A DNA stretch of 64,000 bases from Candidatus Limnocylindrales bacterium. GTDB lineage: Bacteria > Moduliflexota > Moduliflexia > Moduliflexales > JAUQPW01. The notes beneath the pieces are model-generated. The model made no database searches and was not told the origin of the DNA. It was given only the letters and a program-made list of their open reading frames with translations. The DNA is taken from contig DATMBG010000052.1 in NCBI GenBank assembly GCA_035559535.1, positions 1 to 64,000 of the forward strand. The letters are read 5' to 3'. Position numbers and translations under genes: made by a program. The first letter of the stretch is position 1. Each line of letters opens with the position of its first letter. Shown here one piece after another: positions 1-64,000 of this stretch.

Positions 1-144
1 GCGGGAAGCCCGCCTCAAGATGAGATCTCCCAATCCGCAAGGATTCTGAAGACCCCTGGAAGAAGACCAGGTAGATAGGTCGGAGGTGTAAGCCGGGTAA
101 CCGGTTGAGCCCACCGATCCTAATCGGTCGTGAGACTTGACCTC
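1..144 (+). rRNA. 23S ribosomal RNA, 3' end (partial)
   Basis: The first 144 bases match the conserved 3' end of bacterial 23S rRNA: the GAAGACC / GATAGG / GGTGTAAG helix region, then CCGATCCTAATCGGTCG and GTGAGACTTGACC, the usual last helix and terminus. The gene runs in from the left edge. No 5S rRNA sequence can be found between this end and the terminator at about 192, so 5S is not in its usual place here. The exact 3' end could be off by a few bases. Confidence 0.93.
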
Positions 145-191
145 TCAATAAAAAGAAGGGAGTTGATTACTCCAAACCTAACCTGTTTTTT

Positions 192-223
192 AGACCTCCC
201 AGGTTTTAAAACCCGGGAGGTCT
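192..223. terminator. Bidirectional terminator hairpin after 23S rRNA
   Basis: AGACCTCCC at 192-200 pairs with GGGAGGTCT at 215-223. The inner GGTTTT/AAAACC pairs extend the stem past one A-C mismatch. A T-run precedes it (186-191) and a T-rich stretch follows, so it can end both the rRNA transcript and the convergent aldehyde dehydrogenase transcript. Confidence 0.85.
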
Positions 224-262
224 TAATTTAAAATAACCTCTTCACTTTATCCTCTCTTCTCC

Positions 263-1744
263 TCACACATCAATCTGAGCCTTCTGCAACTTTCCACTGT
301 AATCTATATAAACCGTCTTCCATTCTGTAAATACATCCAAAACATGTCCCCCTTCCCGATGGCCATTACCGGTCTGCCTGGTTCCTCCGAAGGGTAAATG
401 AACTTCCGCACCAATGGTGGAGGAGTTTACATAGGTAATCCCTGTATAAATATCTCGGATGGCAACAAAAGCTTTATTAATATCTTGCGTGTAAATCGCG
501 GAGGAAAGGCCGTATTTGCTGTTGTTAACAATATCAATGGCCTCTTCCAAACTTTCAGCAGGAATAATGGCCGGGCAGGGACCAAAAATCTCTTCCTGGG
601 CAATCCGGGACTGAGGTTTTACCTCTGCAAAAACCGTCGGAAGATAAAAATAACCCTTGGCACATTCCCCCTCTTTATAGATTTCTCCCCCTGTGAGAAT
701 TTGAATCCCTTCCTCGCGGGCAATCTGGGTATACCGATGGATTCGCTTCAATTGTTGTTCATTAATGACCGGACCTACATCGGTATTGGGGTCTAATCCG
801 TTTCCCAACTTTAACTTTTTAACCTGGGTTACGAACCTGTCGGTAAATTCCTGAAGGACTTTTTTATGAACGATCAGACGACTGGCTGCCGTACAACGTT
901 GTCCGGTTGTTCCAAAGGCTCCCCAGATAGCTCCTTCCACCGCCAGATCCAGGTTAGCATCATCCATGACGATAATCGCATTCTTGCCTCCCATCTCCAA
1001 AGAAACCCGCTTATAGCTTTCGGCGCACTTTAAAGCCACTTCTCGTCCTACTTCACTGGAACCTGTGAAGGAAACGAGATCTACACCAGGATGGGTTACC
1101 AGGGCGGCCCCTGCTTCTTCTCCAAATCCGTGAACTAAATTCAAGACCCCTTTAGGTAAGCCGGATTCAACCAATATCTCCACAAACTTGGTCGCCATAA
1201 GGGGAGTATCCTCGGCAGGTTTGAAGACCACCGTATTCCCACAAACAAGGGCCGGTATCAATTTCCAGGAAGGAATAGCCAGAGGGAAATTCCAGGGTGT
1301 AATGGCAGCTACGACTCCAACCGGCATGCGAATAGACATGGCAAACTTGTTGGGTAATTCCGAAGGTGTCGTCTCCCCAAACATCCTTCTTCCTTCACCG
1401 GCAATGTAATAGGTCATATCAATGGCTTCCTGAACATCTCCCCGGGCTTCTTTAAGAACTTTTCCCATTTCTCGGGTCATGAGTTGGGCAAGCTCTTCTT
1501 TTCTCTGAACCAGCTTTTCTGCAGCCCGAAACATGATCTCAGCCCGTTTGGGGGCCGGTACTTTCCGCCATGAATCAAAACTGGCTCTGGCCGCTTCTAC
1601 AGCGGAAGCTACATCTTTCTCGGTAGATCTGGGAAATAATCCTAAAACCTCTTCGGTATTTGCTGGGTTAATATCCTCAAAAGTTTGCCCGGATTGAGCA
1701 TCTACCCACTGGCCGTTTATGTAATTTTTATAAACTTGCGGCAT
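263..1744 (-). CDS. NAD(P)-dependent aldehyde dehydrogenase
   Basis: Oxidises an aldehyde to the carboxylic acid with NAD(P)+, in the cytoplasm. At 493 residues it is full length for the ALDH superfamily. Visible motifs are the oxyanion Asn in PWNFP (Asn152), the nucleotide-fold FTGSSEVG near 227, the general base Glu250 in LEMGGKN, and the catalytic Cys284 in GQRCTA. The start is supported by GGGAGG six bases upstream of the ATG. The gene is convergent with the rRNA and shares its terminator. The substrate cannot be read from sequence; the family also covers semialdehyde and betaine-aldehyde enzymes. No operon partner is evident: the next gene lies about 150 bases upstream on the same strand. 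Confidence 0.93.
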
Positions 1745-1898
1745 AAAAAACCTCCCATTTTTCTTTTAAGTCGGTCCTATAGATAAAGGTTCTATAAAGG
1801 TTTCTATACTTAGAAATTAGGACAAACTCTTCCCTAAATCAAGGAACCTTCTTCCATGGTCCGGATTTTGGGATGAAGGAGAGGCTGGACAAATGTTG

Positions 1899-2504
1899 TT
1901 AAGGAACCGGGGATAGATGAGCCAGGTAATAAGCCAGAGCTTCGATTTCCTCATCAGATAAGGGTTGTGCGGCCTCTGTCATACTTCCGTCAATGTCGGC
2001 ACTGGTTTGATCTTTGAATCCACGCAGTTGTTTTAAAAGATAAGCATAAGGTTGCCCTGTGAGGCGTGGAATATGATCCCGCCCTGCTAATCCAGGCCCA
2101 TGGCAGAATGCACAGCGATGTTTCTCTAAAGCTTGTTTGCCTGCCGCCATTTTTTGAGGATCAGGTTCTCCACCGTGGGTGGAGACCGGTTTTTGTGCTG
2201 CAAAGTAGGCAGCGATGTCTTGAATATCTTTATCACTGAGGTTTGCGGCAAACGGTGACATTAAAGGATTCCTACGACGTCCCTCCCGGAACTGGATGAG
2301 TTGATTGTAAAGATAGAGTTGTGGCTGACCGGCCAGCGAGGGAACCTCCGGAGCGATAGAGTTGCCGTCTAAGCCATGACAGGGTGCACAAACTTCAATC
2401 TTCCGTCTCCCGGCCTCCAAATCTGCTGCTTTACCCCCAACCGGAATGATCAACCCTGATAACATACCCATCCCTATTATTACGAAACTAAAAATTCCTT
2501 TCAT
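1899..2504 (-). CDS. Periplasmic dihaem cytochrome c (c4-like)
   Basis: Small electron carrier of 201 residues. A hydrophobic signal peptide (about 1-26) sends it to the periplasm. Two haem-binding motifs are visible, CAPCH at 39-43 and CAFCH at 131-135, one per half. Each is followed by a likely axial methionine (NPLMSP near 82 and GSMTE near 174). Two-fold duplication with this spacing is typical of the cytochrome c4/c553 family, which hands electrons to terminal oxidases. AGAGG sits just before the ATG. It lies downstream of the sorbosone-dehydrogenase-like gene on the same strand, so it is a plausible electron acceptor for that enzyme (inference). Confidence 0.9.
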   Translation of the reverse strand: MKGIFSFVIIGMGMLSGLIIPVGGKAADLEAGRRKIEVCAPCHGLDGNSIAPEVPSLAGQPQLYLYNQLIQFREGRRRNPLMSPFAANLSDKDIQDIAAYFAAQKPVSTHGGEPDPQKMAAGKQALEKHRCAFCHGPGLAGRDHIPRLTGQPYAYLLKQLRGFKDQTSADIDGSMTEAAQPLSDEEIEALAYYLAHLSPVP

Positions 2505-2529
2505 TTAACCTCTGGGTTAACCCCCCCTT

Positions 2530-2571
2530 GCAAATCCAGATATCCCTGCGAAAGGGGATACCTGGATTTGC
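2530..2571 (-). promoter_or_regulatory. Intercistronic hairpin between sugar dehydrogenase and cytochrome c genes
   Basis: GCAAATCCAG at 2530-2539 pairs perfectly with CTGGATTTGC at 2562-2571, and ATCCC/GGGGAT inside lengthens the stem. No T-tract follows, so it looks more like an mRNA-stability or processing element than a strong terminator. It would allow unequal expression of the two genes. Confidence 0.5.
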
Positions 2572-2582
2572 TTCTCAAAGAC

Positions 2583-3965
2583 CTAGCGTTGATAGGTAAT
2601 ACGATAGAGAACCCCATTCCAGTCATCAGATACCAGGAGAGATCCATCTGGCATGACCTGTACATCGACCGGTCGACCCCAGAATTCCTCACCCTGTAAC
2701 CAACCTTCGGCAAAAACTTCATAACCCGGCGGCTGTCCTGGAGTCAGAGTGACCTGCATCAGCTTGAAACCTGTCTTCTGGGTACGGTTCCATGAGCCGT
2801 GTAAGGCCATAATGATGCGATTCTTGTACTCTGAAGGGAACATATTGCCGGTATAGAATCGCATCCCCAATGCAGCTACATGGGGTCCAAGCTTGAGGAT
2901 GGGAGGTGTGAATTCACTGCAGGAATGCCCTTTCCCGAACTCCGGATCCAGCACATCACCCTGATGACAATACGGATATCCAAAGTGGAGTCCGATGCGG
3001 GGTGCATAGTTCAGTTCATCATTGGGCAAATCATCCCCCAACCAGTCACGACCGTTATCGGTGAAATATAACTCTTTGGTAACTGGATGCCAATCCATCC
3101 CTACGCTATTGCGGACCCCACTGGCAAAGACTTCATAACCACTCCCATCGGTGTTGACCCGTACAATACGGGCATAGGCAGGGGGCGGCTCGCAGATGTT
3201 GCAGGGAGCTCCGATGTTAAAGTAGAGTTTGCCGTCCGGTCCTAAGGCCAGGAACTTCCAGCCATGGGGTTCATCCTTGGGTAGATTGTCTAAAATCACA
3301 ACCGGTGATGGCGGATTATCCAGCCGCTCTTCGATGTTGTCAAAGCGAAGAATACGACTTAATTCGGCGACATACAGGGTGCCATCCTTAAAGGCAACGC
3401 CGTTGGGACGATGAAGCCCTTTGGCAATAACCTTAACCTCGCGACTATTCCCCTTATCTACCACAGCATAAACATTCCCAACCAGGCGGGTACCAACAAA
3501 CACCGTGCCTTTATCGCCGATTGTAATAGAACGGGCGTTCGCTAACCCTTCTGCCCAAATGCTGATCTGGAAGCCGGGGGGTAATTTGATCTTGTCTAAG
3601 GGGATATCTTTGGCCGGTTTGGCAGTGAGCGCAGGGGGGTGAGGTCTCAAGGGGGAATTGGCAAATTCAGGGGGTCGGCCCTGGGTCCCGGGCGGTGGCG
3701 CTCCCGGAGGGGATTGCTGAGCCTGAATCGGCAACTGTATCAGGGCCCATAGCAAAGCCAGGAATGTTACCCTCCTAAGACCATAGGGGATGAAACGATG
3801 CCATAGGCCGGTTATCCGGTTCCCATGCGCAATTGGCTTCTCCCCCTCCGTTAAGTTGCCTCTCTCTGCTCTTTGTCGACTTGAAGCCTGTACGTGCCTG
3901 AAGGGTTGATGATCTCCGTCCGAAGTAGTTTGTAGGAGTTCAGATCTGGTCTGTTTGTTTTCCAT
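2583..3965 (-). CDS. Exported sorbosone dehydrogenase / PQQ sugar dehydrogenase-like beta-propeller protein
   Basis: A 460-residue protein of the glucose/sorbosone dehydrogenase family, which folds as a six-bladed propeller and oxidises sugars or aldose-like compounds in the periplasm. An export segment (VTFLALLWALIQLPIQA, about residues 65-82) is followed by a Pro-rich linker and then the propeller with typical NGVAF, GWKFLALGPDGKLYFN and DWNGVLYR blade signatures. The two close Cys in PCNIC may form a disulfide. The ATG at 3965 is preferred because GGGGAGG lies just upstream. A longer reading (to 4085) would only translate a duplicated promoter sequence. It probably passes electrons to the cytochrome c encoded next. 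PQQ dependence is inferred from the family. Confidence 0.85.
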   Translation of the reverse strand: MENKQTRSELLQTTSDGDHQPFRHVQASSRQRAERGNLTEGEKPIAHGNRITGLWHRFIPYGLRRVTFLALLWALIQLPIQAQQSPPGAPPPGTQGRPPEFANSPLRPHPPALTAKPAKDIPLDKIKLPPGFQISIWAEGLANARSITIGDKGTVFVGTRLVGNVYAVVDKGNSREVKVIAKGLHRPNGVAFKDGTLYVAELSRILRFDNIEERLDNPPSPVVILDNLPKDEPHGWKFLALGPDGKLYFNIGAPCNICEPPPAYARIVRVNTDGSGYEVFASGVRNSVGMDWHPVTKELYFTDNGRDWLGDDLPNDELNYAPRIGLHFGYPYCHQGDVLDPEFGKGHSCSEFTPPILKLGPHVAALGMRFYTGNMFPSEYKNRIIMALHGSWNRTQKTGFKLMQVTLTPGQPPGYEVFAEGWLQGEEFWGRPVDVQVMPDGSLLVSDDWNGVLYRITYQR

Positions 3966-4002
3966 TTGGATACCTCCCCGTAAAATTCTTGGTTTCCCAG
4001 TT

Positions 4003-4060
4003 ACGATAAATTTAAAATTCTTTTTGTCAATTAAGATAAATTTGAAATTCTTTTTGTCAA
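4003..4060 (-). promoter_or_regulatory. Tandemly duplicated sigma70-like promoter
   Basis: A 30-bp unit is repeated head to tail (4001-4030 and 4031-4060) with two mismatches. Read on the minus strand, each copy carries TTGACA, a 16-bp spacer and a -10-like hexamer: TATCTT at 4033-4038 in the upstream copy and TATCGT at 4003-4008 in the downstream copy. Both point at the sugar dehydrogenase gene starting at 3965. Confidence 0.6.
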
Positions 4061-4118
4061 GTTCTTCATCCGGTAAGTTCTTCACTTATCAAAGAAGCCT
4101 TCTTTCATGATAAAAAGC

Positions 4119-4147
4119 TTGACAAGTAGTTGGAAAGAGATTAGAAC
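4119..4147 (+). promoter_or_regulatory. Predicted sigma70 promoter of tubulin-like gene
   Basis: TTGACA at 4119-4124, a 17-bp spacer, then TAGAAC at 4142-4147 (four of six matches to TATAAT), 54 bases before the ATG at 4201. It runs back to back with the duplicated promoter serving the opposite strand. Confidence 0.5.
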
Positions 4148-4200
4148 GTGTAGGATTTATTAAGTACAAGAAATGGCTTTCATTTTTTTTATAGAGGGAG

Positions 4201-5649
4201 ATGGATATGAAACAAGAATCTCAAGGTTTAGAGATTAGTGTGGTAGGACTTGGACAGTGCGGGGGAAACATCGCCGCTGAATTTTACAAGAGAGGATATA
4301 ATGCCGTAGCGCTCAATACCTCCTATACCGATCTAAGGGCTTTGGAAGCCCTACCCGAGGAGAACAAAGTTTATATCGGTGTAGACGGCAGGAATGGCGC
4401 CGGTAAAGATATATCCCTCGGAAAACGAAGCATTCAGATAAATCAGAACAAGATTCTAAGTGTCATACAGAGATTACTCTCCGGAGCCGATGTTCTCCTG
4501 TTAACCGCAGGTCTGGGTGGAGGTACAGGGAGTAATCTTTCGGAGTTAGCGACCGTTTTAGAACCTTTAAAAGTTTTAACCTCTGCTCTGGTTACCATTC
4601 CTACATCCGGTGAGAGTAGTATTACCAAGGTAAATGCCGTTAAATCGTTGAATAACCTTTTGAGTGCTAACCTGGGGAGTATCATTCTGGTAGATAATCA
4701 GAAAATATTGGAGCAATCTCCTCATATCAGTCTTGCTTCCTTCTATTCACGGGCTAACGCCACCATTGCCGAAGTTTTTAATATTTTTAACACGATTAAT
4801 GAAGAAGCCGATGCCATTAGCATTCGAAGCTTTGATAGTGAAGATTTTAAAAAGGTATTTCTCTCCAGTGGTTTTGTAACCTTTGGATATACCACCCTCC
4901 CTTCCCAGGAGCCTTTGACCAGTCAGGTTTTGGTGGAAAAAATGAGCGAACTCTGGGACTCTGGCGGTATTTTTGCCTCTGGATTTGATTTTTCGGCTGC
5001 TGCTATTTCTGCCGTAATTCTCTTTGCTCCTAAACAAATCCTCACGAAAAGCTCTGCCGATGTTTTTGAGAAATTTACCCATGCTATTAAGGAGATTACC
5101 TCCGGTTCTGCCGTTTACACAGGAATTTATCAGTATACCAAAGAGGACAAACCCATTAAGCTTTATGCCATGCTGGGGAAATTACCTATTCCATCCCGGG
5201 TGAAAGAGTTGTTATCCCAGGCTTTAGATGAGGGTAAGCAACTCTCTCAAAAGGTAAAGTTAGAAATACCTAAGCTGGATTTAAGCGGATTAGAAGGGGT
5301 TGAGTTATTCAGCAGTGCTTCAATGGTAGAGCCTATTTCTGCAAAACCTGAATCCAAGAGAAGATCTGAAGCTGAACGCCGGATGTTGGATTATGACAAG
5401 GTTATTCAATACTTGAAAAAAGAAACCCAACCCCAGAGAAGAAATGAAATTCTCCAACTGGTCCTTGAAGATTATAATAGCGAAGATCCCGATATACGAA
5501 GAAAAGTTATTGAAACTTTAGGGGAAATAGGAGATCCCAGTGTTCGAGCCGTTATCCTGAAGGCCCTGGGTGACAGGGATAAGGCCGTTCAACGAGCTGC
5601 TGCCAGGGCTTTAGAGAAGATTTCGGGCGAAAAGCCGGAGAAAGAATAA
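4201..5649 (+). CDS. Tubulin/FtsZ-like GTPase fused to C-terminal HEAT repeats
   Basis: A 482-residue protein with a tubulin/FtsZ GTPase core. Seen directly: a T1-type loop GLGQCGGNI at 17-24, the tubulin signature GLGGGTGSN at 104-112, and a T7-like segment with Asp212 and Asp215 (FDSEDF) where FtsZ has its catalytic NxDxxD. The Asn is replaced. It is therefore not the cell-division FtsZ, whose usual C-terminal peptide and GGGTGTG motif are absent. After a charged linker (about 375-400) the last 80 residues form two or three HEAT-like helical repeats (DPDIRRKVIETLGEIGDPSV). AGGGAG lies directly against the first ATG, so the ATG at 4207 may be the real start. No partner gene is adjacent. Role unknown; GTP-dependent polymer formation with HEAT-mediated binding is an inference. 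Confidence 0.8.
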   Translation: MDMKQESQGLEISVVGLGQCGGNIAAEFYKRGYNAVALNTSYTDLRALEALPEENKVYIGVDGRNGAGKDISLGKRSIQINQNKILSVIQRLLSGADVLLLTAGLGGGTGSNLSELATVLEPLKVLTSALVTIPTSGESSITKVNAVKSLNNLLSANLGSIILVDNQKILEQSPHISLASFYSRANATIAEVFNIFNTINEEADAISIRSFDSEDFKKVFLSSGFVTFGYTTLPSQEPLTSQVLVEKMSELWDSGGIFASGFDFSAAAISAVILFAPKQILTKSSADVFEKFTHAIKEITSGSAVYTGIYQYTKEDKPIKLYAMLGKLPIPSRVKELLSQALDEGKQLSQKVKLEIPKLDLSGLEGVELFSSASMVEPISAKPESKRRSEAERRMLDYDKVIQYLKKETQPQRRNEILQLVLEDYNSEDPDIRRKVIETLGEIGDPSVRAVILKALGDRDKAVQRAAARALEKISGEKPEKE

Positions 5650-5657
5650 AATTCAAG

Positions 5658-5687
5658 AGAAGGACGGTTTGAATCGTTCTTTCTTTA
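5658..5687 (+). terminator. Rho-independent terminator after tubulin-like gene
   Basis: AAGGACG at 5660-5666 pairs (one G-U) with CGTTCTT at 5675-5681 around a GTTTGAAT loop. A T-rich tail follows. It sits nine bases after the stop codon. Confidence 0.65.
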
Positions 5688-5720
5688 GAGGTTGTAACGT
5701 AACTTGCTGATCTACGCTTC

Positions 5721-5747
5721 GTAGGGCGAAACGTAGTTTCGCCCTAT
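5721..5747. repeat. Palindromic repeat, GTAGGG...CCCTA(C/T) family
   Basis: TAGGGCGAAAC at 5722-5732 pairs perfectly with GTTTCGCCCTA at 5736-5746 around a 3-base loop. It is a shortened member of the fixed-end palindrome family also seen at 15714, 18960, 58193 and 59643. Confidence 0.7.
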
Positions 5748-5776
5748 CTTTCAGGCAAGGATTTGAATATCCTCTG

Positions 5777-7525
5777 CTAAGGTATCTTGAGTTTTTGTCC
5801 GGTATAAATCACCATGCCTTTTAATTGGTTAATTTCGGCAAGGGTATCTACTTCAACTTTGTAAAGATTGGCAATCCGCCAGAGAGTCTCTCCTTCTTTT
5901 ACAATATGGATGCGACCCTCGCTTTGCCGGACGGGCAGGCCGGTCTCTACGGTTACAGGGGAAGAAGAAGATACCAATTCACCAGGGAGAGATGGCTGGA
6001 TAAAAGACTTACTCTCCCGGCTGGTTTGGCGGACCGGAAATAGTTTATTGGAACGAAGCCCTTTGGCAGAAGCTTCTGGATTTTTAAGGGAGGCTTCATT
6101 TTCATTTTTGTCAGGGCGGGATGAACGGAATCGCTCAAAATAACTTATGACACTTTGATAAAGGGCTTCTGCAATCCGATCCTGCATAACCGGATTTATC
6201 AAAAGCTGCTCTTCATAGGGATTGCTGATATAAAGGGCTTCTACCAAAACAGAAGGAATACTGGGTATTCTAAGGACCGCAAAGTTGGCCCTTTTTAACC
6301 CCTCATTACGAACCTTTAAGAAGGGAACGGCTTTATCTAAAGTCAACTCACCAAATGCAAGACTTCGGATTAAAGACTCCCCTCCGATAGATTTCTCAGA
6401 TAAAATTCTGTTAATTTCTGGATCCTCTTGATTGAAAACAACCCCACCCATATGATCCGATGCATTTTCTCTCTGGGCAAGGAGTTTAGCCGCTTCGTCT
6501 GTAGCCTCTTCCGACAGGCAATAAACCGAAAAGCCATTCATACTCGTGTCGTAATTGGCATTTACATGGATACTCAGAAATAGATCGGCATCGTGTTCTC
6601 TGGCGATTTGAGTTCGTCGTCCGAGAGATAAAAAATAATCTCTATCTCGGGTCAGGTAGGCTTTAATATCCCTGGTTTGATCCAGCCAATATTTCAACTT
6701 TTTAGCGATATTCAAAACAATATGCTTTTCCATGGAGCCATTTCGACCGATGGCCCCTGAATCACTTCCGCCGTGTCCTGGGTCGATCACGACAACTTTA
6801 TAATTCTGTCGGTCTCTATTTCGGGTTATTTGAGGTGGTTTTTTAAATTCAACCTCCTTTTCCTTGGGATGGAAAATATTGACCATAAGACGGTCTGGTT
6901 GATCATTGGTCTTTTCAATGGGAGATACTTTAAATTCCGGCCGGGATTGAACTAAATCAAAGACGACCTGAAATCGCCCGCTGGTTAAACGCTGAAGTCG
7001 AATGGTTTTAACCGCCCTATCATAAACTTGAATGGTTTCTTTCTCCTGAATGTATTTACCCCGAGTGAACTCAACGACCAGGCGAGGAGGATCTTCCAGG
7101 GTATAGGTGTGATAAGACCCACTCCTGGGACTTCGATTTAAATTAACCACTACCTGAGTCTGGTCGGGGGCCAGCCAGTATTCGACACCGGTGATAAGGA
7201 TCGGTTCTTCATTTATAACCGGATAAGAACGATCGGTTGAATCCCCTGTCTCGAACTCCTTTGCATAAGTTTCTGCCCCTGATTCTTTAGAAACCTCTGA
7301 AGGGGAAGGAATCCGAGAATCCAACCTTGCCGGAGAGTCTTCTGTTATCTGGGGGGTTATATAGGAATTGGTTTTTTCGGTTACAGCGGGTTTTTCCAAA
7401 GCCAAAACCGGCTTGTATTCCTTCATAAGGAGAGCTGACGGAGAAGAAGTGGAATGATAACGAGAATTTAAGAATAAGAATAAACCACCTGAGATAAGCA
7501 ATAACCAAAAGATGCGCCTTTTCAT
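5777..7525 (-). CDS. amiC: N-acetylmuramoyl-L-alanine amidase with AMIN and LysM domains
   Basis: Cleaves the amide bond between MurNAc and the stem peptide during cell separation and wall turnover, in the periplasm. In order: an N-terminal membrane/signal segment (FWLLLISGGLFLFLNS), an AMIN domain (about 105-215), a zinc Amidase_3 domain beginning with VVVIDPGHGG near 250 (zinc His), with LSIHVNA and VLVEALYISN further on, a Ser/Pro-rich linker, and a C-terminal LysM (EGETLWRIANLY...). AGGAAAGG lies five to six bases before the ATG at 7525. An ATG at 7543 overlaps this ribosome-binding site and is less likely. At about 582 residues it is longer than E. coli AmiC because of the linker and LysM. 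Confidence 0.9.
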   Translation of the reverse strand: MKRRIFWLLLISGGLFLFLNSRYHSTSSPSALLMKEYKPVLALEKPAVTEKTNSYITPQITEDSPARLDSRIPSPSEVSKESGAETYAKEFETGDSTDRSYPVINEEPILITGVEYWLAPDQTQVVVNLNRSPRSGSYHTYTLEDPPRLVVEFTRGKYIQEKETIQVYDRAVKTIRLQRLTSGRFQVVFDLVQSRPEFKVSPIEKTNDQPDRLMVNIFHPKEKEVEFKKPPQITRNRDRQNYKVVVIDPGHGGSDSGAIGRNGSMEKHIVLNIAKKLKYWLDQTRDIKAYLTRDRDYFLSLGRRTQIAREHDADLFLSIHVNANYDTSMNGFSVYCLSEEATDEAAKLLAQRENASDHMGGVVFNQEDPEINRILSEKSIGGESLIRSLAFGELTLDKAVPFLKVRNEGLKRANFAVLRIPSIPSVLVEALYISNPYEEQLLINPVMQDRIAEALYQSVISYFERFRSSRPDKNENEASLKNPEASAKGLRSNKLFPVRQTSRESKSFIQPSLPGELVSSSSPVTVETGLPVRQSEGRIHIVKEGETLWRIANLYKVEVDTLAEINQLKGMVIYTGQKLKIP

Positions 7526-7662
7526 AGCTAACCTTTCCTCCACAACCTGTTGAGATTCGGTGAATCAGATCAACTGCTTGCCATTACCATAACCACGGGC
7601 AGATGTCAAGGACTTTTCTCTTTCTTTCGGACAAAAATTGTAAGATATCCCGAAGTCCCCGG

Positions 7663-9057
7663 CTAATCCAATCCAAATACTTGCCCGGTTACACCGTCGA
7701 CCTCCCGCTTTTTCAGCCTGCCTGCCACATACAATCCTTCTAAGATGGCTTCGGTTACCGAGGCTATCACCTCATCAACCTCCTTTAATCCCTGATCCTG
7801 AATATATCGGTCAACCAGCTTTTTTAATTCAGGTTCCGAATCCAGTTGTTGAACATATTCAGCGCCGACCATGTTGGGGGAAACACGAAAATTGCCAATA
7901 GATAGGGTTTCCCAATTATATTTGGCAAAGTGCCGCGTACAGATTTTTAGGATAGCCTGCCTGCATAGCTCATCGATGATTTGATCTTTGCTTTTAGATG
8001 CCATATAGGTCAGTTCCAGCTTTGGATACATAGAAGCCCGAATGGCATTCAAATCCGAAATCCGTGGAACAGGGGGAACATTTTTTAGATCGAATCGCTC
8101 TTCGGCCTGGCTGATCAGGTTTTCGTAATTATCGATGGTCATCCGTACGCTGGTCCCTTTGACCTGATCCACATCGGGATGGTTCCTCGCCTCCAGGGTA
8201 ATCTGTACGATGATTTCCTGCATAAAGACAGGTACGATAGGTTGAGAATCTCGATTACTAAAGGCTTCCTGAACCATAATCTCGCGCTCTTCTTCAAGGG
8301 TGCGTGGATAGTGGGTATAGATACCACTACCAAACCGGTCCAGGAGGGGTTCGACGATTTTACCGGCTGTGGTGTAGTCCACCGGATTGGCCGTTGCAAC
8401 CAAGAGCAAGTCTACGGGAAACTCTATGGGATAGCCTTTAGCCACTACGATTCCTTCTTCCATTAAGTTAAAAAGAGAAACCTGGGTCTTAGGAGCTAAA
8501 TCCGGAAGCTCATCGATGTAGAGAATTCCATTATTGGCCTGAAGGGCCTTACCCGGAGAGAAGGTAGCAGGATCAATGAGATAACGTCCTTCGGCTACTT
8601 TGATGGGATCAATATCTCCGATGATTTCAGAACTTGAAATATCTGTGGTGGAGAGAATCTGGCGAAAACGCTCTCGTCCGGTAATCCACCGAATTTTAGC
8701 CTCTTTTCCTTTCTCGGCAATGAGCGTTTTGCAGAAATGACACAGGGGATGAAGGGGATTATCATTGATGGGGCAGCCTTCCAGTACGGGAATTTCATTT
8801 AATAAAGAGGACAACTGGCGGGCTATTTTAGATTTTGCCTGACCTCGTTCTCCGATCAACAAGACATGATGACCCGAACGAAGGGCATTATAAAGCTGGG
8901 GAATAACCGTATCGCTATAACCGATGAGTCCTTCAAAAACAGGCTCTCCGGCTCTTAATTTCCTCCGTAAATTGGTTCTGATCTGTTCGATCACCCTAGG
9001 TCTTTTATAGTCTTGGGCTATTAAATCACCCAAAGTCTTTATTTCAGCGTGAATCAT
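7663..9057 (-). CDS. MoxR/magnesium-chelatase-type AAA+ ATPase
   Basis: A cytoplasmic AAA+ ATPase of about 464 residues. Walker A is GERGQAKS, Walker B is GILYIDELPDL, and a sensor-type VATANPVDY follows, as in the MoxR/ChlI clade. These ATPases act as chaperones that remodel or activate partner proteins. It follows MeaB closely. A TTG start at 9099 would overlap the meaB stop codon, while the ATG at 9057 lies about 35 bases behind it. Translational coupling with the B12-mutase chaperone gene is possible in either case. No VWA-domain partner, the usual companion of MoxR proteins, is visible here. The substrate is unknown. Confidence 0.82.
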   Translation of the reverse strand: MIHAEIKTLGDLIAQDYKRPRVIEQIRTNLRRKLRAGEPVFEGLIGYSDTVIPQLYNALRSGHHVLLIGERGQAKSKIARQLSSLLNEIPVLEGCPINDNPLHPLCHFCKTLIAEKGKEAKIRWITGRERFRQILSTTDISSSEIIGDIDPIKVAEGRYLIDPATFSPGKALQANNGILYIDELPDLAPKTQVSLFNLMEEGIVVAKGYPIEFPVDLLLVATANPVDYTTAGKIVEPLLDRFGSGIYTHYPRTLEEEREIMVQEAFSNRDSQPIVPVFMQEIIVQITLEARNHPDVDQVKGTSVRMTIDNYENLISQAEERFDLKNVPPVPRISDLNAIRASMYPKLELTYMASKSKDQIIDELCRQAILKICTRHFAKYNWETLSIGNFRVSPNMVGAEYVQQLDSEPELKKLVDRYIQDQGLKEVDEVIASVTEAILEGLYVAGRLKKREVDGVTGQVFGLD

Positions 9058-9091
9058 ATAAGGAAATTGAGGGTTATAAAAATAAAAAGGG

Positions 9092-10033
9092 TTAGGCAAA
9101 CCAGGTTTTTACCATCCCTTCGACTAAGGAATAGGGGTCTGCTTCTCGATTGACTATTTTTGAAAGGAGCCGGGCAAACGCTTCCCGGTCGCCTACTTTG
9201 GCCATAGCTTGTTGCATCAGGTTATGTTGTAAAATTTCCAGGAATTCACTTTCGGTCTGGTTGAGTTTCCTTTTTTTAAGCTCTCCTGAATCTTTCAGAT
9301 AGCTCAGATGGGCATCGATACCTTCGACAAGTGCGGGAATTCCTTCCTCTTTGACGGCTATAGTTTTATAAATAAGAGGTTTCCAGCTTTTTTGCTGGTA
9401 GGTATTAAATCCCAGCATGATTTCTAATTCCTTGACCATTTTATCGGCTCCTTCCCGATCTGCTTTATTAACTACGAAGATATCTCCGATTTCGAGGATA
9501 CCTGCTTTAATGGCCTGGATATCATCGCCCATGCCGGGTACTGTAATGACGAGGCACGTATGGGCCGTTTTAACAATTTCCACCTCATCCTGTCCCACTC
9601 CAACGGTTTCTATGAGGATGATGTCCATTCCATAAGCATCCAAAATATGAACCACATCATGGGTCGCCACGGCTAACCCGCCCAGGTGGCCCCGGGTCGC
9701 CATACTCCGGATAAAAACCCCTTCATCCAGGTAATGGCGCTGCATACGGATTCGATCACCTAAAATGGCACCTCCGGTAAAGGGACTGGTGGGATCGACG
9801 GCAATAATTCCCACGGTCTGCCCACGGCTTCGAAACGCCGAGGTGAGTTTATCGACTAAAGTGCTTTTTCCGGCTCCTGGAGCTCCTGTAACACCTAAAA
9901 TATAAGCTCGTCCGGTATGCGGATAAAGGGCTTTTAAGGCCGGTAGTGCCTCCGGGTCTCCATTTTCTACTAAAGTAATGAGTCGGGCAACTGCACGAAC
10001 ATCCTTGCTTAAGACACGGTCTGCTAACTTCAA
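9092..10033 (-). CDS. meaB: MeaB-type GTPase, chaperone of B12-dependent acyl-CoA mutase
   Basis: G3E-family P-loop GTPase of 313 residues that gates adenosylcobalamin loading and protects acyl-CoA mutases from inactivation. Seen: Walker A GAPGAGKST at 50-58, VDPTSPF, the RGHLGG switch, ETVGVGQDE, and NKADREGADK for guanine specificity. Length and motif order match MeaB/ArgK. It belongs to the same minus-strand cluster as the mutase subunits at 13.4-15.7 kb, which are its expected clients. The mutase carries isobutyryl-type residues, so this protein would serve that enzyme rather than a methylmalonyl-CoA mutase (inference). Confidence 0.93.
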   Translation of the reverse strand: MKLADRVLSKDVRAVARLITLVENGDPEALPALKALYPHTGRAYILGVTGAPGAGKSTLVDKLTSAFRSRGQTVGIIAVDPTSPFTGGAILGDRIRMQRHYLDEGVFIRSMATRGHLGGLAVATHDVVHILDAYGMDIILIETVGVGQDEVEIVKTAHTCLVITVPGMGDDIQAIKAGILEIGDIFVVNKADREGADKMVKELEIMLGFNTYQQKSWKPLIYKTIAVKEEGIPALVEGIDAHLSYLKDSGELKKRKLNQTESEFLEILQHNLMQQAMAKVGDREAFARLLSKIVNREADPYSLVEGMVKTWFA

Positions 10034-10040
10034 GTACCGG

Positions 10041-10147
10041 TGGGAGGGGATAGGAGTATGGGAATAGGGGCGACCGGCCGGTCGCCCGTATCAGGAAGTA
10101 AGGGTGACCGGCCGATCACCTCTACTCCCATACTCCTATACTTCCAT
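10041..10147. repeat. Octamer inverted repeat (locus A) with nested GACCGGCCGGTC palindromes
   Basis: Purine-rich arm at 10041-10070 (GGGAGGGGATAGGAGTATGG) and pyrimidine-rich arm at 10121-10147 (CTCCCATACTCCTATACTTCC) enclose two palindromes, GGGCGACCGGCCGGTCGCCC at 10068-10087 and GGGTGACCGGCCGATCACC at 10102-10120. It fills the gap between meaB and the upstream acyl-CoA dehydrogenase gene. Confidence 0.75.
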
Positions 10148-11299
10148 TCACTCTTTTAATAACTGATTGGCAATAACCATTCGATGAATTTCCGAAGTTC
10201 CTTCGCCAATTTCGCAGAGTTTGGCATCTCGATAATAGCGAGACACGGGATATTCCCCGATATATCCATAGCCGCCATGGATTTGAACGGCTCGATCTAC
10301 AACCCGAACACAGGCCCGAGAGGAATAAAGCTTGGCCATGGAGGCTTCTTTCTTGATAGGTAAACCTTGATCCTTAAGATAAGCGGCTCGAAGGGTTAAC
10401 ATTCTGGCAGCTTCCAATTCTACTTCTGAATCGGCCAGCATCCATTGAACAGCCTGAAAATCTGCAATAGGTCTACCAAATTGAATTCGCTGTTTGGAAT
10501 ATTTAATGCTTTCTTCCAAAGCCGCACGTCCAATCCCAACAGCTAACGCAGAGATCCCGATACGTCCACCTTCCAGAACCTTCAGGCTGTCTATAAAACC
10601 CTGTCCTTCCTGCCCCAATAGGTTTTCCCTGGGAATACGACAGTTCTCGAAGATCAACTCTGCGGTATCGCTTCCCCGCATTCCCAACTTGTTGCGTAGT
10701 TTAACAGAAGAAAATCCCCGGGTTCCTCTCTCTACCAGAAAGGCTGAGATACCATGATGTCCCTTGGTTTTATCTGTAATAGCCATAACGACAACAACAT
10801 CACAGACTGTCCCTTGGGTTGTAAACATCTTGCTTCCGTTTAAGACCCATTCGGAGCCATCGAGTACGGCTGTGGTACGAAGGGATTTAGCATCACTGCC
10901 AGAGTTTGGCTCGGTTAATCCCCAGGCACCCAGGAGTTCTCCCTGAATAAGGGGAATTAAATATTTTCGTTTCTGTTCTTCATTCCCGGCCAGATAGATA
11001 TGGTTCGAACAGAGAGAAATATGGGCCAGGGCACTCAAAGCGATAGAACCGTCGGCTGCGGCCAATTCTTCCATAGCCAGTGCATAGGTCACGTAATCGG
11101 CTCCAACTCCTCCCCATTCCTCCGGGAAGATAATCCCAAAAAAGTTGATAAGGGCCAATTTTCTAAAAATTTCCTCGGGAAACTCTTCCCGTTCATCATA
11201 GTAAGCCGCATAGGGAGCCACTTCCTTCTGGACAAACTCCCTGACGGTCTGTTGGATCAACTTCTGATCCTCTGTTAAATCAAAATCCATTTTTAACAT
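10148..11299 (-). CDS. Acyl-CoA dehydrogenase (1 of 3)
   Basis: FAD enzyme that introduces the alpha-beta double bond into an acyl-CoA and passes electrons to ETF. Length is 383 residues, standard for the family. Seen: the FAD/substrate motif WGLTEPNSGSDA, VEGGRIGISA, and the C-terminal EGTSEIHR with the expected catalytic Glu. IHGGYGYI is also conserved. It lies with EtfAB, two paralogues and the B12 mutase. It follows a DUF35/thiolase-fold pair on the same strand and may act on the same intermediate. Chain-length preference is not readable. MDFDLTEDQ, four codons in, could be the real start. Confidence 0.9.
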   Translation of the reverse strand: MLKMDFDLTEDQKLIQQTVREFVQKEVAPYAAYYDEREEFPEEIFRKLALINFFGIIFPEEWGGVGADYVTYALAMEELAAADGSIALSALAHISLCSNHIYLAGNEEQKRKYLIPLIQGELLGAWGLTEPNSGSDAKSLRTTAVLDGSEWVLNGSKMFTTQGTVCDVVVVMAITDKTKGHHGISAFLVERGTRGFSSVKLRNKLGMRGSDTAELIFENCRIPRENLLGQEGQGFIDSLKVLEGGRIGISALAVGIGRAALEESIKYSKQRIQFGRPIADFQAVQWMLADSEVELEAARMLTLRAAYLKDQGLPIKKEASMAKLYSSRACVRVVDRAVQIHGGYGYIGEYPVSRYYRDAKLCEIGEGTSEIHRMVIANQLLKE

Positions 11300-11303
11300 G
11301 GAA

Positions 11304-11445
11304 ATGTGGGAGTATGGAGGTAGAGAAGTGTGGGAGTATGGGAGTGTGGGGGTATATTTGTGCTCTTACACTCCCATACTCCCACACTTCTGTACTCCCA
11401 TACTTCCATACCCCCACACCTCCACACTTCCCTGCTTCCCTACTT
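11304..11445. repeat. Octamer inverted repeat (locus B)
   Basis: Purine-rich arm 11304-11355 (GTGGGAGTATGGAGGTAG...) and pyrimidine arm 11368-11445 built from eight-base steps of the type YACTYCCA (CACTCCCA, TACTCCCA, TACTTCCA, CACCTCCA). It can fold into a long imperfect hairpin. It lies between two genes of the acyl-CoA cluster. Confidence 0.8.
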
Positions 11446-11449
11446 CTTT

Positions 11450-11944
11450 CTAAGCGGGTACAAAGTACACATCGGTGGGTTTGAATTTGCAATTCCGTAA
11501 GAATTGAGCCTTGACCCGCATCCCAATTTCGGCTTTACCGGGCTCCACCCCAACCAGACGGCTTAAAAAGAGGGTATTAACCCCTTCAAACTCTACCAGA
11601 ATAAGGGTAAAAGGGGTTTCTTTTAGAAATTCTTCGCTTCCAAAATAACAGGTGGTCCAGGTATGAATTTTCCCTTCCAGGGGTAATTCAAACCATTCAG
11701 TTTTTGCTCCACATTCCATGCAGTGAGATCGGGGTGTCGCAAACTTATAGTTACATTGCGTACATCGACTTCCTAAAAGTTTTTTCTTGGTCAATCCGGC
11801 AAAAAAAGGGGAATCTTGGGCATAACTATGGATATAGTCGATTTCATAATGGTGTTTGATGATAATGGGGTCTACACCAAAAAGAACTGTTCCTTCTTCT
11901 GTTTCAGGTAATTTAATTTTTTGGGCTCCTGGTTCGTGACTCAT
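11450..11944 (-). CDS. Zn-ribbon OB-fold protein (DUF35), partner of thiolase-fold enzyme
   Basis: A 164-residue protein with a rubredoxin-like zinc ribbon (CTQC...CMEC, about residues 70-90) followed by an OB-fold that binds acyl-CoA. DUF35 proteins are obligate partners of thiolase-fold enzymes: they channel CoA substrates in archaeal HMG-CoA synthesis and in the ChsH2-Ltp2 steroid aldolase. The start is set at MSHEPG (11944). An upstream ATG at 12010 would only translate the octamer repeat into a low-complexity tail. The thiolase-fold gene lies immediately upstream on the same strand, so the two products very likely form a complex. Confidence 0.88.
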   Translation of the reverse strand: MSHEPGAQKIKLPETEEGTVLFGVDPIIIKHHYEIDYIHSYAQDSPFFAGLTKKKLLGSRCTQCNYKFATPRSHCMECGAKTEWFELPLEGKIHTWTTCYFGSEEFLKETPFTLILVEFEGVNTLFLSRLVGVEPGKAEIGMRVKAQFLRNCKFKPTDVYFVPA

Positions 11945-11951
11945 GATTTTA

Positions 11952-12038
11952 AGTAGGGGAGTGTGAGGGTATGGGAGTATGGGAGTACTTCCACACTTCC
12001 ACACTTCCATACTCCCATACCCTCCACACTCCCCTACT
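11952..12038. repeat. Octamer inverted repeat (locus C)
   Basis: The arm starting AGTAGGGGAGTGTG at 11952 is matched by CACACTCCCCTACT ending at 12038. Allowing one inserted base, about 32 bp pair. The pyrimidine arm is made of TTCCACAC/TTCCATAC octamer steps. It lies between the DUF35 and thiolase-fold genes. Confidence 0.82.
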
Positions 12039-12040
12039 CT

Positions 12041-13291
12041 TTAAACGGCTTCCAAAATACTTACGGTGATATAGGTTCCCGTTCCGGCATGGCTATGAAT
12101 AAGTCCACGTCGGGCGTTTTTAATCTGGAGATGGTCATTTCCCAGATGTTTCTGGATAGTCCCCTGAAGTTGCCAGAAAGCAAAAACAGCCTGCATGAGG
12201 CCTGTAGCACCTACCGGATGACCGCAGGCCAGAAGGCCACCGGAAGGGTTAACCGGTATTTTTCCAGTTAAGGTACTATGACCGGCCTCGATAAAGGGGC
12301 CTCCTTCCCCATACTTACAAAGACCCAGATCTTCGTAGGTCTGAATCTCAGAAGAAGTATAGGCATCGTGTAACTCTACAAAATCCAGTTCTTCCAGGGG
12401 GTTTGTAATTCCGGCCATCTCATAAGCCTGTTTAGCGGCCATTCGACCTCCCCGAAACGAATGAACCCCGGGGTATTTGAGATTTTTGTAATCAGACTCA
12501 GATTCGTGGGGTAACAAAATGACTTTACCGTGGGGACGATCTGCCATACGCATGCTATCGGTACCTGCGCCGATTCCGATGATTTTAACCGGTTTGTCGG
12601 TTAAGCGGGCCGCCATTTCTTCCGAAGCGAGAATACAAACTGCTGCTCCATCCGACATGGTGCAGATATCCAACATGGTCAGGGGGTCTGCAACCATGGG
12701 CGAGTTACGAACATCTTCAATGGTCAATTTCATAGGACTCTGGGCATAGGGGTTATAGAGAGCATTTCCGTGATTTTTTATGGAGACCAGGGCCATTTGT
12801 TCTACGGTGGTACCAAACTCATGCATATGCCGTCGGACCATCATGGCGTAGTAACCGGTATAAAATCCTCCCACAGGGTAATCAAAATTAGTATCGGAGG
12901 CGTGGGCGATAAATTCGTTGCCTTTCCAGGTGCTGACACGAGACATGGTTTCAAATCCAAAGGCCACGCAAACATTCATTCGGCCTGAGGCAACAGCCTC
13001 CCATGCTGCTTGAAAACAGAGCCCACCCGTAGCTCCCCCTCCTTCGATCCGTTTAGAAGGCTTGGGGCAAAGTCCGAGGTAGTCTTGAACCATAGAGGCC
13101 GCTTTCAATTGCCGGGTAAAGTGATCTGAAAAATAAGACGCTACGCTTCCATCGATCATATCCCTTGTCAGGTTTGGGACATCGTTCATGGCATAGTCAA
13201 AGGCCTGTTTGACCATATAACGAAAATCCATATCCGGGTGAGCTTTGGCAAATTTTGTAATTCCACCCGATACCATGTAAACGGGGCGCAT
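12041..13291 (-). CDS. SCP2/Ltp2-type thiolase-fold protein lacking the nucleophilic cysteine
   Basis: A 416-residue thiolase-superfamily protein of the non-specific lipid-transfer (SCP-x/Ltp) branch. The nucleophile segment reads EGGGATGGLC (83-92) where active members have E-x-x-C-A-S-G-G-L, so Gly86 replaces the catalytic Cys. The C-terminal Cys is also absent (HAGTGTY). The CoA-site CGHPVGATG is kept. Loss of both cysteines with a DUF35 partner gene next door resembles the Ltp2-ChsH2 retro-aldolase of steroid side-chain breakdown. A C-C lyase role on a branched hydroxyacyl-CoA is therefore more likely than thiolysis (inference). It is often annotated simply as acetyl-CoA acetyltransferase. 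Confidence 0.82.
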   Translation of the reverse strand: MRPVYMVSGGITKFAKAHPDMDFRYMVKQAFDYAMNDVPNLTRDMIDGSVASYFSDHFTRQLKAASMVQDYLGLCPKPSKRIEGGGATGGLCFQAAWEAVASGRMNVCVAFGFETMSRVSTWKGNEFIAHASDTNFDYPVGGFYTGYYAMMVRRHMHEFGTTVEQMALVSIKNHGNALYNPYAQSPMKLTIEDVRNSPMVADPLTMLDICTMSDGAAVCILASEEMAARLTDKPVKIIGIGAGTDSMRMADRPHGKVILLPHESESDYKNLKYPGVHSFRGGRMAAKQAYEMAGITNPLEELDFVELHDAYTSSEIQTYEDLGLCKYGEGGPFIEAGHSTLTGKIPVNPSGGLLACGHPVGATGLMQAVFAFWQLQGTIQKHLGNDHLQIKNARRGLIHSHAGTGTYITVSILEAV

Positions 13292-13299
13292 TTATTACA

Positions 13300-13407
13300 G
13301 GTATGGAGGTATGGAGGTAGGTATGGGGGTGCGGGGTATGGGAGTAAGTATTTATACTCCCACCCTTCCATACTCCCACCCTTCCATACTCCTACCCCTC
13401 CCATACT
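13300..13407. repeat. Octamer inverted repeat (locus D)
   Basis: Purine arm 13301-13347 (GTATGGAGGTATGGAGG...) and pyrimidine arm 13356-13407 (ACTCCCACCCTTCCATACTCC...) around an AAGTATTTAT centre. It lies between the thiolase-fold gene and the B12-binding subunit gene. Its last bases run up to the stop codon of the latter. Confidence 0.78.
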
Positions 13408-13813
13408 ATTTTTTAATGTTTTCTCTCAAAAACTTGATAACCTCTTCCGTAGAAGTTCCCGGAGTGAAGATTTCCTTCACACCCATTGCCTTGAGTTTAG
13501 CAATATCTTCATCGGGGATAATTCCCCCTCCAAAGAGCATCACGTCTTCCAAACCTTTTTCCTTCATAAGCTCCAGGACACGCGGGAAAAGATAGTTGTG
13601 AGCTCCCGATAAAATACTCAATCCTATGGCATCCACGTCTTCTTGAAGGGCCGTGGCAACCACCTGTTCTGGGGTCTGGTGAAGTCCGGTGTAGATCACC
13701 TCCATTCCGGCATCCCGCAATGCCCGGGCAATGATTTTCGCACCTCGATCGTGCCCATCTAATCCCGGTTTAGCGATAAGCACCCGTATTTTTTTCTGTT
13801 TTTCCTCGGCCAT
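13406..13813 (-). CDS. Acyl-CoA mutase small subunit, B12-binding domain
   Basis: A 135-residue stand-alone cobalamin-binding domain. It has the base-off/His-on signature GLDGHDRGA (DxHxxG), then SILSGAH and FGGGIIP, which hold the nucleotide tail of B12. It pairs with the large subunit encoded just upstream to form a heteromeric adenosylcobalamin-dependent mutase, as in IcmA/IcmB and archaeal two-subunit mutases. The ATG at 13813 is chosen; a GTG at 13843 would add ten residues. Specificity is set by the large subunit, which has isobutyryl-type residues. Confidence 0.92.
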
Positions 13814-13980
13814 ACGTTTGGGTCCCGGAGGTCCGGAGAGCACAGAGGAAATTTTTATAACCTAAATCTTTAGATCCCTCGTTTGGGATGTTCTGGATTA
13901 AAACCGACAGAGTCGGTCTTATCAGGGTTTCGGTTTCATTCTGACGTATTTCCTTCTCCATGTTCTCCGGGTCTCTGGGA

Positions 13981-15660
13981 CTAAAAAAATCCCGGATCCT
14001 GGTAAATCCCGAAGACTTCCCTAAACACGTCGCAGATTTCTCCAACGGTTGCGTAGGCTTTTACTGCTTCAAGGACCGGAGGTACAAGGTTTTCCTTTCC
14101 CTTAGCTGCGGCACGAAGTTGCTCTAAAGCCGCTTTATGTTTGATCGGATCTCTTCTTTTTTTCACATTCTCCAGCCGTTCGAGCTGCTTTTTTTCTACT
14201 TCAGGGCCGATTTTTAATATTTTAATCGGGGTTTCCTCCTTGGCTACAAACTCATTCACGCCCACGATAATTTTCTCCTTATTCTCGATTTGTTTCTGGT
14301 AGGTGTAGGCAGCTTCTTGAATTTCCTTTTGCGGGAAACCCTGATGAATGGCCGGAATCATTCCCCCCAGGGCATCCAATTTTTTAAAGTAATCGTAGGC
14401 GGCTTCTTCCATCTCATTGGTCAATCTTTCGAGGTAGTAAGAGCCTCCCAGGGGATCCACCGTATTTGTAACTTCGCTTTCATAGGCAATAATCTGTTGA
14501 GTTCGCAGGGCAATGGTTACCGCTTCTTCTGTGGGGAGGGCTAAGGTTTCATCGTAGGAGTTGGTATGCAGGGATTGGGTTCCTCCTAATACGGCGGCCA
14601 GAGCTTGAATGGTTGTTCGGATGATATTATTTAAGGGTTGCTGGGCGGTTGCCGAGCATCCGGCGGTTTGTGTGTGAAACCGAAGCATCAAGGAGCGAGG
14701 ATTTTTGGGGTTATAGCGGCGTTTCAGCTCACGGGCCCAGATCCTTCGGGCCGCCCGGTATTTTGCGATTTCTTCAAAGAAATCATTATGGGCGTTGAAA
14801 AAGAAAGAGAGTCTGGGTGCAAACTCATCCACTTCCAATCCGGCCCGGATTCCATAATCTACATAAGTTAATCCATCGTAAAGGGTAAAGGCAAGTTCTT
14901 GAACGGCGGTAGATCCAGCTTCTCGTATGTGGTAACCGCTGATACTGATACTGTTCCACCGGGGCATATGGCGTGTGCAGTAAACGATAATATCGGTCAA
15001 AATTCGCATGGCCGGTTCGGGTGGACAGATCCACTCCCGTTGAGCAATGTACTCTTTTAAAATGTCTGCCTGGAGGGTTCCGCGGAGTTGGGCCGGTGGA
15101 ACTCCCTGTTTCTCTGCGACTGCCAGGTACATGGCCAGAAGGACGATAGCCGGTCCATTAATCGTCATGGAGGTGCTGATTTGATCCAGAGGTATGCCTT
15201 TGAAGAGAATTTCCATATCTTCCAGGCTATCAATAGCCACGCCCTCCCGACCAACTTCTCCTCGAGATATGGGATGATCTGAATCATAACCCATGAGGGT
15301 CGGAAGATCAAAGGCTACACTAAGTCCCATCTGTCCCTGGCTTAGAAGATAGTGAAATCTCCGGTTGGTATCTTCAGCCGTACCAAAACCGGCGAATTGA
15401 CGCATAGTCCAGAGTCGCCCCCGATGCATGGTTGCATGAATCCCACGGGTGAAAGGATATTCTCCAGGAAATCCGATGTCTTCATTATAATCCATCCCGG
15501 CAATATCTAAAGGGGTATACAGCACTTTAACAGGTCGATTGGAGAGGCTGACAAACTTAGCCTGTCTCTCCGGCATAACCTCCAGGGTTTTCTTCAAGGT
15601 GGTCTGTTCCCATTGGACTTTACGTTCTTGAATTTTTTTTAAACTTTGGACGTCGATCAT
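13981..15660 (-). CDS. B12-dependent acyl-CoA mutase large subunit, isobutyryl-CoA mutase-like
   Basis: Catalytic TIM-barrel subunit of an adenosylcobalamin acyl-CoA mutase, 559 residues from the ATG at 15660. An upstream in-frame ATG at 15723 only reads into a 7-bp repeat. Numbering coincides with Propionibacterium methylmalonyl-CoA mutase: Arg82, Thr85 and Arg87 are kept (GRLWTMRQF). Position 89 is Phe instead of Tyr, and position 207 (YIAQREW) is Gln instead of Arg. The Phe/Gln pair is the known isobutyryl-CoA mutase signature, because Arg207 would bind the methylmalonyl carboxylate. Neighbouring butyryl-CoA-type genes, and the lack of propionyl-CoA carboxylase or epimerase genes here, agree. 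Generic annotation would be methylmalonyl-CoA mutase. Confidence 0.88.
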
Positions 15661-15663
15661 AAC

Positions 15664-15759
15664 TAAGTACTGAGTGTTGAGTACTGAGTACTGAGTCAAA
15701 GAGAGAGGATTAAGTAGGGACACGGCACGCCGTGTCCCTACTGTTCAGTACTCAGTATC
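15664..15759. repeat. AGTACTG heptamer array flanking a 28-bp palindrome
   Basis: 15665-15697 repeats the heptamer AGTACTG (with one variant unit). Its complement (TTCAGTACTCAGTA) appears at 15744-15757, so the two sides can pair. Between them, GTAGGGACACGGC at 15714-15726 and GCCGTGTCCCTAC at 15729-15741 make a 13-bp perfect stem of the fixed-end palindrome family. Confidence 0.8.
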
Positions 15760-16883
15760 AATTTTGCAATCACATTTCGCTGAATCTCCGAGGTTCCTTC
15801 ATAAATTGTCGTAACCCGGGCATCTCGATAATAACGTTCTACGGGAAAGTCTTTGAGATAACCATAACCCCCATGAATTTGAAGGGCCTTGTAGGCCACT
15901 CGATTAACCATTTCAGAGGCGAAAAGTTTGGCCATGGAAGCCTCTTTTGTAAAGGGGAGTCCCCGGTCTTTTAACAGGGCGGCCTGCAGGGTTAATAGTC
16001 TGGCCGCTTCAATCTCCGTCGCCATATCTGCGATCATCCATCGGATTCCCTGAAATTCGGCAATGGGTTGACCGAAAGCTTCTCGTTTTTTAGCATAGCG
16101 TGTCGCTGCATCCAGACAGGCCTGCGCAATTCCCACAGATTGTGAAGCAATTCCGATTCGACCCCCGTCTAAAGCTGTCATCATGATCTTGAATCCCTCT
16201 CCTTCTTTCCCTAACAGATTCTCAGAAGGGACTCGACAGTTTTCAAAAATCAGCTCGGTGGTATCTGAGGCCCGAAGTCCCATTTTATCCTCGACTTTAC
16301 CTATGGAAAAGCCCGGCATCCCTTTTTCCACAATGAAAGCCGAAATTCCATGATGCCGGGCTGTTTTATCAGTTACGGCCGTCGTGATAAAAACTTTCGC
16401 ATGGCTTCCACTGGTAATAAACATCTTGGTCCCGTTCAGGATATAGAAATTATCCTTTAAGAGAGCCGAGGTTTTTTGATTGGCCGCATCGGACCCAGCT
16501 CCCGGCTCGGTTAAGGCGAAGGAACCGATAAATTTTCCTTGGGCCAGAGGGACAAGGTATTTCTGCTTTTGAACTTCCGTTCCGAATTTCAGGAGAGGTT
16601 CACAAACCAGATTATTGACTCCCATGATAACCGAGGTAGCTGCGCAGGCATAGGCAATCTCTTGCATTGCCAGTGAATAGCTGACGGTATCCAGCCCGGC
16701 ACCTCCATACTCGGTGGGAACCATCATTCCCAGAAGTCCCATCTCGGCCATTTTTGAAATCGTTTCCTCCGGGAAAAGACTTTCCCGGTCGCACTTCCCG
16801 GCCATGGGTTCGATCTCTTTCCGGGCAAATTCCCGAACGGTCATCTGGATCATCCGTTGTTCTTCGGTGAGTTGAAAGATCAT
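15738..16883 (-). CDS. Acyl-CoA dehydrogenase (2 of 3)
   Basis: A 381-residue flavoenzyme for alpha-beta dehydrogenation of acyl-CoA. Seen: the FAD motif [33 protein letters not shown] and the C-terminal [10 protein letters not shown] with the catalytic Glu. It is a close paralogue of the protein at 19065-20204. It sits between the mutase large subunit and EtfA, whose product takes its electrons. The context suggests butyryl-/isobutyryl-CoA as candidate substrates (inference). Confidence 0.92.
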
Positions 16884-16959
16884 ATTTTATCGATAATCCC
16901 CTGTTGGAAGACGATCAGGTCGTTCCAGACTCGACAACCGGATCGCCTATAAATGGAAC

Positions 16960-17952
16960 TCAACTTTCTGCCAGGAGCTTTTTAAATTCCTCTGTCAAGA
17001 TCGGAAGGATTTCAAACACATCTCCCACGATCCCATAATTGCAGACATTAAAGATATTGGCATCGGGATCTTTATTAATGGCCACGATATATTTCGAGGA
17101 ACCCATTCCGGCCAGATGTTGAATAGCTCCCGAAATTCCACAGGCAATGTAAAGGTTTGGGGTCACTACTTTTCCGGTCTGTCCGACCTGATAGGCATGC
17201 TCTTTCCAACCTGCATCCACCACGGCCCTGGAAGCCCCTACGGCAGCTCCAAGGACTTCGGCCAGATTTTCTACAAGATAGAAATTCTCCGGTCCCTTTA
17301 ATCCACGACCTCCCGATACTACAATGCTCGCTTCCGTTAATCCCACTTTACCTGTGGTCCCTTTTATGATCTCTTTAACGGTAGTTCGAATCTCTCCGGG
17401 GGCAAATTCCACAGGAACTTTTTCAACTTCTGCTTTATGGGATTCATCTCGCCTGGCCGGCCTAAATACATTAGGTCTCAGGGAAGCCATCTGAGGCCTG
17501 GTTAAAATAGCCTCCCATACCAATGCCTTTCCGGCATACACGGGACGTTTACAAAGTAAGGATTTATTTTCGTCCAGTTTAAGCTCAATACAGTCAACCG
17601 AAAGTCCCGCGCCAACCCTGGCAGCCACCCTGGGAGCAAAGTCCCTTCCCATGGTTGTTGCAGCAAATAATACTACGGCAGGCTGTTGGGTTTTAATTAA
17701 ATTCGTAATAACCTTGGCATATCCGTCGGTTGTATACTTGTCAAGTGCCTCGTGATCTGCTACGAATACCTTATCTGCTCCATAAGAACCGATGGATTCT
17801 GCAAGATGGGTTATGTTTCTTCCAAGTAAAACAACTTCTAACTTACCTCCCAGTTCGTCTGCCAACCGCCGTCCCTCGCCGATGAGTTCGTAGGTTACCT
17901 TCTTCAATTCACCTTCTCGCTGCTCTGCGATAACCCAAATATTTCCTGACAT
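16960..17952 (-). CDS. etfA: Electron transfer flavoprotein alpha subunit
   Basis: FAD-binding half of ETF (330 residues), which collects electrons from the acyl-CoA dehydrogenases and passes them to ETF-quinone oxidoreductase. The C-terminal FAD domain is visible: GGRGLKGPENF, then VGQTGKVVTPNLYIACGISGA and NKDPDANIF. The start MSGNIWVIAE at 17952 matches family N-termini. An upstream ATG at 17985 would add eleven residues read from a low-complexity intergenic segment. It lies directly downstream of etfB, with an 87-base gap. Confidence 0.95.
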   Translation of the reverse strand: MSGNIWVIAEQREGELKKVTYELIGEGRRLADELGGKLEVVLLGRNITHLAESIGSYGADKVFVADHEALDKYTTDGYAKVITNLIKTQQPAVVLFAATTMGRDFAPRVAARVGAGLSVDCIELKLDENKSLLCKRPVYAGKALVWEAILTRPQMASLRPNVFRPARRDESHKAEVEKVPVEFAPGEIRTTVKEIIKGTTGKVGLTEASIVVSGGRGLKGPENFYLVENLAEVLGAAVGASRAVVDAGWKEHAYQVGQTGKVVTPNLYIACGISGAIQHLAGMGSSKYIVAINKDPDANIFNVCNYGIVGDVFEILPILTEEFKKLLAES

Positions 17953-18039
17953 GTCGGGGAGTGGGCGGTGAACAATGGACGGCAAATCCTGATGCAGTCA
18001 TCAACTACGGCCCATTGCCTACTGCCCACGGTGTAAAGT

Positions 18040-18831
18040 TTAAATAACTTTGGCTTCCTCCCGTAATAACCGTACCAGTTCTCGACAAACCTCTCTGGGG
18101 TCTCCTTTAAGGATTTTCCCTTTGCTTCGAGGGGGTGGAAGTTCCATACTTAAAACTTTAACTCGAGAACCTTTCTCACCCACCTGGGTAGGATCTAAAC
18201 CCAGGGCTGCCGCGTTCAACTCCTTGAGTTCTTTCTTTTTGGCTTTCATGATATTGGGAAGGGTAGGGTAGCGAGGTTCATTCAACTTCCATTGGGTGGA
18301 AATAACAGCCGGTAGTGGACCTTCGATTACTTCCTTGGCTCCTTCAATATCCCGATAAGCCATGAACTTTCGGGCGTTGGGATCTACTTCTAACTTGACG
18401 ACGATGGTTGCCTGGGGTAATCCCAACAATTCCGCCAGGTAGGCGGGAACACTCATGGTATCCTGGTCGATGGCCTGTTTCCCACAAAATATAATATCAT
18501 AAGGAAGTTGCTGAATAGCCTTTGAGAGGATGAGCGCCGTTGTGTAAGGATCTGAATTCTCAAAGGCCGGATCCCAAAGTTGAATGGCTTTATCGGCTCC
18601 CATGGCCAGGCACATTCTAAGAGCCTCTTTGACCCGCTCTGGACCTATGGAGATAACCGTAACTTCGCCGCCGAATCGCTCCTTAAGTCGGATGGCTTCT
18701 TCCACAGCGAAGTCATCGTAGGTGTTGACGATAAATTTAACCCCCTCGGGATCAATATGTTTTCCGTCTTTCCCAACCCGTACCTTTGTCGTTGTATCCG
18801 GAACTTGCTTGATGCAAACGATGATGTTCAT
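18040..18831 (-). CDS. etfB: Electron transfer flavoprotein beta subunit
   Basis: AMP-binding half of ETF, 263 residues. Typical motifs are the N-terminal CIKQVPDTT, CGKQAIDQDT with VPAYLAELLGLP, and the ETF-beta signature LNEPRYPTLPNIMKAKKK, which contacts acyl-CoA dehydrogenases. It forms the heterodimer with EtfA encoded next. Placement inside the acyl-CoA cluster, between two dehydrogenase genes, ties it to this pathway. Confidence 0.95.
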   Translation of the reverse strand: MNIIVCIKQVPDTTTKVRVGKDGKHIDPEGVKFIVNTYDDFAVEEAIRLKERFGGEVTVISIGPERVKEALRMCLAMGADKAIQLWDPAFENSDPYTTALILSKAIQQLPYDIIFCGKQAIDQDTMSVPAYLAELLGLPQATIVVKLEVDPNARKFMAYRDIEGAKEVIEGPLPAVISTQWKLNEPRYPTLPNIMKAKKKELKELNAAALGLDPTQVGEKGSRVKVLSMELPPPRSKGKILKGDPREVCRELVRLLREEAKVI

Positions 18832-18959
18832 TTTTTAAGTCCCATGCTCAGTCTCCAGTCTCGAGTCCAAAATCCCAAATCTCAGGCCCTACTCAAAAAG
18901 TCGATTGTCCTTCCCGCCGAGTCTGGATAAGACCTTCTCAACGGACCTGGGATGAACTG

Positions 18960-18987
18960 GTAGAGGCACAGCATGCTGTGCCTCTAC
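18960..18987. repeat. 28-bp perfect palindrome, fixed-end family
   Basis: GTAGAGGCACAGCA followed by its exact complement TGCTGTGCCTCTAC. It lies between the third acyl-CoA dehydrogenase gene and etfB and has the same 28-bp length as the copies at 15714, 58193 and 59643. Confidence 0.85.
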
Positions 18988-19064
18988 TTTATTTCTCAAC
19001 GTTTTCGGAGTCTGAAGTTGATCAAACCTGGCTTCAGGCTTTGGACTTTAGGCTTGAGACTTCT

Positions 19065-20204
19065 TTATTTCAACAGATTGGCGGCAATTATCAATCTTTG
19101 TATTTCTGAAGTTCCCTCGTAAATTTCGGTAATTTTAGCATCCCGAAAATAACGTTCCACGGGATAATCTTTGATATAACCGTAACCTCCGTGAATCTGA
19201 ACGGCTTTATGGGTTGCCCGCATAGCCGTTTCAGAAGCAAAGAGTTTTGCCATAGAAGACTCTTTGGTATGACGAACGCCTTTATCTTTCAGGGTTGCCG
19301 CTTTTAAAGTTAAAAGTCGGGCGCACTCAATTTCGGTGGCCATATCTGCCAGCATCCATTGAATAGCCTGGAAGTTAGAAATCGGCTGCCCAAACTGGAC
19401 CCGTTCCTTGGAGTATTTAATCGATTGCTCTAGGGCCGCCTGGGCAATTCCCACGGCCTGGGCGGCAATTCCAATGCGTCCGCCATCCAGGGTTTCCATG
19501 GCTATTTTAAAACCTTTTCCCAACTCCCCAAGAAGGTTCTCTTTGGGAATTAAACAATCTTCAAAAACCAGAGATGCCGTGTCGGAGCCGCAAATTCCTA
19601 ATTTTTTTTCGATCTTACCTATGGAAAACCCCGGGGTATCCAATTCGACAATGAAGGCACTGATGCCATGATGACCTTTGGTTTTATCTGTAACTGCAAA
19701 TAGAATGCAAATATCCGCATGGGCTCCATTGGTTGTGAAGTTTTTTCGTCCATTGATAACCCATTTATCTCCTTTTAACACGGCCGTCGTTTGTTGATTG
19801 GCAGCGTCAGAACCGGCGTTGGGTTCTGAAAGGGCGAAGCACCCTAACCACTCGCCCTTGGCCAGGGGAACCAGATACTTTTGTTTTTGCTCCTCGGTCC
19901 CGTTCCGTAGAAGCGGATCACATACCAGGGAGTTATTAACCGACATAATGACAGAAGTACTGGCACAGGCCTTAGCAATTTCTTCCATGGCCAGAACATA
20001 ACTGACCGTATCAACTCCGGCTCCCCCGTACTTTTCCGGAACCATCATCCCCATCAGGTTAAGTTCTGCCATTTTCTTAACCGTTTCCGCCGGATATCGA
20101 GCCTCTGCATCGATCTCCGCGGCCAGCGGAGCCACTTCCTTTTCAGCAAACTCCCGAACCATCTGCTGAATCATTTTTTGATCTTCCGTAAGCTCAAATC
20201 TCAT
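19065..20204 (-). CDS. Acyl-CoA dehydrogenase (3 of 3), butyryl-CoA dehydrogenase-like
   Basis: A 379-residue FAD enzyme. Seen: [37 protein letters not shown] and [11 protein letters not shown] with the catalytic Glu. Sequence and length resemble short-chain (butyryl-CoA) dehydrogenases. It is encoded immediately downstream of 3-hydroxybutyryl-CoA dehydrogenase and thiolase and upstream of EtfBA, so butyryl-CoA to crotonyl-CoA is the likely step (inference from context). Confidence 0.93.
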   Translation of the reverse strand: MRFELTEDQKMIQQMVREFAEKEVAPLAAEIDAEARYPAETVKKMAELNLMGMMVPEKYGGAGVDTVSYVLAMEEIAKACASTSVIMSVNNSLVCDPLLRNGTEEQKQKYLVPLAKGEWLGCFALSEPNAGSDAANQQTTAVLKGDKWVINGRKNFTTNGAHADICILFAVTDKTKGHHGISAFIVELDTPGFSIGKIEKKLGICGSDTASLVFEDCLIPKENLLGELGKGFKIAMETLDGGRIGIAAQAVGIAQAALEQSIKYSKERVQFGQPISNFQAIQWMLADMATEIECARLLTLKAATLKDKGVRHTKESSMAKLFASETAMRATHKAVQIHGGYGYIKDYPVERYFRDAKITEIYEGTSEIQRLIIAANLLK

Positions 20205-20222
20205 AGTTTAAGAGGTAATAAG

Positions 20223-20394
20223 AGTATGGAGGTGTGGAAGTATGGGAGTGTGGGGGGTATGGGAGGAGGGAAGTATGAAAAATTTTTCCCCACTCCCACA
20301 CTTCTCTCCTCCCAACATACTTCCCCACACCCATACTTTCCTACTCCCGCGCTCCCATACCCCCCACACTCCCATACTTCCACACCTCCATACT
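20223..20394. repeat. Octamer inverted repeat (locus E) with perfect 43-bp stem
   Basis: The 43 bases at 20223-20265 are the exact reverse complement of 20352-20394, with an 86-base spacer that itself consists of the same octamer steps (CACTCCCA, CACTTCTC, TACTTCCC). It is the strongest hairpin in the window. It separates the dehydrogenase gene from the 3-hydroxyacyl-CoA dehydrogenase gene. Confidence 0.92.
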
Positions 20395-20397
20395 TCC

Positions 20398-21258
20398 TCA
20401 CTCTCCAGGGTATTCATAAAAGCCTTTTCCGGTTTTTCTTCCCAGGTGGCCTGCATCGACCATTTTTCTTAGTAAGGGGCAGGGGCGGTATTTAGAGTCT
20501 CCAAAACCCTTATACAGGGTCTCCATAATAGCCAGGCAGACATCCAAACCGATAAAATCGGCCAGTTCCAGGGGTCCCATGGGTTGATTGGTACCTAACT
20601 TCATCATGGTATCGATGGCTTCCTTGGTGGCAACCCCTTCCTGGAGGGCAAATATGGCCTCGTTGATCATAGGCATGAAAATTCGATTTACAGCAAAACC
20701 CGGGGAGTCTTGAGCTTCGGCAACTACTTTATCTAGCTTTTCACAAACAGATCGGGTAACCTGGAAAGTCTCTTCGCTGGTCAGGTATCCTCGAATCACT
20801 TCAACGAGTTTCATGAGGGGAGGGGGATTCATAAAGTGCATGCCAATAACTTTCTGAGGACGTTTTGTTGCGGCACCTAATCGGGTGATGGATATGGAAG
20901 AGGTATTGCTGGCCAGAATCACCTCTTTTTCACAGATTTCATCCAGCTTTTTAAAAAGCTCCAGCTTAAGATCCTCTTTCTCGCTGGCTGCTTCTATCAC
21001 AAAGTGGACCTCTCTGAGGTCTTTTAGCCCGGTTGTCCCCCGAATTCGCCCCAAAACCTGATCTTTCTCCTGGGGTGTTAATTTCCCTTTACTCACCATT
21101 TTATTTAATCCCGAAGCAATCTTCTCCTGACCTTTTTGAACCAACTCCTGGGTTATATCTACCAGGGTGACCTCGTAGCCGGATACTGCACAAATCTGAG
21201 CAATTCCATGACCCATAGTTCCGGCGCCGATTACGCCGATTTTTTTAATTTCTGTCAT
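20398..21258 (-). CDS. hbd: 3-hydroxybutyryl-CoA dehydrogenase
   Basis: Oxidises 3-hydroxybutyryl-CoA to acetoacetyl-CoA with NAD(P)+. The 286-residue length is that of single-function HBD enzymes rather than FadB fusions. The Rossmann motif is [14 protein letters not shown] (8-21). ASNTSSI and the catalytic-His segment [16 protein letters not shown] follow, then GFAVNRI and the C-terminal dimer domain. It is encoded between the thiolase and the butyryl-CoA-dehydrogenase-like gene. The matching enoyl-CoA hydratase is not in this window. Confidence 0.95.
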
Positions 21259-21350
21259 TTGCTCGTTGTCCGTAATTTTTTGCCTCAGAGGCCTAGTAGA
21301 TACAGAGAAAAGTAAAAATTTACCTCTGCATTTTCTGTGCCTCCGCGGTT

Positions 21351-22547
21351 TTATCTTTTAACCACCATAGCCACTGCGTTACCTCCGCCCAGGCAGAGCG
21401 TTACCAGGCCTGTTCGCACGTCCCGTTCCATCATTTCGTAAAGTAAAGTAGTCAAAATGCGGGCTCCTGTAGCCCCGATGGGATGGCCCAGGGCTACAGC
21501 GCCACCGTTGACATTGACCTTATCCAGGCTCAGACCTAATTCCCTACAAACGGCCAGGACTGCAACCGAAAACGCCTCGTTCAATTCCACCAGGTCAATG
21601 TCATCCAGGGAGAGTCCCGTTTTTTCCAGTACTTTTCTAACTGCCACCACCGGGGCCATCATAACCCATTCCGGGGCCAGTCCACCCGTTGCATAGCCTA
21701 CAATAGAAGCCAGGGGTCGAATCCCCAGCTCTTCCGCTTTCTCTCGAGATGTCACGACTACGGCTGCAGCCCCATCACTGATACCCGGCGCATTTCCGGC
21801 CGTAATGGTTCCATTTTCTTTAAAAGCCGGTTTCAGTTGGGCTAACTGCTCCAGGCTGGTTTCCCGAGGGTCTTCATCGGTATCAAAAAGAAAGGTAGGG
21901 TGATCCTGTCGGGACCTGTCTCCCTTCTTCTGGGGAACTTCTACCGGGACGATTTCTTTTTTGAACTTGCCGGTAGCAATGGCCTGTAAAGCTCGTTGGT
22001 AACTCTGAAGAGCATATTCATCCTGTTCCCTTCGGCCGATCCCGTATTTTTCAGCGACCAACTCTCCGGTGTTTCCCATATGAAAGTCATTATAAACATC
22101 CCAAAGCCCATCCCAGATCATTAGATCCAGTAATCTTCCATGCCCCATTCGATAACCGTTCCGGGCTCTATCTAAGGCATAAGGGGCCTGACTCATGTTT
22201 TCCATGCCTCCTGCCACAACAACCTGAGCGTCTCCCAAAGCTACAGCCTGAGCGGCTAAAACAACAGCTTTTAGCCCGGAGGCGCAAACTTTATTAATCG
22301 TCAAAGCTGAAACCGCAGGCGGTAATCCGGCTCCCAATGCCGCTTGCCTGGCAGGTGCCTGCCCGAGCCCTGCCGAGAGGACATTGCCCATAATCACCTC
22401 GTCGACCAAATCTTTAGAAATTCCTGCTCTTCGGATAGCCTCTTCAATCACCAGGCTTCCGAGTTTGGTAGCTTTAATAGAGCTCAAGGATCCATTAAAA
22501 CTCCCAATAGGTGTACGGGCTGCACTAATAATGACGACTTCTTTCAT
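21351..22547 (-). CDS. atoB: Acetyl-CoA C-acetyltransferase (thiolase)
   Basis: Reversible thiolysis of acetoacetyl-CoA to two acetyl-CoA. A complete 398-residue degradative/biosynthetic thiolase with all catalytic residues: nucleophile Cys88 in INKVCASG, His in [10 protein letters not shown], and the second Cys in [10 protein letters not shown]. It is the first structural gene behind the MerR regulator and the terminal step of the cluster. In contrast, the thiolase-fold protein at 12041-13291 lacks the cysteines. Confidence 0.95.
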
Positions 22548-22621
22548 AAGGATATAGAACAGGAGAATTAAGAGAAAGGGAAGGTAATACGTTGTAAAGT
22601 TGATTCTGTGTAACTCTCTCC

Positions 22622-22679
22622 CCTCACCTCCGGCCCCTCTCCCACGCTGCGGGAGAGGGGCCGGAGGTGAGGGCCGCGT
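22622..22679. repeat. CCTCACCTCCGGCCCCTCTCCC hairpin
   Basis: CCTCACCTCCGGCCCCTCTCCC pairs with GGGAGAGGGGCCGGAGGTGAGG around a short ACGCTGC loop, a stem of about 22 bp. A related, less perfect sequence closes the window at about 63928-63978. It sits between the MerR gene and the thiolase gene and has no T-tail. Confidence 0.8.
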
Positions 22680-22692
22680 AGTAGGTCCAGAA

Positions 22693-23103
22693 TTATTTTA
22701 ACTTCGATTCAGAGAGTTCTTGTAACTTCTTGACCATACGTTCCCGATACTCTTGAATCTCCTTTTTCAACTGCTCCAGTTGATTGATCCGATCATCCAC
22801 CCGAGCCAAATGTTCATCTAAGAGCTCAATAAGCCGGGGAAGAACTTTTTCGTTGGTTCTGTGAATTCGATAAATATCTTCCAGTTCGAGCATTTCGGCT
22901 AGAGATAGTCCTAAACATTTTAGTTTCTGAATAAATCGTATCCGCTGATAATCCGCCTGGGTATAAATCCTCTTTCCATTCTCCGTCCGTTTAACCGTAC
23001 TCATTAAACCGATTTCTTCGTAATATCGAATCGTTCGAGTGCTGATTCCTACACGCCTGGCAAGTTCACCAATCTGCATGTAGCCTTCGGATTGGTCTTG
23101 CAT
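22693..23103 (-). CDS. MerR-family transcriptional regulator
   Basis: A 136-residue regulator with an N-terminal winged-helix MerR domain ([25 protein letters not shown]) and a C-terminal coiled-coil dimerisation helix (about 75-130). No metal-binding Cys cluster is present, so it senses something other than metals. AAAGGAG lies eight bases before the ATG. It is placed at the head of the acyl-CoA cluster and divergent from livG. A near-palindromic operator candidate lies just upstream. MerR regulators of this kind (LiuR type) control branched-chain and fatty acyl-CoA catabolism, so control of both flanking operons is likely (inference). Confidence 0.88.
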
Positions 23104-23423
23104 TTTAATAACTCCTTTTCCCAGTTTACGTAAACGTAATGTTTAGGGGAATAAAAAAAGCCTTTTCTACAAATTATTTTCAGACAAAAGTAAATTAAAA
23201 TGATTCTCAATCTACCCTTATGAATGCTTCAGTCCTGGGGGTTTGTCAAGGAAAATAAGAAATATCTCGAAAATCGAAACTTCCAGAATAATTTTCTTGC
23301 ATTTCCAAAAATTAAAGGTAAAAATAAGATAACTTGTTAAAACTTTGTGAACAAGCTCCCAGCCTCAAGGAAAGATTTCTTCTTATTAGGAAACTATAAA
23401 TCAACACAGCGTAAAAGGGTAGT
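23104..23423. other. Divergent intergenic region between merR-type gene and livG
   Basis: 320 bases, AT-rich, no open frame of note. It carries the operator candidate at 23125-23139. No other repeat was seen. A promoter for livG should lie here, but no clear -35/-10 pair can be assigned by eye. Confidence 0.6.
23125..23139. promoter_or_regulatory. Candidate MerR/LiuR-type operator
   Basis: TTTACGTAAACGTAA is a near-palindrome of two ACGT half-sites, 22 bases upstream of the MerR start codon. It resembles the operator class known for LiuR-like MerR regulators, and its place between divergent operons suits autoregulation. Confidence 0.5.
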
Positions 23424-24218
23424 ATGGTCCAGTTATGTTTAGAGAATCTCCATCTTCGGTTTGGAGGAGTTAAAGCCTTAGACGGAGTCAGCCTGGAAGT
23501 TAAAAGAGGGGAGTTATTTGCTCTTATTGGTCCCAATGGAGCCGGAAAGACCAGTATCTTCAATTGCATCAGCGGACTTTACAAACCCCAGGAAGGGAGG
23601 ATTCTCTTTGAAGGGGAGGACCTGATCCCACTCAAGCCCCATCAGATTGCAGCACGTGGCATTGCGAGGACTTTTCAAAATATTGAACTTTTTAAAGGAA
23701 TGACGGTACTGGACAATATCAAACTGGGGCGGCATATTCATTTAAAATCCGGAGTTTTTGCAAGCAGTTTCTTCTACGGTAAAGCCCGGTCTGAGGAGCT
23801 GGCCCATCGTAAAATCATTGAGGAGAAGGTCATCGATTTACTGGAGATCCAGGGAATTCGAAAAAAGATCGTAGGGACTCTACCCTATGGCCTCCAAAAA
23901 CGCGTGGAACTGGCCCGGGCCTTGGCGATGGAACCCCGGCTCTTGCTCCTGGATGAACCCATGGCTGGTATGAATGTAGAAGAAACAGAGGACATGGCCC
24001 GATTTATTTTGGATATTAAAGAGGAGATGGGTATGACTCTAATCATGATCGAGCATGATATGGGGGTGGTCATGGACATTTCGGATCGGGTCTGCGTATT
24101 GGATTTTGGTAAAAAAATAGCCGAGGGTCTTCCACGGGAAATTCAACAAAATCCCCATGTTATTAATGCTTATTTAGGTAAAGAGGATGAATTTTTAACT
24201 TCCAGCAAGGGCTACTAA
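23424..24218 (+). CDS. livG: Branched-chain-type ABC transporter ATP-binding protein LivG
   Basis: Cytoplasmic ATPase subunit, 264 residues, of a HAAT-type importer. Walker A is GPNGAGKT (36-43). LivG-type RTFQNIELFKGMTV, the signature PYGLQKRVELARALA and Walker B LLLLDEP follow. It is the first gene of the plus-strand transporter set that also includes an acyl-CoA synthetase, LivH, LivM and, after an interruption, LivK and LivF. With a synthetase in the operon, a carboxylic acid is as likely a substrate as an amino acid (inference). Confidence 0.93.
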   Translation: MVQLCLENLHLRFGGVKALDGVSLEVKRGELFALIGPNGAGKTSIFNCISGLYKPQEGRILFEGEDLIPLKPHQIAARGIARTFQNIELFKGMTVLDNIKLGRHIHLKSGVFASSFFYGKARSEELAHRKIIEEKVIDLLEIQGIRKKIVGTLPYGLQKRVELARALAMEPRLLLLDEPMAGMNVEETEDMARFILDIKEEMGMTLIMIEHDMGVVMDISDRVCVLDFGKKIAEGLPREIQQNPHVINAYLGKEDEFLTSSKGY

Positions 24219-24305
24219 AGGCTATGAAGGGTCCAGATAACCGCTGGGTTACCTCTATCGATCGGTCCTTCGGGATTCCCGGTGGATTATCTTTTCTTGT
24301 CGTTC

Positions 24306-26204
24306 ATGAATCTGACACTACCGAAGCTTTTGGCTCAAAATGCAAAAAAATTTGGAGATAAAAAAATTGCCATTCGGGAAAAGGAATTTGGAATCTGGCA
24401 AGAGGTTACGTGGAAGGCTTATTACGAAAATGTGAAAGCGCTTTCTCTGGGTTTGATCAGCCTGGGCTTTGAAAGGGGGGATACCCTTGCCATTCTAGGC
24501 GATAATCGACCCGAGTGGATTTATACCGAGCTGGCTGCTCAAGCCGCCGGGGGAATTTCTGCAGGGATTTATCCGGATAGTTTACCAGAGCAGGTTCAAT
24601 ATATTACCGATCATTCCGATGCCAAGTTCATTATGGTGGAGGATCAAGAACAAACCGACAAGGTATTGGAGGTTAAAGATCGGCTTCCCAAATTAAAAAA
24701 AATCATTGTAGATGATTGGAAAGGCTTACGACATTATCGGGATCCTGCCTTAATCGACTTTAAACAGGTACAGGAGCTAGGCCGAGAATTAGAAAGAAAA
24801 GCTCCTGGTTTGTTTGAGGAAAATTTAGAGAAAGGGAGCCCGGAGGATGTTGCCATTCTCTGTTATACCTCTGGTACCACCGGTTTTCCCAAGGGAGCCA
24901 TGTTGTGCCATCGAAACCTTATCAGCATGGCTATGAATCTGGATCAGGTAGATCCGGCTTATGAAACCGATAATTTCGTTTCCTTCCTTCCTCTTCCCTG
25001 GATCGGTGAGCAGATGATGTCCATTTCCTGGGCCCTGGTTAAAGGTTTTACCGTTAACTTTCCGGAATCGGTGGATACGGTGCGGGAAAACATTCGAGAG
25101 ATCGGCCCTCATTTGATGTTTGCACCCCCTCGCATTTGGGAAAAGCTGTGCTCCGACTATCAGGTTAGAATTCAGGATGCCAGTTGGTTAAAAAGGAAAG
25201 TGGCGCAATTTTGTATGCCCATCGGAATGAAGATAGCGGATATGAAACTTCAAAAGAAGATTATCCCTCTTCAGTGGAAGGCTCTATATGCACTGGCCCA
25301 TTTCCTTATGTTTCGGGCTTTAAAAGATCGGTTCGGCTTAACCTTCCTTCGAAACGTTTACACCGGGGGCGCTGCTCTGGGACCTGATGTATTCAAGTTT
25401 TTCCAGGCTATTGGAGTCAGAATCAAACAGATTTACGGTCAAACCGAGATAGCCGGGATCTCGGTCGTCCACCGCAATGATGATATCAAGCTGGAAACGG
25501 TCGGTTTACCTATTCCCAATACCGAGATAAGAATTTCGGATACCGGTGAGATTTTATCCCGAAGCCCCAGTGTCTTTTTAGGTTATTACAAAGACCCGGA
25601 GGCCACTGCCAAAACCCTGGCCGGGGGATGGCTCCATTCAGGGGATGCGGGGCTTATCGATGAAGATGGGCATCTGGTTGTCATCGACCGACTGAAAGAT
25701 GTCATGCAGCTTACTGACGGAACCAAGTTTTCTCCTCAGTTTATTGAGAACAAGCTTAAATATAGTCCTTATATTGCCGAAGCCGTGGTCATCGGTAAAG
25801 GCCGGCCTTATGTTACCGCTTTAATCAATATGGATATGGCTAACACCGGAAAATGGGCCGAAGATCATCGGATCACCTATACGACGTTTACGGACCTTTC
25901 TCAAAAACCGGAGGTGTACCGTCTAATCGAAGAGGAGATCAGGCGGGTTAATCGAGAGTTACCCAAAGCGGCCCGGATTCACAAGTTTGTAATGCTTTAC
26001 AAAGAACTGGATGCCGACGACGATGAATTAACTCGAACCCGAAAGCTCCGCCGGAGTTTCATAGAAACCCGTTATAAACCTCTTATCGAAGCCATGTATG
26101 AAGATCGTTCGGAAATCCAGGTAGAGGCCGAAGTCAAATACCGAGACGGTCGGGAAGTTCTACTTCAAACGGTTATTAAAGTAGGAGTTTTAGAGGAAGG
26201 ATGA
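24306..26204 (+). CDS. Long-chain-type acyl-CoA synthetase (AMP-forming)
   Basis: Activates a carboxylic acid to its CoA thioester through an acyl-adenylate. About 632 residues from the ATG at 24306; a GTG at 24282 would add eight. The ATP-binding P-loop-like motif YTSGTTGFPKGA is near 195. YGQTEIAG, the hinge region DRLKDVMQLTDGTKFSP and a C-terminal lid follow. It belongs to the large-insert FadD15/long-chain group that is often encoded inside Liv-type ABC operons in deltaproteobacteria and actinobacteria. It would trap the imported acid as acyl-CoA and feed the divergent catabolic cluster (inference). Confidence 0.9.
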   Translation: MNLTLPKLLAQNAKKFGDKKIAIREKEFGIWQEVTWKAYYENVKALSLGLISLGFERGDTLAILGDNRPEWIYTELAAQAAGGISAGIYPDSLPEQVQYITDHSDAKFIMVEDQEQTDKVLEVKDRLPKLKKIIVDDWKGLRHYRDPALIDFKQVQELGRELERKAPGLFEENLEKGSPEDVAILCYTSGTTGFPKGAMLCHRNLISMAMNLDQVDPAYETDNFVSFLPLPWIGEQMMSISWALVKGFTVNFPESVDTVRENIREIGPHLMFAPPRIWEKLCSDYQVRIQDASWLKRKVAQFCMPIGMKIADMKLQKKIIPLQWKALYALAHFLMFRALKDRFGLTFLRNVYTGGAALGPDVFKFFQAIGVRIKQIYGQTEIAGISVVHRNDDIKLETVGLPIPNTEIRISDTGEILSRSPSVFLGYYKDPEATAKTLAGGWLHSGDAGLIDEDGHLVVIDRLKDVMQLTDGTKFSPQFIENKLKYSPYIAEAVVIGKGRPYVTALINMDMANTGKWAEDHRITYTTFTDLSQKPEVYRLIEEEIRRVNRELPKAARIHKFVMLYKELDADDDELTRTRKLRRSFIETRYKPLIEAMYEDRSEIQVEAEVKYRDGREVLLQTVIKVGVLEEG

Positions 26205-26209
26205 GGAAA

Positions 26210-26281
26210 GTGTAGGAGTATGGGAGTATAGGAGAATATACTTCCATACTTCCATACCCCCACACTCCCATACTCCTATAC
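26210..26281. repeat. Octamer inverted repeat (locus F)
   Basis: GTGTAGGAGTATGGGAGTATAGGAG at about 26210-26234 faces CTCCCATACTCCTATAC at 26265-26281. The pyrimidine arm has TACTTCCA/TACTTCCA/CACTCCCA octamer steps. It fills the gap between the acyl-CoA synthetase gene and livH and ends twelve bases before the livH ATG. Confidence 0.8.
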
Positions 26282-26292
26282 CTTTAAAATAC

Positions 26293-27180
26293 ATGGATTT
26301 CTTCCTTCAACTGGTTGTAAACGGAATAGTAGTCGGAAGCATTTATGCCCTGGTTGCGTTGGGATTTGTTTTGATCTATAAAGCTTCCGGGATTCTCAAC
26401 CTGGCCCAGGGAGAGTTTCTCATGGTCGGGGCTTATATTTTCTTTGCCATTGTTGATCAATTCCATGTACCCTTGCTTCCGGCCTTTTTTTTAACCCTCC
26501 TTTTCTCGTTTATATTAGGGCTCTTGATAGAGCGATGGGTTCTCAGGCCTTTGATAGGAGAACCGGTTATATCTGTCATTATGGTCACTTTGGGACTTGC
26601 CAGTGTACTACGGGCCCTGGTCCAGGCCTTCTATGGTACGGATACACGACCCTTTCCTGAGTTTTTTTCTCAAAAACCCGTCAATCTATTGGGAATTCCT
26701 GTCGCGACCAGTTATATCGGAAGCTTTATCTGTGTAAGTTTGTTGGTCGTTTTATTTTCCATATTTTTTAAATATACCAAAACGGGTATTGCCATGCGGG
26801 CCACGGCCAGTGACCAGCAAGCTGCCATGTCCATGGGAATTAGTATTAAAAGGATTTTCGCTATTTCCTGGAGTATTGCCGCGGTGGTTTCAGCCATAGG
26901 AGGCATTCTCCTGGGAAATATTCGCGGAGGAATAGATGGATCCCTGGTTTTTCTCGGTTTGAAAGTGATCCCGGTCGTTATCTTAGGGGGTCTGGACAGT
27001 ATTCTTGGAGCCATTTTAGGTGGACTCCTGATAGGAGTTTTTGAGAACCTGGCCGGAGGTTATTTAGATCCTTTCTTTGGGGGAGGGGTTAAGGAAGTAG
27101 CCCCCTTTGTTATTCTGGTTTTAATTTTAATGATTAAACCTTATGGATTATTCGGGACCGAGGAGATAGAGCGGGTGTAG
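26293..27180 (+). CDS. livH: Branched-chain-type ABC transporter permease LivH
   Basis: Integral membrane permease, 295 residues, about eight hydrophobic segments. The LivH signature is clear: an N-terminal GIVVGSIYALVALGFVLIYK, GILNLAQGEF, and the GMRATASD-type cytoplasmic loop (AMRATASDQQAA) followed by ILGGLDSILGAILGGLLIG. It pairs with LivM. No strong ribosome-binding site is seen, because the octamer repeat runs almost to the start codon. Confidence 0.93.
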   Translation: MDFFLQLVVNGIVVGSIYALVALGFVLIYKASGILNLAQGEFLMVGAYIFFAIVDQFHVPLLPAFFLTLLFSFILGLLIERWVLRPLIGEPVISVIMVTLGLASVLRALVQAFYGTDTRPFPEFFSQKPVNLLGIPVATSYIGSFICVSLLVVLFSIFFKYTKTGIAMRATASDQQAAMSMGISIKRIFAISWSIAAVVSAIGGILLGNIRGGIDGSLVFLGLKVIPVVILGGLDSILGAILGGLLIGVFENLAGGYLDPFFGGGVKEVAPFVILVLILMIKPYGLFGTEEIERV

Positions 27181-27184
27181 TACA

Positions 27185-27235
27185 AAGAAGCAAGGGCAAG
27201 AAGCAGGAGTAAAAAATTCTTGTTTCTTGCTTCTT
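27185..27235. repeat. AAGAAGCAAG inverted repeat between livH and livM
   Basis: AAGAAGCAAG at 27185-27194 is the exact complement of CTTGCTTCTT at 27226-27235, and further short copies (CAAGAAGCA, TTCTTGTTTC) lie inside. It is built on the same plan as the octamer hairpins but from a different repeat word. Confidence 0.7.
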
Positions 27236-27250
27236 CCATTTCTCCAACTT

Positions 27251-28300
27251 ATGGTAGCAAAGTGCGGAGATTTTAAGCGCAGCTATTCTGAAGACGAGGC
27301 CATCTTCGAGACCCGTTTTGTACGAGCTTGTGTGGTAGGATGGATTATAGTCCTTTTTATTTTTCCGTTTCTTGCCAATAGTTATCTTCTGGATGTAGCC
27401 AATCAAATTGGTGTTGCGATTATCGGTGCCATAGGGTTGAATATCCTGACGGGATTTACCGGTCAGATTTCTATCGGTCATGCGGCTTTTCTTGCTATAG
27501 GTGCCTATACTTCGGCTATTTTAACCTCGAAAGTAGAATTTTCTTTCTGGATTTCACTTCCTCTGGCCGGTTTCATCACCGCTTTAATTGGTATGATTTT
27601 TGGCGTACCTTCCCTGAGACTCAAGGGGTTATATCTGGCCATGGCCACTTTCGCCGCCCATTTTATTACCGAATTTACTATCAATCATTGGGAAAGTCTG
27701 ACCAACGGAACGGCCGGAATCCTGGTTCCTCCTCCGGCTATAGGTACCTTTCAATTTGATACCGATCAACGCATGTACTTTATTATTTTCATCACGGCGA
27801 TTCTGCTAACCTTTTTTGCCAGAAACCTTTTTCGTACAAAAGTAGGTAGGGCCTTTATTGCTATTCGAGATCGAGATATTTCTGCGGCTGTTATGGGGGT
27901 TAATCTATTTAAATATAAGCTGCTGGCTTTTGCCATTAGTTCTTTCTATGCAGGGATCGCAGGCGCTTTACTGGCACACCACCGTAAAATTATCACACCC
28001 GAGAACTTTCCCATTTGGGAGGCTATTCGATATTTGGCTATGATCATCATAGGAGGTCTGGGGAGTATCTTGGGTTCCATTTATGGAGCCATTTTCATGA
28101 TCCTGTTGGATGAGATCCTTAGAAATATCACCACCACCCTAAGTGGCATATTTCCCCATATGGTGGGTTTATTAGCTTCTTTAAGGGAAGGGGTATTCGG
28201 TGTAACGATTATTCTTTTTTTAATTTTTGAACCCGATGGACTCGCAGCACGCTGGTATACCATTCGAAGTTATTGGAAACTCTGGCCGTTTTCATATTAA
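27251..28300 (+). CDS. livM: Branched-chain-type ABC transporter permease LivM
   Basis: Second permease, 349 residues from the ATG at 27251. Characteristic LivM motifs are GLNILTGFTGQISIGHAAF, then GLYLAMATFAAHF, AIRDRDISAAVMGV with FKYKLLAFAISSFYAGIAGAL, and IIGGLGSILGSIYGA. It has about nine membrane segments. The N-terminal 25 residues before the first helix are polar and may be partly untranslated. Genes of the transporter stop here and resume with livK at 38112. Confidence 0.92.
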   Translation: MVAKCGDFKRSYSEDEAIFETRFVRACVVGWIIVLFIFPFLANSYLLDVANQIGVAIIGAIGLNILTGFTGQISIGHAAFLAIGAYTSAILTSKVEFSFWISLPLAGFITALIGMIFGVPSLRLKGLYLAMATFAAHFITEFTINHWESLTNGTAGILVPPPAIGTFQFDTDQRMYFIIFITAILLTFFARNLFRTKVGRAFIAIRDRDISAAVMGVNLFKYKLLAFAISSFYAGIAGALLAHHRKIITPENFPIWEAIRYLAMIIIGGLGSILGSIYGAIFMILLDEILRNITTTLSGIFPHMVGLLASLREGVFGVTIILFLIFEPDGLAARWYTIRSYWKLWPFSY

Positions 28301-28351
28301 ACTTTCCTGACCTTCTGGATTGCCTACTCTTTTTAATTTGAATGAAATTTG

Positions 28352-28380
28352 TTGACAGGTTCCCCCCTGTTTGATAGCGT
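28352..28380 (+). promoter_or_regulatory. Possible promoter ahead of coiled-coil gene
   Basis: TTGACA at 28352-28357 with a weak TAGCGT 17 bases on. The -35 box overlaps a short inverted repeat (ACAGG...CCTGT). If real, it starts a transcript separate from the liv genes. Confidence 0.35.
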
Positions 28381-28493
28381 CTCATCTTAGATGATGCCGT
28401 TCCGGTATCTTCGATTCAGCTACCAGAAAGATAGGTCATAACCAGATTCTGCTGGTTTATGCCTTGATTTAACCAAATAAGGAGGAATTAAGA

Positions 28494-29156
28494 ATGATGT
28501 CCGGATCTACAGGTAAACAGGGAAAAAAAACAGAGAATTCAAACAAGTTAGCCGAAGAGGATACGGTGGATAGACTGGGAAATATCGATCAGATTCGGGA
28601 TATTATTTTCGGTCCTCAATTGCGTGAATATAATCGTCGATTTGAGAAGATAGAAACCAGTCTATCCTCTCTCCAGGAGGAGGTAAGATCTCGTATTGAA
28701 GAAACCAAAAATACCCTATCGGCAGCTTTACGTACGGCCGTTGAATCCCTGGAGAAGAAGATCAGATCTCTTAATGCCAATGCCCAGGAAGAGTGGGGTA
28801 ATCTTCGGCAACAGCTTGAGCATATCGATAGAAAGTTCTCCAATAGCCTCGAAACCCTTAGCGGGGAAGTCGAGGCGAATACCAAATCTCTTCGGGAAGA
28901 TCTTTCACAAACCCGAAGTAAACTTCAGGACGATATTCGAATTCTGAAGACTCAAATCTATGAGGAACTGGATAGACGGCTCTCTCTACTTGGGGATGTT
29001 AAAGTTTCCAGGGATGATATGGCGGAAATTCTCGTTGAGCTTGGGATGAGGCTAAGGGGTGTCGAGTCTTTTTCAGAGCCCGTCATGAAAATTAAAGGAA
29101 CGGAGATCGTTCCTGCCCTGAAAGACGTGGTCCAGTCGGAAACAGAGGATGAATGA
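28494..29156 (+). CDS. Coiled-coil protein, paralogue of the one at 37380
   Basis: A 220-residue, highly charged, almost wholly helical protein. After a short conserved head (IRDIIFGPQLREYNRRFEKI, about 31-50) it is one long coiled coil with heptads and regular Glu/Leu spacing, then a conserved tail (EELDRRLS...RDDMAEILVELGMRL). It has no signal peptide or membrane segment. A strong AAGGAGG site precedes the tandem ATGs. It is clearly paralogous over its length to the protein at 37380-37943. The OmpA-like gene follows, and similar coiled-coil/OmpA gene pairs occur in other bacteria. Biochemical function is unknown; a scaffold role is a guess. Confidence 0.82.
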   Translation: MMSGSTGKQGKKTENSNKLAEEDTVDRLGNIDQIRDIIFGPQLREYNRRFEKIETSLSSLQEEVRSRIEETKNTLSAALRTAVESLEKKIRSLNANAQEEWGNLRQQLEHIDRKFSNSLETLSGEVEANTKSLREDLSQTRSKLQDDIRILKTQIYEELDRRLSLLGDVKVSRDDMAEILVELGMRLRGVESFSEPVMKIKGTEIVPALKDVVQSETEDE

Positions 29157-29247
29157 TGGAGGATGAATGTAAGAACGATGAAGCGGTCCATGAGGAGATT
29201 ATCCCTCTATTTCTCGATTACTTCTACATTCATCGTCCGGGGTTTAG

Positions 29248-30849
29248 ATGGCGATATCAAAGAAAAGGCTATCCTACGGAAATGATCCAAAGAGTCTCCT
29301 CTCTGAAGTTATCGAGGCAGGGGATAACTCTGTAAGCGAGATTGAACGTTTAAGAACTCTACTTATCAAACCGGAGATTCAAGGATTATCTGAATTACGT
29401 CGCCAACTCACACATCTCCAACATCAAATCCAAAATCCCGAGAAGCTTATCCGTTTACTTCTGCCTGTGATTGCAGAACTTTTGAGCCGTAAAGTTGCCG
29501 AGTCGGGAGAACACCTGGCAAGTGTCCTGGCTCCCATTATGGATGAAGCAATACGGAAAAAAATCCAGCAGGATAGAGAGGCTATCACCAAAACTTTAGG
29601 TCCTATCCTCCTGGATGCCCTGAAGGATCAGATTCCATCATCCGAAAGGGAACTCGTTGAAATTTTAACTCCTGTCATCTCGAAAGCCCTTTTCCATCAG
29701 CTTAAGGAATCTTCCTGGGAAATAGTTACGGCTCTCGCCCCGGTCATGGAGGTTAAGATTAAAGAGCAACTGAATTCCCAAAGGGAGGAAATGGTTCATA
29801 CCCTTTATCCGGTTATTGGGCGTGCTACCATTAAATATCTATCTGAGGTACTAAAACATTTTATTCAGGGAGTGAACGAGAGCCTCTATAATTTTTTTTC
29901 AATTAAAAGGAGATCGCAAAAGGCTCGTTCTACATTATCTGAGCCGGATTCCACCTTAGCCGATTCCGGATTCACTTCTGCGCCTTCCCCTTATCCTCTA
30001 CTTATCATCACCTTCGTACTTCTAAGCCTGCTTTTCGTTCCCTGGGGCATATATTGGCAGAAAAACAAAGTGGATCGTTATACCGAAGCTAAAATAGCTG
30101 GAGCTTTAGCTTCGGTTCCCGAGCTGACTCTACATCCTCTTACGGTGAAGGTCTACCGGGATACCTTCAAACTTTCTGGATGGGTTCCCAATGAGTATCT
30201 TCGTTTACGGGCGGAACAGGTGGCCCGGGCAGTTGCTCCGACTTTAAAGCTAAAAAATATGATTCGCGCGGTTCCTGCCGATCCTTTAATTGCAGCGGCT
30301 GAGGTGAAACGGGTAGCTTCTATGGTGAATGAGATTGAAGGTGTCTCTATTTCGGCGAGTTATCGGGATGGTTCTGTAACCATCGAAGGTGTTGTTTTAT
30401 TTCCCATCGAAGAAAGGCTGGTTAAACCCTTTGAGCAAATTCCAGGGATTCGTAGCTTGCAGGTAAATGTCAGGCAGGGAAAACCCGGCCTTACTACCAG
30501 GATTTATTTTGATCCTGCCTCAGCCAGACTGAAGCCTTCCGAACTCGATAAAATAAGTCAGGTCAAGGAGTTTATGGATCAACATCCAAACTGGCGTCTC
30601 AAGATAATAGGCCACACAGATCTTAACGGTCCTATGGAAGGGAAACGTTCCCTGGCCTTGGGTCGGGCTGAGAATGTGAGAAAGGCTCTGATCCATTATG
30701 GAATCGAGGCCGACCGATTGCAGGTCGATGGAATTCCGGAACCGCCTTCCCATCAGGAGGCCGATCAATCCTTAAATCTGGGCAGATGTGTACGCTTTGA
30801 GCCTATAGAGCCGCCAGAGGAGCTGGTTTCGGGTTATCAAAGAAAATAA
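29248..30849 (+). CDS. OmpA-family envelope protein with helical repeat and BON-like region
   Basis: A 533-residue protein. The first 220 residues are a helical region with repeated units of the type LxPVIxxALxxQLxxxxxEIVxxLxPV (LAPIMDEAI, LGPILLDAL, LTPVISKAL, LAPVMEVKI, LYPVIGRAT). A single membrane helix follows (LLIITFVLLSLLFVPWGIYW, about 250-270), then a periplasmic BON-like segment (about 280-400) and a C-terminal OmpA/MotB peptidoglycan-binding domain (IYFDPASARLKPSE... IIGHTD...LGRAENV). The architecture would tie a cytoplasmic helical assembly to the wall across the inner membrane. It follows the coiled-coil gene by 91 bases, a plausible partner. Function unknown. Confidence 0.8.
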   Translation: MAISKKRLSYGNDPKSLLSEVIEAGDNSVSEIERLRTLLIKPEIQGLSELRRQLTHLQHQIQNPEKLIRLLLPVIAELLSRKVAESGEHLASVLAPIMDEAIRKKIQQDREAITKTLGPILLDALKDQIPSSERELVEILTPVISKALFHQLKESSWEIVTALAPVMEVKIKEQLNSQREEMVHTLYPVIGRATIKYLSEVLKHFIQGVNESLYNFFSIKRRSQKARSTLSEPDSTLADSGFTSAPSPYPLLIITFVLLSLLFVPWGIYWQKNKVDRYTEAKIAGALASVPELTLHPLTVKVYRDTFKLSGWVPNEYLRLRAEQVARAVAPTLKLKNMIRAVPADPLIAAAEVKRVASMVNEIEGVSISASYRDGSVTIEGVVLFPIEERLVKPFEQIPGIRSLQVNVRQGKPGLTTRIYFDPASARLKPSELDKISQVKEFMDQHPNWRLKIIGHTDLNGPMEGKRSLALGRAENVRKALIHYGIEADRLQVDGIPEPPSHQEADQSLNLGRCVRFEPIEPPEELVSGYQRK

Positions 30850-31238
30850 CCATGTCCTTGACGCCTCAGAAAATGAACCTTGTTAAAGATCCCAGGGTAG
30901 ATACAACCGACCCCATTGATCGCTAAATCGGGCTTAATGGCGTGATAGATAAAGCAGAAATAAATTTTAAACTCCCCTTTATAGAAAAGCTTCGAAATTT
31001 CGGGGTCTTGTGATAGATTCAAAATCTAAGATCCAAAAGATTTTCACTCTAAAGTAATAAAAATCCTTAGAGGGTAGGGGGGCTATGTGTCTGATAAAAG
31101 GGGAAGAAGGACAATGCCTTTTCTGGTTAAGAATAAGAATCAGATTCCAGGCGGTCCTTGTCGGCATGTTTCAAGAGATGACCTTGTGCCCCAAGGGCCT
31201 TCCTGAAGGATCCTTCTCAAGTTGAGAAGGTATAAGGT
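30850..31238 (+). other. Intergenic region upstream of response-regulator gene
   Basis: 389 bases without a credible gene. The one clear structure is CCTTCTCAA-G-TTGAGAAGG at 31212-31230, a 9-bp inverted repeat ending eight bases before the ATG of the diguanylate cyclase. It could be an operator or sequester the ribosome-binding site (AAGG is inside its right arm). CCTTGTGCCCCAAGG at about 31181-31195 is a second short hairpin. Confidence 0.5.
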
Positions 31239-32270
31239 ATGAGTATACTGATCATCGATGATTCTCAGGAGAGTAGACTCTTGCTCAAATCTATCCTGAA
31301 AGCTGCCGGATATACCGATGTCTTAACCGCCGGATCAGCCCATGAAGCCTTCAAGATTCTGAATTTGGATGGTGAAACAAAAGCCCCGACCCCTATTGAT
31401 TTGATTTTGATGGATATTATGATGCCTGAAATCGATGGAATTGAAGCCTGTAAACGGATCAAGGCAAGGGAACATCTTCGAGATATTCCGATTATTATGA
31501 TTACGGCTCTGACCGATGTAGAAATTCTAAAAACCGCCTTTGCTGCAGGAGCCATGGATTATATAGCTAAACCCCCCAATAAAGTGGAGTTATTGGCGCG
31601 GGTACGCTCTGCTTTAAGACTTAAGCATGAAATGGATGCCCGCAAAGCCCGGGAGCAGGAACTATTGGAAGTAACCCGGCAGCTTGAAGAGGCCAATCAA
31701 ATCCTGTTACGGCTCTCTTCCTTGGATGGATTGACGGGTATTGCGAATCGTCGGCGCTTTGATGAGTTTCTCGATGTGGAGTGGCGGCGGGGTCTCCGGG
31801 AATCTGCCCCGCTCTCTTTAATTATGCTGGATATAGATTTTTTTAAAGCTTATAATGATGCTTACGGTCATCAAGCGGGTGATGATTGTTTGAAGGTTGT
31901 AGCGAATACCTTGAGCAATACGGTGAATCGACCCGGTGATTTGGTAGCCCGCTATGGAGGCGAGGAATTTGCCGTCATTCTACCCCGAACGCATCCAGAA
32001 GGGGCTGTTACTGTAGCAGAACTGTTGCGGGCTAAAGTTGAGGCTTTAAAGATACCCCATTCCCGATCTCGGGTTAGCGACGTGGTAACCATCAGTTTGG
32101 GAGTTTCTACAGTTGTTCCCAGACCGGGTTACTCGACGGCCGCGCTCATTGCCGCAGCCGATCAGGCCCTCTATCAAGCCAAACAAGAAGGTCGTAATCG
32201 GGTAAGGGTCCGATATCCTGCACCTTTCCCTGATTATACACTTCCAGAATCCGGGAAGATAACGCCATGA
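31239..32270 (+). CDS. PleD-like response regulator with diguanylate cyclase (REC-GGDEF)
   Basis: A 343-residue two-domain signalling protein. The receiver domain (1-120) has the acidic pair near 7-8, phospho-acceptor Asp59 in LMDIMMP, Thr89 and Lys111. A coiled-coil linker (about 125-158) leads to a GGDEF domain with an intact active site RYGGEEF (240-244 core), so it should make cyclic di-GMP. RPGD at 231-234, five residues before GGEEF, is the RxxD inhibitory site, so feedback control is expected. Its stop overlaps the HPt gene by four bases, which suggests that HPt passes phosphate to this receiver. Confidence 0.93.
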   Translation: MSILIIDDSQESRLLLKSILKAAGYTDVLTAGSAHEAFKILNLDGETKAPTPIDLILMDIMMPEIDGIEACKRIKAREHLRDIPIIMITALTDVEILKTAFAAGAMDYIAKPPNKVELLARVRSALRLKHEMDARKAREQELLEVTRQLEEANQILLRLSSLDGLTGIANRRRFDEFLDVEWRRGLRESAPLSLIMLDIDFFKAYNDAYGHQAGDDCLKVVANTLSNTVNRPGDLVARYGGEEFAVILPRTHPEGAVTVAELLRAKVEALKIPHSRSRVSDVVTISLGVSTVVPRPGYSTAALIAAADQALYQAKQEGRNRVRVRYPAPFPDYTLPESGKITP

Positions 32271-32596
32271 CCCCAGATGATCCCATAAAACAAAATAAAA
32301 AAATCGTTGTCTATATAGATGCAGAGCTTGAAGAGCTTATCCCTGGCTTCTTTGAGAATAGACGTAATGATATAAAGGCTATCCAGGAAGCTCTGGCAAA
32401 AGGTGACTATGAGACAATAAAAATTTTGGGGCACCGTATGAAAGGTTCTGGAGGAGGTTATGGATTCGACGAGATCAGCCAGATAGGCGGCTTCCTTGAA
32501 CAGGCGGCAAAAAAACAAAATTCACAAGAAATCCAAAAAGGGTTGAATAAGCTTTTAACTTATCTTGAAAATGTGGAAATCGTTTATAAAAATTAA
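32267..32596 (+). CDS. HPt-domain phosphotransfer protein
   Basis: A 109-residue four-helix HPt protein with phospho-His56 in ILGHRMKGSGGGYGF (HxxKG). It overlaps the diguanylate cyclase gene by ATGA, so the two are translationally coupled. It should carry phosphate from a hybrid histidine kinase, not encoded here, to the REC-GGDEF protein. The glycogen phosphorylase gene follows after 69 bases on the same strand. Confidence 0.85.
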   Translation: MTPDDPIKQNKKIVVYIDAELEELIPGFFENRRNDIKAIQEALAKGDYETIKILGHRMKGSGGGYGFDEISQIGGFLEQAAKKQNSQEIQKGLNKLLTYLENVEIVYKN

Positions 32597-32665
32597 TTAA
32601 TATAAGGGAAAAAAGAGATTCCTTTTATCCTTCCAGAGAAGAAAATTCAAAGGAAAGGCTAAAAA

Positions 32666-35140
32666 ATGGGAGAAAGGGATTTCGAAAAAACGACGAACGA
32701 AGTTTCTGATTTTCAAAAATCTATCCGGTATCATCTTAAATATTCACTGGGAAGGAACTGGGAAAAAGCTTCCGGGCATGATCTCTTTATGGCTATTGCT
32801 TTAGCCACTCGAGAGTTAATGATCGACAAAATGATGGAAACCGAAGAGCGCTATCAGAAAGCCGATACGAAAAGGTTGTATTATTTATCCATGGAGTTTC
32901 TTATGGGCCGATCCTTAGGAAATAATCTCTACAATTTGGGGATTTTTGATCTTTGTAAAGAGGCCGCCGAGAAAATGGGGATTGATTTCGAAGAGGTTCT
33001 GGAACGCGGGGAATATGATGCGGCCCTGGGAAATGGGGGCTTAGGTCGTTTAGCGGCTTGCTTTCTGGATTCATTAGCTACTTTGGGGATGCCGGGATAT
33101 GGATATGGAATCAACTACGAGTTTGGTCTTTTTAAACAAGAAATAGAAAACGGTTATCAGAAAGAAAAACCGGATCATTGGCTGAGGGAAAAGACCCCCT
33201 GGCAGATCGAGCGGGCCGATGAAGCCTGTATTATTCCCGTATATGGACGTATCGGTCAGGGACAGGGCCGAAATAGAAGTTATAATAGAAGTTATAAGGT
33301 GATGTGGACCGATTGGAAAACCTTAATCGGTGTTCCATATGATATGCCCATTGTAGGTTATGGGGGCAAGACGGTTAATTTCCTGAGATTGTACTCAGCC
33401 AAATCATCGGATGAGTTTGATATTCAGATATTCAATCGAGGGGATTATTTTAAGGCGGTAGAACAGAAAATCTCTTCGGAAATTGTTTCCAAGGTTCTCT
33501 ATCCTTCAGACTCTGTGGAAGCCGGACGTGAACTTCGTTTGATTCAGGAATATTTCCTGGTAGCCTGTGCAATTCGAGATATTGTTTATAGATATCTAAA
33601 AACCCGCAATACTTTTGATCAGTTTGCTTCCAAGGTAGCCATCCAGCTCAACGATACCCATCCTGCCCTGGCAGTGGCCGAATTAATGCGGATCTTGATA
33701 GATGAATATGATGTACCCTGGGAAAAGGCCTGGGAAATTACTCAGGGAGCCATCGCCTATACGAATCATACCTTACTTCCTGAAGCCCTTGAAAAATGGG
33801 CATTACCCCTGATAGAACGGGTTCTACCCAGACATTTGCAGATTATCTATGAAATCAATCAGCATTTTCTAAAACAGGTAATTTCGGTTTGGCCAAACGA
33901 TACCCATCGGATCAGTCGCATGTCGATCATTGAAGAGGGAGCCCCTAAACAGGTTCGTATGGCTTATCTGGCCATTGTAGGAAGTCATTCGGTCAATGGG
34001 GTTTCGGCCCTGCATTCTGAGCTTATAAAAACATCTTTAGTTCCTGATTTTTATCAACTCTGGCCGGAAAAATTCAATAACAAAACCAATGGAGTCACCC
34101 AACGTCGATGGTTATTGCAGGCGAATCCTTTACTGGCAAGATTGATAACTCACACCCTAGGAGATGACTGGATTACCAATCTGGATAAACTGAAGGATCT
34201 GGAATGTTATGCAGAAGATAAAGGGTTCCAGAGGGAATTTAGAATGATCAAATTAGCCAATAAAGACAGATTGGCAAAGATTATTCAGGACACCACGCAG
34301 ATCCTCGTCGACCCGGATTCCCTCTTCGATATCCAGGCAAAACGCCTGCATGAGTATAAACGTCAACTGTTGAATGTCATGCATATTATTCATCAATATT
34401 TAAGCCTGGTAGAGGATGGAAGAGAGTTAACGGTTCCCAAGACTTATATTTTCTCGGGTAAAGCGGCTCCGGGTTATATAATGGCAAAATTAATCATTAA
34501 ACTCATTCACAATGTCGGTGCGGTGATTAACAAAGACCCTAAGGTTAAAGGACAAATCAAAGTAGTATTTATTCCCGATTATCGGGTTTCGTTAGCTGAA
34601 AAGATCATTCCGGCAGCCGATTTAAGTGAGCAGATCTCCACAGCCGGTAAGGAGGCTTCAGGGACGGGGAATATGAAGTTTGCCATGAACGGAGCCTTAA
34701 CCATCGGAACCCTGGATGGGGCCAACGTGGAGATGCGAGAAGAAATCGGAAAAGAGAATATGTATATATTTGGCTTGACCGCCGAAGAGGTGGATCGGAT
34801 GAGAAAGACCGGTTCTTATAATCCCTGGGATTATTACAACAAGAGTCCGGTTATTCGGCGGGTTATGGAGAGTATCGGCTCGGATAGATTTTGTCCTGGG
34901 GAGCCCGGTCTGTTTCGGCCTATTTATAATAAAATTCTCTATAATGGGGATGAATATTTTCATCTGGCAGACCTGGAATCTTATATTTCAGTCCAGGAGG
35001 AAGCGGCCAAAGAATTTAAAAATCCAGGGCTTTGGACCAGGAAAGCCATCTTAAATGTGGCGCGGATTGGAAAATTCTCCAGTGATCGTACGGTTTCGGA
35101 ATATGCTCAGGAGATATGGGGGATTAAGCCTGTATTGTAG
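32666..35140 (+). CDS. glgP: Glycogen/starch phosphorylase
   Basis: PLP enzyme releasing glucose-1-phosphate from alpha-1,4-glucan ends. Its 824 residues are full length for family GT35. Seen: GNGGLGRLAACFLDS, QLNDTHPALAVAELMR, RLHEYKRQLLN and the PLP-lysine motif EASGTGNMKFAMNGALTIGT. GAAAGG precedes the ATG. GlgX follows after two bases, so phosphorolysis and debranching are coupled. Regulatory N-terminal residues of animal enzymes are absent, as usual in bacteria. Confidence 0.96.
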   Translation: MGERDFEKTTNEVSDFQKSIRYHLKYSLGRNWEKASGHDLFMAIALATRELMIDKMMETEERYQKADTKRLYYLSMEFLMGRSLGNNLYNLGIFDLCKEAAEKMGIDFEEVLERGEYDAALGNGGLGRLAACFLDSLATLGMPGYGYGINYEFGLFKQEIENGYQKEKPDHWLREKTPWQIERADEACIIPVYGRIGQGQGRNRSYNRSYKVMWTDWKTLIGVPYDMPIVGYGGKTVNFLRLYSAKSSDEFDIQIFNRGDYFKAVEQKISSEIVSKVLYPSDSVEAGRELRLIQEYFLVACAIRDIVYRYLKTRNTFDQFASKVAIQLNDTHPALAVAELMRILIDEYDVPWEKAWEITQGAIAYTNHTLLPEALEKWALPLIERVLPRHLQIIYEINQHFLKQVISVWPNDTHRISRMSIIEEGAPKQVRMAYLAIVGSHSVNGVSALHSELIKTSLVPDFYQLWPEKFNNKTNGVTQRRWLLQANPLLARLITHTLGDDWITNLDKLKDLECYAEDKGFQREFRMIKLANKDRLAKIIQDTTQILVDPDSLFDIQAKRLHEYKRQLLNVMHIIHQYLSLVEDGRELTVPKTYIFSGKAAPGYIMAKLIIKLIHNVGAVINKDPKVKGQIKVVFIPDYRVSLAEKIIPAADLSEQISTAGKEASGTGNMKFAMNGALTIGTLDGANVEMREEIGKENMYIFGLTAEEVDRMRKTGSYNPWDYYNKSPVIRRVMESIGSDRFCPGEPGLFRPIYNKILYNGDEYFHLADLESYISVQEEAAKEFKNPGLWTRKAILNVARIGKFSSDRTVSEYAQEIWGIKPVL

Positions 35141-35142
35141 CG

Positions 35143-37323
35143 ATGAAGGTATCCAGTTTTAAAATCTCTCGGGGATCTGCCCTTCCCTTAGGGGCAACAG
35201 TTAAACGAAACGGGATTAACTTTGCGGTTTTCTCCAAACACGCCACCTCGGTCACATTAGTGATTTTTGCTTCAGGAATCAACGACCCCGTTGCCGAGTT
35301 TCCTTTAGATCCCAAGATTAATCGAACGGGGCACATCTGGCATATCTTTGTCCAGGGGATGGATCCCGGCTTACGCTACGGTTATCGTATGGATAGACGA
35401 CTTCCAGCAGAGTCTTCAAATTCTGAAACTTCAAATTCCACCCCTTTAATCCATCGGTTTGACCCCAGCATCGTTTTGGTGGATCCCTATGCCCGGGCTC
35501 TTTCAGGGGGATCCATTTGGGGAGAGATTTATCTCCGTAAAGGGGATCAGGGCCCTTATGTGAAGCGGAATATCCGACGTTCCTTAATTATAAACAATGA
35601 ATTTGATTGGGGGCCGGATCAACCCTTAAATATCCCTCTGGCCGATTCCATTATCTACGAACTCCACGTTCGAGGTTTTACCATTCATAATTCTTCTGGG
35701 GTCCAAAATCCGGGAACTTTTGCCGGGCTTATCGAAAAGATTCCATATCTTAAAGAGTTGGGAATTACGGCGGTAGAACTCTTACCCATCAATGAATTCC
35801 AGGAAACGGATACCGATCGGGTAAATCCCTTAACCGGGGAACGTCTCCTTAATTTTTGGGGTTATAATCCCATCTCTTTTTTTGCTCCTAAGGCCTCTTA
35901 TGCTTCCAACGGTCGAAACGGTAATCAGGTAAAGGAATTTAAAGCCATGGTCAAAGCCTTCCATGAAGCCGGCATCGAAGTGATTCTAGACGTAGTATTT
36001 AACCATACTGCCGAAGGGGACGAGCGGGGAACTACCTTTTGTTTTAGGGGATTGGATAATGCGGTCTATTATATGATCGATCCCAAAACAGGAGCTTATT
36101 ACAATTATTCAGGTTGTGGCAACACGCTCAACTGTAATCATCCAGTGGTCCGAAATATGATACTGGATTGTTTACATTACTGGGTAACCGAAATGCATGT
36201 AGACGGATTTCGATTTGATCTGGCTTCCATTTTAGGCCGTGGGGAAGATGGTTCCGTTTTGTCTAACCCTCCTGTTTTAGAAAACATTACCGCAGACCCT
36301 GTTCTGGCTAATACCAAACTTATTGCAGAGGCCTGGGATGCGGCCGGCCTTTACCAGGTAGGAAGCTTTCCAGGCGGAGCCTCTCTTTCGGCCTTTAATC
36401 GCTGGGCTGAATGGAACGGGAAATTCCGGGATGATATACGAAGATTTATCCGGGGAGATCCGGGTATGGTCTCAGCCCTGGCAACTCGACTGGTAGGTAG
36501 TCCAGACCTTTATCAAGGGACCGGACGTGCCCCTTATCACAGCATTAACTTTGTAACCAGTCATGATGGATTCACTCTGGCCGACCTGGTTTCTTATAAC
36601 CACAAGCATAATGAGATGAACGGAGAAAATAACTTAGATGGCTCTAATGAAAATTTCAGTTGGAATTGTGGGTGGGAAGGACCTTTACCCCCTTCTTGGA
36701 AAGGGGAAAAGAAATGGGAAGAGATTCATACCCTTCGCCTTCGTCAAATGAAAAACCTGGCTACCCTTCTCCTGCTTTCCCGAGGCGTGCCCATGATTTT
36801 GGGTGGGGACGAAATGGGACGAACCCAACAGGGTAATAATAATGCTTATTGTCAGGACAATGAAATAAGTTGGGTCAATTGGGAATTTACAAAACTCCAT
36901 GCGGATTTGCTTCGATTTTTCAAACTCCTGATTCGATTTCGTAAAAAACACGAGGTTTTGAGGGTTAAAAGCTTTGATGAAAGTAAACCTGACAAATGGG
37001 GAAGCATATCCTGGCACGGTATCAGACTGGGACAACCTGACTGGTCCTGGGAATCACGATCCCTGGCCATGCATATAAACGGAGGCCTTCACGATGAAGA
37101 TATTTACATAATTATGAATGCCCACTGGGAAGGCCATGAGTTTGAACTTCCTCCCTTCAATAAAGGACGGAATACCCGTTGGGGATGGTTCCGGTTTATT
37201 GATACCTCCCTTGAGTCTCCCTTTGACATAGCCGAAGAGGGCAGAGAAGGGTACCTGGTAAACCAGCATTCCTATCCGGTTGGCCCTCGTACAGTAGTTG
37301 TATTGGTGGGTAAAAGATTGTAG
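35143..37323 (+). CDS. glgX: Glycogen debranching enzyme GlgX (isoamylase-type)
   Basis: Hydrolyses alpha-1,6 branches left by phosphorylase. 726 residues: an N-terminal CBM48-like domain (about 1-130), then a GH13 barrel with DVVFNHTAEGDERG, the nucleophile in GFRFDLAS, the acid/base in IAEAWDAAG and FVTSHDGFTLADLV, then a C-terminal beta domain ending in PVGPRTVVVLVG. It starts two bases after the glgP stop codon, so the pair is one transcription unit for glycogen breakdown. Confidence 0.95.
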   Translation: MKVSSFKISRGSALPLGATVKRNGINFAVFSKHATSVTLVIFASGINDPVAEFPLDPKINRTGHIWHIFVQGMDPGLRYGYRMDRRLPAESSNSETSNSTPLIHRFDPSIVLVDPYARALSGGSIWGEIYLRKGDQGPYVKRNIRRSLIINNEFDWGPDQPLNIPLADSIIYELHVRGFTIHNSSGVQNPGTFAGLIEKIPYLKELGITAVELLPINEFQETDTDRVNPLTGERLLNFWGYNPISFFAPKASYASNGRNGNQVKEFKAMVKAFHEAGIEVILDVVFNHTAEGDERGTTFCFRGLDNAVYYMIDPKTGAYYNYSGCGNTLNCNHPVVRNMILDCLHYWVTEMHVDGFRFDLASILGRGEDGSVLSNPPVLENITADPVLANTKLIAEAWDAAGLYQVGSFPGGASLSAFNRWAEWNGKFRDDIRRFIRGDPGMVSALATRLVGSPDLYQGTGRAPYHSINFVTSHDGFTLADLVSYNHKHNEMNGENNLDGSNENFSWNCGWEGPLPPSWKGEKKWEEIHTLRLRQMKNLATLLLLSRGVPMILGGDEMGRTQQGNNNAYCQDNEISWVNWEFTKLHADLLRFFKLLIRFRKKHEVLRVKSFDESKPDKWGSISWHGIRLGQPDWSWESRSLAMHINGGLHDEDIYIIMNAHWEGHEFELPPFNKGRNTRWGWFRFIDTSLESPFDIAEEGREGYLVNQHSYPVGPRTVVVLVGKRL

Positions 37324-37379
37324 GACGAATCGCTGATTCGTTTTTACGAAACAGCGTTTTGCGCTACAGCGTCGATACT

Positions 37380-37943
37380 ATGAACCAGCTAACGAGTAAA
37401 GATCAGGTCGAGAAGCCAGACAGACTCCATCAAATTCGAGATATTATTGTTGGCCCTCAACTCCGGGAATTGAATCGTCGGCTTGAAAAAATAGAATCGG
37501 ATCTGCTCACCCTTCAAGAAGAAATGCACCATCGGATGGATGAAACCCGAAATGCACTCTCTAAAGAGCTACATATAGCCGTGGAATCCCTCGTCAGGAA
37601 GATAGGATCCCTTAGCCTGGCTACCCAACAAGAATGGACCGACCTTCGCCAACAATTTGAACAGACCGAAGCCAGGCTCTCCGACCGCCTTAAAACCCTG
37701 GACAGGGAAGTAGATGCCGGTACAACATCCCTACGGAAAGAGTTTTCACAAACTTTAGATAAATTTCGGGAAGAAATGCAACATTTGAGAATTCAGATTC
37801 ACGAGGAGTTGGATAGGCGGCTCTTGGTACTTGAAGAGGCCGGGATTTCTAAAGATGAAATGGCCGAAATCCTTTTCGAGCTCGGTATGAGACTCAAAGG
37901 AGCTGAGTTCGTCAGTGACCCGTCTTACTCACCCATCGTGTAA
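37380..37943 (+). CDS. Coiled-coil protein, paralogue of the one at 28494
   Basis: A 187-residue coiled-coil protein sharing head (IRDIIVGPQLRELNRRLEKIE), heptad body and tail (EELDRRLL...KDEMAEILFELGMRLKG) with the protein at 28494-29156; most of the length aligns without large gaps. No signal peptide. The ATG at 37380 is used; a TTG at 37359 adds seven unconserved residues. It follows glgX by 56 bases. No OmpA-type gene follows this copy. The two copies bracket the signalling and glycogen genes. Function unknown. Confidence 0.8.
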   Translation: MNQLTSKDQVEKPDRLHQIRDIIVGPQLRELNRRLEKIESDLLTLQEEMHHRMDETRNALSKELHIAVESLVRKIGSLSLATQQEWTDLRQQFEQTEARLSDRLKTLDREVDAGTTSLRKEFSQTLDKFREEMQHLRIQIHEELDRRLLVLEEAGISKDEMAEILFELGMRLKGAEFVSDPSYSPIV

Positions 37944-37954
37944 TTCTTAAGTAA

Positions 37955-38096
37955 GGAGGTATGGGGGTATGGAAGGTATGGGCGTGTGGGGGTGTGGGGG
38001 TATGGGAGTGTGGGAGTATGGAAGTATAGTCTTCCACACTCTCACACTTCCATCCCTCCACACTTCCACACTCCCACACCCCTATACACCTTTACT
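37955..38096. repeat. Octamer inverted repeat (locus G)
   Basis: Purine arm 37955-38028 (GGTATGGGGGTATGGAAGG... GTGTGGGAGTATGGAAG) and pyrimidine arm 38031-38090 (CTTCCACACTCTCACACTTCC...). It is the longest member and sits in the leader of livK, ending at its ribosome-binding site. Frames through it give Gly/Val/Trp- or His/Pro/Thr-rich nonsense, so it is not coding. Confidence 0.8.
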
Positions 38097-38111
38097 CAAG
38101 GAGGTATGATC

Positions 38112-39308
38112 ATGAGAAAACTGCAGATTCTTCTGTTTGTTTCGTTCATCTTGCCTATAACGGGGGGTTTTGTCCTTTTCTCGGAATCTGTAAAGTCCCA
38201 AGAAACTCTTAAAGTGGGGGGTCTTTTTGATCTGACCGGGGTTACTTCGGAGGTAGGTAAACCCTTTGCTCAAGGAGTTCGGGATGCGGTGGATTGGGTT
38301 AATCAGCAGGGAGGTGTCAACGGTAAACAGATCGAATTAATTCCGGTGGATTACAGTTATAAAATTCCCCAGGCCGTTGCAGCCTATAAAAAATTTGTTT
38401 CCCAGGATAAAGTTCTTTTGATCAACGGCTGGGGTACGGGAGATACCGAAGCCTTGAGAGCTGATGTCAATAAAGACAAGATCCCGTATATTTCCGCCTC
38501 GTTTTCTGCGCACCTCACAGATCCTTCCAAAACCCCTTACAATTTTTTCGTAGGGGCCGATTATTCCACAGAATTAAGGATTTTTCTCAAGTGGATTAAG
38601 GATAACTGGAAGGATACATCTCGTAATCCCAGAGTAGCTTTTATTTACTCGGATAATCCGTATGGTAGGGCTCCTATTGAAGCAGGTCGGGCTTATGCAA
38701 AGGAAATCGGAGTTGACCTGGTAGATGAGGAGATTGTTCCTCCTTCGTTTCAAGATTCTACCTCCCAACTCCTCAACATGCAAAAAAAGGAACCGGATTT
38801 TGCCTATATCAACACCACCACATCCTGGGTTGCCATTATTTTGAAAGATGCCCGTAAATTGGGACTTAAAACCCAATTTGGTATGAACCCTTACGGCTTT
38901 GGAGAGAAACTTCCTCAAATAGCCAAAGAAGCTGCAGAGGGGGCCTATGGGATGATGCCCAATGTGGCTTATGGAGAAAATGTTCCCATGATGAAGACGA
39001 TTCAAGATTACGTAGAGAAAAATAAAACCATTGAAAATCCCGATACCCTCTACGTACGAGGATGGGCGTATGTGTTGGTTTGGTCGGAGGCCCTCCGGAG
39101 AACTCAAGAGTTCACAGGTCCTGGAGTTAAAGCGGCTCTGGAAACTCTAAGGGATTTTGATACCGGTGGTTTAACCCCTCCCATAACCTTCACCCCGGAA
39201 GACCATCGCCCGACCATGAGATGCAAAATCTATCAGGTTCAGAATGGAAAGATTGTTCCCATTGCTGAATTGGAACTGCCAAGAAAGAAGGAGTGGCTAG
39301 GATTGTAG
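38112..39308 (+). CDS. livK: Branched-chain-type ABC transporter substrate-binding protein
   Basis: Periplasmic receptor of the Liv-type importer, 398 residues. An N-terminal signal peptide (KLQILLFVSFILPITGGFVL) is followed by a type-I periplasmic binding fold beginning ETLKVGGLFDLTG, with VNGKQIELIPVDY and VAFIYSDNPYGRAPIEA. AAGGAGG at 38098-38104 lies seven bases before the ATG at 38112; reading further upstream would translate the octamer repeat. LivF follows. It would determine what the transporter takes up; the ligand is not predictable from sequence. Confidence 0.92.
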   Translation: MRKLQILLFVSFILPITGGFVLFSESVKSQETLKVGGLFDLTGVTSEVGKPFAQGVRDAVDWVNQQGGVNGKQIELIPVDYSYKIPQAVAAYKKFVSQDKVLLINGWGTGDTEALRADVNKDKIPYISASFSAHLTDPSKTPYNFFVGADYSTELRIFLKWIKDNWKDTSRNPRVAFIYSDNPYGRAPIEAGRAYAKEIGVDLVDEEIVPPSFQDSTSQLLNMQKKEPDFAYINTTTSWVAIILKDARKLGLKTQFGMNPYGFGEKLPQIAKEAAEGAYGMMPNVAYGENVPMMKTIQDYVEKNKTIENPDTLYVRGWAYVLVWSEALRRTQEFTGPGVKAALETLRDFDTGGLTPPITFTPEDHRPTMRCKIYQVQNGKIVPIAELELPRKKEWLGL

Positions 39309-39377
39309 AAAGGGTGAAATGAAGGAAAAAGCCGAACGGTAAATCTTCTTTTCCCCTTTTCTCCTCTCTCCCGGGTT

Positions 39378-40172
39378 ATGCTTAAACTGAACAATGTCGA
39401 GGTTGTTTACAACGATGTCATCCTGGTCCTCAAAGGATTATCTCTGGAAGTACCTCGAGGGAGTATAGTGGCTCTATTGGGGGGAAACGGTGCGGGCAAA
39501 ACAACAACCCTTCGGGCGATTTCTGGGCTTTTAAAAGCAGAGGATGGAGAGCTTACCGATGGAAGTATCGAATTCATGGGGGAGCGGATTGATCGAAAAG
39601 ATCCCGAAGAGATTGTGCGGATGGGGATCTTTCAAGTCATGGAAGGTCGTCGGGTTTTTGAAGAATTGACCGTAGATGAAAATATCCGTATCGGGGCTTA
39701 TACCCGAAGGGATCGACAGAATATCAAACAGGATTATGAGCGTGTCTTCGACTACTTCCCCAGGCTTAGAGAACGACGTTCCCAACTGGCCGGTTATTTA
39801 AGCGGCGGTGAACAGCAGATGCTGGTTATTGGACGGGCTTTGATGGCACGCCCCAGACTTCTCATGCTGGATGAACCCTCACTGGGTCTGGCTCCCCTGC
39901 TGGTTCAAGAAATCTTCCAGATCATCCAACGGATCAACCGGGAAGAAAAAACTACCATTCTCCTGGTAGAACAAAATGCAAATATCGCGCTCTCTATTGC
40001 AGATTATGGATATATCATGGAAAACGGGAAGATCGTTCTGGACGGACCGGTAAATAAATTAAGGGAAAATGCCGATGTCAGAGAGTTCTATCTGGGATTG
40101 ACTGAAATCGGAAAGCGGAAAAGTTTTCGAGATGTCAAACATTATAAACGGAGAAAACGGTGGCTTTCTTAA
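39378..40172 (+). CDS. livF: Branched-chain-type ABC transporter ATP-binding protein LivF
   Basis: Second ATPase of the importer, 264 residues. Walker A GGNGAGKT (35-42), signature YLSGGEQQMLVIGRAL, Walker B LLMLDEPSLGLAPLLV, and the LivF-type VEQNANIALSIADYGYIMENG. A basic C-terminal tail (KHYKRRKRW) makes it about 25 residues longer than E. coli LivF. It lies 13 kb from livH/livM although it should serve the same complex. Confidence 0.93.
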   Translation: MLKLNNVEVVYNDVILVLKGLSLEVPRGSIVALLGGNGAGKTTTLRAISGLLKAEDGELTDGSIEFMGERIDRKDPEEIVRMGIFQVMEGRRVFEELTVDENIRIGAYTRRDRQNIKQDYERVFDYFPRLRERRSQLAGYLSGGEQQMLVIGRALMARPRLLMLDEPSLGLAPLLVQEIFQIIQRINREEKTTILLVEQNANIALSIADYGYIMENGKIVLDGPVNKLRENADVREFYLGLTEIGKRKSFRDVKHYKRRKRWLS

Positions 40173-40310
40173 TCCTTCCGGCTTATATTTCCTGCTTCTT
40201 AGATAAGGATTATAGATAATGACCTTCCAGGCGTCCTCACTTCTGGAAAGAAGAAGGGAATAGCAAGGGGTAAGGTAAAAAAAATAGTAAGACTCTAAAA
40301 AGAACCGTTT

Positions 40311-42182
40311 ATGGAAGAAGCATCATTTAGACCAAAAGGTCTTCATCTCATGACCTGGAATATCCGTCTTGCAAAGCACTATGCGAGGCTGATGGAGAGT
40401 ATTCAAACCGAGCCTGCCTTTCGAGACCTGGATATCTTGGTCTTACAAGAATCTACCGAAACGGAAAAAGGGTCTACAACCGAGGATATCGTTAAATGTT
40501 TAGGACCTGATTATGCCTTTCGACATGAACCGGCGCAGAGACTGCGAGGTCGGGTACAGGCCAATGCAGTGATCTGGAATACGCGAACCCTCAGGGAAGT
40601 GAACGTTGAAGTCCTTAAGTTGCCTTTGATCACCCGTAAAGACGCTCTGAAATATGGAAAGATTTTCAAGCGCAATCATCGGCTTTGCTTAAGACTGGAT
40701 GCCAGATATGAAGATCTGACCCTTCGCATCTATGCTCCCCATTTTGATACGGCAGGGGGATTATTCGGTAAATTGGTCCATTTAGATGCTATTCGACAGG
40801 ATAATGAAAACCTGCCTGTTGCCGATGCCGTATTTATTGCCGGAGATTTAAACACTTTTGGTATTCGACGCAGTCTGAATTTGAAATCCTTTCGTAACGA
40901 AGCAGCTAAACGAGATTTTGTGGATCTTTCTCAAGCCATTACGGTAACCTGGAATTCTCGTAAAGCTTATAGATATTTGCCAAGCCTGGATCAAAAACTG
41001 GACTGGATCCTCCTTAAATGTAAACTGGATTATACCTATACAACCCAAGTATTAAGAGTTCCCGGGTCCGATCATTATCCGCTGGTTACCTACATAAAAT
41101 TTCAAAAGCCCCAGGAGACAAAATGGGAGTTTTACTGGACTGCCGATTCAGCCTGGAAGGCCATGTTACAGGATTGCCAGGAGGCAAAGGTTTCCATTGA
41201 TTTCGAGTCTTACATTTTTATCGATGATGCCATAGGAAAACAATTTGTTTCTACCTTGATTCAAAGAGCACAAAGTGGAGTGAGGGTACGATTACTGGTT
41301 GATGCCTTAGGTAGTCTCTCCCTGAGTGGAGAAGCCCTCCGGGCCCTGGAAAGTGCCGGGGTTCAGGTGATTCGATACAATCCACCTACCTCCTGGATAA
41401 CTCGTCTGAAGATCTTTTCCTGCTACAATCGAGATCATCGAAAAATCCTTATCGTGGATAATCGTATAGGCTATACAGGTGGTGTGGGAATTAATGAAAC
41501 CATGTCCAATTGGCGAGATACCCAGGTTCGTATCCAGGGTCCCATTGTGGATAGTATGGCCTATGCCTTTGATTACCTGTGGAAAAAATGCTTAAAGGAG
41601 GAACAGGCAGATCATCTGGTATTGCAAAATAGTGGTGCTTTTATGTTTCGGGTTGCTTCACCCTATAGTCCCATTCATCCTATTAAGGAGGCTTATCTTG
41701 ACGGAATCAATTCTGCGCAGAATCTCGTTTATATTACAACCCCTTATCTCTTTGTTCCTCCCAGAGAGTTTTTTCAAGCGATGTTACGGGCGGTAAAACG
41801 AGGTGTCGATTTACAATTACTCCTGCCCAAGGAATCCGATCATAAAATTCTCGATCTTGCTGTCGGATATTATTTCGATAGATTATTGCGGGTCGGAGTA
41901 AAGATTTACTTATATGAGAATGCTATGATCCATTGCAAAACAGCCGTCATAGATGATCATTGGTCTACCGTGGGGAGTATGAACCTGGATACCCTCAGTT
42001 TTTACTACAACCATGAAGCCAATATTTTCAGTTTTAGTAATCGATTTAATGCAGACCTTAAGAGGCAATTTCTTCTTGACCTAAAAAATTCCCAAGAAAT
42101 TACCCTGGCGGCCTGGAAACAGCGTCCTCTTTGGAGGAAAGTTTTAGAAGTATTACTTCGACCTTTTCATATGTTTTTTTAA
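40311..42182 (+). CDS. Fusion of endonuclease/exonuclease/phosphatase domain with phospholipase D / cardiolipin synthase
   Basis: A 623-residue protein joining two phosphodiesterase folds. Residues about 8-265 form an EEP domain with all landmarks: LMTWNIR, LVLQES, APHFDT, IAGDLNTFG, DWILL and GSDHYPLV. Residues about 275-620 form a cardiolipin-synthase-like PLD pair with two complete HxKxxxxD motifs (HRKILIVD and HCKTAVID) followed by GSMNLD. No signal peptide or membrane segment is visible, unlike classical ClsA; ClsB-type enzymes are also soluble or peripheral. In some bacteria EEP phosphatases and PLD enzymes are encoded side by side. Phospholipid synthesis or remodelling is likely, but the order of reactions is unknown. 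Confidence 0.85.
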   Translation: MEEASFRPKGLHLMTWNIRLAKHYARLMESIQTEPAFRDLDILVLQESTETEKGSTTEDIVKCLGPDYAFRHEPAQRLRGRVQANAVIWNTRTLREVNVEVLKLPLITRKDALKYGKIFKRNHRLCLRLDARYEDLTLRIYAPHFDTAGGLFGKLVHLDAIRQDNENLPVADAVFIAGDLNTFGIRRSLNLKSFRNEAAKRDFVDLSQAITVTWNSRKAYRYLPSLDQKLDWILLKCKLDYTYTTQVLRVPGSDHYPLVTYIKFQKPQETKWEFYWTADSAWKAMLQDCQEAKVSIDFESYIFIDDAIGKQFVSTLIQRAQSGVRVRLLVDALGSLSLSGEALRALESAGVQVIRYNPPTSWITRLKIFSCYNRDHRKILIVDNRIGYTGGVGINETMSNWRDTQVRIQGPIVDSMAYAFDYLWKKCLKEEQADHLVLQNSGAFMFRVASPYSPIHPIKEAYLDGINSAQNLVYITTPYLFVPPREFFQAMLRAVKRGVDLQLLLPKESDHKILDLAVGYYFDRLLRVGVKIYLYENAMIHCKTAVIDDHWSTVGSMNLDTLSFYYNHEANIFSFSNRFNADLKRQFLLDLKNSQEITLAAWKQRPLWRKVLEVLLRPFHMFF

Positions 42183-42338
42183 ATAGACCCCTAAAAAAAT
42201 ACTCTTTAAGGTTTTAAATTTTGTATATTATTATGATCCCTCTCGGAGGTAGACAGTTAATAATAGAGACCTGAAAGTAAAGAAACATGTTTATTTCTTT
42301 TGTTTTCGCATGAGTTTTCCTCATGGAAAGGAGTTTCT

Positions 42339-43310
42339 ATGCCTGTTTTAGCAGTCGATCAATCTCATATTAAATTTTTTGAAGAGCAAGGATATGTTGT
42401 TATTGAGGATATACTGGATCCTGAAGAGGATCTCCAACCTGTTATAGAGGAGTATGAAGCTGTTCTGGATGGATTGGTTGAGCGGTTGTACGTCGAAGGT
42501 AAAATCACTTCTCTTTATCGAGAGCTCCCATTTGGGCAACGTCTGACCCGGATTGTAGCAGAGACGGGTCAGTTTTACTCCCAATATTTTGATATTTCTT
42601 TACCTCAATCCGGAGTAACTGAAGACACTCCGATCCACCTGGGTAAAGCTGTTTTTAATCTCTTACGCAATCCTAAGCTACTAGACGTAGTGGAGGCTTT
42701 TATTGGGCCTGAAATTTATTCCAATCCGGTACAGCATGTACGTATAAAGCCTCCAGAGTGGGCTCTTCCCAAAGGTCGGTGGGATGGATTATCGTCGGCG
42801 GTTTATTGGCATCAAGACAACGGAGTTATTCTCCCGGAGGCTGATGAATCGAATATCCTGACGGTATGGCTGGCAATTTCAGATGCTACCGAGGAGAATG
42901 GCTGTCTAGCCGTAGCACCCAAGAGCCATAAACTGGGTCTTCTACCCCATTGCCCCAGCCCGGATAAAGGCGTTCATATTCCCGAGAAACTCCTTCCCAA
43001 GCCGTTTATTCCGATACCTGTGAAGCGTGGAGGAGCTCTGTTTATGACTCGAAAAACGGTCCACGTATCGCTTCGAAATTTAAGTAACGATATACGCTGG
43101 AGCTTCGATCTACGTTATAATCCCATAGGTCAGCCTACCGGTCGTCCTGCCTTTCCGGGTTTTATAGCCCGAAGTAAAGCCCATCCTGAGTCCGCTTTGA
43201 CCGATCCCGAGGTCTGGGCACAACTCTGGAAGGATGCCCGTACCCGAATTGCACAAAGTACCAATCCCGTTTACAACCGCTGGAGTGCCGATTCTCCGGT
43301 ATGTGCCTGA
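42339..43310 (+). CDS. Phytanoyl-CoA dioxygenase (PhyH) family protein
   Basis: Fe(II)/2-oxoglutarate-dependent oxygenase of 323 residues. The facial triad is visible as WHQDNG (HxD) and the distal His in RKTVHVSLRN, with the following Arg (IRWSFDLRYN) for 2-oxoglutarate. TVWLAISDATEENGCL and APKSHK are typical. GGAAAGGAG lies six bases before the ATG at 42339. PhyH proteins hydroxylate diverse small molecules; the substrate here is unknown. The gene stands alone and converges with the barrel gene across an inverted repeat. Confidence 0.9.
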   Translation: MPVLAVDQSHIKFFEEQGYVVIEDILDPEEDLQPVIEEYEAVLDGLVERLYVEGKITSLYRELPFGQRLTRIVAETGQFYSQYFDISLPQSGVTEDTPIHLGKAVFNLLRNPKLLDVVEAFIGPEIYSNPVQHVRIKPPEWALPKGRWDGLSSAVYWHQDNGVILPEADESNILTVWLAISDATEENGCLAVAPKSHKLGLLPHCPSPDKGVHIPEKLLPKPFIPIPVKRGGALFMTRKTVHVSLRNLSNDIRWSFDLRYNPIGQPTGRPAFPGFIARSKAHPESALTDPEVWAQLWKDARTRIAQSTNPVYNRWSADSPVCA

Positions 43311-43319
43311 GATAGTCTA

Positions 43320-43397
43320 CAGGAACCAGAAGTCAAAATAAGAACGATAAGATCCTTATCCTGTTGGAAATCGTTCCAGAATGACTTCTGGTTCCTG
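43320..43397. terminator. 16-bp inverted repeat between convergent genes, possible bidirectional terminator
   Basis: CAGGAACCAGAAGTCA at 43320-43335 is the exact complement of TGACTTCTGGTTCCTG at 43382-43397. A smaller GATAA...TTATC hairpin lies between. There is no T-tract, so it may be a repeat element rather than a classical terminator. Confidence 0.5.
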
Positions 43398-43413
43398 GCC
43401 TGACGAAATTCCT

Positions 43414-44595
43414 TTAAAAATTCAAATCTAACATTACATAGGCCCAATCTGCATCGTCGTTGCTACCCTTCAAGTCTTCCAGTGCTTTTCCAATGAAAAA
43501 GTGGGAATAACCAAAACTGATTTCCATCCGTCTGCGAAATAAATAGGGTATAACCAGATCGATCTCTTGTCCCAGATTATCCTCTCCCCGGTCATCTTTT
43601 TCTGCCAGGAAGAATTGATGTAATTCTAAAAAGAGTTTCGTGGTCCTGTGGGGAATCATGGAAAATTTAATAGCCACATCCTGAAGCCCTCGATTACCTG
43701 TATCCCGAGGAATATTAAGGAAAATATCCATAAATCCGTAGAATCGATGGTTGGTCGCAAAGAGTGTATCAAAGACCTTGATCTTATTATCTTCAAGATT
43801 ATCATCTCCTGAGAGGTAATCATACCAGAGGGTAAAGGAAGGTTTATAAATCGATTCGACCGTATAGGTTCCACGAAGTCCAACCAAAAAAGCACGAATA
43901 TCTTGAGAACCTGCCTGGCCAAATTGATAATAAGCTTCGCTGCGGTAACTAAAAGGTCCGAGATTACCCTCTAACCGGGCTCCTGTAGTAAAGCGATCGG
44001 TATCCTTGGGTTCGTCTTCCAACCAGAGAAAATAACCTGAGAGGATATGAGTTGGGACAGGTTTTACCCTGGCGTAGATCCCGTAAAAGTTAACATCATC
44101 TCCCTCACTGTTGCCGATGGGGGTTAGTCCTTGAGCAACCCCGTCGTTGATTTTCATGGCAAAGAGATCCCACTGGTCTGAAGGCCGCTCATAGGTAAGG
44201 CGAAACCCATCAAAGGCCTGGCCTTGGGGAGTAAAATCCACATTTCCTATCAAGCGCTCCTCATCAAAGCTTAGTTCCTGACGACCCAATCGGAAGGATA
44301 AGGGTTTACCGAAAAGATCTTGTACCTCAAGGTATCCTTGATGGAGATCAAAATGGTCGGCCTCAAAATCTCCAAGTGGGCTTGCTTCTTCTCCAAAAAA
44401 TCGTACATCCTGGAGTTGAATAAAAGCCTGCATACCCTCCGCTAAAGAAACGTCAAACTGGACCCGGGTTCTGAGGCTGGTAAAGGTATCAGGATCTGTG
44501 TCTTTGTTAAAATCCCTGGCATCGTACTCAAACCTCGGACGAATCTGACCACCCCATGCGATCCTTCGTAAAGGCTTGAGTTCTTCATCTTCTAC
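43414..44595 (-). CDS. Outer-membrane beta-barrel (alginate-export/porin-like) domain, read by -1 frameshift from the FecR gene
   Basis: The frame encodes a barrel of alternating amphipathic strands (FIQLQDVRFFGEE, GYLEVQDL, LSFRLGRQELSF, FDGFRLTYER) ending in a C-terminal strand YVMLDLNF, as in AlgE-like exporters and porins. The first ATG is at 44433, but clear barrel sequence continues upstream (IAWGGQIRPRFEYDARDF, SLRTRVQFDV) to 44595 with no ATG, GTG or TTG. It also has no signal peptide. Reading back leads exactly into an A10 tract where the FecR frame ends. The product is therefore probably a FecR-barrel fusion of about 615 residues made by slippage. A sequencing error in the homopolymer would give the same fusion. 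Confidence 0.75.
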   Translation of the reverse strand, partial: VEDEELKPLRRIAWGGQIRPRFEYDARDFNKDTDPDTFTSLRTRVQFDVSLAEGMQAFIQLQDVRFFGEEASPLGDFEADHFDLHQGYLEVQDLFGKPLSFRLGRQELSFDEERLIGNVDFTPQGQAFDGFRLTYERPSDQWDLFAMKINDGVAQGLTPIGNSEGDDVNFYGIYARVKPVPTHILSGYFLWLEDEPKDTDRFTTGARLEGNLGPFSYRSEAYYQFGQAGSQDIRAFLVGLRGTYTVESIYKPSFTLWYDYLSGDDNLEDNKIKVFDTLFATNHRFYGFMDIFLNIPRDTGNRGLQDVAIKFSMIPHRTTKLFLELHQFFLAEKDDRGEDNLGQEIDLVIPYLFRRRMEISFGYSHFFIGKALEDLKGSNDDADWAYVMLDLNF

Positions 44596-45257
44596 TTTTT
44601 TTTTTGACGGAATTGGCTTTCCCCTCGCCTTCCTTCTTCCCGGATTTGATCAAGTTCCTGGGGTGTTGTGCGTCGTGGAGGGTTACTGGCTGTCACCACT
44701 GCAGATTGTCCGGGACTTAATACTTCGGCAGGCTGGCCTGGACTGAGTAGACTTGTTAAGGTAACCGTTCCATTTTCTACCGATAGCCAGGTTGTATTGG
44801 TGGATCTAAAATAGCCCATGCTAAAGGCAGTAAATTTAACTCCGGCCAGGGCATTGGGAGTTTCCACTTCAAATTTCGAGCCTGGAGTTTTATAAGGCTG
44901 CGCAATAACCGCCTGGATCCTACCCCACACAAGTTTAAATAGAGAGGACTTGGCACGAGTGGTTAAGCTTAACTCGGTAACGTCTAATCGGGTATCCTCC
45001 CCTAATTCCAATCTACTTCCATCCGAGAGTTTAAGGGTCAGGCGACCCCCAACTTCGGTTCGCAGGATATCTCCGGCCTGAAGGTCCATACCTTTCCTGG
45101 CCCGGACTTCTCCCTGCCCTTGAAGGGATACCTTTACGATCCCGTTTACAGACTCTACCGACGCTAACACTTGAGATTGGGCAAACACCTCTAAAGCAGG
45201 AAACAACAGAATACCTATCGGAACAAGAATAAAGAAAATTCCCCGGTGATTGTGCAT
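44592..45257 (-). CDS. FecR-domain periplasmic protein (0-frame product of FecR-barrel gene)
   Basis: A 221-residue protein with signal peptide (FFILVPIGILLFPALEVFAQS) and one FecR domain: GMDLQAGDILRTEVGGRLTLKLSDGSRLELGEDT (about 60-93), then FEVETPNALAGVKFTAFS and a second VENGTVTLT...LSPGQ. It lacks the cytoplasmic anti-sigma helix bundle of real FecR, so it is a stand-alone sensor or wall-associated domain. Its final codons CAA AAA AAA AAG TAG contain the A_AAA_AAG slippery heptamer; a -1 shift replaces the stop with the barrel frame. Confidence 0.82.
   Translation of the reverse strand: MHNHRGIFFILVPIGILLFPALEVFAQSQVLASVESVNGIVKVSLQGQGEVRARKGMDLQAGDILRTEVGGRLTLKLSDGSRLELGEDTRLDVTELSLTTRAKSSLFKLVWGRIQAVIAQPYKTPGSKFEVETPNALAGVKFTAFSMGYFRSTNTTWLSVENGTVTLTSLLSPGQPAEVLSPGQSAVVTASNPPRRTTPQELDQIREEGRRGESQFRQKKK
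44595..44605 (-). promoter_or_regulatory. A10 tract with A_AAA_AAG slippery heptamer
   Basis: On the minus strand, ten A residues and a G precede the UAG stop of the FecR frame. The heptamer is in the correct phase for -1 slippage (dnaX type). The next -1 codons, GTA GAA GAT, enter the barrel frame. A purine-rich GAGGGG, which could act as an internal Shine-Dalgarno stimulator, lies about 15 bases upstream of the tract. Confidence 0.6.
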
Positions 45258-45430
45258 AGTTTTGAAGTCCTGTTATATCAGGATAATAGATTAGAGTGAC
45301 TGTTTTACACGTTAACAAATCATATTTTGCCCGTGTAATCTAGTAAGAATTCAAGACCTCGTCAAGCTAATTTTAAGCTAATTTTTTAAGGATCTACACT
45401 TTTGCATTTTTATCCACGAAGGACTATGAA

Positions 45431-45514
45431 AGTATGGGAGGTGTGGGAGTATGGAAGAATAAGTACTTATACTTCCCCATCCCCCTACTCCCATGCTCCC
45501 ACACCTCCCATACT
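45431..45514. repeat. Octamer inverted repeat (locus H)
   Basis: AGTATGGGAGGTGTGGGAGTATGG at 45431-45454 pairs with 45491-45514 with a single mismatch over 24 bp. The centre holds further TACTTCCC/CACCTCCC-type steps. Locus in the 312-base gap 45258-45569, which shows no gene. Confidence 0.85.
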
Positions 45515-45569
45515 TTTACCCCCTTCAGGGATAAACATTTAAAAATTGCAAAAGTAGAGGTATAGAGTC

Positions 45570-46445
45570 CTAGGCCGAATTCCGAAGAAACGTATAGAGT
45601 CCTGAACCCGGTGTTGGAATAATCTGTCCGTTGCTGTCCAGTTGATCCGTGATAATTCCAAATCCCATGGGAGGTTGTTCAAGTAAAACATAGTAAAAAA
45701 CAAAATCCGTGGTAAGAACCCTTTTCATCTCGGGAATTTGATTCGTCCACATATCCAAATGCTCGCTAGGATCACTGGATCCAGTTTCTGTAATCATGAT
45801 AGGTTTTCGAGTTGCTCGCTGAAAAGAGGTCCAGGGACTCGTAAGGTCATTTCTAAAATAGATATGAACTGCCCGAAAATCACAGTAATTATCGGCTCCT
45901 GCCAGGGACATTTGAGTAAAATCTTCTATTCCGCTGGGTTGGCCTATAGGAGCAGCAGCTACAATATTGACCGAAGGAAATTTTTCTCGAATGAGATCAT
46001 GGGCTGGTTTCAAATAATCACGGACATACTCGGTGTTGGAGATCCCGTTAAAAGAGGCAGGTTCATTGAGGATCTCAAAATACCGGATGGATGGATAGCG
46101 TCGAATAACTGTTTCGACCATATCGGGCCAATCGGATTTATTAATGGGACCAAGGTTAAAATCGGCAATGAGTCCCAAAACGTTAGCCTGGGTTGCGGCC
46201 ACATAAGGCCCTCCCACATCGGTTGTAATCCCTAAAGTTACCCGGATCCAGTTTGCCTTGATATCGTTTAATGCCTGCATCTGGATAGGTAAGGCAAGCC
46301 CCGGGTAAGGATGAACGTTAAATCCTATAACACCTCGGACTCCTGGATCTACCGGCGTTTTACATCCCTCTAGAGTCCAGGTGAGACCGGCTGCAGCTCC
46401 TAGTTTTAGAAAATCTCTTCTGGTGAGGGTACTCTGCATAGTCAC
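45570..46445 (-). CDS. TAT-exported lipoprotein-like glycoside hydrolase (clan A fold)
   Basis: A 291-residue secreted protein. A twin-arginine signal (LTRRDFLKLGAAAG) ends at a possible lipobox Cys (LEGC), giving a membrane-anchored periplasmic or surface protein. The body resembles clan GH-A barrels: YFEILNEP carries the NE acid/base pair (near 140), and IMITETGSSD carries the nucleophile Glu after a beta strand. HIYFRND is a further active-site-like segment. GH5/GH39-type folds fit; the exact family cannot be set. At under 300 residues it is compact. It may act on plant or exopolysaccharide (inference). Confidence 0.72.
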   Translation of the reverse strand: MTMQSTLTRRDFLKLGAAAGLTWTLEGCKTPVDPGVRGVIGFNVHPYPGLALPIQMQALNDIKANWIRVTLGITTDVGGPYVAATQANVLGLIADFNLGPINKSDWPDMVETVIRRYPSIRYFEILNEPASFNGISNTEYVRDYLKPAHDLIREKFPSVNIVAAAPIGQPSGIEDFTQMSLAGADNYCDFRAVHIYFRNDLTSPWTSFQRATRKPIMITETGSSDPSEHLDMWTNQIPEMKRVLTTDFVFYYVLLEQPPMGFGIITDQLDSNGQIIPTPGSGLYTFLRNSA

Positions 46446-46685
46446 CTTTTTATAAATAATGAGCCGCTAGAGGGGATGAAGTCCCTTTAGTTTTTGATTT
46501 TCCATACCATAAACCGCTTGCCCCTCCAGGGCCGTATCCAAAAAATTATCTATTACCGATAACCTAACCCGGATAGGGGAATAGACAGGTTATTGACAAG
46601 TCGATGATACCCGTAATACTATAAATTAGGAAGTAAAAATGCCAGAGAAGTTTTAAAAATATTTTCGATTTATTTTTTACAAGCT

Positions 46686-46928
46686 ATGGAAAAAGAAACG
46701 ATGAGAAATCCCGGGATTGCAGCGGTTTTAAGTCTGATACTCCCTGGTCTGGGACAGATTTACAACGGACAATTTCTGTGGGCTATTTTTTGGTTTATCG
46801 TGACCCCTGGAACCTGGATCACGACCGGAGGATTATTAGGGTGGGTTGCGCATATTATTTCGGCTTATGCAGCCTATCGAAGCGCCGAAAAGATAAATCA
46901 AGGTCTGGTTCAATTAAGGAAACTTTAA
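46686..46928 (+). CDS. Small membrane protein, TM2-like
   Basis: An 80-residue protein with two hydrophobic segments (IAAVLSLILPGLGQIYNGQF and WAIFWFIVTPG...LLGWVAHIIS). The PGLGQIYNGQ turn is typical of TM2-domain and related small membrane proteins found singly in many bacteria. The likely start is MEKET or MRNPG five codons on. It is followed closely by another tiny gene. Function unknown. Confidence 0.65.
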   Translation: MEKETMRNPGIAAVLSLILPGLGQIYNGQFLWAIFWFIVTPGTWITTGGLLGWVAHIISAYAAYRSAEKINQGLVQLRKL

Positions 46929-46955
46929 TCCAGGAACCGGCTTTTAAGAGAGATT

Positions 46956-47156
46956 ATGCGTCATACGTATTCTTTTTTCGAAGATCTTGGTTTTTTCCAG
47001 ATGTTTTCGACTTTCTCGATAGGAGGCCCCTTTTGGAGGAAGTTTTATACAAAGGCAGAGCGACTTGAAAAACTTAAAGAATATAGGGACCTGTTAAAAA
47101 AGGAACTGGAAGGAGTTGAAGAGGCTATTCGAGAACTGGAGCAATCTCAGCGGTAA
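46956..47156 (+). CDS. Small coiled-coil protein
   Basis: A 66-residue protein with an aromatic head (SFFEDLGFF...FWRKFY) and a charged helical tail (AERLEKLKEYRDLLKKELEG). AAGAGAGA precedes the ATG, and it lies 27 bases behind the TM2-like gene, so co-expression is plausible. Tail composition resembles small proteins of the DUF5320 kind. Not otherwise recognised. Confidence 0.5.
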   Translation: MRHTYSFFEDLGFFQMFSTFSIGGPFWRKFYTKAERLEKLKEYRDLLKKELEGVEEAIRELEQSQR

Positions 47157-47223
47157 ACAACCCCCAGGTAACTGATGACTCAAAACCCTCCCATTTCATT
47201 TGGAGATCAGAGTAACCGCAACG

Positions 47224-48240
47224 TTAAATAAGTCTCCTTTTTATTTCGGCGATTACCTCCTGGGTAAATTCCATAGTACCGCAGGAGCCTCCCAAGTCTG
47301 GCGTGGTAATTCCTCTTTCCAGGAGGGAAAGGGTAGAATCCCGGATAAGGGTGGACAGGGTAGCTTCTCCGAGTTGGAAAAGAAGTTGAGAAAAGGCTAA
47401 GAAGATGGCCGTTGGGTTTGCTTTGTTTTTCCCGGCGATATCCGGAGCTGTCCCACCGGCGGGATCAAACAGGGCTAAGGTTATATTCCCTTGTTCATCA
47501 AAGGCATAACTTCCACTGGCTCCAATTCCCAGAGATCCCACAAGACCACAGGCCATATCCGATAAGAAATCCCCGTATTCATTCAGTACTAGTATCACCT
47601 GATAGTCTTCGGGATACATAATGATTTTGGCCAGCAGGGCATCGAATAGCTCCTTTTTGTGAGGAACTCCAGGATATCGCTTTTCCATCTGGGCTACAAT
47701 ATCTTCAAAAAGCCCATCGGTGATCCGTTGGATGGTATATTTGGATGCTGAGGTAACCGATTTATGAGTCCTTTTAGCCAGTTCAAAGGCAAAAATAGCT
47801 GCGGTTTGGGTGGTCGCACGCTCTACAACCCGAAGAGATACCGCCGCGTCTTTTCCAATCATACGCCCGGGATCTTCATAGGTTCCGCCGGTTGCAACCC
47901 GAACGATATCCAGGTCTAATTTTTTGGTGAAATTGCTTTTAACACCCGGCAGGGTCATCACAGGGCGATGAATCACGCTAAAATTACAGAGTTTACGGAG
48001 GACTACATTGGGGCTTTCCTCTTCTGTTATCGTAGGATACTTCAGAGCAAATCGAGTCTTCAGGATAGCCTCATAGGCCTTTTCGTAAATCTTAGGCCCG
48101 ACCTTATATCGGTTCTCCAGACTTAAATCAATCTGAATAAAGTCAAGGGTCAATGGAAGGGCCTCCACCAGGGTATGAACGGCCTGGCATAACTCCGGAC
48201 CGATTCCATCCCCCAACAGTTCGGTTATTTCATACCTCAT
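47224..48240 (-). CDS. Isocitrate/isopropylmalate dehydrogenase family protein with altered active site
   Basis: A 338-residue beta-decarboxylating dehydrogenase fold. Conserved: LGDGIGPE at the N-terminus, NVVLRK, VERATTQTA, the catalytic Lys segment SASKYTI, NEYGDFLSD with the metal Asp, and APDIAGKNKANPTA. Two normally invariant features differ: TEGEY reads TGGTY (the Tyr is kept), and the VHGSAPD cofactor-loop His is replaced (AGGTAPD). This points to a divergent substrate or cofactor preference rather than authentic isocitrate dehydrogenase. It shares the strand with a carboxymuconolactone-decarboxylase-like gene 23 bases upstream, possibly one operon. Confidence 0.82.
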   Translation of the reverse strand: MRYEITELLGDGIGPELCQAVHTLVEALPLTLDFIQIDLSLENRYKVGPKIYEKAYEAILKTRFALKYPTITEEESPNVVLRKLCNFSVIHRPVMTLPGVKSNFTKKLDLDIVRVATGGTYEDPGRMIGKDAAVSLRVVERATTQTAAIFAFELAKRTHKSVTSASKYTIQRITDGLFEDIVAQMEKRYPGVPHKKELFDALLAKIIMYPEDYQVILVLNEYGDFLSDMACGLVGSLGIGASGSYAFDEQGNITLALFDPAGGTAPDIAGKNKANPTAIFLAFSQLLFQLGEATLSTLIRDSTLSLLERGITTPDLGGSCGTMEFTQEVIAEIKRRLI

Positions 48241-48262
48241 TTTAACCTCCGGCTCTGGGGTT

Positions 48263-48634
48263 CTATTCGATCCCTAATTCCTGCATGACATCCAGCAATG
48301 CCTTTAATCCGTGTACCAACGTTAAGGCACCGCCGGGTATGAAAGCTACCTCGATGGCCTCTATAAGTTCTTGCTTTGTAGCACCCAATGAAAAAGCCCG
48401 CTTAATTTGGGTCCGTAGGGCAACTTCGTCGGTTTTCGAGGCTAATACCGCAACCAAAATGATTTGCTTGATTTTTTGGGGAAGAACCACACTTCGAGCC
48501 CCTATGGTATCCCACATTTTCTCATAATTTTTGATAAAATCCGGATCTTCTTTAGCTAAAAGTTCTTGCCAGGGATATAAATAACCACGTTTTGCTTTAA
48601 TTTCATCAAGAATTTTTTGCGTCTGATCGGTCAT
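48263..48634 (-). CDS. Carboxymuconolactone decarboxylase/AhpD-fold protein
   Basis: A 123-residue all-helical CMD-fold protein. The core KIKQIILVAVLASK...ALRTQIKRAFSLGATKQELIEAIEVAF matches the family. There are no cysteines at all, so the AhpD CxxC peroxidase centre is missing and it cannot be a thiol peroxidase. Its start overlaps the end of the upstream membrane-protein gene by 29 bases. Function unknown. Confidence 0.8.
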   Translation of the reverse strand: MTDQTQKILDEIKAKRGYLYPWQELLAKEDPDFIKNYEKMWDTIGARSVVLPQKIKQIILVAVLASKTDEVALRTQIKRAFSLGATKQELIEAIEVAFIPGGALTLVHGLKALLDVMQELGIE

Positions 48635-49121
48635 AGCAGATGTCCTTATCCATAAGATACCAGGTTAAAGTGCCAATTTCAGGTTTCTGGGCACGGCTTA
48701 ATTCAAAGATAATCAACAAAGATAACAAAACCAGAAAGCCGATCAAAAAATAGAGCGCCATTTTTTTGATAAGTTTTCGGGTTCTTTCCACCTTAAAAAT
48801 CTGATCCAGTGCCCTGTCGTCAAAAACCGGCTTACGCGAATCCCGCCGATTGTGCCATTGACAGCCACTCATCACATCATAATGCTCGCACGAGAGATTG
48901 TTACAGGTTAATATATCGTAGTAGCTATCTGTAACCGGATCTTTTAGCCCTAAGGGGCATAAGTCTCCTACCTCTATTTCCTCCCTGAGGGGATCGTAAC
49001 TCTGGACTCGATTCTTTTCTCTTTTTCGAAAGGCAAGTAACAACAGAAAGGGGCCGAAAAGCAAAATTAAAGTGGGTACAATAAACCCAATAATAATAAT
49101 AAATATTTGAGAGTAAGTCAT
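48606..49121 (-). CDS. Two-helix membrane protein with Cys/His-rich loop
   Basis: About 171 residues from the ATG at 49121; 49163 would add 14. Two membrane segments are visible (IFIIIIGFIVPTLILLFGPFLLLLAF and MALYFLIGFLVLLSLLIIF). Between them is a soluble loop rich in Cys and His (CPLG, CNNLSCEHYDVMSGCQWH) spaced like a metal site. No family recognised. It overlaps the CMD-fold gene downstream, so the two are probably co-translated. Iron-sulfur, zinc or haem binding is open. Confidence 0.6.
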   Translation of the reverse strand: MTYSQIFIIIIGFIVPTLILLFGPFLLLLAFRKREKNRVQSYDPLREEIEVGDLCPLGLKDPVTDSYYDILTCNNLSCEHYDVMSGCQWHNRRDSRKPVFDDRALDQIFKVERTRKLIKKMALYFLIGFLVLLSLLIIFELSRAQKPEIGTLTWYLMDKDICYDRSDAKNS

Positions 49122-49468
49122 AAAATTTCCCAACGCCTCAAGTTTAATCCGGCATTTCTTCATGGGACCTTATCTATAACCTTACACAGCCTTTCTTCCT
49201 TGTCAAGATATAAAATGGATTCAGTAACTGTAACAATTTAGTAGATGTCACTTTTTCTGTCTGAATATCCCTCTGGCCCCCCTCCAGGGGGGATGGGGGG
49301 TGTTTCTTTTTCCACCTACTAAATGGATACGGATACATGGATTCATTGTCTGGGGATGATTTCCACGGTTGATTCGTATTGACGAGCACCGGGATGGGGC
49401 ATATCTTGTAATATCTAAGGGGAGGAAAGGTAAAAGTCCTCCATCTTCGATAGCCAACAAGAAACAAA
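49122..49468. other. Intergenic region before hemW
   Basis: 347 bases between divergent genes without a credible gene. It holds a GC-rich imperfect hairpin (CCCCCCTCCAGGGGGG, about 49277-49293) of the kind scattered through this genome. No promoter can be assigned with confidence. Confidence 0.5.
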
Positions 49469-50608
49469 ATGATCGGTTTGTATATCCACATTCCCTTTTG
49501 CGCAAGCAAATGCTACTACTGTGATTTTAATTCCTATGCCGGAAAAGGAAATCTCGCTGGTAGCTTTTTTGAGGCCCTGGCTCTGGAGGTGGAGTCCTAT
49601 CTTAGACAGGGTGTTTTCGACCAGGGAGTTCAAACGATTTTTTTTGGAGGCGGAACCCCTTCCTTATATATCGATGAAATCGTCGAATTTTTAAACGCTT
49701 ACTATCCTCGATGGAAGGTGATTTCAGGTGCGGAGATTACCTTAGAAGCCAATCCCGGAACGGTTACCGCAGAAAAATTTGAAAAGTTGAGAAAATCCCC
49801 AGTGAATCGCTTGAGTTTTGGATTTCAGTCCTTCCACCCGGTTATTTTGAAAAGGTTAGGAAGAACCCACGGTCCGGAGGATTTATTCCAGGCCTTCCAG
49901 ATGGCCCGTAATGCGGGATTTAATAATATTAATTGCGATCTTATTTTTGCCGTTCCAGGTCAAACCTTAGAGATGTGGCAAGAAGATCTGGACCGGTTGA
50001 TCGGCCTTCATCCGGAGCATATTTCCACCTACAATTTGACCCTTGAGGAAGGTACCAGGTTCTGGGAATGGTATACCCTGGGAACCCTTAAGATGCCCGA
50101 TGAGGACCTTCAATTAACCCTGTATCAACTCGGTATTGAGCGCCTGTCCAAAGCCGGTTATCAACACTATGAAATCTCCAATTTTGCTCTCCCCGGATTT
50201 CAATCAAAACATAATCAAATCTACTGGCGAAATGAAGAATATCTGGGCCTCGGACCTGGAGCTTTCTCCTATTTATCAGGTCGGCGGTTCTCTAATGTTC
50301 GAGGAATTGAAGAGTATATCCAAAGGCTTTTTAAAGGAGATTCTCCGGTGGTCGAAGAAGAAATCATCAGCCAGGATAAACAAATGGCCGAGACCTTGAT
50401 GATGCATTTACGACTTACGGAAGGTATTTCCCTGGCCTATTTCCGAGATCGATTTGGAGTTTCAGTGGAAGAGGTTTATCCTGAGGCCCTCCAGAAACTC
50501 TTTCATTTGAAGTTAATAGAAAGGGTAGACGGTTATTTGCGACTAACCCGAGAAGGTTTATATGTAGCTAACGAAGTTTTTATTGAATTTTTAGATCCTG
50601 AACTATGA
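49469..50608 (+). CDS. hemW: Radical SAM haem chaperone HemW-like protein
   Basis: A 379-residue radical SAM protein. The [4Fe-4S] motif CASKCYYCDF (CxxxCxxC) follows the typical IHIPF start. GGGTPSL, ITLEANPGT, LSFGFQSF, NCDLIFAVPGQT and YQHYEISNFA are HemW/HemN hallmarks. Length and lack of the HemN N-terminal extension favour HemW, which binds haem, over the anaerobic coproporphyrinogen oxidase. NrnA overlaps its end by four bases. Confidence 0.9.
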   Translation: MIGLYIHIPFCASKCYYCDFNSYAGKGNLAGSFFEALALEVESYLRQGVFDQGVQTIFFGGGTPSLYIDEIVEFLNAYYPRWKVISGAEITLEANPGTVTAEKFEKLRKSPVNRLSFGFQSFHPVILKRLGRTHGPEDLFQAFQMARNAGFNNINCDLIFAVPGQTLEMWQEDLDRLIGLHPEHISTYNLTLEEGTRFWEWYTLGTLKMPDEDLQLTLYQLGIERLSKAGYQHYEISNFALPGFQSKHNQIYWRNEEYLGLGPGAFSYLSGRRFSNVRGIEEYIQRLFKGDSPVVEEEIISQDKQMAETLMMHLRLTEGISLAYFRDRFGVSVEEVYPEALQKLFHLKLIERVDGYLRLTREGLYVANEVFIEFLDPEL

Positions 50609-51630
50609 TAAATTCTTATCAGATCCTTAAAGAAATTAAACAGATCGTCGATAAATCTAAAAGTTTTCTCATCACCGGACAATATAATCCCGACGGGGAT
50701 TCTATCGGGGCAGAGCTGGCCTTGTATAAGATTTTATCGGTTGCCAAGAGCGGTCAGAACGGTATCTTAGACCCTGAAGTCGTTATTGATGTTGTCAACG
50801 AAGAACTTCCACCCCATCGCTACCACTTTCTTCCTAATTTTCAGGCCGTTAAGTCCCTGGAAGAAGTTCAAGGCCGGAGATACGAGGTCGGATTTATTGT
50901 AGATGGCGGGAGGGATCGTACGGGCGAAGTTCTTCCACTCTTAGAGAAGTGCGATTATACCATCAATATCGATCATCACAAAAGTCGCCTGACAAGTACT
51001 GATACCATTTCCTGGATAGAGCCTTATGTTTCCTCTACCTGTGAGTTGGTCTTCGAATTTATCGATCACCCGGATTGGCAAGTTCCCCTCACTCCGGATA
51101 TCGCGACCTGTATTTATGCCGGAATGATTTACGATACGGGTTCTTTTCAGTTTTCCTCAACCTCTCCCCGAACCCATCGTATTGCGGCTCGATTACTAGA
51201 AGCCGGAATCAGTGCCTGGAAAATTAGCGAAGAGGTTCTTCTATCCAAATCTTATGCCGCGCTTAAATTACTCACCGCCGTTTTATCGGAAGTTCGTCGA
51301 GATCCCAGGGGAAGTATTTTATGGAGTGTTATTACCCAAAAAATGCTGAAAGAAACTGGAGCAACCCCTCAAGATGAAGAAGGGATTATCAATCAGTATA
51401 ATTTTGTAGAGGGTTGTGAGGCGGCTGTTTTGTTTAAAGAACTTGATAAAAACAAAATCAAAGTATCCCTTCGATCCCGGGGTAAGGTCGATATGGGAGC
51501 TATTGCCAAAACCCTTAATCCTGGAGGTGGAGGCCACGAGCGTGCTGCCGGGTGTACCTTAGAAGGGCCCATGGAAGAAGTCCAGAAGCGTGTACTCAAA
51601 GCCGTGGAAAAAGCCTTATACGGTTCTTAG
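50605..51630 (+). CDS. nrnA: DHH/DHHA1 phosphoesterase, NrnA-like oligoribonuclease/pAp phosphatase
   Basis: A 341-residue DHH-family enzyme that degrades short oligoribonucleotides and 3'-phosphoadenosine 5'-phosphate. Metal motifs: NPDGDSIGA (near 28), VDGGRDRTG, IDHHKS (DHH) and AGMIYDTGSF. The C-terminal DHHA1 domain ends in GGGGHERAAG, the substrate loop. It is translationally coupled to hemW through ATGA. Confidence 0.9.
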   Translation: MINSYQILKEIKQIVDKSKSFLITGQYNPDGDSIGAELALYKILSVAKSGQNGILDPEVVIDVVNEELPPHRYHFLPNFQAVKSLEEVQGRRYEVGFIVDGGRDRTGEVLPLLEKCDYTINIDHHKSRLTSTDTISWIEPYVSSTCELVFEFIDHPDWQVPLTPDIATCIYAGMIYDTGSFQFSSTSPRTHRIAARLLEAGISAWKISEEVLLSKSYAALKLLTAVLSEVRRDPRGSILWSVITQKMLKETGATPQDEEGIINQYNFVEGCEAAVLFKELDKNKIKVSLRSRGKVDMGAIAKTLNPGGGGHERAAGCTLEGPMEEVQKRVLKAVEKALYGS

Positions 51631-51723
51631 GGCTGAAGATATTTTTATTTCAGCCCGGATCTTGCTCCGTCTCCAGAGGTCCCAGGGATTCATAATAACA
51701 GACTCTGGAAATTTTTCTCGAGT

Positions 51724-52263
51724 CTATTCGGGGTCTAAGGTATAGGTCAGATCAAAATCCAGGTATCCTTCGATTTTGTCACCGGCAGGAAGTAAAAAAC
51801 CCTTACCCATATAGGTTCCTCTCCCCTGGATAGGGGCAAACTTACCACTTCCTCGAATGATGGTACTTTCCCCCTTAAACGAAAAAACCTTTCCTTCCTG
51901 CTCAACGGTTGTAATTCCCTCGTTCTTGGTTGCAAGGGTGGATCCATCTGTAAAGGTGTAGACAAAATATAAAGTATGTGGACCACTCCCGTTAATATAA
52001 TCGCTTGTGAAGCTATAAAAAACCGTAGCGATTCCACCTATGGGGAAGAAGGCCAGACCAGTACCCTGTCCTATCCCCAGAATGTGACCAGGTACATCCT
52101 GGACTTCTATGGACTCCAACCGGGTGATGTGCTGAACCTGTCGCCACTTCAGGGTGGCGGCTTCGGCCTGTATGGCAGATATCCCTAGCCAGACCAGGAT
52201 AATCAAAAGGCTCCCGGCAAGCAGCTTACCTCTATAATTCCCTTTGCTTACAAACCAACGCAT
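51724..52263 (-). CDS. Secreted barrel protein, allene-oxide-cyclase/lipocalin-like
   Basis: About 179 residues from the ATG at 52263; an ATG at 52302 is possible. A signal peptide (LLAGSLLIILVWLGISAIQAEA) precedes a beta-rich body. The segment IIRGSGKFAPIQGRGTY is typical of allene-oxide-cyclase-barrel-like bacterial secreted proteins, which bind or shield small hydrophobic ligands. No catalytic residues can be claimed. Function unknown. Confidence 0.65.
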   Translation of the reverse strand: MRWFVSKGNYRGKLLAGSLLIILVWLGISAIQAEAATLKWRQVQHITRLESIEVQDVPGHILGIGQGTGLAFFPIGGIATVFYSFTSDYINGSGPHTLYFVYTFTDGSTLATKNEGITTVEQEGKVFSFKGESTIIRGSGKFAPIQGRGTYMGKGFLLPAGDKIEGYLDFDLTYTLDPE

Positions 52264-52347
52264 AAATCGTTCTTTTGGTAAAAGGACCCCACCCTTCCAC
52301 ACTTTTTCACGTCCTTCGTGGATGAATAAAATCAGTAACTTACAGAT

Positions 52348-53541
52348 TCAGGAAGAAGGGAGATCTATGCTCGATTCCTTGAAATATTCGTCCAACACAA
52401 GGAGGACCGCCTTTATCATCTCCGTCCGAGGGAATGGATCCACATAACGGGGCGAAAAGACATGGGATAATGCAATACCCCAATGGTCTGCTTTTACAAC
52501 CCCAAGACAGGTGGCGTCTCCTGTACTTTCAAAAAATTTCGAGTCCGGAAGAAGCAGTTGAGTATCATTGAGAACGTTGTATTTATACAATTCACGACCG
52601 GAAATATATAAAAACAAATCGTCCGGGTTGGTAATAAATTTAAACCCTTTTTTAAAAGCGCTCTGGGGATAAACGGCGGAGATGGAGAAAAGTTTGATGG
52701 AATCCCGGAGTCTTATCCGTGCATAGTTGTTTTGGCAGGTAATCCTGGCCAGGTCCAGGATCCCCTCGGGAAGGTCTGCCAGATCGTTGGCAAACTCTTC
52801 AGCTTTTTCGATTAATTCCTTCAACTCTTTAAGATTACCCGATGAGGCTTTTAATACCTCCTGGATCGTTTCTTTTACTCGATGTCTTAAAGTTCCTGTA
52901 GATTGTCTCAGTTTTCTATATGCCTTTAATAGGATGAGGGCAGCCTGACTCATAGGAGTGGACGGTAAGACTGACCCTCGAAGGGCTCCTGCAAAGCTGA
53001 CCACTGCACGGGTTCTGTCGGCGATATCGGCATAACGGGAATCGGCCAGCATTTGTACGGCGACGGGGCTCCCTTTGCTATAGGTAAAGAAAATCAGTTT
53101 CTCCTCAGGGTTCAGTTCTTGTTTGAGAAGGCGATAGACACTTTCAGCACACCTCTCATTACTTGCAAAGGAATCTCGATAGGCCACATACCGTACGGGA
53201 AAACCGAGGTTCTCAAGTATGGGGATTTGATCCCCAAAGGCCTTTGTTTTAATGAGATGATGGCCAAATCCCGGTAAAATAACCAGAGTTGCATCGAGTC
53301 TTGCAGCTATTTCTCTGTTCAGAACAGGAATGGATGGAATATAGCCAGAAAAGTAGGTTGCATAAAGGTTTGTATTGACATGTAGATCTATCAGGTTAAA
53401 AGTTTCTTCCGAATGAGGGTCCAGGGTGGAGCCCAATGGGATAAAGTAAAGATACTCTTCCAACTTCTTCCCGGATTCTCTCAAAAAGGCTTGAAAGATT
53501 TGTCCAAAACGGATTTTCCATTTATCCGGATGTTGTGACAT
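52348..53541 (-). CDS. Alpha/beta-hydrolase-like protein with atypical nucleophile elbow
   Basis: A 397-residue protein. ATLVILPGFGHH (near 80) matches the oxyanion strand of alpha/beta hydrolases, and IFFTYSKGSPVAVQML matches the nucleophile elbow, but reads Y-S-K-G-S instead of G-x-S-x-G. A helical region of about 100 residues (LLKAYRKLRQSTG... LADLPEGIL) replaces the usual cap, and DHWGIALSHVF near the end may hold the catalytic His. No signal peptide. It is probably a cytoplasmic esterase or lipase-like enzyme. Substrate unknown. Confidence 0.65.
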   Translation of the reverse strand: MSQHPDKWKIRFGQIFQAFLRESGKKLEEYLYFIPLGSTLDPHSEETFNLIDLHVNTNLYATYFSGYIPSIPVLNREIAARLDATLVILPGFGHHLIKTKAFGDQIPILENLGFPVRYVAYRDSFASNERCAESVYRLLKQELNPEEKLIFFTYSKGSPVAVQMLADSRYADIADRTRAVVSFAGALRGSVLPSTPMSQAALILLKAYRKLRQSTGTLRHRVKETIQEVLKASSGNLKELKELIEKAEEFANDLADLPEGILDLARITCQNNYARIRLRDSIKLFSISAVYPQSAFKKGFKFITNPDDLFLYISGRELYKYNVLNDTQLLLPDSKFFESTGDATCLGVVKADHWGIALSHVFSPRYVDPFPRTEMIKAVLLVLDEYFKESSIDLPSS

Positions 53542-53988
53542 GTTTAAATTCTCCCGAAACAGGAATAGATAATGTTGCGGTCCTTTTTGTTATAAGGCGA
53601 AATTCTTTCTGAAGACAAGGAAATTTTTTACTCAAATTTCGATATAAGCCGGGTGTATCGTTTCAAGATTAGCTTTACAAGGTAATGTATCTGTATCAGT
53701 AGGTCGAACGTCCCCGGCTACCTCCCCGTGGACGGGGAGGGCTGGGGTGGGGGGCTATGGTAGTAGGTGATAGATGATCTTTGCTAGCCCCCTTGTTTCC
53801 AGTAAGTTAACCTGCTGGGAACAAGAAGGAAATGAATTATTCCGCCACCTACTAAGCAGTTATGACCCGTTGGGTCGCCACGAAGCATAAAAATCGTAAG
53901 ACGATTTTCGTAAGAAATTGTTACAGTTACCAAGGTAATAGTCTCCTTGACGAAAAAAAACTCAGGTGCTATTCTCTTCCTGGAGCCT
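53542..53988. other. Intergenic region upstream of lptF
   Basis: 447 bases between divergent genes. It contains a strong hairpin CCTCCCCGT-GG-ACGGGGAGG at 53721-53740, GACCC/GGGTC at 53866-53877 and AAAATCGT-AAG-ACGATTTT at 53890-53908. No gene seen; the last hairpin is about 80 bases before lptF and may be regulatory. Confidence 0.5.
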
Positions 53989-55089
53989 ATGAAAATTATC
54001 CGAAGATATATCCTCTTGGAGATGATAAATCCCTTTCTGATAGGGCTTGCGATCTTTACTTTTGTCCTTTTAATGGACAAAACACTCAGTTTAACCGAGC
54101 TGGTGGTTAATAAAGGGGTAAGTGTGGCCGTAGTCGGAAAACTTATCGGTTATCTCCTCCCCTCTTTTTTGGTTCTAACCATTCCCATGGCGGTTTTGGT
54201 CGCCACCCTTATGGCCTTTGGTAGACTTTCTACCGATAGTGAAATCATTGCGTTGAGGGCCTCGGGGGTGAGTCTATACAGTTTGTTTGTTCCGGTTATG
54301 ATATTTTCCCTGATAGCCACATTCATTACCTTTATCATCTACGTTAAGCTTCTCCCCTGGGGAAACTATTCCTTTCGATTGACCCTTTTTAATCTGGCCA
54401 GAACTAAAGCAGCCGTTGGAATTAAGGAGCGGGTTTTTAATTCTACGTTTGAAGGTTTGGATATTTATGTGGATGAGATCGAGCGGGATAACTCGTTTAA
54501 AGGGGTCATGATTGCAGATTCCAGAGACCCTCAAGATCCTCAAATTGTCTTTGCCAAACGAGGTGAACTGCTTTCAGATCCAGAATCCCTTAAAGTAATC
54601 TTGCGTTTGTACGATGCCAATGCCCACCCTCGATATATCACGAATATGACACGATATAAAATTATCAACTTTCCGGTTTCCGATTTTGTTTTAACCTTAC
54701 AAAAGGATAGCAGTGGAATTATAGAAATCCCCCAGTCGGATCGAGACATGCCCATGAGTCGTCTATACGAAATGTATGTGACGGAAAAACAAGCCGGCCG
54801 GCGGTATTATTCTTATCTTATTGAACTCCATAAGAGGTTTTCCATTCCTATTGCTTGCTTTATCTTTAGTTTAATCGGAACCCCTCTGGGTATTACCTCG
54901 AAGCGAGCGGGAAAGTCGGGTGGATTTGCAGTAAGTATCGGATTGATTTTGGTTTATTATATTCTTATAACCGGGGGTGAAAATTTAGGGGATCAGGGAA
55001 AAATCCCGGCTTTTTTAGCCGCCTGGACTCCCAATGTGCTGCTGGGTGGAATTGGGACTTTACTGCTGGTTCGAATGGCTAAACAATAA
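53989..55089 (+). CDS. lptF: LPS export ABC transporter permease LptF
   Basis: Inner-membrane permease, about 366 residues, of the LptBFGC machine that lifts lipopolysaccharide out of the inner membrane. Three N-terminal helices, a periplasmic jellyroll (about 140-270) and three C-terminal helices are visible. Typical motifs are IIRRYILLEMINPFL at the start and FSIPIACFIFSLIGTPLGI after the jellyroll. GGAG precedes the ATG at 53989; an earlier TTG is less likely. LptG follows after 36 bases. It proves a diderm envelope. Confidence 0.93.
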   Translation: MKIIRRYILLEMINPFLIGLAIFTFVLLMDKTLSLTELVVNKGVSVAVVGKLIGYLLPSFLVLTIPMAVLVATLMAFGRLSTDSEIIALRASGVSLYSLFVPVMIFSLIATFITFIIYVKLLPWGNYSFRLTLFNLARTKAAVGIKERVFNSTFEGLDIYVDEIERDNSFKGVMIADSRDPQDPQIVFAKRGELLSDPESLKVILRLYDANAHPRYITNMTRYKIINFPVSDFVLTLQKDSSGIIEIPQSDRDMPMSRLYEMYVTEKQAGRRYYSYLIELHKRFSIPIACFIFSLIGTPLGITSKRAGKSGGFAVSIGLILVYYILITGGENLGDQGKIPAFLAAWTPNVLLGGIGTLLLVRMAKQ

Positions 55090-55125
55090 GGTCTAAAAGT
55101 TGAGATAACTTCTGATTCCTGGTTT

Positions 55126-56211
55126 ATGAAAGTTATAGATCGTTATCTTCTCCGTGAATTCCTGAAGATTTTTTTCTTAGGTTTGATTGCTCTAATTTGT
55201 GTTTTTACCATTGTGGATTTATTCGACCTGATTGACGATATCATTAAAAATCAGGTTCCTCTGAATGTACTTGTGGTCTACTTTTTAACCAAGATTCCGT
55301 GGCTTATTTTCTTTATCATGCCCATATCGATTCTTTTATCCACCCTGTTGACCTTAGGTACCTTTTCCAGGCACAGTGAGATTATTGCCATGCTGGCTAA
55401 TGGAATCAGTATTTATCGAATTTCTCTGCCCTTGCTCATTTTAGGATTTCTGGCCAGCATTTTTCTGTTTATTGCCAATGAAACCTTTATTCCCTGGAGT
55501 AACCAGATCGCCGATGCCTGCAGGAGAATCATAAAAAACCGGCCCCAGGAGACTCAAATGACCAAGAGTGGGATCTGGTTCCGAAGCCCAAAAGAAAATA
55601 GAATTTACAACATCAAACTTCTGGATCCTAACAGGAATGAACTCCATGGTGTAACGATTTATACTTTAGATAAAAATTTTAATATCAAAGAGCGGATCGA
55701 TGTAAGGGTCGCTAAATATCTGGGCAGAGAGTGGATCCTCTACAATGGTTCTCAGAGGACTTTCCAGGGCGACGTTTTAGGTGGAAATCAGACCCTATTT
55801 GCTGAAAGGAGAGGATTTCCTATTCAACCTTCCTTTGAGGAATTCCAGCGCATTCGGAAAGACCCGGAAGAAATGACTTATCGGGAATTAAAGAATTACA
55901 TCGGCGAACTTCAAAGTACTGGATACGATGCCTCTCGTTACATTGTGGATTTACGAGGAAAGATCTCCTTCCCCTTTGTCAGTCTGGTGATGGTTATTAT
56001 CGGAATTCCTTTTGCCTTAAAATCTCCGCGAAGTGGGACCACTGTAGGAATCGGGTTGAGTATTTTCATCGGGTTCAGCTATTGGATTACCTTAAATTTG
56101 GGGTTATCCTTAGGTCATGCCCAGATTTTCCCACCCCTTTTAGCTGCTTGGGTTTCGCACATTCTTTTTGTTGCCATCGGGGGATACCTGATTTTGAGCA
56201 CCCAGACTTGA
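55126..56211 (+). CDS. lptG: LPS export ABC transporter permease LptG
   Basis: A 361-residue partner of LptF with the same 3+3 helix layout and periplasmic domain. It opens with MKVIDRYLLREFLKIFFLGL, has PWLIFFIMPISILLSTLLTLG in the second helix, and KISFPFVSLVMVIIGIPFAL after the jellyroll. It is encoded directly behind lptF and ends before a convergent murJ gene. LptA, B, C, D and E are not in this window. Confidence 0.93.
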   Translation: MKVIDRYLLREFLKIFFLGLIALICVFTIVDLFDLIDDIIKNQVPLNVLVVYFLTKIPWLIFFIMPISILLSTLLTLGTFSRHSEIIAMLANGISIYRISLPLLILGFLASIFLFIANETFIPWSNQIADACRRIIKNRPQETQMTKSGIWFRSPKENRIYNIKLLDPNRNELHGVTIYTLDKNFNIKERIDVRVAKYLGREWILYNGSQRTFQGDVLGGNQTLFAERRGFPIQPSFEEFQRIRKDPEEMTYRELKNYIGELQSTGYDASRYIVDLRGKISFPFVSLVMVIIGIPFALKSPRSGTTVGIGLSIFIGFSYWITLNLGLSLGHAQIFPPLLAAWVSHILFVAIGGYLILSTQT

Positions 56212-56343
56212 CGGTATCCTCCTATGGACGGATCCCTTCATACTGCAACCGCACGAAGGGTTGACCATTCATCCTGTTAACCGATACCAGGCGAAGTGGG
56301 GGGGGGGTTGATGATAGCCCGCCAATTCAACAGAACTTTCCTC

Positions 56344-57918
56344 TCATCTCTTTATTTTTGCCTTTACCACGGCCATCACCTGCTCCAACTCCTCCACCTG
56401 AAGAACTCTACACGCTACATAGAAGAGCCCCACACTTACCAGAATACTCAGGCTTACCCAGATAAGGTTTCCTAACAAGCCCCATGAATGCAGATAACCG
56501 GCAAGGCTTTGCCGGGTTATCCAACAGGCCATAGCCATGACTGAAGAGGCTGCGATAATTTTAGAAAAAGAGCGGAGCAGGATTCTCCCATGAATTCCTT
56601 TGAGTTTATAACGTAGAATCGAGATTAAAAAGGTAAAATTGAAGATGGCCATGAGAGAAGTAGAGAGGGCCAATCCCCGATGGCCCAGGGGTTGAATCAA
56701 CAGCCAGTTGAGTAAAATATTATTAACAATGGAGATCAAACTGACCATCATAGGGATTTGAGTATCCTTTAAGGCATAAAAAGCCGGTACCAGGACTTTG
56801 ATTCCTGCGTAAGCCGAGAGGCCGATAGCATAAAAGGCCAAAGCTCCGGCGGTTTCCTGGGTGTCAAAACTTGTAAACCGCCCGTGCTCGTAAATGAGGC
56901 GGATGATAGGACTTCCGAGTACGATAAGTCCGAACGAAGCCGGAATGGTCAGCAAAAAGACCAGACCCAGGGAGGAGGCTAGAGTCTGGCGGAATTCATC
57001 CATGTCCTGGCGGGCGGCACTTCTGGAGATGGCCGGAAGGGTGGCCGTCGCGATAGCAACCCCGAAGACCCCGATAGGGAATTGCATAAGCCGGAAGGCA
57101 TAGTTAAGCCAGGAGACCCAGCTTTGCTGGGTAGAAGCGAAATAGGTATTAATAAAAACATTGATCTGTACGGCGGCCTGGCCTATAATGGCGGGACCGA
57201 TGAGTTTCATAATCTGGCGAATACCCGGGTCTGAAAAGCTTATGATCGGCTGATAGCGAAATCCAACCCGATAGAGAGAAGGGACCTGGATAAAAAACTG
57301 GAGTAATCCTCCGGCCAGAGTACCGATGGCCATTCCCACAATGGGTTCCTGGCCCAGATAGGGCATCAGATAAACGCAAGACACCCCTACCAGGATAGAT
57401 CCCACGTTGAAGAACGTAGAAGCCGAAGCCGGAATTCCAAACCGATCCTTTGTATTTAAAATTCCCATGGCTACGGCGGCCAGGGAAATGAGTGGAAGGA
57501 AGGGAAACATGATCTGGGTCAATTTGACCGTGAGGGCTACTTTACCGGGAATATCTTCGAACCGGGGGGCCATCCAGGAGACAATCTGGTCTGAAAACAA
57601 AATACCCAGAAAGGCAACTCCTCCTAAAAGGAGGGTAAGGGTGTTAAGGACCAGGTTGGCCAGACGCCAGGCGGCTCCCTCTCCTTTTTCCACCTGCCAT
57701 TGGGTAAATGTGGTCACGAAGGCCGAGCTTAGAGCCCCTTCCGCGAATAAATCCCGGAGAAGGTTAGGGATACGGAAGGCTACAGTGAAAGCATCGTAGG
57801 CCAGTCCCGCTCCAAAGAGGGCTGCAAAAACCTGTTCCCGGATCAAACCTAAAATACGGCTGGCCATAACGGCCAGACTTACAATGCCTGAAGATTTAAC
57901 AAGGCGCGAGGTTGACAT
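56344..57918 (-). CDS. murJ: Lipid II flippase MurJ
   Basis: A 524-residue multidrug/oligosaccharidyl-lipid/polysaccharide exporter of about 14 helices that flips lipid II for peptidoglycan synthesis. The N-terminal SRILGLIREQVFAALFGAG and DAFTVAFRIPNLLRDLFAEGALSSAFVTTFT are MurJ signatures, with APRFEDIPGK and IYEHGRF later on. It is convergent with lptG; the 132-base gap holds a run of ten G. Confidence 0.95.
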   Translation of the reverse strand: MSTSRLVKSSGIVSLAVMASRILGLIREQVFAALFGAGLAYDAFTVAFRIPNLLRDLFAEGALSSAFVTTFTQWQVEKGEGAAWRLANLVLNTLTLLLGGVAFLGILFSDQIVSWMAPRFEDIPGKVALTVKLTQIMFPFLPLISLAAVAMGILNTKDRFGIPASASTFFNVGSILVGVSCVYLMPYLGQEPIVGMAIGTLAGGLLQFFIQVPSLYRVGFRYQPIISFSDPGIRQIMKLIGPAIIGQAAVQINVFINTYFASTQQSWVSWLNYAFRLMQFPIGVFGVAIATATLPAISRSAARQDMDEFRQTLASSLGLVFLLTIPASFGLIVLGSPIIRLIYEHGRFTSFDTQETAGALAFYAIGLSAYAGIKVLVPAFYALKDTQIPMMVSLISIVNNILLNWLLIQPLGHRGLALSTSLMAIFNFTFLISILRYKLKGIHGRILLRSFSKIIAASSVMAMACWITRQSLAGYLHSWGLLGNLIWVSLSILVSVGLFYVACRVLQVEELEQVMAVVKAKIKR

Positions 57919-58357
57919 GGTTTTTATTCTAAGCTGAACGTTTTAGGGTTTCAATACTTATTTCCGGCATAATTTTCTGAAAAAAAGGTTTCCTGCTTGA
58001 CAACAATCAGGAGATATTTCTACAATAACTCCAGGTATAAGGAGAATATTAAGATTAGCCACAAAGGCATAAAGATATACAGGATCGGTCAATTTTCTTA
58101 TTTTTAATGATCCCTTCTGTCTGTGTGCCTTTGTGGCTAATTAGTTTTATATCTGCTTATAGCCCAGAACGTCCCTGATAGAAAGTAGGAGCGTAGGGGC
58201 GTAAGGCCTTACGCCCCTACAAGAACAGGAAAGTTCCTGAGAACTTCGGTGTTACAAGCCTGACAGAAAAAGGATAACAACAGGAGTGGGTACTGAGTAG
58301 TGGGTAAAGAATCTTTGGGTGTTATGGCTCAGTACTTGGTATCCCTCTTTTTTAAGC
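57919..58357. other. Intergenic region rich in repeats upstream of MetE-like gene
   Basis: 439 bases, no gene. ATTAGCCACAAAGGCA at 58054-58069 is the exact complement of 58126-58141, a 16-bp inverted repeat with a 56-base spacer. The 28-bp palindrome at 58193-58220 follows, then imperfect TACTGAGTA / CTCAGTACT copies around 58288-58335, like those at 15.7 kb. Confidence 0.6.
58193..58220. repeat. 28-bp perfect palindrome, fixed-end family
   Basis: GTAGGGGCGTAAGG followed by its exact complement CCTTACGCCCCTAC. Same ends and length as the copies at 15714, 18960 and 59643 but a different core. Confidence 0.87.
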
Positions 58358-59395
58358 ATGACCACACAACCTCACCCCCTTTTACCTACTACTGTTGTAG
58401 GAAGTTATGCCACCCCTGGGTGGATGTGGACGGCATTAGAGGAAGTCAAACAGGGCAAATACGGAGTAACCGACATTAAAGAACTATATGATGACGCGGT
58501 TAAAATTGCCATTTTTGATCAGGAGAAAGCCGGTGTAGATATCATCAGCGATGGCGAGATGCGTCGATTTTTCTTTGTCCAGAATTATTACAAGCGATTT
58601 ACGGGACTTGCTCCGATCGAACCGTTGAGAAAAACGGGTCTTTATGGTTATGACAGCCCTGTCCGATATCGCCCTGTGGAAAAAATTAAGGTTCCCGAAG
58701 GCCTGGGTATTGTGGAGGAGTATCGATTTCTTCGACAAAACACCCAGAAACCCGTCAAAGTAGCCGTAGCCGGACCCTTAACCTTAACGATTCATATTCA
58801 TCTGGAAAAAAACGATCCCTATTACAAAGATCGTTTAGAGCTGGCCTATGAGTTTGCAGAAGTGGTCAATGCGGAATTAAAGGCCCTGGTGGCCGAAGGA
58901 GCTGATTTTATTCAAATTGATGAGCCCTCCTATGCCATTATTCCAGGGACCACCCGGGATTGGATTCATCTTTTTAACAAGTGTGTTGAAGGGGTCAATG
59001 CCAAGATCGCCCTTCATATTTGTTTTGGCAATCTCCTCAGCAGACCTCGCGGAAAGCGTACGTATCGTTGGATGTTTCCCGACTTACTGGAAGCCAAGGC
59101 CCAACAATTTGTCTTTGAGTATGCCAATCGCGAAATGAAAGAAATCGAGCTTTGGAAAGAGTTTGGGATCGACCGTGAGTTAGGAGCCGGTCTCATCGAC
59201 GTAAAGTCCTTCTATGTGGAGACCCCTGAGGATGTTGCCGAGCGTATTCGAGAAACCCTCAAATATGTTCCTGCCGAGAAACTTTATATCAACCCCGATT
59301 GCGGTTTTTTCCCGGTTCCCCGATGGCTGGCCTATCTTAAACTGCAGCGGATGGTTGAGGGGACAAAGATTGTGCGGAAGGAGTTAGCAGGTTAA
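58358..59395 (+). CDS. Cobalamin-independent methionine synthase (MetE) C-terminal-domain protein
   Basis: A 345-residue single-barrel MetE-like protein, corresponding to the C-terminal catalytic half of MetE. It begins with LPTTVVGSYATPGWM; DGEMRR, FIQIDEPSY and the zinc ligands HIC (ALHICFGN) and Cys in NPDCGFF are present. The N-terminal folate-binding half is missing, so it is a core-MetE or a methyltransferase using another donor. The ATG at 58358 is used; a longer start reads into repeat sequence. It precedes the Csx20 gene by about 290 bases and is probably unrelated to it. Confidence 0.88.
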   Translation: MTTQPHPLLPTTVVGSYATPGWMWTALEEVKQGKYGVTDIKELYDDAVKIAIFDQEKAGVDIISDGEMRRFFFVQNYYKRFTGLAPIEPLRKTGLYGYDSPVRYRPVEKIKVPEGLGIVEEYRFLRQNTQKPVKVAVAGPLTLTIHIHLEKNDPYYKDRLELAYEFAEVVNAELKALVAEGADFIQIDEPSYAIIPGTTRDWIHLFNKCVEGVNAKIALHICFGNLLSRPRGKRTYRWMFPDLLEAKAQQFVFEYANREMKEIELWKEFGIDRELGAGLIDVKSFYVETPEDVAERIRETLKYVPAEKLYINPDCGFFPVPRWLAYLKLQRMVEGTKIVRKELAG

Positions 59396-59685
59396 GAGCG
59401 AATAGCAGGTTAACCGTCCCGGACAGTAGGTTAACCGTCCCGGTTGACATAAGAGAAGCTATGCTCTCTATAGTTCTCAGAAGTAATCTTTCTTTATTCA
59501 GCCTGGACTGGTAAGCATGGCTTTACCGGTTCAGATCCCGAACTATGCAAAAAATGAGCATACCCGAAAACTGTAGCGTAGGCAGGCTGAGGATGAAGTT
59601 TTTTGTCTTAAACCTTGTTTCTTTATCTATATTTTAACCGAGGTAGGGGCGATCGGCCGGTCGCCCCTACCGGGGAACCTATAAA
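59396..59685. other. Intergenic region upstream of csx20-like gene, with short tandem repeats
   Basis: 290 bases. About 21-bp steps of AGCAGGTTAA.../AGTAGGTTAACCGTCCCGG repeat at 59385-59443, with AGGTTAACCGTCCCGG exact at 59407-59422 and 59428-59443. The fixed-end palindrome follows at 59643. No CRISPR-like regular spacing. Confidence 0.6.
59643..59670. repeat. 28-bp palindrome, fixed-end family
   Basis: GTAGGGGCGATCGG faces CCGGTCGCCCCTAC with one mismatched pair. Its GACCGGCCGGTC-type core is the same as in the two palindromes inside octamer locus A. It ends 16 bases before the csx20-like ATG. Confidence 0.85.
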
Positions 59686-60078
59686 ATGCCCAAAATGTTA
59701 CTTCTCTTTTCCCATGAATTAACCCAGGACCAAATCAAAGATGCCAGGGCTACTTTAAACATCACCGAATTTGTCCCCCTGTCTGTGGATCTGGAAGGTC
59801 TCTGGAAGAATATTCCCCCCACCAAACCTTCGTTAAGTGAGTATCTGGAACCCCTTCGTAGATGGATGAAAGGGCATGCAGAGCCTGGAGATTATGTATT
59901 GATCCAGGGTGATTTTGGGGCCGTCTATTTAATGGTTAATTTTGCCTTTTCTGCTGGTTTAATTCCTGTTTATTCCACCACCGAACGGGAAGTGGTGGAG
60001 AAGGCCTTGCCGGATAACACGGTGAGATCGGAACGGGTGTTCCGGCATAGGATGTTTAGAAGATATGAAAAGGAGTGA
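59686..60078 (+). CDS. csx20: Csx20-family CRISPR-associated protein, predicted ring nuclease
   Basis: A 130-residue protein. The pattern LLLFSHELTQDQ...GDYVLIQGDFGAVYLMV...GLIPVYSTTEREVVE with FRHRMFRRYE at the end matches the Csx20 family as I know it. Csx20 is one of the small families proposed as ring nucleases that degrade the cyclic oligoadenylate messengers made by type III CRISPR Cas10. It lies five bases ahead of a CARF-HEPN effector gene, the arrangement expected for a messenger-quencher and its target. No cas10, csm, cmr, cas1/2 or array is in the window. Family call from memory; function is inferred. Confidence 0.72.
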   Translation: MPKMLLLFSHELTQDQIKDARATLNITEFVPLSVDLEGLWKNIPPTKPSLSEYLEPLRRWMKGHAEPGDYVLIQGDFGAVYLMVNFAFSAGLIPVYSTTEREVVEKALPDNTVRSERVFRHRMFRRYEKE

Positions 60079-60083
60079 GTCCA

Positions 60084-61409
60084 ATGAGTCAAGTCATGCT
60101 TGCCTTTTTAGGAACCAACGATTACTTACCTTGTAACTATTTGCTGAATGAGAAAGGGAAGATCAGTGGAGTGCGATTTATTCAGGAAGCTCTGGTTTCT
60201 TTATTCTGCAAAGATTGGACGGAAAAGGATAGGATTATTATTTTTCTGACTGAAGAGGCTAAAAATAAAAACTGGGTGGATAATGGTCATAAGGATAGGG
60301 ACGGTAAACCTCTGCAGAGAGAAGGATTAAAAAGAAGATTAGAATCTTTAGGGTTAAAGACTAAAATTCTTGACAAAGAAATTCCGGATGGGCGAACGGA
60401 AGAGGAGATTTGGAGAATTTTTGATGAGGTTCTTAATCAAATAGATCATGGGGATGAAGTAATATTTGATATGACCCATGCTTTCCGTTCTCTCCCTATG
60501 CTTGCCATCATCATATTGAACTATGCAAAGGTCATAAAGAATATCAAAATAAATGGAGTTTACTACGGTGCCTTTGAATCCTTAGGCAGTATTCGCGAAG
60601 TGGAAAAAATGGCAGTCCAGGATCGTAACGTTCCAATTTTCAATCTTACCCCCTTTGTTCGTCTTTTCGATTGGACGAATGCCATACATAATTTTATTAC
60701 GTATGGGGACGCTAAAGATATCAGTGAGCTGACTCAACAAGAAATAAAATCTATTCTGGCAGATACACAAGGAAAAGACGAGGGCGCACAAAACCTCCGG
60801 GAACTGAGTAAACAACTAAAGAAGCTCACCAAATTAATTCAGACAAGTCGAGGACCTGGTCTCATCGATGGATTTGATTTTGACGGCTTAAGAGAACTGA
60901 TAAAAAAAGAAGGATTCTTAAAACCGATAAATCCTTTACTCGATAAAATAGCGAATAAAATTAAAGATTTTAAAAATAAAGATATTAAAAACGGATATGC
61001 TGCGGTTGAATGGTGTATTCAACACAATTTAATACCACAGGGTTATACTCTACTTCAAGAGACGATGATTAGCGAGGTTGTCGTAAGACATTTTGGTCAG
61101 AGCGAAATTCTCAATGAAGACAAAAGGAAACTTGCTGCTCAGGCTCTCCATATTGCAAATAGAAACATTATTGCAAATAGAAAAATTCCTGAAGAGGAAT
61201 GGGAAGAGCCAGCTAAAAGTAGAAAAGAAGACGTTCAAAAAATTATAAGTTGCCTGAGCGAGGATTTTATTAAGATATATGACTCGATAACGCAAGATAG
61301 AAATGATATAAACCATGCCGGGTTCAGAACTCAACCCTCTCAACCCGAGGACTTACAGGAGAGATTAAAGGAAAGATATTACAAGAACTTGAAAAAAGGT
61401 TTGGCCTAG
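60084..61409 (+). CDS. csx2: Csx1/Csx2-family (TM1812-type) CARF-HEPN ribonuclease
   Basis: A 441-residue effector. The N-terminal half is a CARF domain of the TM1812/Csx2 type: MLAFLGTNDYLPCNYLL at the start, IFLTEEAKNKNW, and the hallmark DMTHAFRSLPMLAIIILNY with GVYYGAFE. The C-terminal half is helical and ends in a HEPN active site, Arg406-x4-His411 (RNDINH). Such proteins bind cyclic oligoadenylate through CARF and then cut RNA. AAAAGGAG lies nine bases before the ATG at 60084. The base composition is more A-rich than in the neighbours, which suggests transfer. The csx20-like gene just upstream would limit its activity. Confidence 0.88.
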   Translation: MSQVMLAFLGTNDYLPCNYLLNEKGKISGVRFIQEALVSLFCKDWTEKDRIIIFLTEEAKNKNWVDNGHKDRDGKPLQREGLKRRLESLGLKTKILDKEIPDGRTEEEIWRIFDEVLNQIDHGDEVIFDMTHAFRSLPMLAIIILNYAKVIKNIKINGVYYGAFESLGSIREVEKMAVQDRNVPIFNLTPFVRLFDWTNAIHNFITYGDAKDISELTQQEIKSILADTQGKDEGAQNLRELSKQLKKLTKLIQTSRGPGLIDGFDFDGLRELIKKEGFLKPINPLLDKIANKIKDFKNKDIKNGYAAVEWCIQHNLIPQGYTLLQETMISEVVVRHFGQSEILNEDKRKLAAQALHIANRNIIANRKIPEEEWEEPAKSRKEDVQKIISCLSEDFIKIYDSITQDRNDINHAGFRTQPSQPEDLQERLKERYYKNLKKGLA

Positions 61410-61502
61410 TACGGGCACGGCAGGCCATGTTTCTGCTTATAACCCGCTATACAAGCTCCTGAGCATGCCGATGCCTTTACTTCTGATTAGAAAGCCATAT
61501 CT

Positions 61503-62726
61503 ATGCCCGAACCCTATCAAAACCTCTGGCAACCTCCCATTGACTCCTTACCAGACCTGTTATGGGAAGTAATGATTGTAGGCGCCGGACCTGCCGGTTC
61601 CATGGCAGCCCTACATTTAGCCTCTCGGGGGCATAAGGTTCTGCTGATAGATAAGCAGAGATTTCCCAGGGATAAGATTTGTGGCGACGGTCTTATTCCC
61701 GATGCCATCAGGTGCCTTCAAAGGGCGGGTTTGTATGAAAAAGTCTCTAAAGTCGGGTGGAAAACTAAAGAAATAACTGCATTCAGTCCCTCCCGTATAA
61801 GATTTGAAGTGCCTGGTGACTTCCTGACGGTTAAAAGACTGATTCTCGATGAGATAATTGCCAGGGAAGCCGTTTCCAAGGGGGCTACCTTCTGCCAGGG
61901 AACAGTTCAAGCTATTTCAAGGGACCCGGATGGCATGATTCGGGCTTCGTTTTCAGAATCACCCCAACAGGTTCGGGCGCGTATTGGTATGATCGCAACG
62001 GGTGCGGATATTTCTTTATTGAAAAATCTAGGGATGGTTTCACACCTGAGGGCCAGTGCGGTGGCTCTACGTTGCTATGTACGTTCTTCATTTAATCTGA
62101 ATCAACTGGTCATATCCTTTGATCGCTCCATTATCCCAGGTTATGCCTGGATATTTCCCATAAGCCGTGACGAGTACAACGTGGGTTGCGGTATGGCATA
62201 CCGAAACGGTGCCAAAACCAAGGGGAATTTAAAGGAAATCTTCCATACCTTCGTAGCTGAGTTTCCCCTGGCGCGAGAATTGATGAAGCAGGGTGAAATC
62301 CTTACTCCCCTTCAAGGGGCCCTTCTTCGATGTGGTTTAAAAGGTTCTTACCCTTTCAAGGGTAGGAATATATTAGCCATCGGGGAAACGATCGGGGCCA
62401 CGTTCCCTTTCACCGGGGAAGGGATCGGCAAAGCTATGGAGACAGGGGAGCTGGCCGCATCGATAGTTCATAAGTCGCTGGTGGAGGGGAATTTCCAATA
62501 CCTGCATGAATTTCCACGTCTCCTGGAGGAAGAGTTGAGACCTCGTTATCTGGGATACCAGATTGCCGAAAACTGGCTTTCCAAAGCCTGGCTTAACGAC
62601 CTGATAGCCCGTCGTGCTCAGAAAAGCAGGTTCTTGCAGAATGCCTTTGCAGGTATTATTACCGAGACGGTGGACCCGCGAACCGTTTTCTCCGTATGGG
62701 GAATTTTAAAATCGTTGTGGAGGTAA
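61503..62726 (+). CDS. Geranylgeranyl-reductase-family FAD oxidoreductase
   Basis: A 407-residue flavoprotein. The dinucleotide fold VMIVGAGPAGSMAALHLASRG (24-44) leads to the GGR-type DKQRFPRDKICGDGL, and the second FAD motif reads GETIGATFPFTGEGIGKAMETG. Members reduce isoprenoid chains of lipids and quinones or halogenate/oxidise natural products. It has no membrane segment. It stands 93 bases behind the Csx gene on the same strand but shows no functional link. Confidence 0.85.
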   Translation: MPEPYQNLWQPPIDSLPDLLWEVMIVGAGPAGSMAALHLASRGHKVLLIDKQRFPRDKICGDGLIPDAIRCLQRAGLYEKVSKVGWKTKEITAFSPSRIRFEVPGDFLTVKRLILDEIIAREAVSKGATFCQGTVQAISRDPDGMIRASFSESPQQVRARIGMIATGADISLLKNLGMVSHLRASAVALRCYVRSSFNLNQLVISFDRSIIPGYAWIFPISRDEYNVGCGMAYRNGAKTKGNLKEIFHTFVAEFPLARELMKQGEILTPLQGALLRCGLKGSYPFKGRNILAIGETIGATFPFTGEGIGKAMETGELAASIVHKSLVEGNFQYLHEFPRLLEEELRPRYLGYQIAENWLSKAWLNDLIARRAQKSRFLQNAFAGIITETVDPRTVFSVWGILKSLWR

Positions 62727-63025
62727 GCCTGGGCAAGTTACAAGTAATAATCGAATTGTTGATCAACTCCCTGAGTTGAAGGCAAAGGTCCCTTATGTCA
62801 AATGGGGACCTTTGACCTACTAATCTGTAAATTTAATCCCTGAACTCTAAGCATGGGAAGCCTCTGCAGGGGGCTTTCCCATTGTGTCAAACAGGCCTTT
62901 TGAAAATTTCTGAAGAGTTGATATATCTGTTGACACCCATTTACCTACCTGGTAGCATATTCTTAAAAGGGAATATCGTCATTTTAAAACCCAGTATTAT
63001 TTTTTAAAACCGAGGAGTGAGGCTT
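62727..63025. other. Intergenic region with terminator-like hairpins and a promoter for the Uma2 gene
   Basis: CAAAGGTCCC...GGGGACCTTTG (about 62784-62813) and ATGGGAAGCC...GGCTTTCCCAT (about 62852-62882) are two hairpins. TTGACA at 62930-62935 with TAGCAT 17 bases on (62953-62958) is a plausible promoter for the following gene. Confidence 0.5.
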
Positions 63026-63814
63026 ATGGAAGAAAGGCATAACGCTGGAGTGACCCTGGAAGAGGTGGAAATACCTCCTACCGAGGATGAACTTCCTTAC
63101 AGTGATGGAATCCCCATGGAATCCGAACGACATGTCTTACAAATGTACCTGTTGATCCTTCCGCTGCGACAGTTTTGGAGAGATCGAGAGTTTTTCGTGG
63201 GGGGGAACATGTTTATCTACTTTAGCCTGAAACAGTTACGCCATCAGGACTTTCGAGGGCCAGATGTATTTGTGGTGTTAGATGTACCGAAACGGGAGCG
63301 GAAGAGTTGGGTAGTGTGGCAGGAGGGAAAAGGTCCGGATGTGGTGATTGAGTTGTTGTCGGAGAGTACGGCCGGAATAGACAAAGGGGAGAAAAAGCGG
63401 GTGTATCAGGATCAGTTGAAAGTAACAGAGTATTTTTGGTATGATCCGTTTACGGGGGAACTGGCCGGGTTTCAATTACAGGGTGGAATCTATGTGCCGA
63501 TCGAGCCGGACGTTGAGGGAGGATTGGTAAGTAAGCGGTTAGGGCTGAAGTTGGTAAAATGGGCGGGAAAGTATGCAGGGGTAGATGCAGTGTGGCTGCG
63601 GTGGGCGACGAGGGAAGGTGAGTTATTGCCCACGGAGGAAGAGTTAGCCGAACAGGAAAGACAACGGGCCGAACAGGAAAGACAACGGGCCGAACAGGAA
63701 AAACGACGGGCCGAACAGGCAGAGCAGCTTGCCAGACAGCAGAAGCAGAGAGCAGATGAGTTAGAGGCGCTGTTGGCTCGTTACCGAGAACGTTTTGGAG
63801 AGGTACCAGAATAA
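63026..63814 (+). CDS. Uma2-family (DUF820) restriction-nuclease-fold protein with coiled-coil tail
   Basis: A 262-residue protein with a PD-(D/E)XK-like Uma2 core (about 40-200): GPDVFVVLDVP and the strand GPDVVIELLSEST with a following Lys (DKGEKKRVYQDQ) give the nuclease motif order, then VTEYFWYDP. The last 60 residues are a charged coiled coil (AEQERQR repeats) encoded by three head-to-tail 21-base units from 63647. Start at ATG 63026, behind GAGGAG. Uma2 proteins occur in many copies in cyanobacteria and other large genomes and their role is unresolved. No transposase neighbours it. Confidence 0.85.
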   Translation: MEERHNAGVTLEEVEIPPTEDELPYSDGIPMESERHVLQMYLLILPLRQFWRDREFFVGGNMFIYFSLKQLRHQDFRGPDVFVVLDVPKRERKSWVVWQEGKGPDVVIELLSESTAGIDKGEKKRVYQDQLKVTEYFWYDPFTGELAGFQLQGGIYVPIEPDVEGGLVSKRLGLKLVKWAGKYAGVDAVWLRWATREGELLPTEEELAEQERQRAEQERQRAEQEKRRAEQAEQLARQQKQRADELEALLARYRERFGEVPE

Positions 63815-64000
63815 TCTGTAGGGTTAGCAGCAGTTGTCAAAAACTTTGAATAGCTATTCTACCCCCCCCCCTACCCCCTCTCCCGAGGCTTCGGGAGATG
63901 GGATTCACCGAGAGCTGGCCCATAAATCCTCTCGCTCCCCTTTCCCGCAGCGTGGGAGCGGAGGGTGGGAGTGAGGGCCACTTAAAAGTTAAGCCAAAAT
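63815..64000. other. Repeat-rich intergenic end of window
   Basis: A run of ten C at about 63862-63871 and a CTCTCCCGAGGCTTCGGGAGA hairpin (63879-63899) are followed by CTCGCTCCCCTTTCCCGCAGCGTGGGAGCGGAGGGTGGGAGTGAGG (in pieces), an imperfect relative of the hairpin at 22622-22679. No gene. Confidence 0.6.

Follow-up and report, generated by a model that had tools for sequence, protein, structure and literature searches.

A FecR gene and an AlgE-type barrel frame meeting at an A10 tract: a candidate two-product slippage gene

In the window (the whole stretch of 64,000 nt of DNA that was analysed) the gene for a predicted secreted FecR protein and the reading frame of an outer-membrane barrel meet, in different frames, at an uninterrupted run of ten A's. 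This arrangement likely gives rise to two products, a FecR protein of 221 aa and a FecR–barrel protein of about 614 aa. Concerning the frame change we lean slightly towards an RNA polymerase event on the A10 tract, by which free FecR and FecR–barrel would be made from one gene. Polymerase slippage is probably about twice as likely as ribosomal frameshifting, and the same two proteins would result either way. Slippage with two products is a known trick, and the present gene is a new example of it in an unusual protein class.

Arrangement of the locus

The coding features of the locus and the inverted repeat downstream of it are as follows.

45177–45257, minus strand: predicted signal peptide MHNHRGIFFILVPIGILLFPALEVFAQ, recognised by its hydrophobic core
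44763–45068, minus strand: FecR domain (PF04773), residues 64–165, from a profile search
44592–45257, minus strand: FecR ORF, frame 0, short product of 221 aa, from the ORF list and the PF04773 match
43414–44595, minus strand: AlgE-type (Alginate_exp) barrel frame, 393 aa counted from GTA, own start codon absent
44431–44433, minus strand: first ATG of the barrel frame; a start here would cost the first two strands
43320–43397, unstranded: terminator-like inverted repeat caggaaccagaagtca...tgacttctggttcctg separating the barrel gene from the PhyH gene, which converge here, from direct reading of the sequence

The FecR ORF matched PF04773 in a profile search with E=5e-14 (52.9 bits, cut-off 24), and its N-terminus has a strong signal-peptide core with a mean of 3.0 on the Kyte–Doolittle scale; all signal-peptide calls given here are from a crude hydrophobicity score and not from SignalP. 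The 3' end of the ORF reads CAA AAA AAA AAG TAG. The barrel frame lies one base back (frame −1) and is open from 44649 to 43414 (411 aa). The two frames described in the initial annotation are thus confirmed. A −1 shift at the tract yields a FecR–barrel fusion of 614 aa. Since both frames lie on the same strand with zero gap between them, FecR and the AlgE-type barrel presumably share one transcript.

The FecR protein of FecI/FecR signalling is an inner-membrane anti-sigma protein encoded beside an ECF sigma-factor gene. The FecR ORF of the window does not fit this iron-signalling class: it carries a predicted N-terminal signal peptide, the profile search gave no match to an anti-sigma N-terminal domain, and the neighbours of the locus are, by reading, a GH-like and a PhyH-like gene and not an ECF sigma-factor gene.

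The barrel frame

The barrel matched PF13372 (Alginate_exp) with E=6e-51 (173.9 bits, cut-off 25.2) in the profile search, and the match spans profile positions 4–391 of 395 (98%). An AlphaFold2 model built from 47 aligned sequences (pLDDT 86.5) has 18 strands, the first of which starts about 11–12 residues past the A10 tract. The top PDB fold match of this model is AlgE of Pseudomonas; the OmpM barrel was also matched in the profile and fold searches. According to the model, the frame codes for a complete AlgE-type barrel from the first strand on. It resembles Pseudomonas AlgE and PF13372 in its complete set of 18 strands but differs from AlgE in lacking a signal peptide and a start of its own, its N-terminus being provided by FecR.

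In the open barrel frame no ATG, GTG, TTG, or CTG is found upstream of 44433; the initial annotation had listed the first three, and CTG is absent as well. A signal-peptide-like core was looked for at the barrel N-terminus with the hydrophobicity test and none was found, as had been claimed. In contrast, all of the 60 clean homologous barrels from the GTDB collection have a start of their own and an apparent signal peptide by the same crude test, and the paralogue of the barrel in the same genome also has its own start and a signal-peptide-like stretch. The barrel has neither, while FecR has a signal peptide, and the barrel therefore needs the export signal of FecR. These findings support that the barrel cannot start or be exported by itself.

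The A10 tract

The tract and its surroundings contain the following elements; the stops were located by reading the frames in silico with 8–13 A's.

44621–44626, minus strand: Shine–Dalgarno-like GAGGGG, 19 nt before A_AAA_AAG and 16 nt before A_AAA_AAA
44596–44605, minus strand: A10 tract (T10 on the plus strand), proposed slippage site, identical in the sister species G001
44598–44604, minus strand: A_AAA_AAA heptamer, in phase, one codon before A_AAA_AAG
44595–44601, minus strand: A_AAA_AAG heptamer, in phase with FecR, as the initial annotation had it
44592–44594, minus strand: TAG stop of frame 0
44585–44587, minus strand: TGA stop of the third frame
44526–44581, minus strand: predicted hairpin of 11+5+6 pairs, 13 nt after the heptamer, −26.1 kcal/mol

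When the length of the tract was varied in silico, one additional A (A11) or the loss of two (A8) joined the frames; with 9 and 12 A's the product ends in ...SRR* and with 10 and 13 at the TAG. Both non-fusion frames thus run into early stops. It had been expected that either 9 or 11 A's would make one continuous gene; this holds for 11, whereas the 9 A product ends in ...QKKSRR* and it is 8 that has the same effect as 11.

The sister species of the same genus (contig JAUQPW010000046.1 of the MAG JZ-2.bins.100.201901, a metagenome assembly) has a FecR ORF of 221 aa, an open barrel frame of 411 aa, and exactly A10. Its geometry is identical, so the comparison with relatives called for at the outset showed a conserved tract with the stop. 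Conservation of the tract and of the frame break is seen in this one orthologue.

One has to consider that the true tract could be A11 (or A8) and the locus an ordinary single FecR–barrel ORF, altered by a sequencing or assembly error. Homopolymers are the site of the commonest indel errors, and a FecR–barrel protein is encoded by a single ORF elsewhere in the genome. We nevertheless regard an error as quite improbable, because the same A10 is present in two divergent assemblies and because the other runs of similar length speak against it. Runs of exactly A10/T10 occur three times in the genome, and longer A or T runs are absent: the three are the one of the FecR–barrel locus, a non-coding one, and a T10 inside an intact gene. 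The latter run is situated near the C-terminus of a CoxG/SRPBCC-like gene (named by reading; G000:C57, L138:1002-1571) and is in frame in both species, from which it follows that both assemblies size 10-nt runs correctly. In addition, none of the 30 A9/T9 runs inspected breaks a gene. Altogether 33 A/T runs of at least nine bases were inspected in the genome, and the A10 of the FecR–barrel locus is the only one that marks a point where one real coding frame breaks off and another takes over.

Two A9 loci (L148 and L152) had been flagged as frame breaks but turned out to be intergenic repeats running into the tract, and the gene that follows L152 has a start of its own. The T10 of the CoxG/SRPBCC-like gene, the second A10/T10 run common to both species, was likewise dismissed as a slippage site, the gene being intact and slippage unneeded. 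Runs of 10 nt inside genes are thus not unique to the FecR–barrel locus.

Selection on both halves

Over the aligned gene dS between the two species is about 0.23–0.24. Each half taken in its own frame, dN/dS for this species pair is 0.044 for FecR and 0.067 for the barrel. The codon changes in the barrel frame are 51 synonymous and 14 non-synonymous; when the sequence is read in the wrong frames, the counts are 7/58 and 3/61. Judged from these substitutions, both halves are under strong purifying selection that is specific for the frame, and hence the barrel appears to be translated in both lineages. A decaying pseudogene is ruled out by the frame-specific selection on the barrel.

The region around the tract is identical between the two species over 124 nt. 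We considered this invariant block as a sign of constraint at the RNA level; within 24 kb, however, four other identical stretches are longer, so that it ranks only fifth and carries little weight. The equal length of the A10 tract in the two species is by itself also weak evidence, since other coding runs of 7–10 nt are conserved in length as well.

Is the barrel possibly a separate gene that is started independently, either at a rare ATT at 44613 or by re-initiation after the FecR stop? The ATT is located 7 nt after GAGGGG, which is a normal Shine–Dalgarno distance. Still, we consider two separate genes highly improbable. The first conventional start is the interior ATG at 44433, with the loss of two strands; a product started near the tract would have no signal peptide and could not reach the outer membrane; and of the substitutions on the upstream side of the tract, the two closest to it leave the FecR protein sequence unchanged.

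Another explanation is phase variation, with A10 as a hypermutable contingency tract and the fusion made in cells with A11 (or A8), while A10 cells would make FecR only. Genes for surface proteins that contain homopolymer tracts are classic cases of phase variation, for which poly-A/T tracts may also be used (PMC3711429). However, exactly A10, the 'off' state, is found in both species although strong purifying selection acts on the barrel, and other coding runs of similar length are invariant between the species, which makes phase variation distinctly unlikely.

Concerning its distribution, the barrel is present in two of the four genomes of the phylum that were compared and absent from the other two. 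Among 80 related loci of the GTDB collection, a FecR within about 3 kb of the barrel was found only in the sister species.

RNA polymerase or ribosome

Transcriptional slippage is marked by an uninterrupted A/T run of about nine or more bases in a coding region and by two conserved frames that are joined when one base is added or removed. Both features are present, the run being A10 and the frames being joined by a change of its length. With polymerase slippage the shift direction has also been seen to differ from one species to another (PMC3711429). In many bacterial genomes slippage is selected against at the length of nine A's (PMC1088944). As the uninterrupted A10 exceeds this length and goes beyond the A6G that a dnaX-type site needs, it fits transcriptional slippage (PMC1088944; PMC4256274).

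A similar case is tssM1 of Citrobacter rodentium, which also codes for an envelope protein and has its poly-A run (A11) a short way ahead of the stop; extra A's in the mRNA restore the frame, frameshifting amounts to about 20%, and both length variants are needed (PMC4256274). The present gene would likewise have two length variants but differs from tssM1 in that the run is A10, that an outer-membrane barrel is encoded downstream of it, and that the short form is a predicted secreted FecR.

Two lysine tRNAs, tRNA-Lys(UUU) and tRNA-Lys(CUU), were found in the genome. The presence of both is a condition that has been linked to RNA polymerase slippage in Thermus dnaX, for which early stops in the non-productive frames have also been discussed (PMC5009743). 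The locus thus shares with Thermus thermophilus dnaX (A9, transcriptional slippage) the A-run, the early stops, and the two lysine tRNAs (PMC5009743, PMC1088944); there the templated length leads to the long product, whereas here it leads to the short one. The two lysine tRNAs therefore favour polymerase slippage and make a ribosomal shift of the dnaX type less supported. Two points count against the polymerase: slippage of the E. coli enzyme is reported to be greater on runs of T than on runs of A (PMC6260861), and polymerase slippage does not need the strong hairpin and the Shine–Dalgarno-like site near the tract.

These two elements could instead aid a programmed −1 ribosomal frameshift at either heptamer, A_AAA_AAG or A_AAA_AAA, in the manner of dnaX and with the same products, an alternative that we consider unlikely. 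The locus has in common with E. coli dnaX the in-phase A_AAA_AAG, that is, an X_XXY_YYZ heptamer, the Shine–Dalgarno-like site upstream, and the hairpin downstream. With A_AAA_AAA both heptamers are in phase, and a zero-frame stop right after the shift site is known in some dnaX genes. The duplex of GAGGGG has −8.0 kcal/mol, calculated with an assumed anti-Shine–Dalgarno sequence of the E. coli type. The hairpin ranks first among 295 mRNA windows in stability relative to dinucleotide shuffles (z −3.5). As its z value falls to only −1.7 with synonymous-codon shuffles, its stability follows in part from the protein sequence.

Unlike the E. coli dnaX site, the tract has ten A's and not six, i.e., four more than are needed. 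In E. coli AAG is read by a sole tRNA-Lys(UUU), whereas the tRNA-Lys(CUU) found here should weaken slipping on AAG. The usual spacings are 9–14 nt for a Shine–Dalgarno-like stimulator upstream and 5–9 nt for a structure downstream (PMC5009743); with 16–19 nt and 13 nt, respectively, GAGGGG and the hairpin are outside these ranges. A known recoding element was searched for in Rfam and none was found. Of the frame change at A10 proposed in the initial annotation, the short FecR and the fusion (given there as about 615 residues) are supported, whereas the dnaX-type mechanism is less so in view of the two lysine tRNAs, the spacings, and the ten A's.

FecR domains and barrels in the lineage and elsewhere

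A FecR domain is combined with a barrel at other places in the same genome. One intact ORF of 1144 aa (G000:C12:37618-41052; L242:419-3853) codes for FecR, TPR repeats, and a TonB-receptor-like barrel; the sister species has a FecR match within an open frame of comparable size (1158 aa). Like the present fusion, this protein has a FecR periplasmic N-terminus and a barrel C-terminus, but it is encoded in one ORF, has TPR repeats in between, and its barrel is of a different family. At G000:C21 (L243:907-3792) a separate outer-membrane barrel gene is followed immediately, on the same strand, by a second FecR gene. From these two cases we conclude that FecR together with a barrel is a theme of the lineage. 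Since FecR and a barrel occur in one intact ORF in the same genome, a fusion of this kind has a precedent in the lineage, and the novelty of the locus would be the slippage.

A further protein with an N-terminal periplasmic domain on an outer-membrane barrel is the stalked porin OmpM1 of Veillonella (PMC10628300; PDB 8bym), although the analogy is one of build only. The N-terminal SLH domain of OmpM serves as the link between outer membrane and wall (PMC10628300). The SLH domain and coiled-coil stalk of OmpM are replaced here by FecR, which places the fusion outside the OmpM class, and a frame change at a slippery run has not been described for OmpM.

A possible two-product gene

With FecR and the barrel as one functional gene read in two ways, most mRNAs would have the templated A10, or a count leading to the other early stop, and give the secreted FecR-domain protein of about 221 aa. 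A slip of the RNA polymerase on A10 that adds one A (or drops two) would join the frames. In the resulting fusion of about 614 aa the signal peptide and the FecR domain would stand at the N-terminus, on the periplasmic side of an AlgE-like outer-membrane barrel of 18 strands, so that FecR would be located in the periplasm and lead straight into the first strand of the channel. Such a protein would be like a stalked porin: its channel would carry a soluble domain in the periplasm, which could make contact with the wall or with a periplasmic partner. Slippage would then set the cell's ratio of free to barrel-bound FecR, comparable to the two lengths of TssM1. We infer that slippage occurs, that it is mainly transcriptional and that both products are used, and likewise what FecR may bind.

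Tentatively, and less firmly than the polymerase event itself, we propose a genus-specific, selected two-product gene in which A10 slippage sets the ratio of free periplasmic FecR to FecR-bearing outer-membrane channel. If so, the gene would itself control, through the tract, the dose of a porin that bears a periplasmic domain, and a single site could balance the free and the membrane-bound form of this domain. A barrel that can be exported only by way of slippage would add a new protein class to the few bacterial two-product slippage genes, and it would support the view that two lysine tRNAs go with slippage of the polymerase and not of the ribosome at A-runs. To our knowledge, no outer-membrane barrel expressed by slippage has been known before, and the FecR–barrel would be the first; a literature search found no paper tying together FecR domain, outer membrane, and frameshift. 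Automated annotation would label the barrel as truncated or broken despite the strong purifying selection on both halves.

Other features of the window

Positions 40311–42182 carry, by reading, a fused endonuclease/exonuclease/phosphatase-like and phospholipase-D-like gene, the middle of which (about 820 nt, 41111–41933) is absent in the sister species. A G10 (56298–56307) and a C10 (63862–63871) are apparently intergenic and are candidate hypermutable tracts. Intergenic minisatellite-like repeats of the TGGGAGTGTGGGAGTATGG type, partly in inverted pairs, are situated at about 11960–12050, 13250–13400, 20200–20400, 37990–38080, and 45430–45530, and sequence similar to several of them is also present on the contig of the sister species.

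Follow-up and report, generated by a model that had tools for sequence, protein, structure and literature searches.

The csx20-csx1 gene pair near the end of the window, by which is meant the whole 64,000-nucleotide stretch of contig C52 analysed here, is very probably a type III CRISPR accessory cassette that is encoded apart from the cas genes it serves and works in trans. Most likely, the displaced pair answers to the Cas10d protein encoded on another contig (C27) of the same draft MAG (95.8% complete, 4.1% contamination). This reading draws on the III-D locus with an intact Cas10 in the assembly, on the arrangement in a sister species and on a genome search that found no SMODS-type cyclase. 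The pair consists of the following features.

59686..60078, plus strand: csx20, gene of the ring nuclease family, 130 aa (NF040559 and PADLOC matches, conserved columns, AF2 model)
60070..60075, plus strand: AAGGAG, likely ribosome-binding site (Shine-Dalgarno) of csx1, within the 3' end of csx20 (read from the sequence)
60084..61409 from ATG, plus strand: gene of a csx1/csx2 (TM1812 type) CARF-HEPN ribonuclease, 441 aa (TIGR02221, PADLOC, invariant columns, AF2 model)

The 130-aa protein belongs to the Csx20 ring nuclease family, and cleavage of cA4 is predicted for it from the family. It is a full-length Csx20 by NCBIfam NF040559 (E 5.6e-47; score 159 bits, cut-off 70 bits; residues 4-127 aligned to model positions 1-124) and matches the PADLOC Csx20 model at E 1.7e-47. 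In an alignment of 40 homologues, the invariant residues H10, D69, Q74, G75, D76, R101, F119 and H121 are all retained. The AF2 model (pLDDT 96.3) finds the Crn1 ring nucleases Sso2081 and Sis0455 as its top PDB matches, and this structural similarity, which would fit a CARF-like Rossmann fold akin to that of Crn1, is weak (E about 0.02-0.04, probability 0.94-0.97, TM below 0.4). Pfam alone matched neither Csx20 nor Csx1, and a sequence search of the PDB with the two proteins returned nothing significant. The Csx20 family is a cA4-specific ring nuclease, as demonstrated biochemically for a representative; no other ring nuclease is as common in type III loci, and its association with Csx1 is particularly strong (PMC12409355).

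The second gene encodes a CARF-HEPN effector of the Csx1/Csx2 type, for which cA4-activated RNase activity is predicted. The protein matches TIGR02221 (E 7.5e-31; score 108 bits, cut-off 76 bits), with the DxTHG domain also matched, and the PADLOC CARF2 CARF_HEPN model at E 1.4e-121; in the PADLOC CARF_HEPN_CSX20 fusion model (PDLC01843), Csx20 and Csx1 each match their respective part. The CARF motif DMTHAFRS occupies residues 129-136, and D129, T131, H132, F134 and R135 are invariant in homologues. The HEPN motif RNDINH (406-411) is intact, N407 and H411 being invariant and R406 shared by 90% or more of the 15 homologues compared, which bears out the intact RxxxxH (Arg406, His411) read in the original prediction. 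The AF2 model (pLDDT 89.6) has the cA4-bound Marinitoga Csx1-Crn2 structure 8y7g as its top PDB match (E 6.1e-16). Genome-wide searches found this Csx1 as the only TM1812-type CARF-HEPN and the 130-aa protein as the only Csx20.

The five-base spacing between the Csx20-like gene and the CARF-HEPN gene, also part of the original prediction, holds with the ATG start at 60084, and an alternative GTG start at 60075 would make the two genes overlap. Because AAGGAG at 60070-60075 lies inside the end of csx20, it suggests that csx20 and csx1 are translationally coupled. The proposed two-gene unit of a messenger degrader and a messenger-activated RNase was thus right in its family identities, and the activities of the two proteins are predicted ones.

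The pair sits between methionine-synthase-like and geranylgeranyl-reductase-like genes, at a site that is the same in the sister species, and it does not lie in or beside a type III locus on C52. Profile searches for Cas10, RAMP and Cas1 and a search for arrays gave no match on the whole 85.7-kb contig. A type III locus just past the window edge was considered and rejected, as the remaining 21.7 kb of C52 likewise hold no Cas10, RAMP or Cas1 match and no array. Counting against the displaced-accessory reading, the pair has no physical linkage to III-D: at least 24 kb separate it from the end of its own contig, and the III-D and I-B genes described below are about 7 kb or more from the end of theirs.

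The difference in composition from the neighbouring genes claimed at the outset is true of csx1, the GC content of which (0.373) is lower than in every 1.3-kb segment sampled (mean 0.454, sd 0.024), but not of csx20, which is average for the region (0.459). A palindrome is located upstream of the pair.

59643..59670, no strand assigned: near-perfect palindrome of 28 nt, GTAGGGGCGATCGGCCGGTCGCCCCTAC, copy of a dispersed genomic repeat with a hairpin fold, not specific to the pair

Other copies occur in the window at 58193-58220 and, with 3 mismatches, at 10064-10091; more are found at 43445-45844 of C27 and at 85522 of C52, near the contig end. The consensus of this family is GTAGGGGCG-NNN-GGCC-NNN-CGCCC(C/G)TAC, and its copies cluster at the end of C27, after a cas2-like gene. 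The palindrome suspected of mobility is real, but a mobile element is not supported, since the palindrome is a dispersed repeat and the sister species has the pair in the same position.

Elsewhere in the same genome, profile searches revealed a Cas10 with an intact cyclase motif.

C27:15091-16764: Cas10d with FGGDDV intact
C27:13830-15086: Can2/Card1-like CARF-PDDEXK effector, beside Cas10d
C27:43688: Cas1

The type III-D locus on C27 is complete, comprising Cas10d, Csx10, Csx19, several Cas7 proteins and the Can2/Card1-like effector, and it is adjoined by type I-B Cas8b, Cas7b, Cas5b and Cas3. An array was looked for next to Cas1 on C27 and none was found; contig C16 carries at its edge a CRISPR array with a 37-nt repeat and at least 18 repeats, which was found by pattern. 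It is unlikely that C27 is a contaminant or a binning error, since the sister genome has both the site of the pair and an orthologous III-D locus. The orphan status first assigned to the pair accordingly stands for the whole of C52, where neither cas genes nor an array were found, but not for the genome, which has III-D on C27 and an array on C16. The small protein does match Csx20, and the III-D locus lies on a different contig, not directly past the window edge. Of the signal sources first suggested for the pair, a distant type III locus is the one supported, by the Cas10d with intact GGDD on C27 and again in the sister species.

The original prediction also allowed for another nucleotide cyclase feeding csx20-csx1 as a self-contained toxin-antidote-like device. 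The pair is indeed isolated locally, on an 85.7-kb contig lacking cas genes, and there are reports of orphan Csx15 genes and of Sulfolobales strains that have csx1 and ring nucleases but lack a type III system (PMC13148439; PMC7694759). However, a search of the genome for SMODS CD-NTases found none, and no cyclase gene adjoins the pair. A genome search for the Cas10 palm returned Cas10d and one further protein, which was rejected as an alternative cyclase for being an ordinary GGDEF-EAL protein. Together with the intact Cas10 in the genome and Cas10d in all three phylum relatives, these results make a device of this kind highly improbable.

The distribution of Csx20 in other genomes also speaks against a device independent of Cas10. 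In a scan covering 84,980 species, 67 Csx20 loci were detected, including loci from archaea, Desulfobacterota, Campylobacterota, Firmicutes and Bacteroidota. In 38 of the 54 loci from other genomes with a judgeable neighbourhood, a CARF-HEPN gene lies within 2.5 kb of csx20 (in one case fused to it), and 19 of those 38 show the order of the window, with CARF-HEPN no more than 100 bp downstream of csx20. By whole-genome profile searches, Cas10 is present in roughly 42 of 50 Csx20 genomes (25 were recognised by the Cas10d profile and about 17 others, convincingly, by that of Csm1), and the genomes lacking a Cas10 match are mostly fragmentary small-contig MAGs. The same pair thus recurs in other genomes.

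Several individual Csx20 loci were noted. A Tepidimicrobium MAG (L061:8669-10372) encodes a natural single-chain CARF-HEPN-Csx20 fusion (PADLOC fusion model E 2e-170). In a Clostridiales MAG, Csx20 (L081:10001-10405) stands beside type I-B-like genes, and neither a CARF-HEPN match nor a GGDD protein was found within 10 kb of it. Csx20 has already been reported in a few phage genomes (PMC12409355). UTV61253.1 of Fusobacterium phage JD-Fnp4, annotated as hypothetical (L030:6001-6366), matches the PADLOC Csx20 model at E 3.9e-15 and is a candidate phage ring nuclease. A strong Csx20 match (E 7.7e-53) in IMGVR_UViG_3300026382_000071 (L101:6001-6381) is a candidate viral ring nuclease; this IMG/VR contig also has a lysozyme-like frame, and its Csx20 has no CARF-HEPN neighbour.

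Within the phylum, the window genome was compared with the genomes of three relatives, the Cas10d carriers mentioned above. The sister species of the same genus (G001) has csx20 and a remnant of csx1 at the same site and with the same neighbours as in the window, and its III-D locus resembles that of C27 (Cas10 90% and Can2 83% identical). A 688-bp out-of-frame deletion took the CARF domain of its csx1 and left csx20 intact. What remains of csx1 is an open frame that begins inside the end of csx20.

L017:8386-9021 (G001:C78), minus strand: csx1 remnant, open HEPN-only frame of 211 aa with RNDINH intact

A search for another CARF-HEPN of this family in the sister genome found none. The lack of the CARF domain in its Csx1 indicates that the effector half is dispensable in the genus, and the loss of the sensor domain with retention of Csx20 suggests that Csx20 is useful by itself to the III-D/Can2 pathway, serving that system independently of Csx1. 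In another relative (G003), Csx20 stands not with Csx1 but directly ahead of Can2-like and Cas10d genes in a III-D operon, and the CARF-HEPN is on a separate contig near Cas1-like and Cas2-like genes (read from translations only).

These observations lead to a refinement of the displaced-accessory reading, in which Csx20 is the maintained part, serving III-D/Can2 in trans, and Csx1 is optional and being lost in the genus. The pairwise dN/dS of csx20 between the two species (0.21) favours it, as does the finding that Can1-2 effectors have no ring-nuclease activity of their own and that a ring nuclease accompanies them in 66% of loci (PMC12409355). However, Csx1 of the window genome has its full length and retains every catalytic residue, and both genes look functional there. 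Moreover, the HEPN part of csx1 has a dN/dS of 0.23, so that the deletion in the sister species may be recent, or may be an assembly fault, or the remnant may still be constrained. The refinement is tentative, somewhat short of an even chance. A further-reaching picture, in which a cA4 regulator and its effector, both acting in trans, are stably displaced in a Moduliflexota genus, with the ring nuclease outliving the effector, and in which the HEPN-only frame of the sister species could act free of cA4 control, seems rather unlikely.

The same comparison bears on whether csx20-csx1 could be a non-functional relic of a former type III locus broken up by rearrangement. Low GC in csx1 alone, the truncated sister copy and the failure to find a promoter-like site upstream of the pair would fit such a relic, but neither frame is interrupted and every motif is intact, csx20 shows the low dN/dS given above, and the gene order and the likely internal Shine-Dalgarno sequence are preserved. 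Decay of this kind is thus unlikely.

For the displaced accessory acting in trans, the following pathway is the most likely one, in which the choice of cA4 as messenger and the activities of Csx20 and Csx1 come from knowledge of the families, and we infer that the pair responds to the C27 Cas10 specifically. The III-D complex encoded on C27 would bind foreign RNA, upon which Cas10, with its intact GGDD, would make cyclic tetra-adenylate. Binding of cA4 to the CARF domain of a Csx1 dimer would switch on the HEPN RNase, and the same cA4 would also activate the Can2/Card1-like effector whose gene adjoins that of Cas10. Csx20 would hydrolyse cA4 and so reset or dampen both effectors. Surveys limited to a few kb around type III loci miss ring nuclease-effector pairs encoded elsewhere, and in the sister species nature provides a test of what a ring nuclease is retained for, its neighbour or the cA4 pathway as a whole.

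The pair itself is well known, its chemistry and pairing being established, and it is unusual only in its location away from a type III locus. Csx20 and Csx1 as described by Hoikkala et al. (2025; PMC12409355) are the same two families, strongly paired and expected to use the same messenger; however, that survey was confined to 6 kb around type III loci, whereas the pair of the window lies outside such a region, on another contig. The csx20-csx2 pair of the Persicobacter psychrovividus plasmid pPP6 has a gene order identical to that of the window, although the pPP6 genes overlap, and the proteins are 41% (Csx20) and 42% (CARF-HEPN) identical. It ends a complete III-D-like operon that includes a TIGR03986 Cas7 and a Cas10-like protein bearing GGDD, whereas the pair of the window stands apart. 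Marinitoga Csx1-Crn2 (8y7g, 8y6z) and the CARF-HEPN-Csx20 fusion (PDLC01843; L061) likewise combine a CARF-HEPN RNase with a cA4 ring nuclease, but as one polypeptide where the window has two, and the ring-nuclease fold of Crn2 in the Marinitoga fusion differs from that of Csx20.
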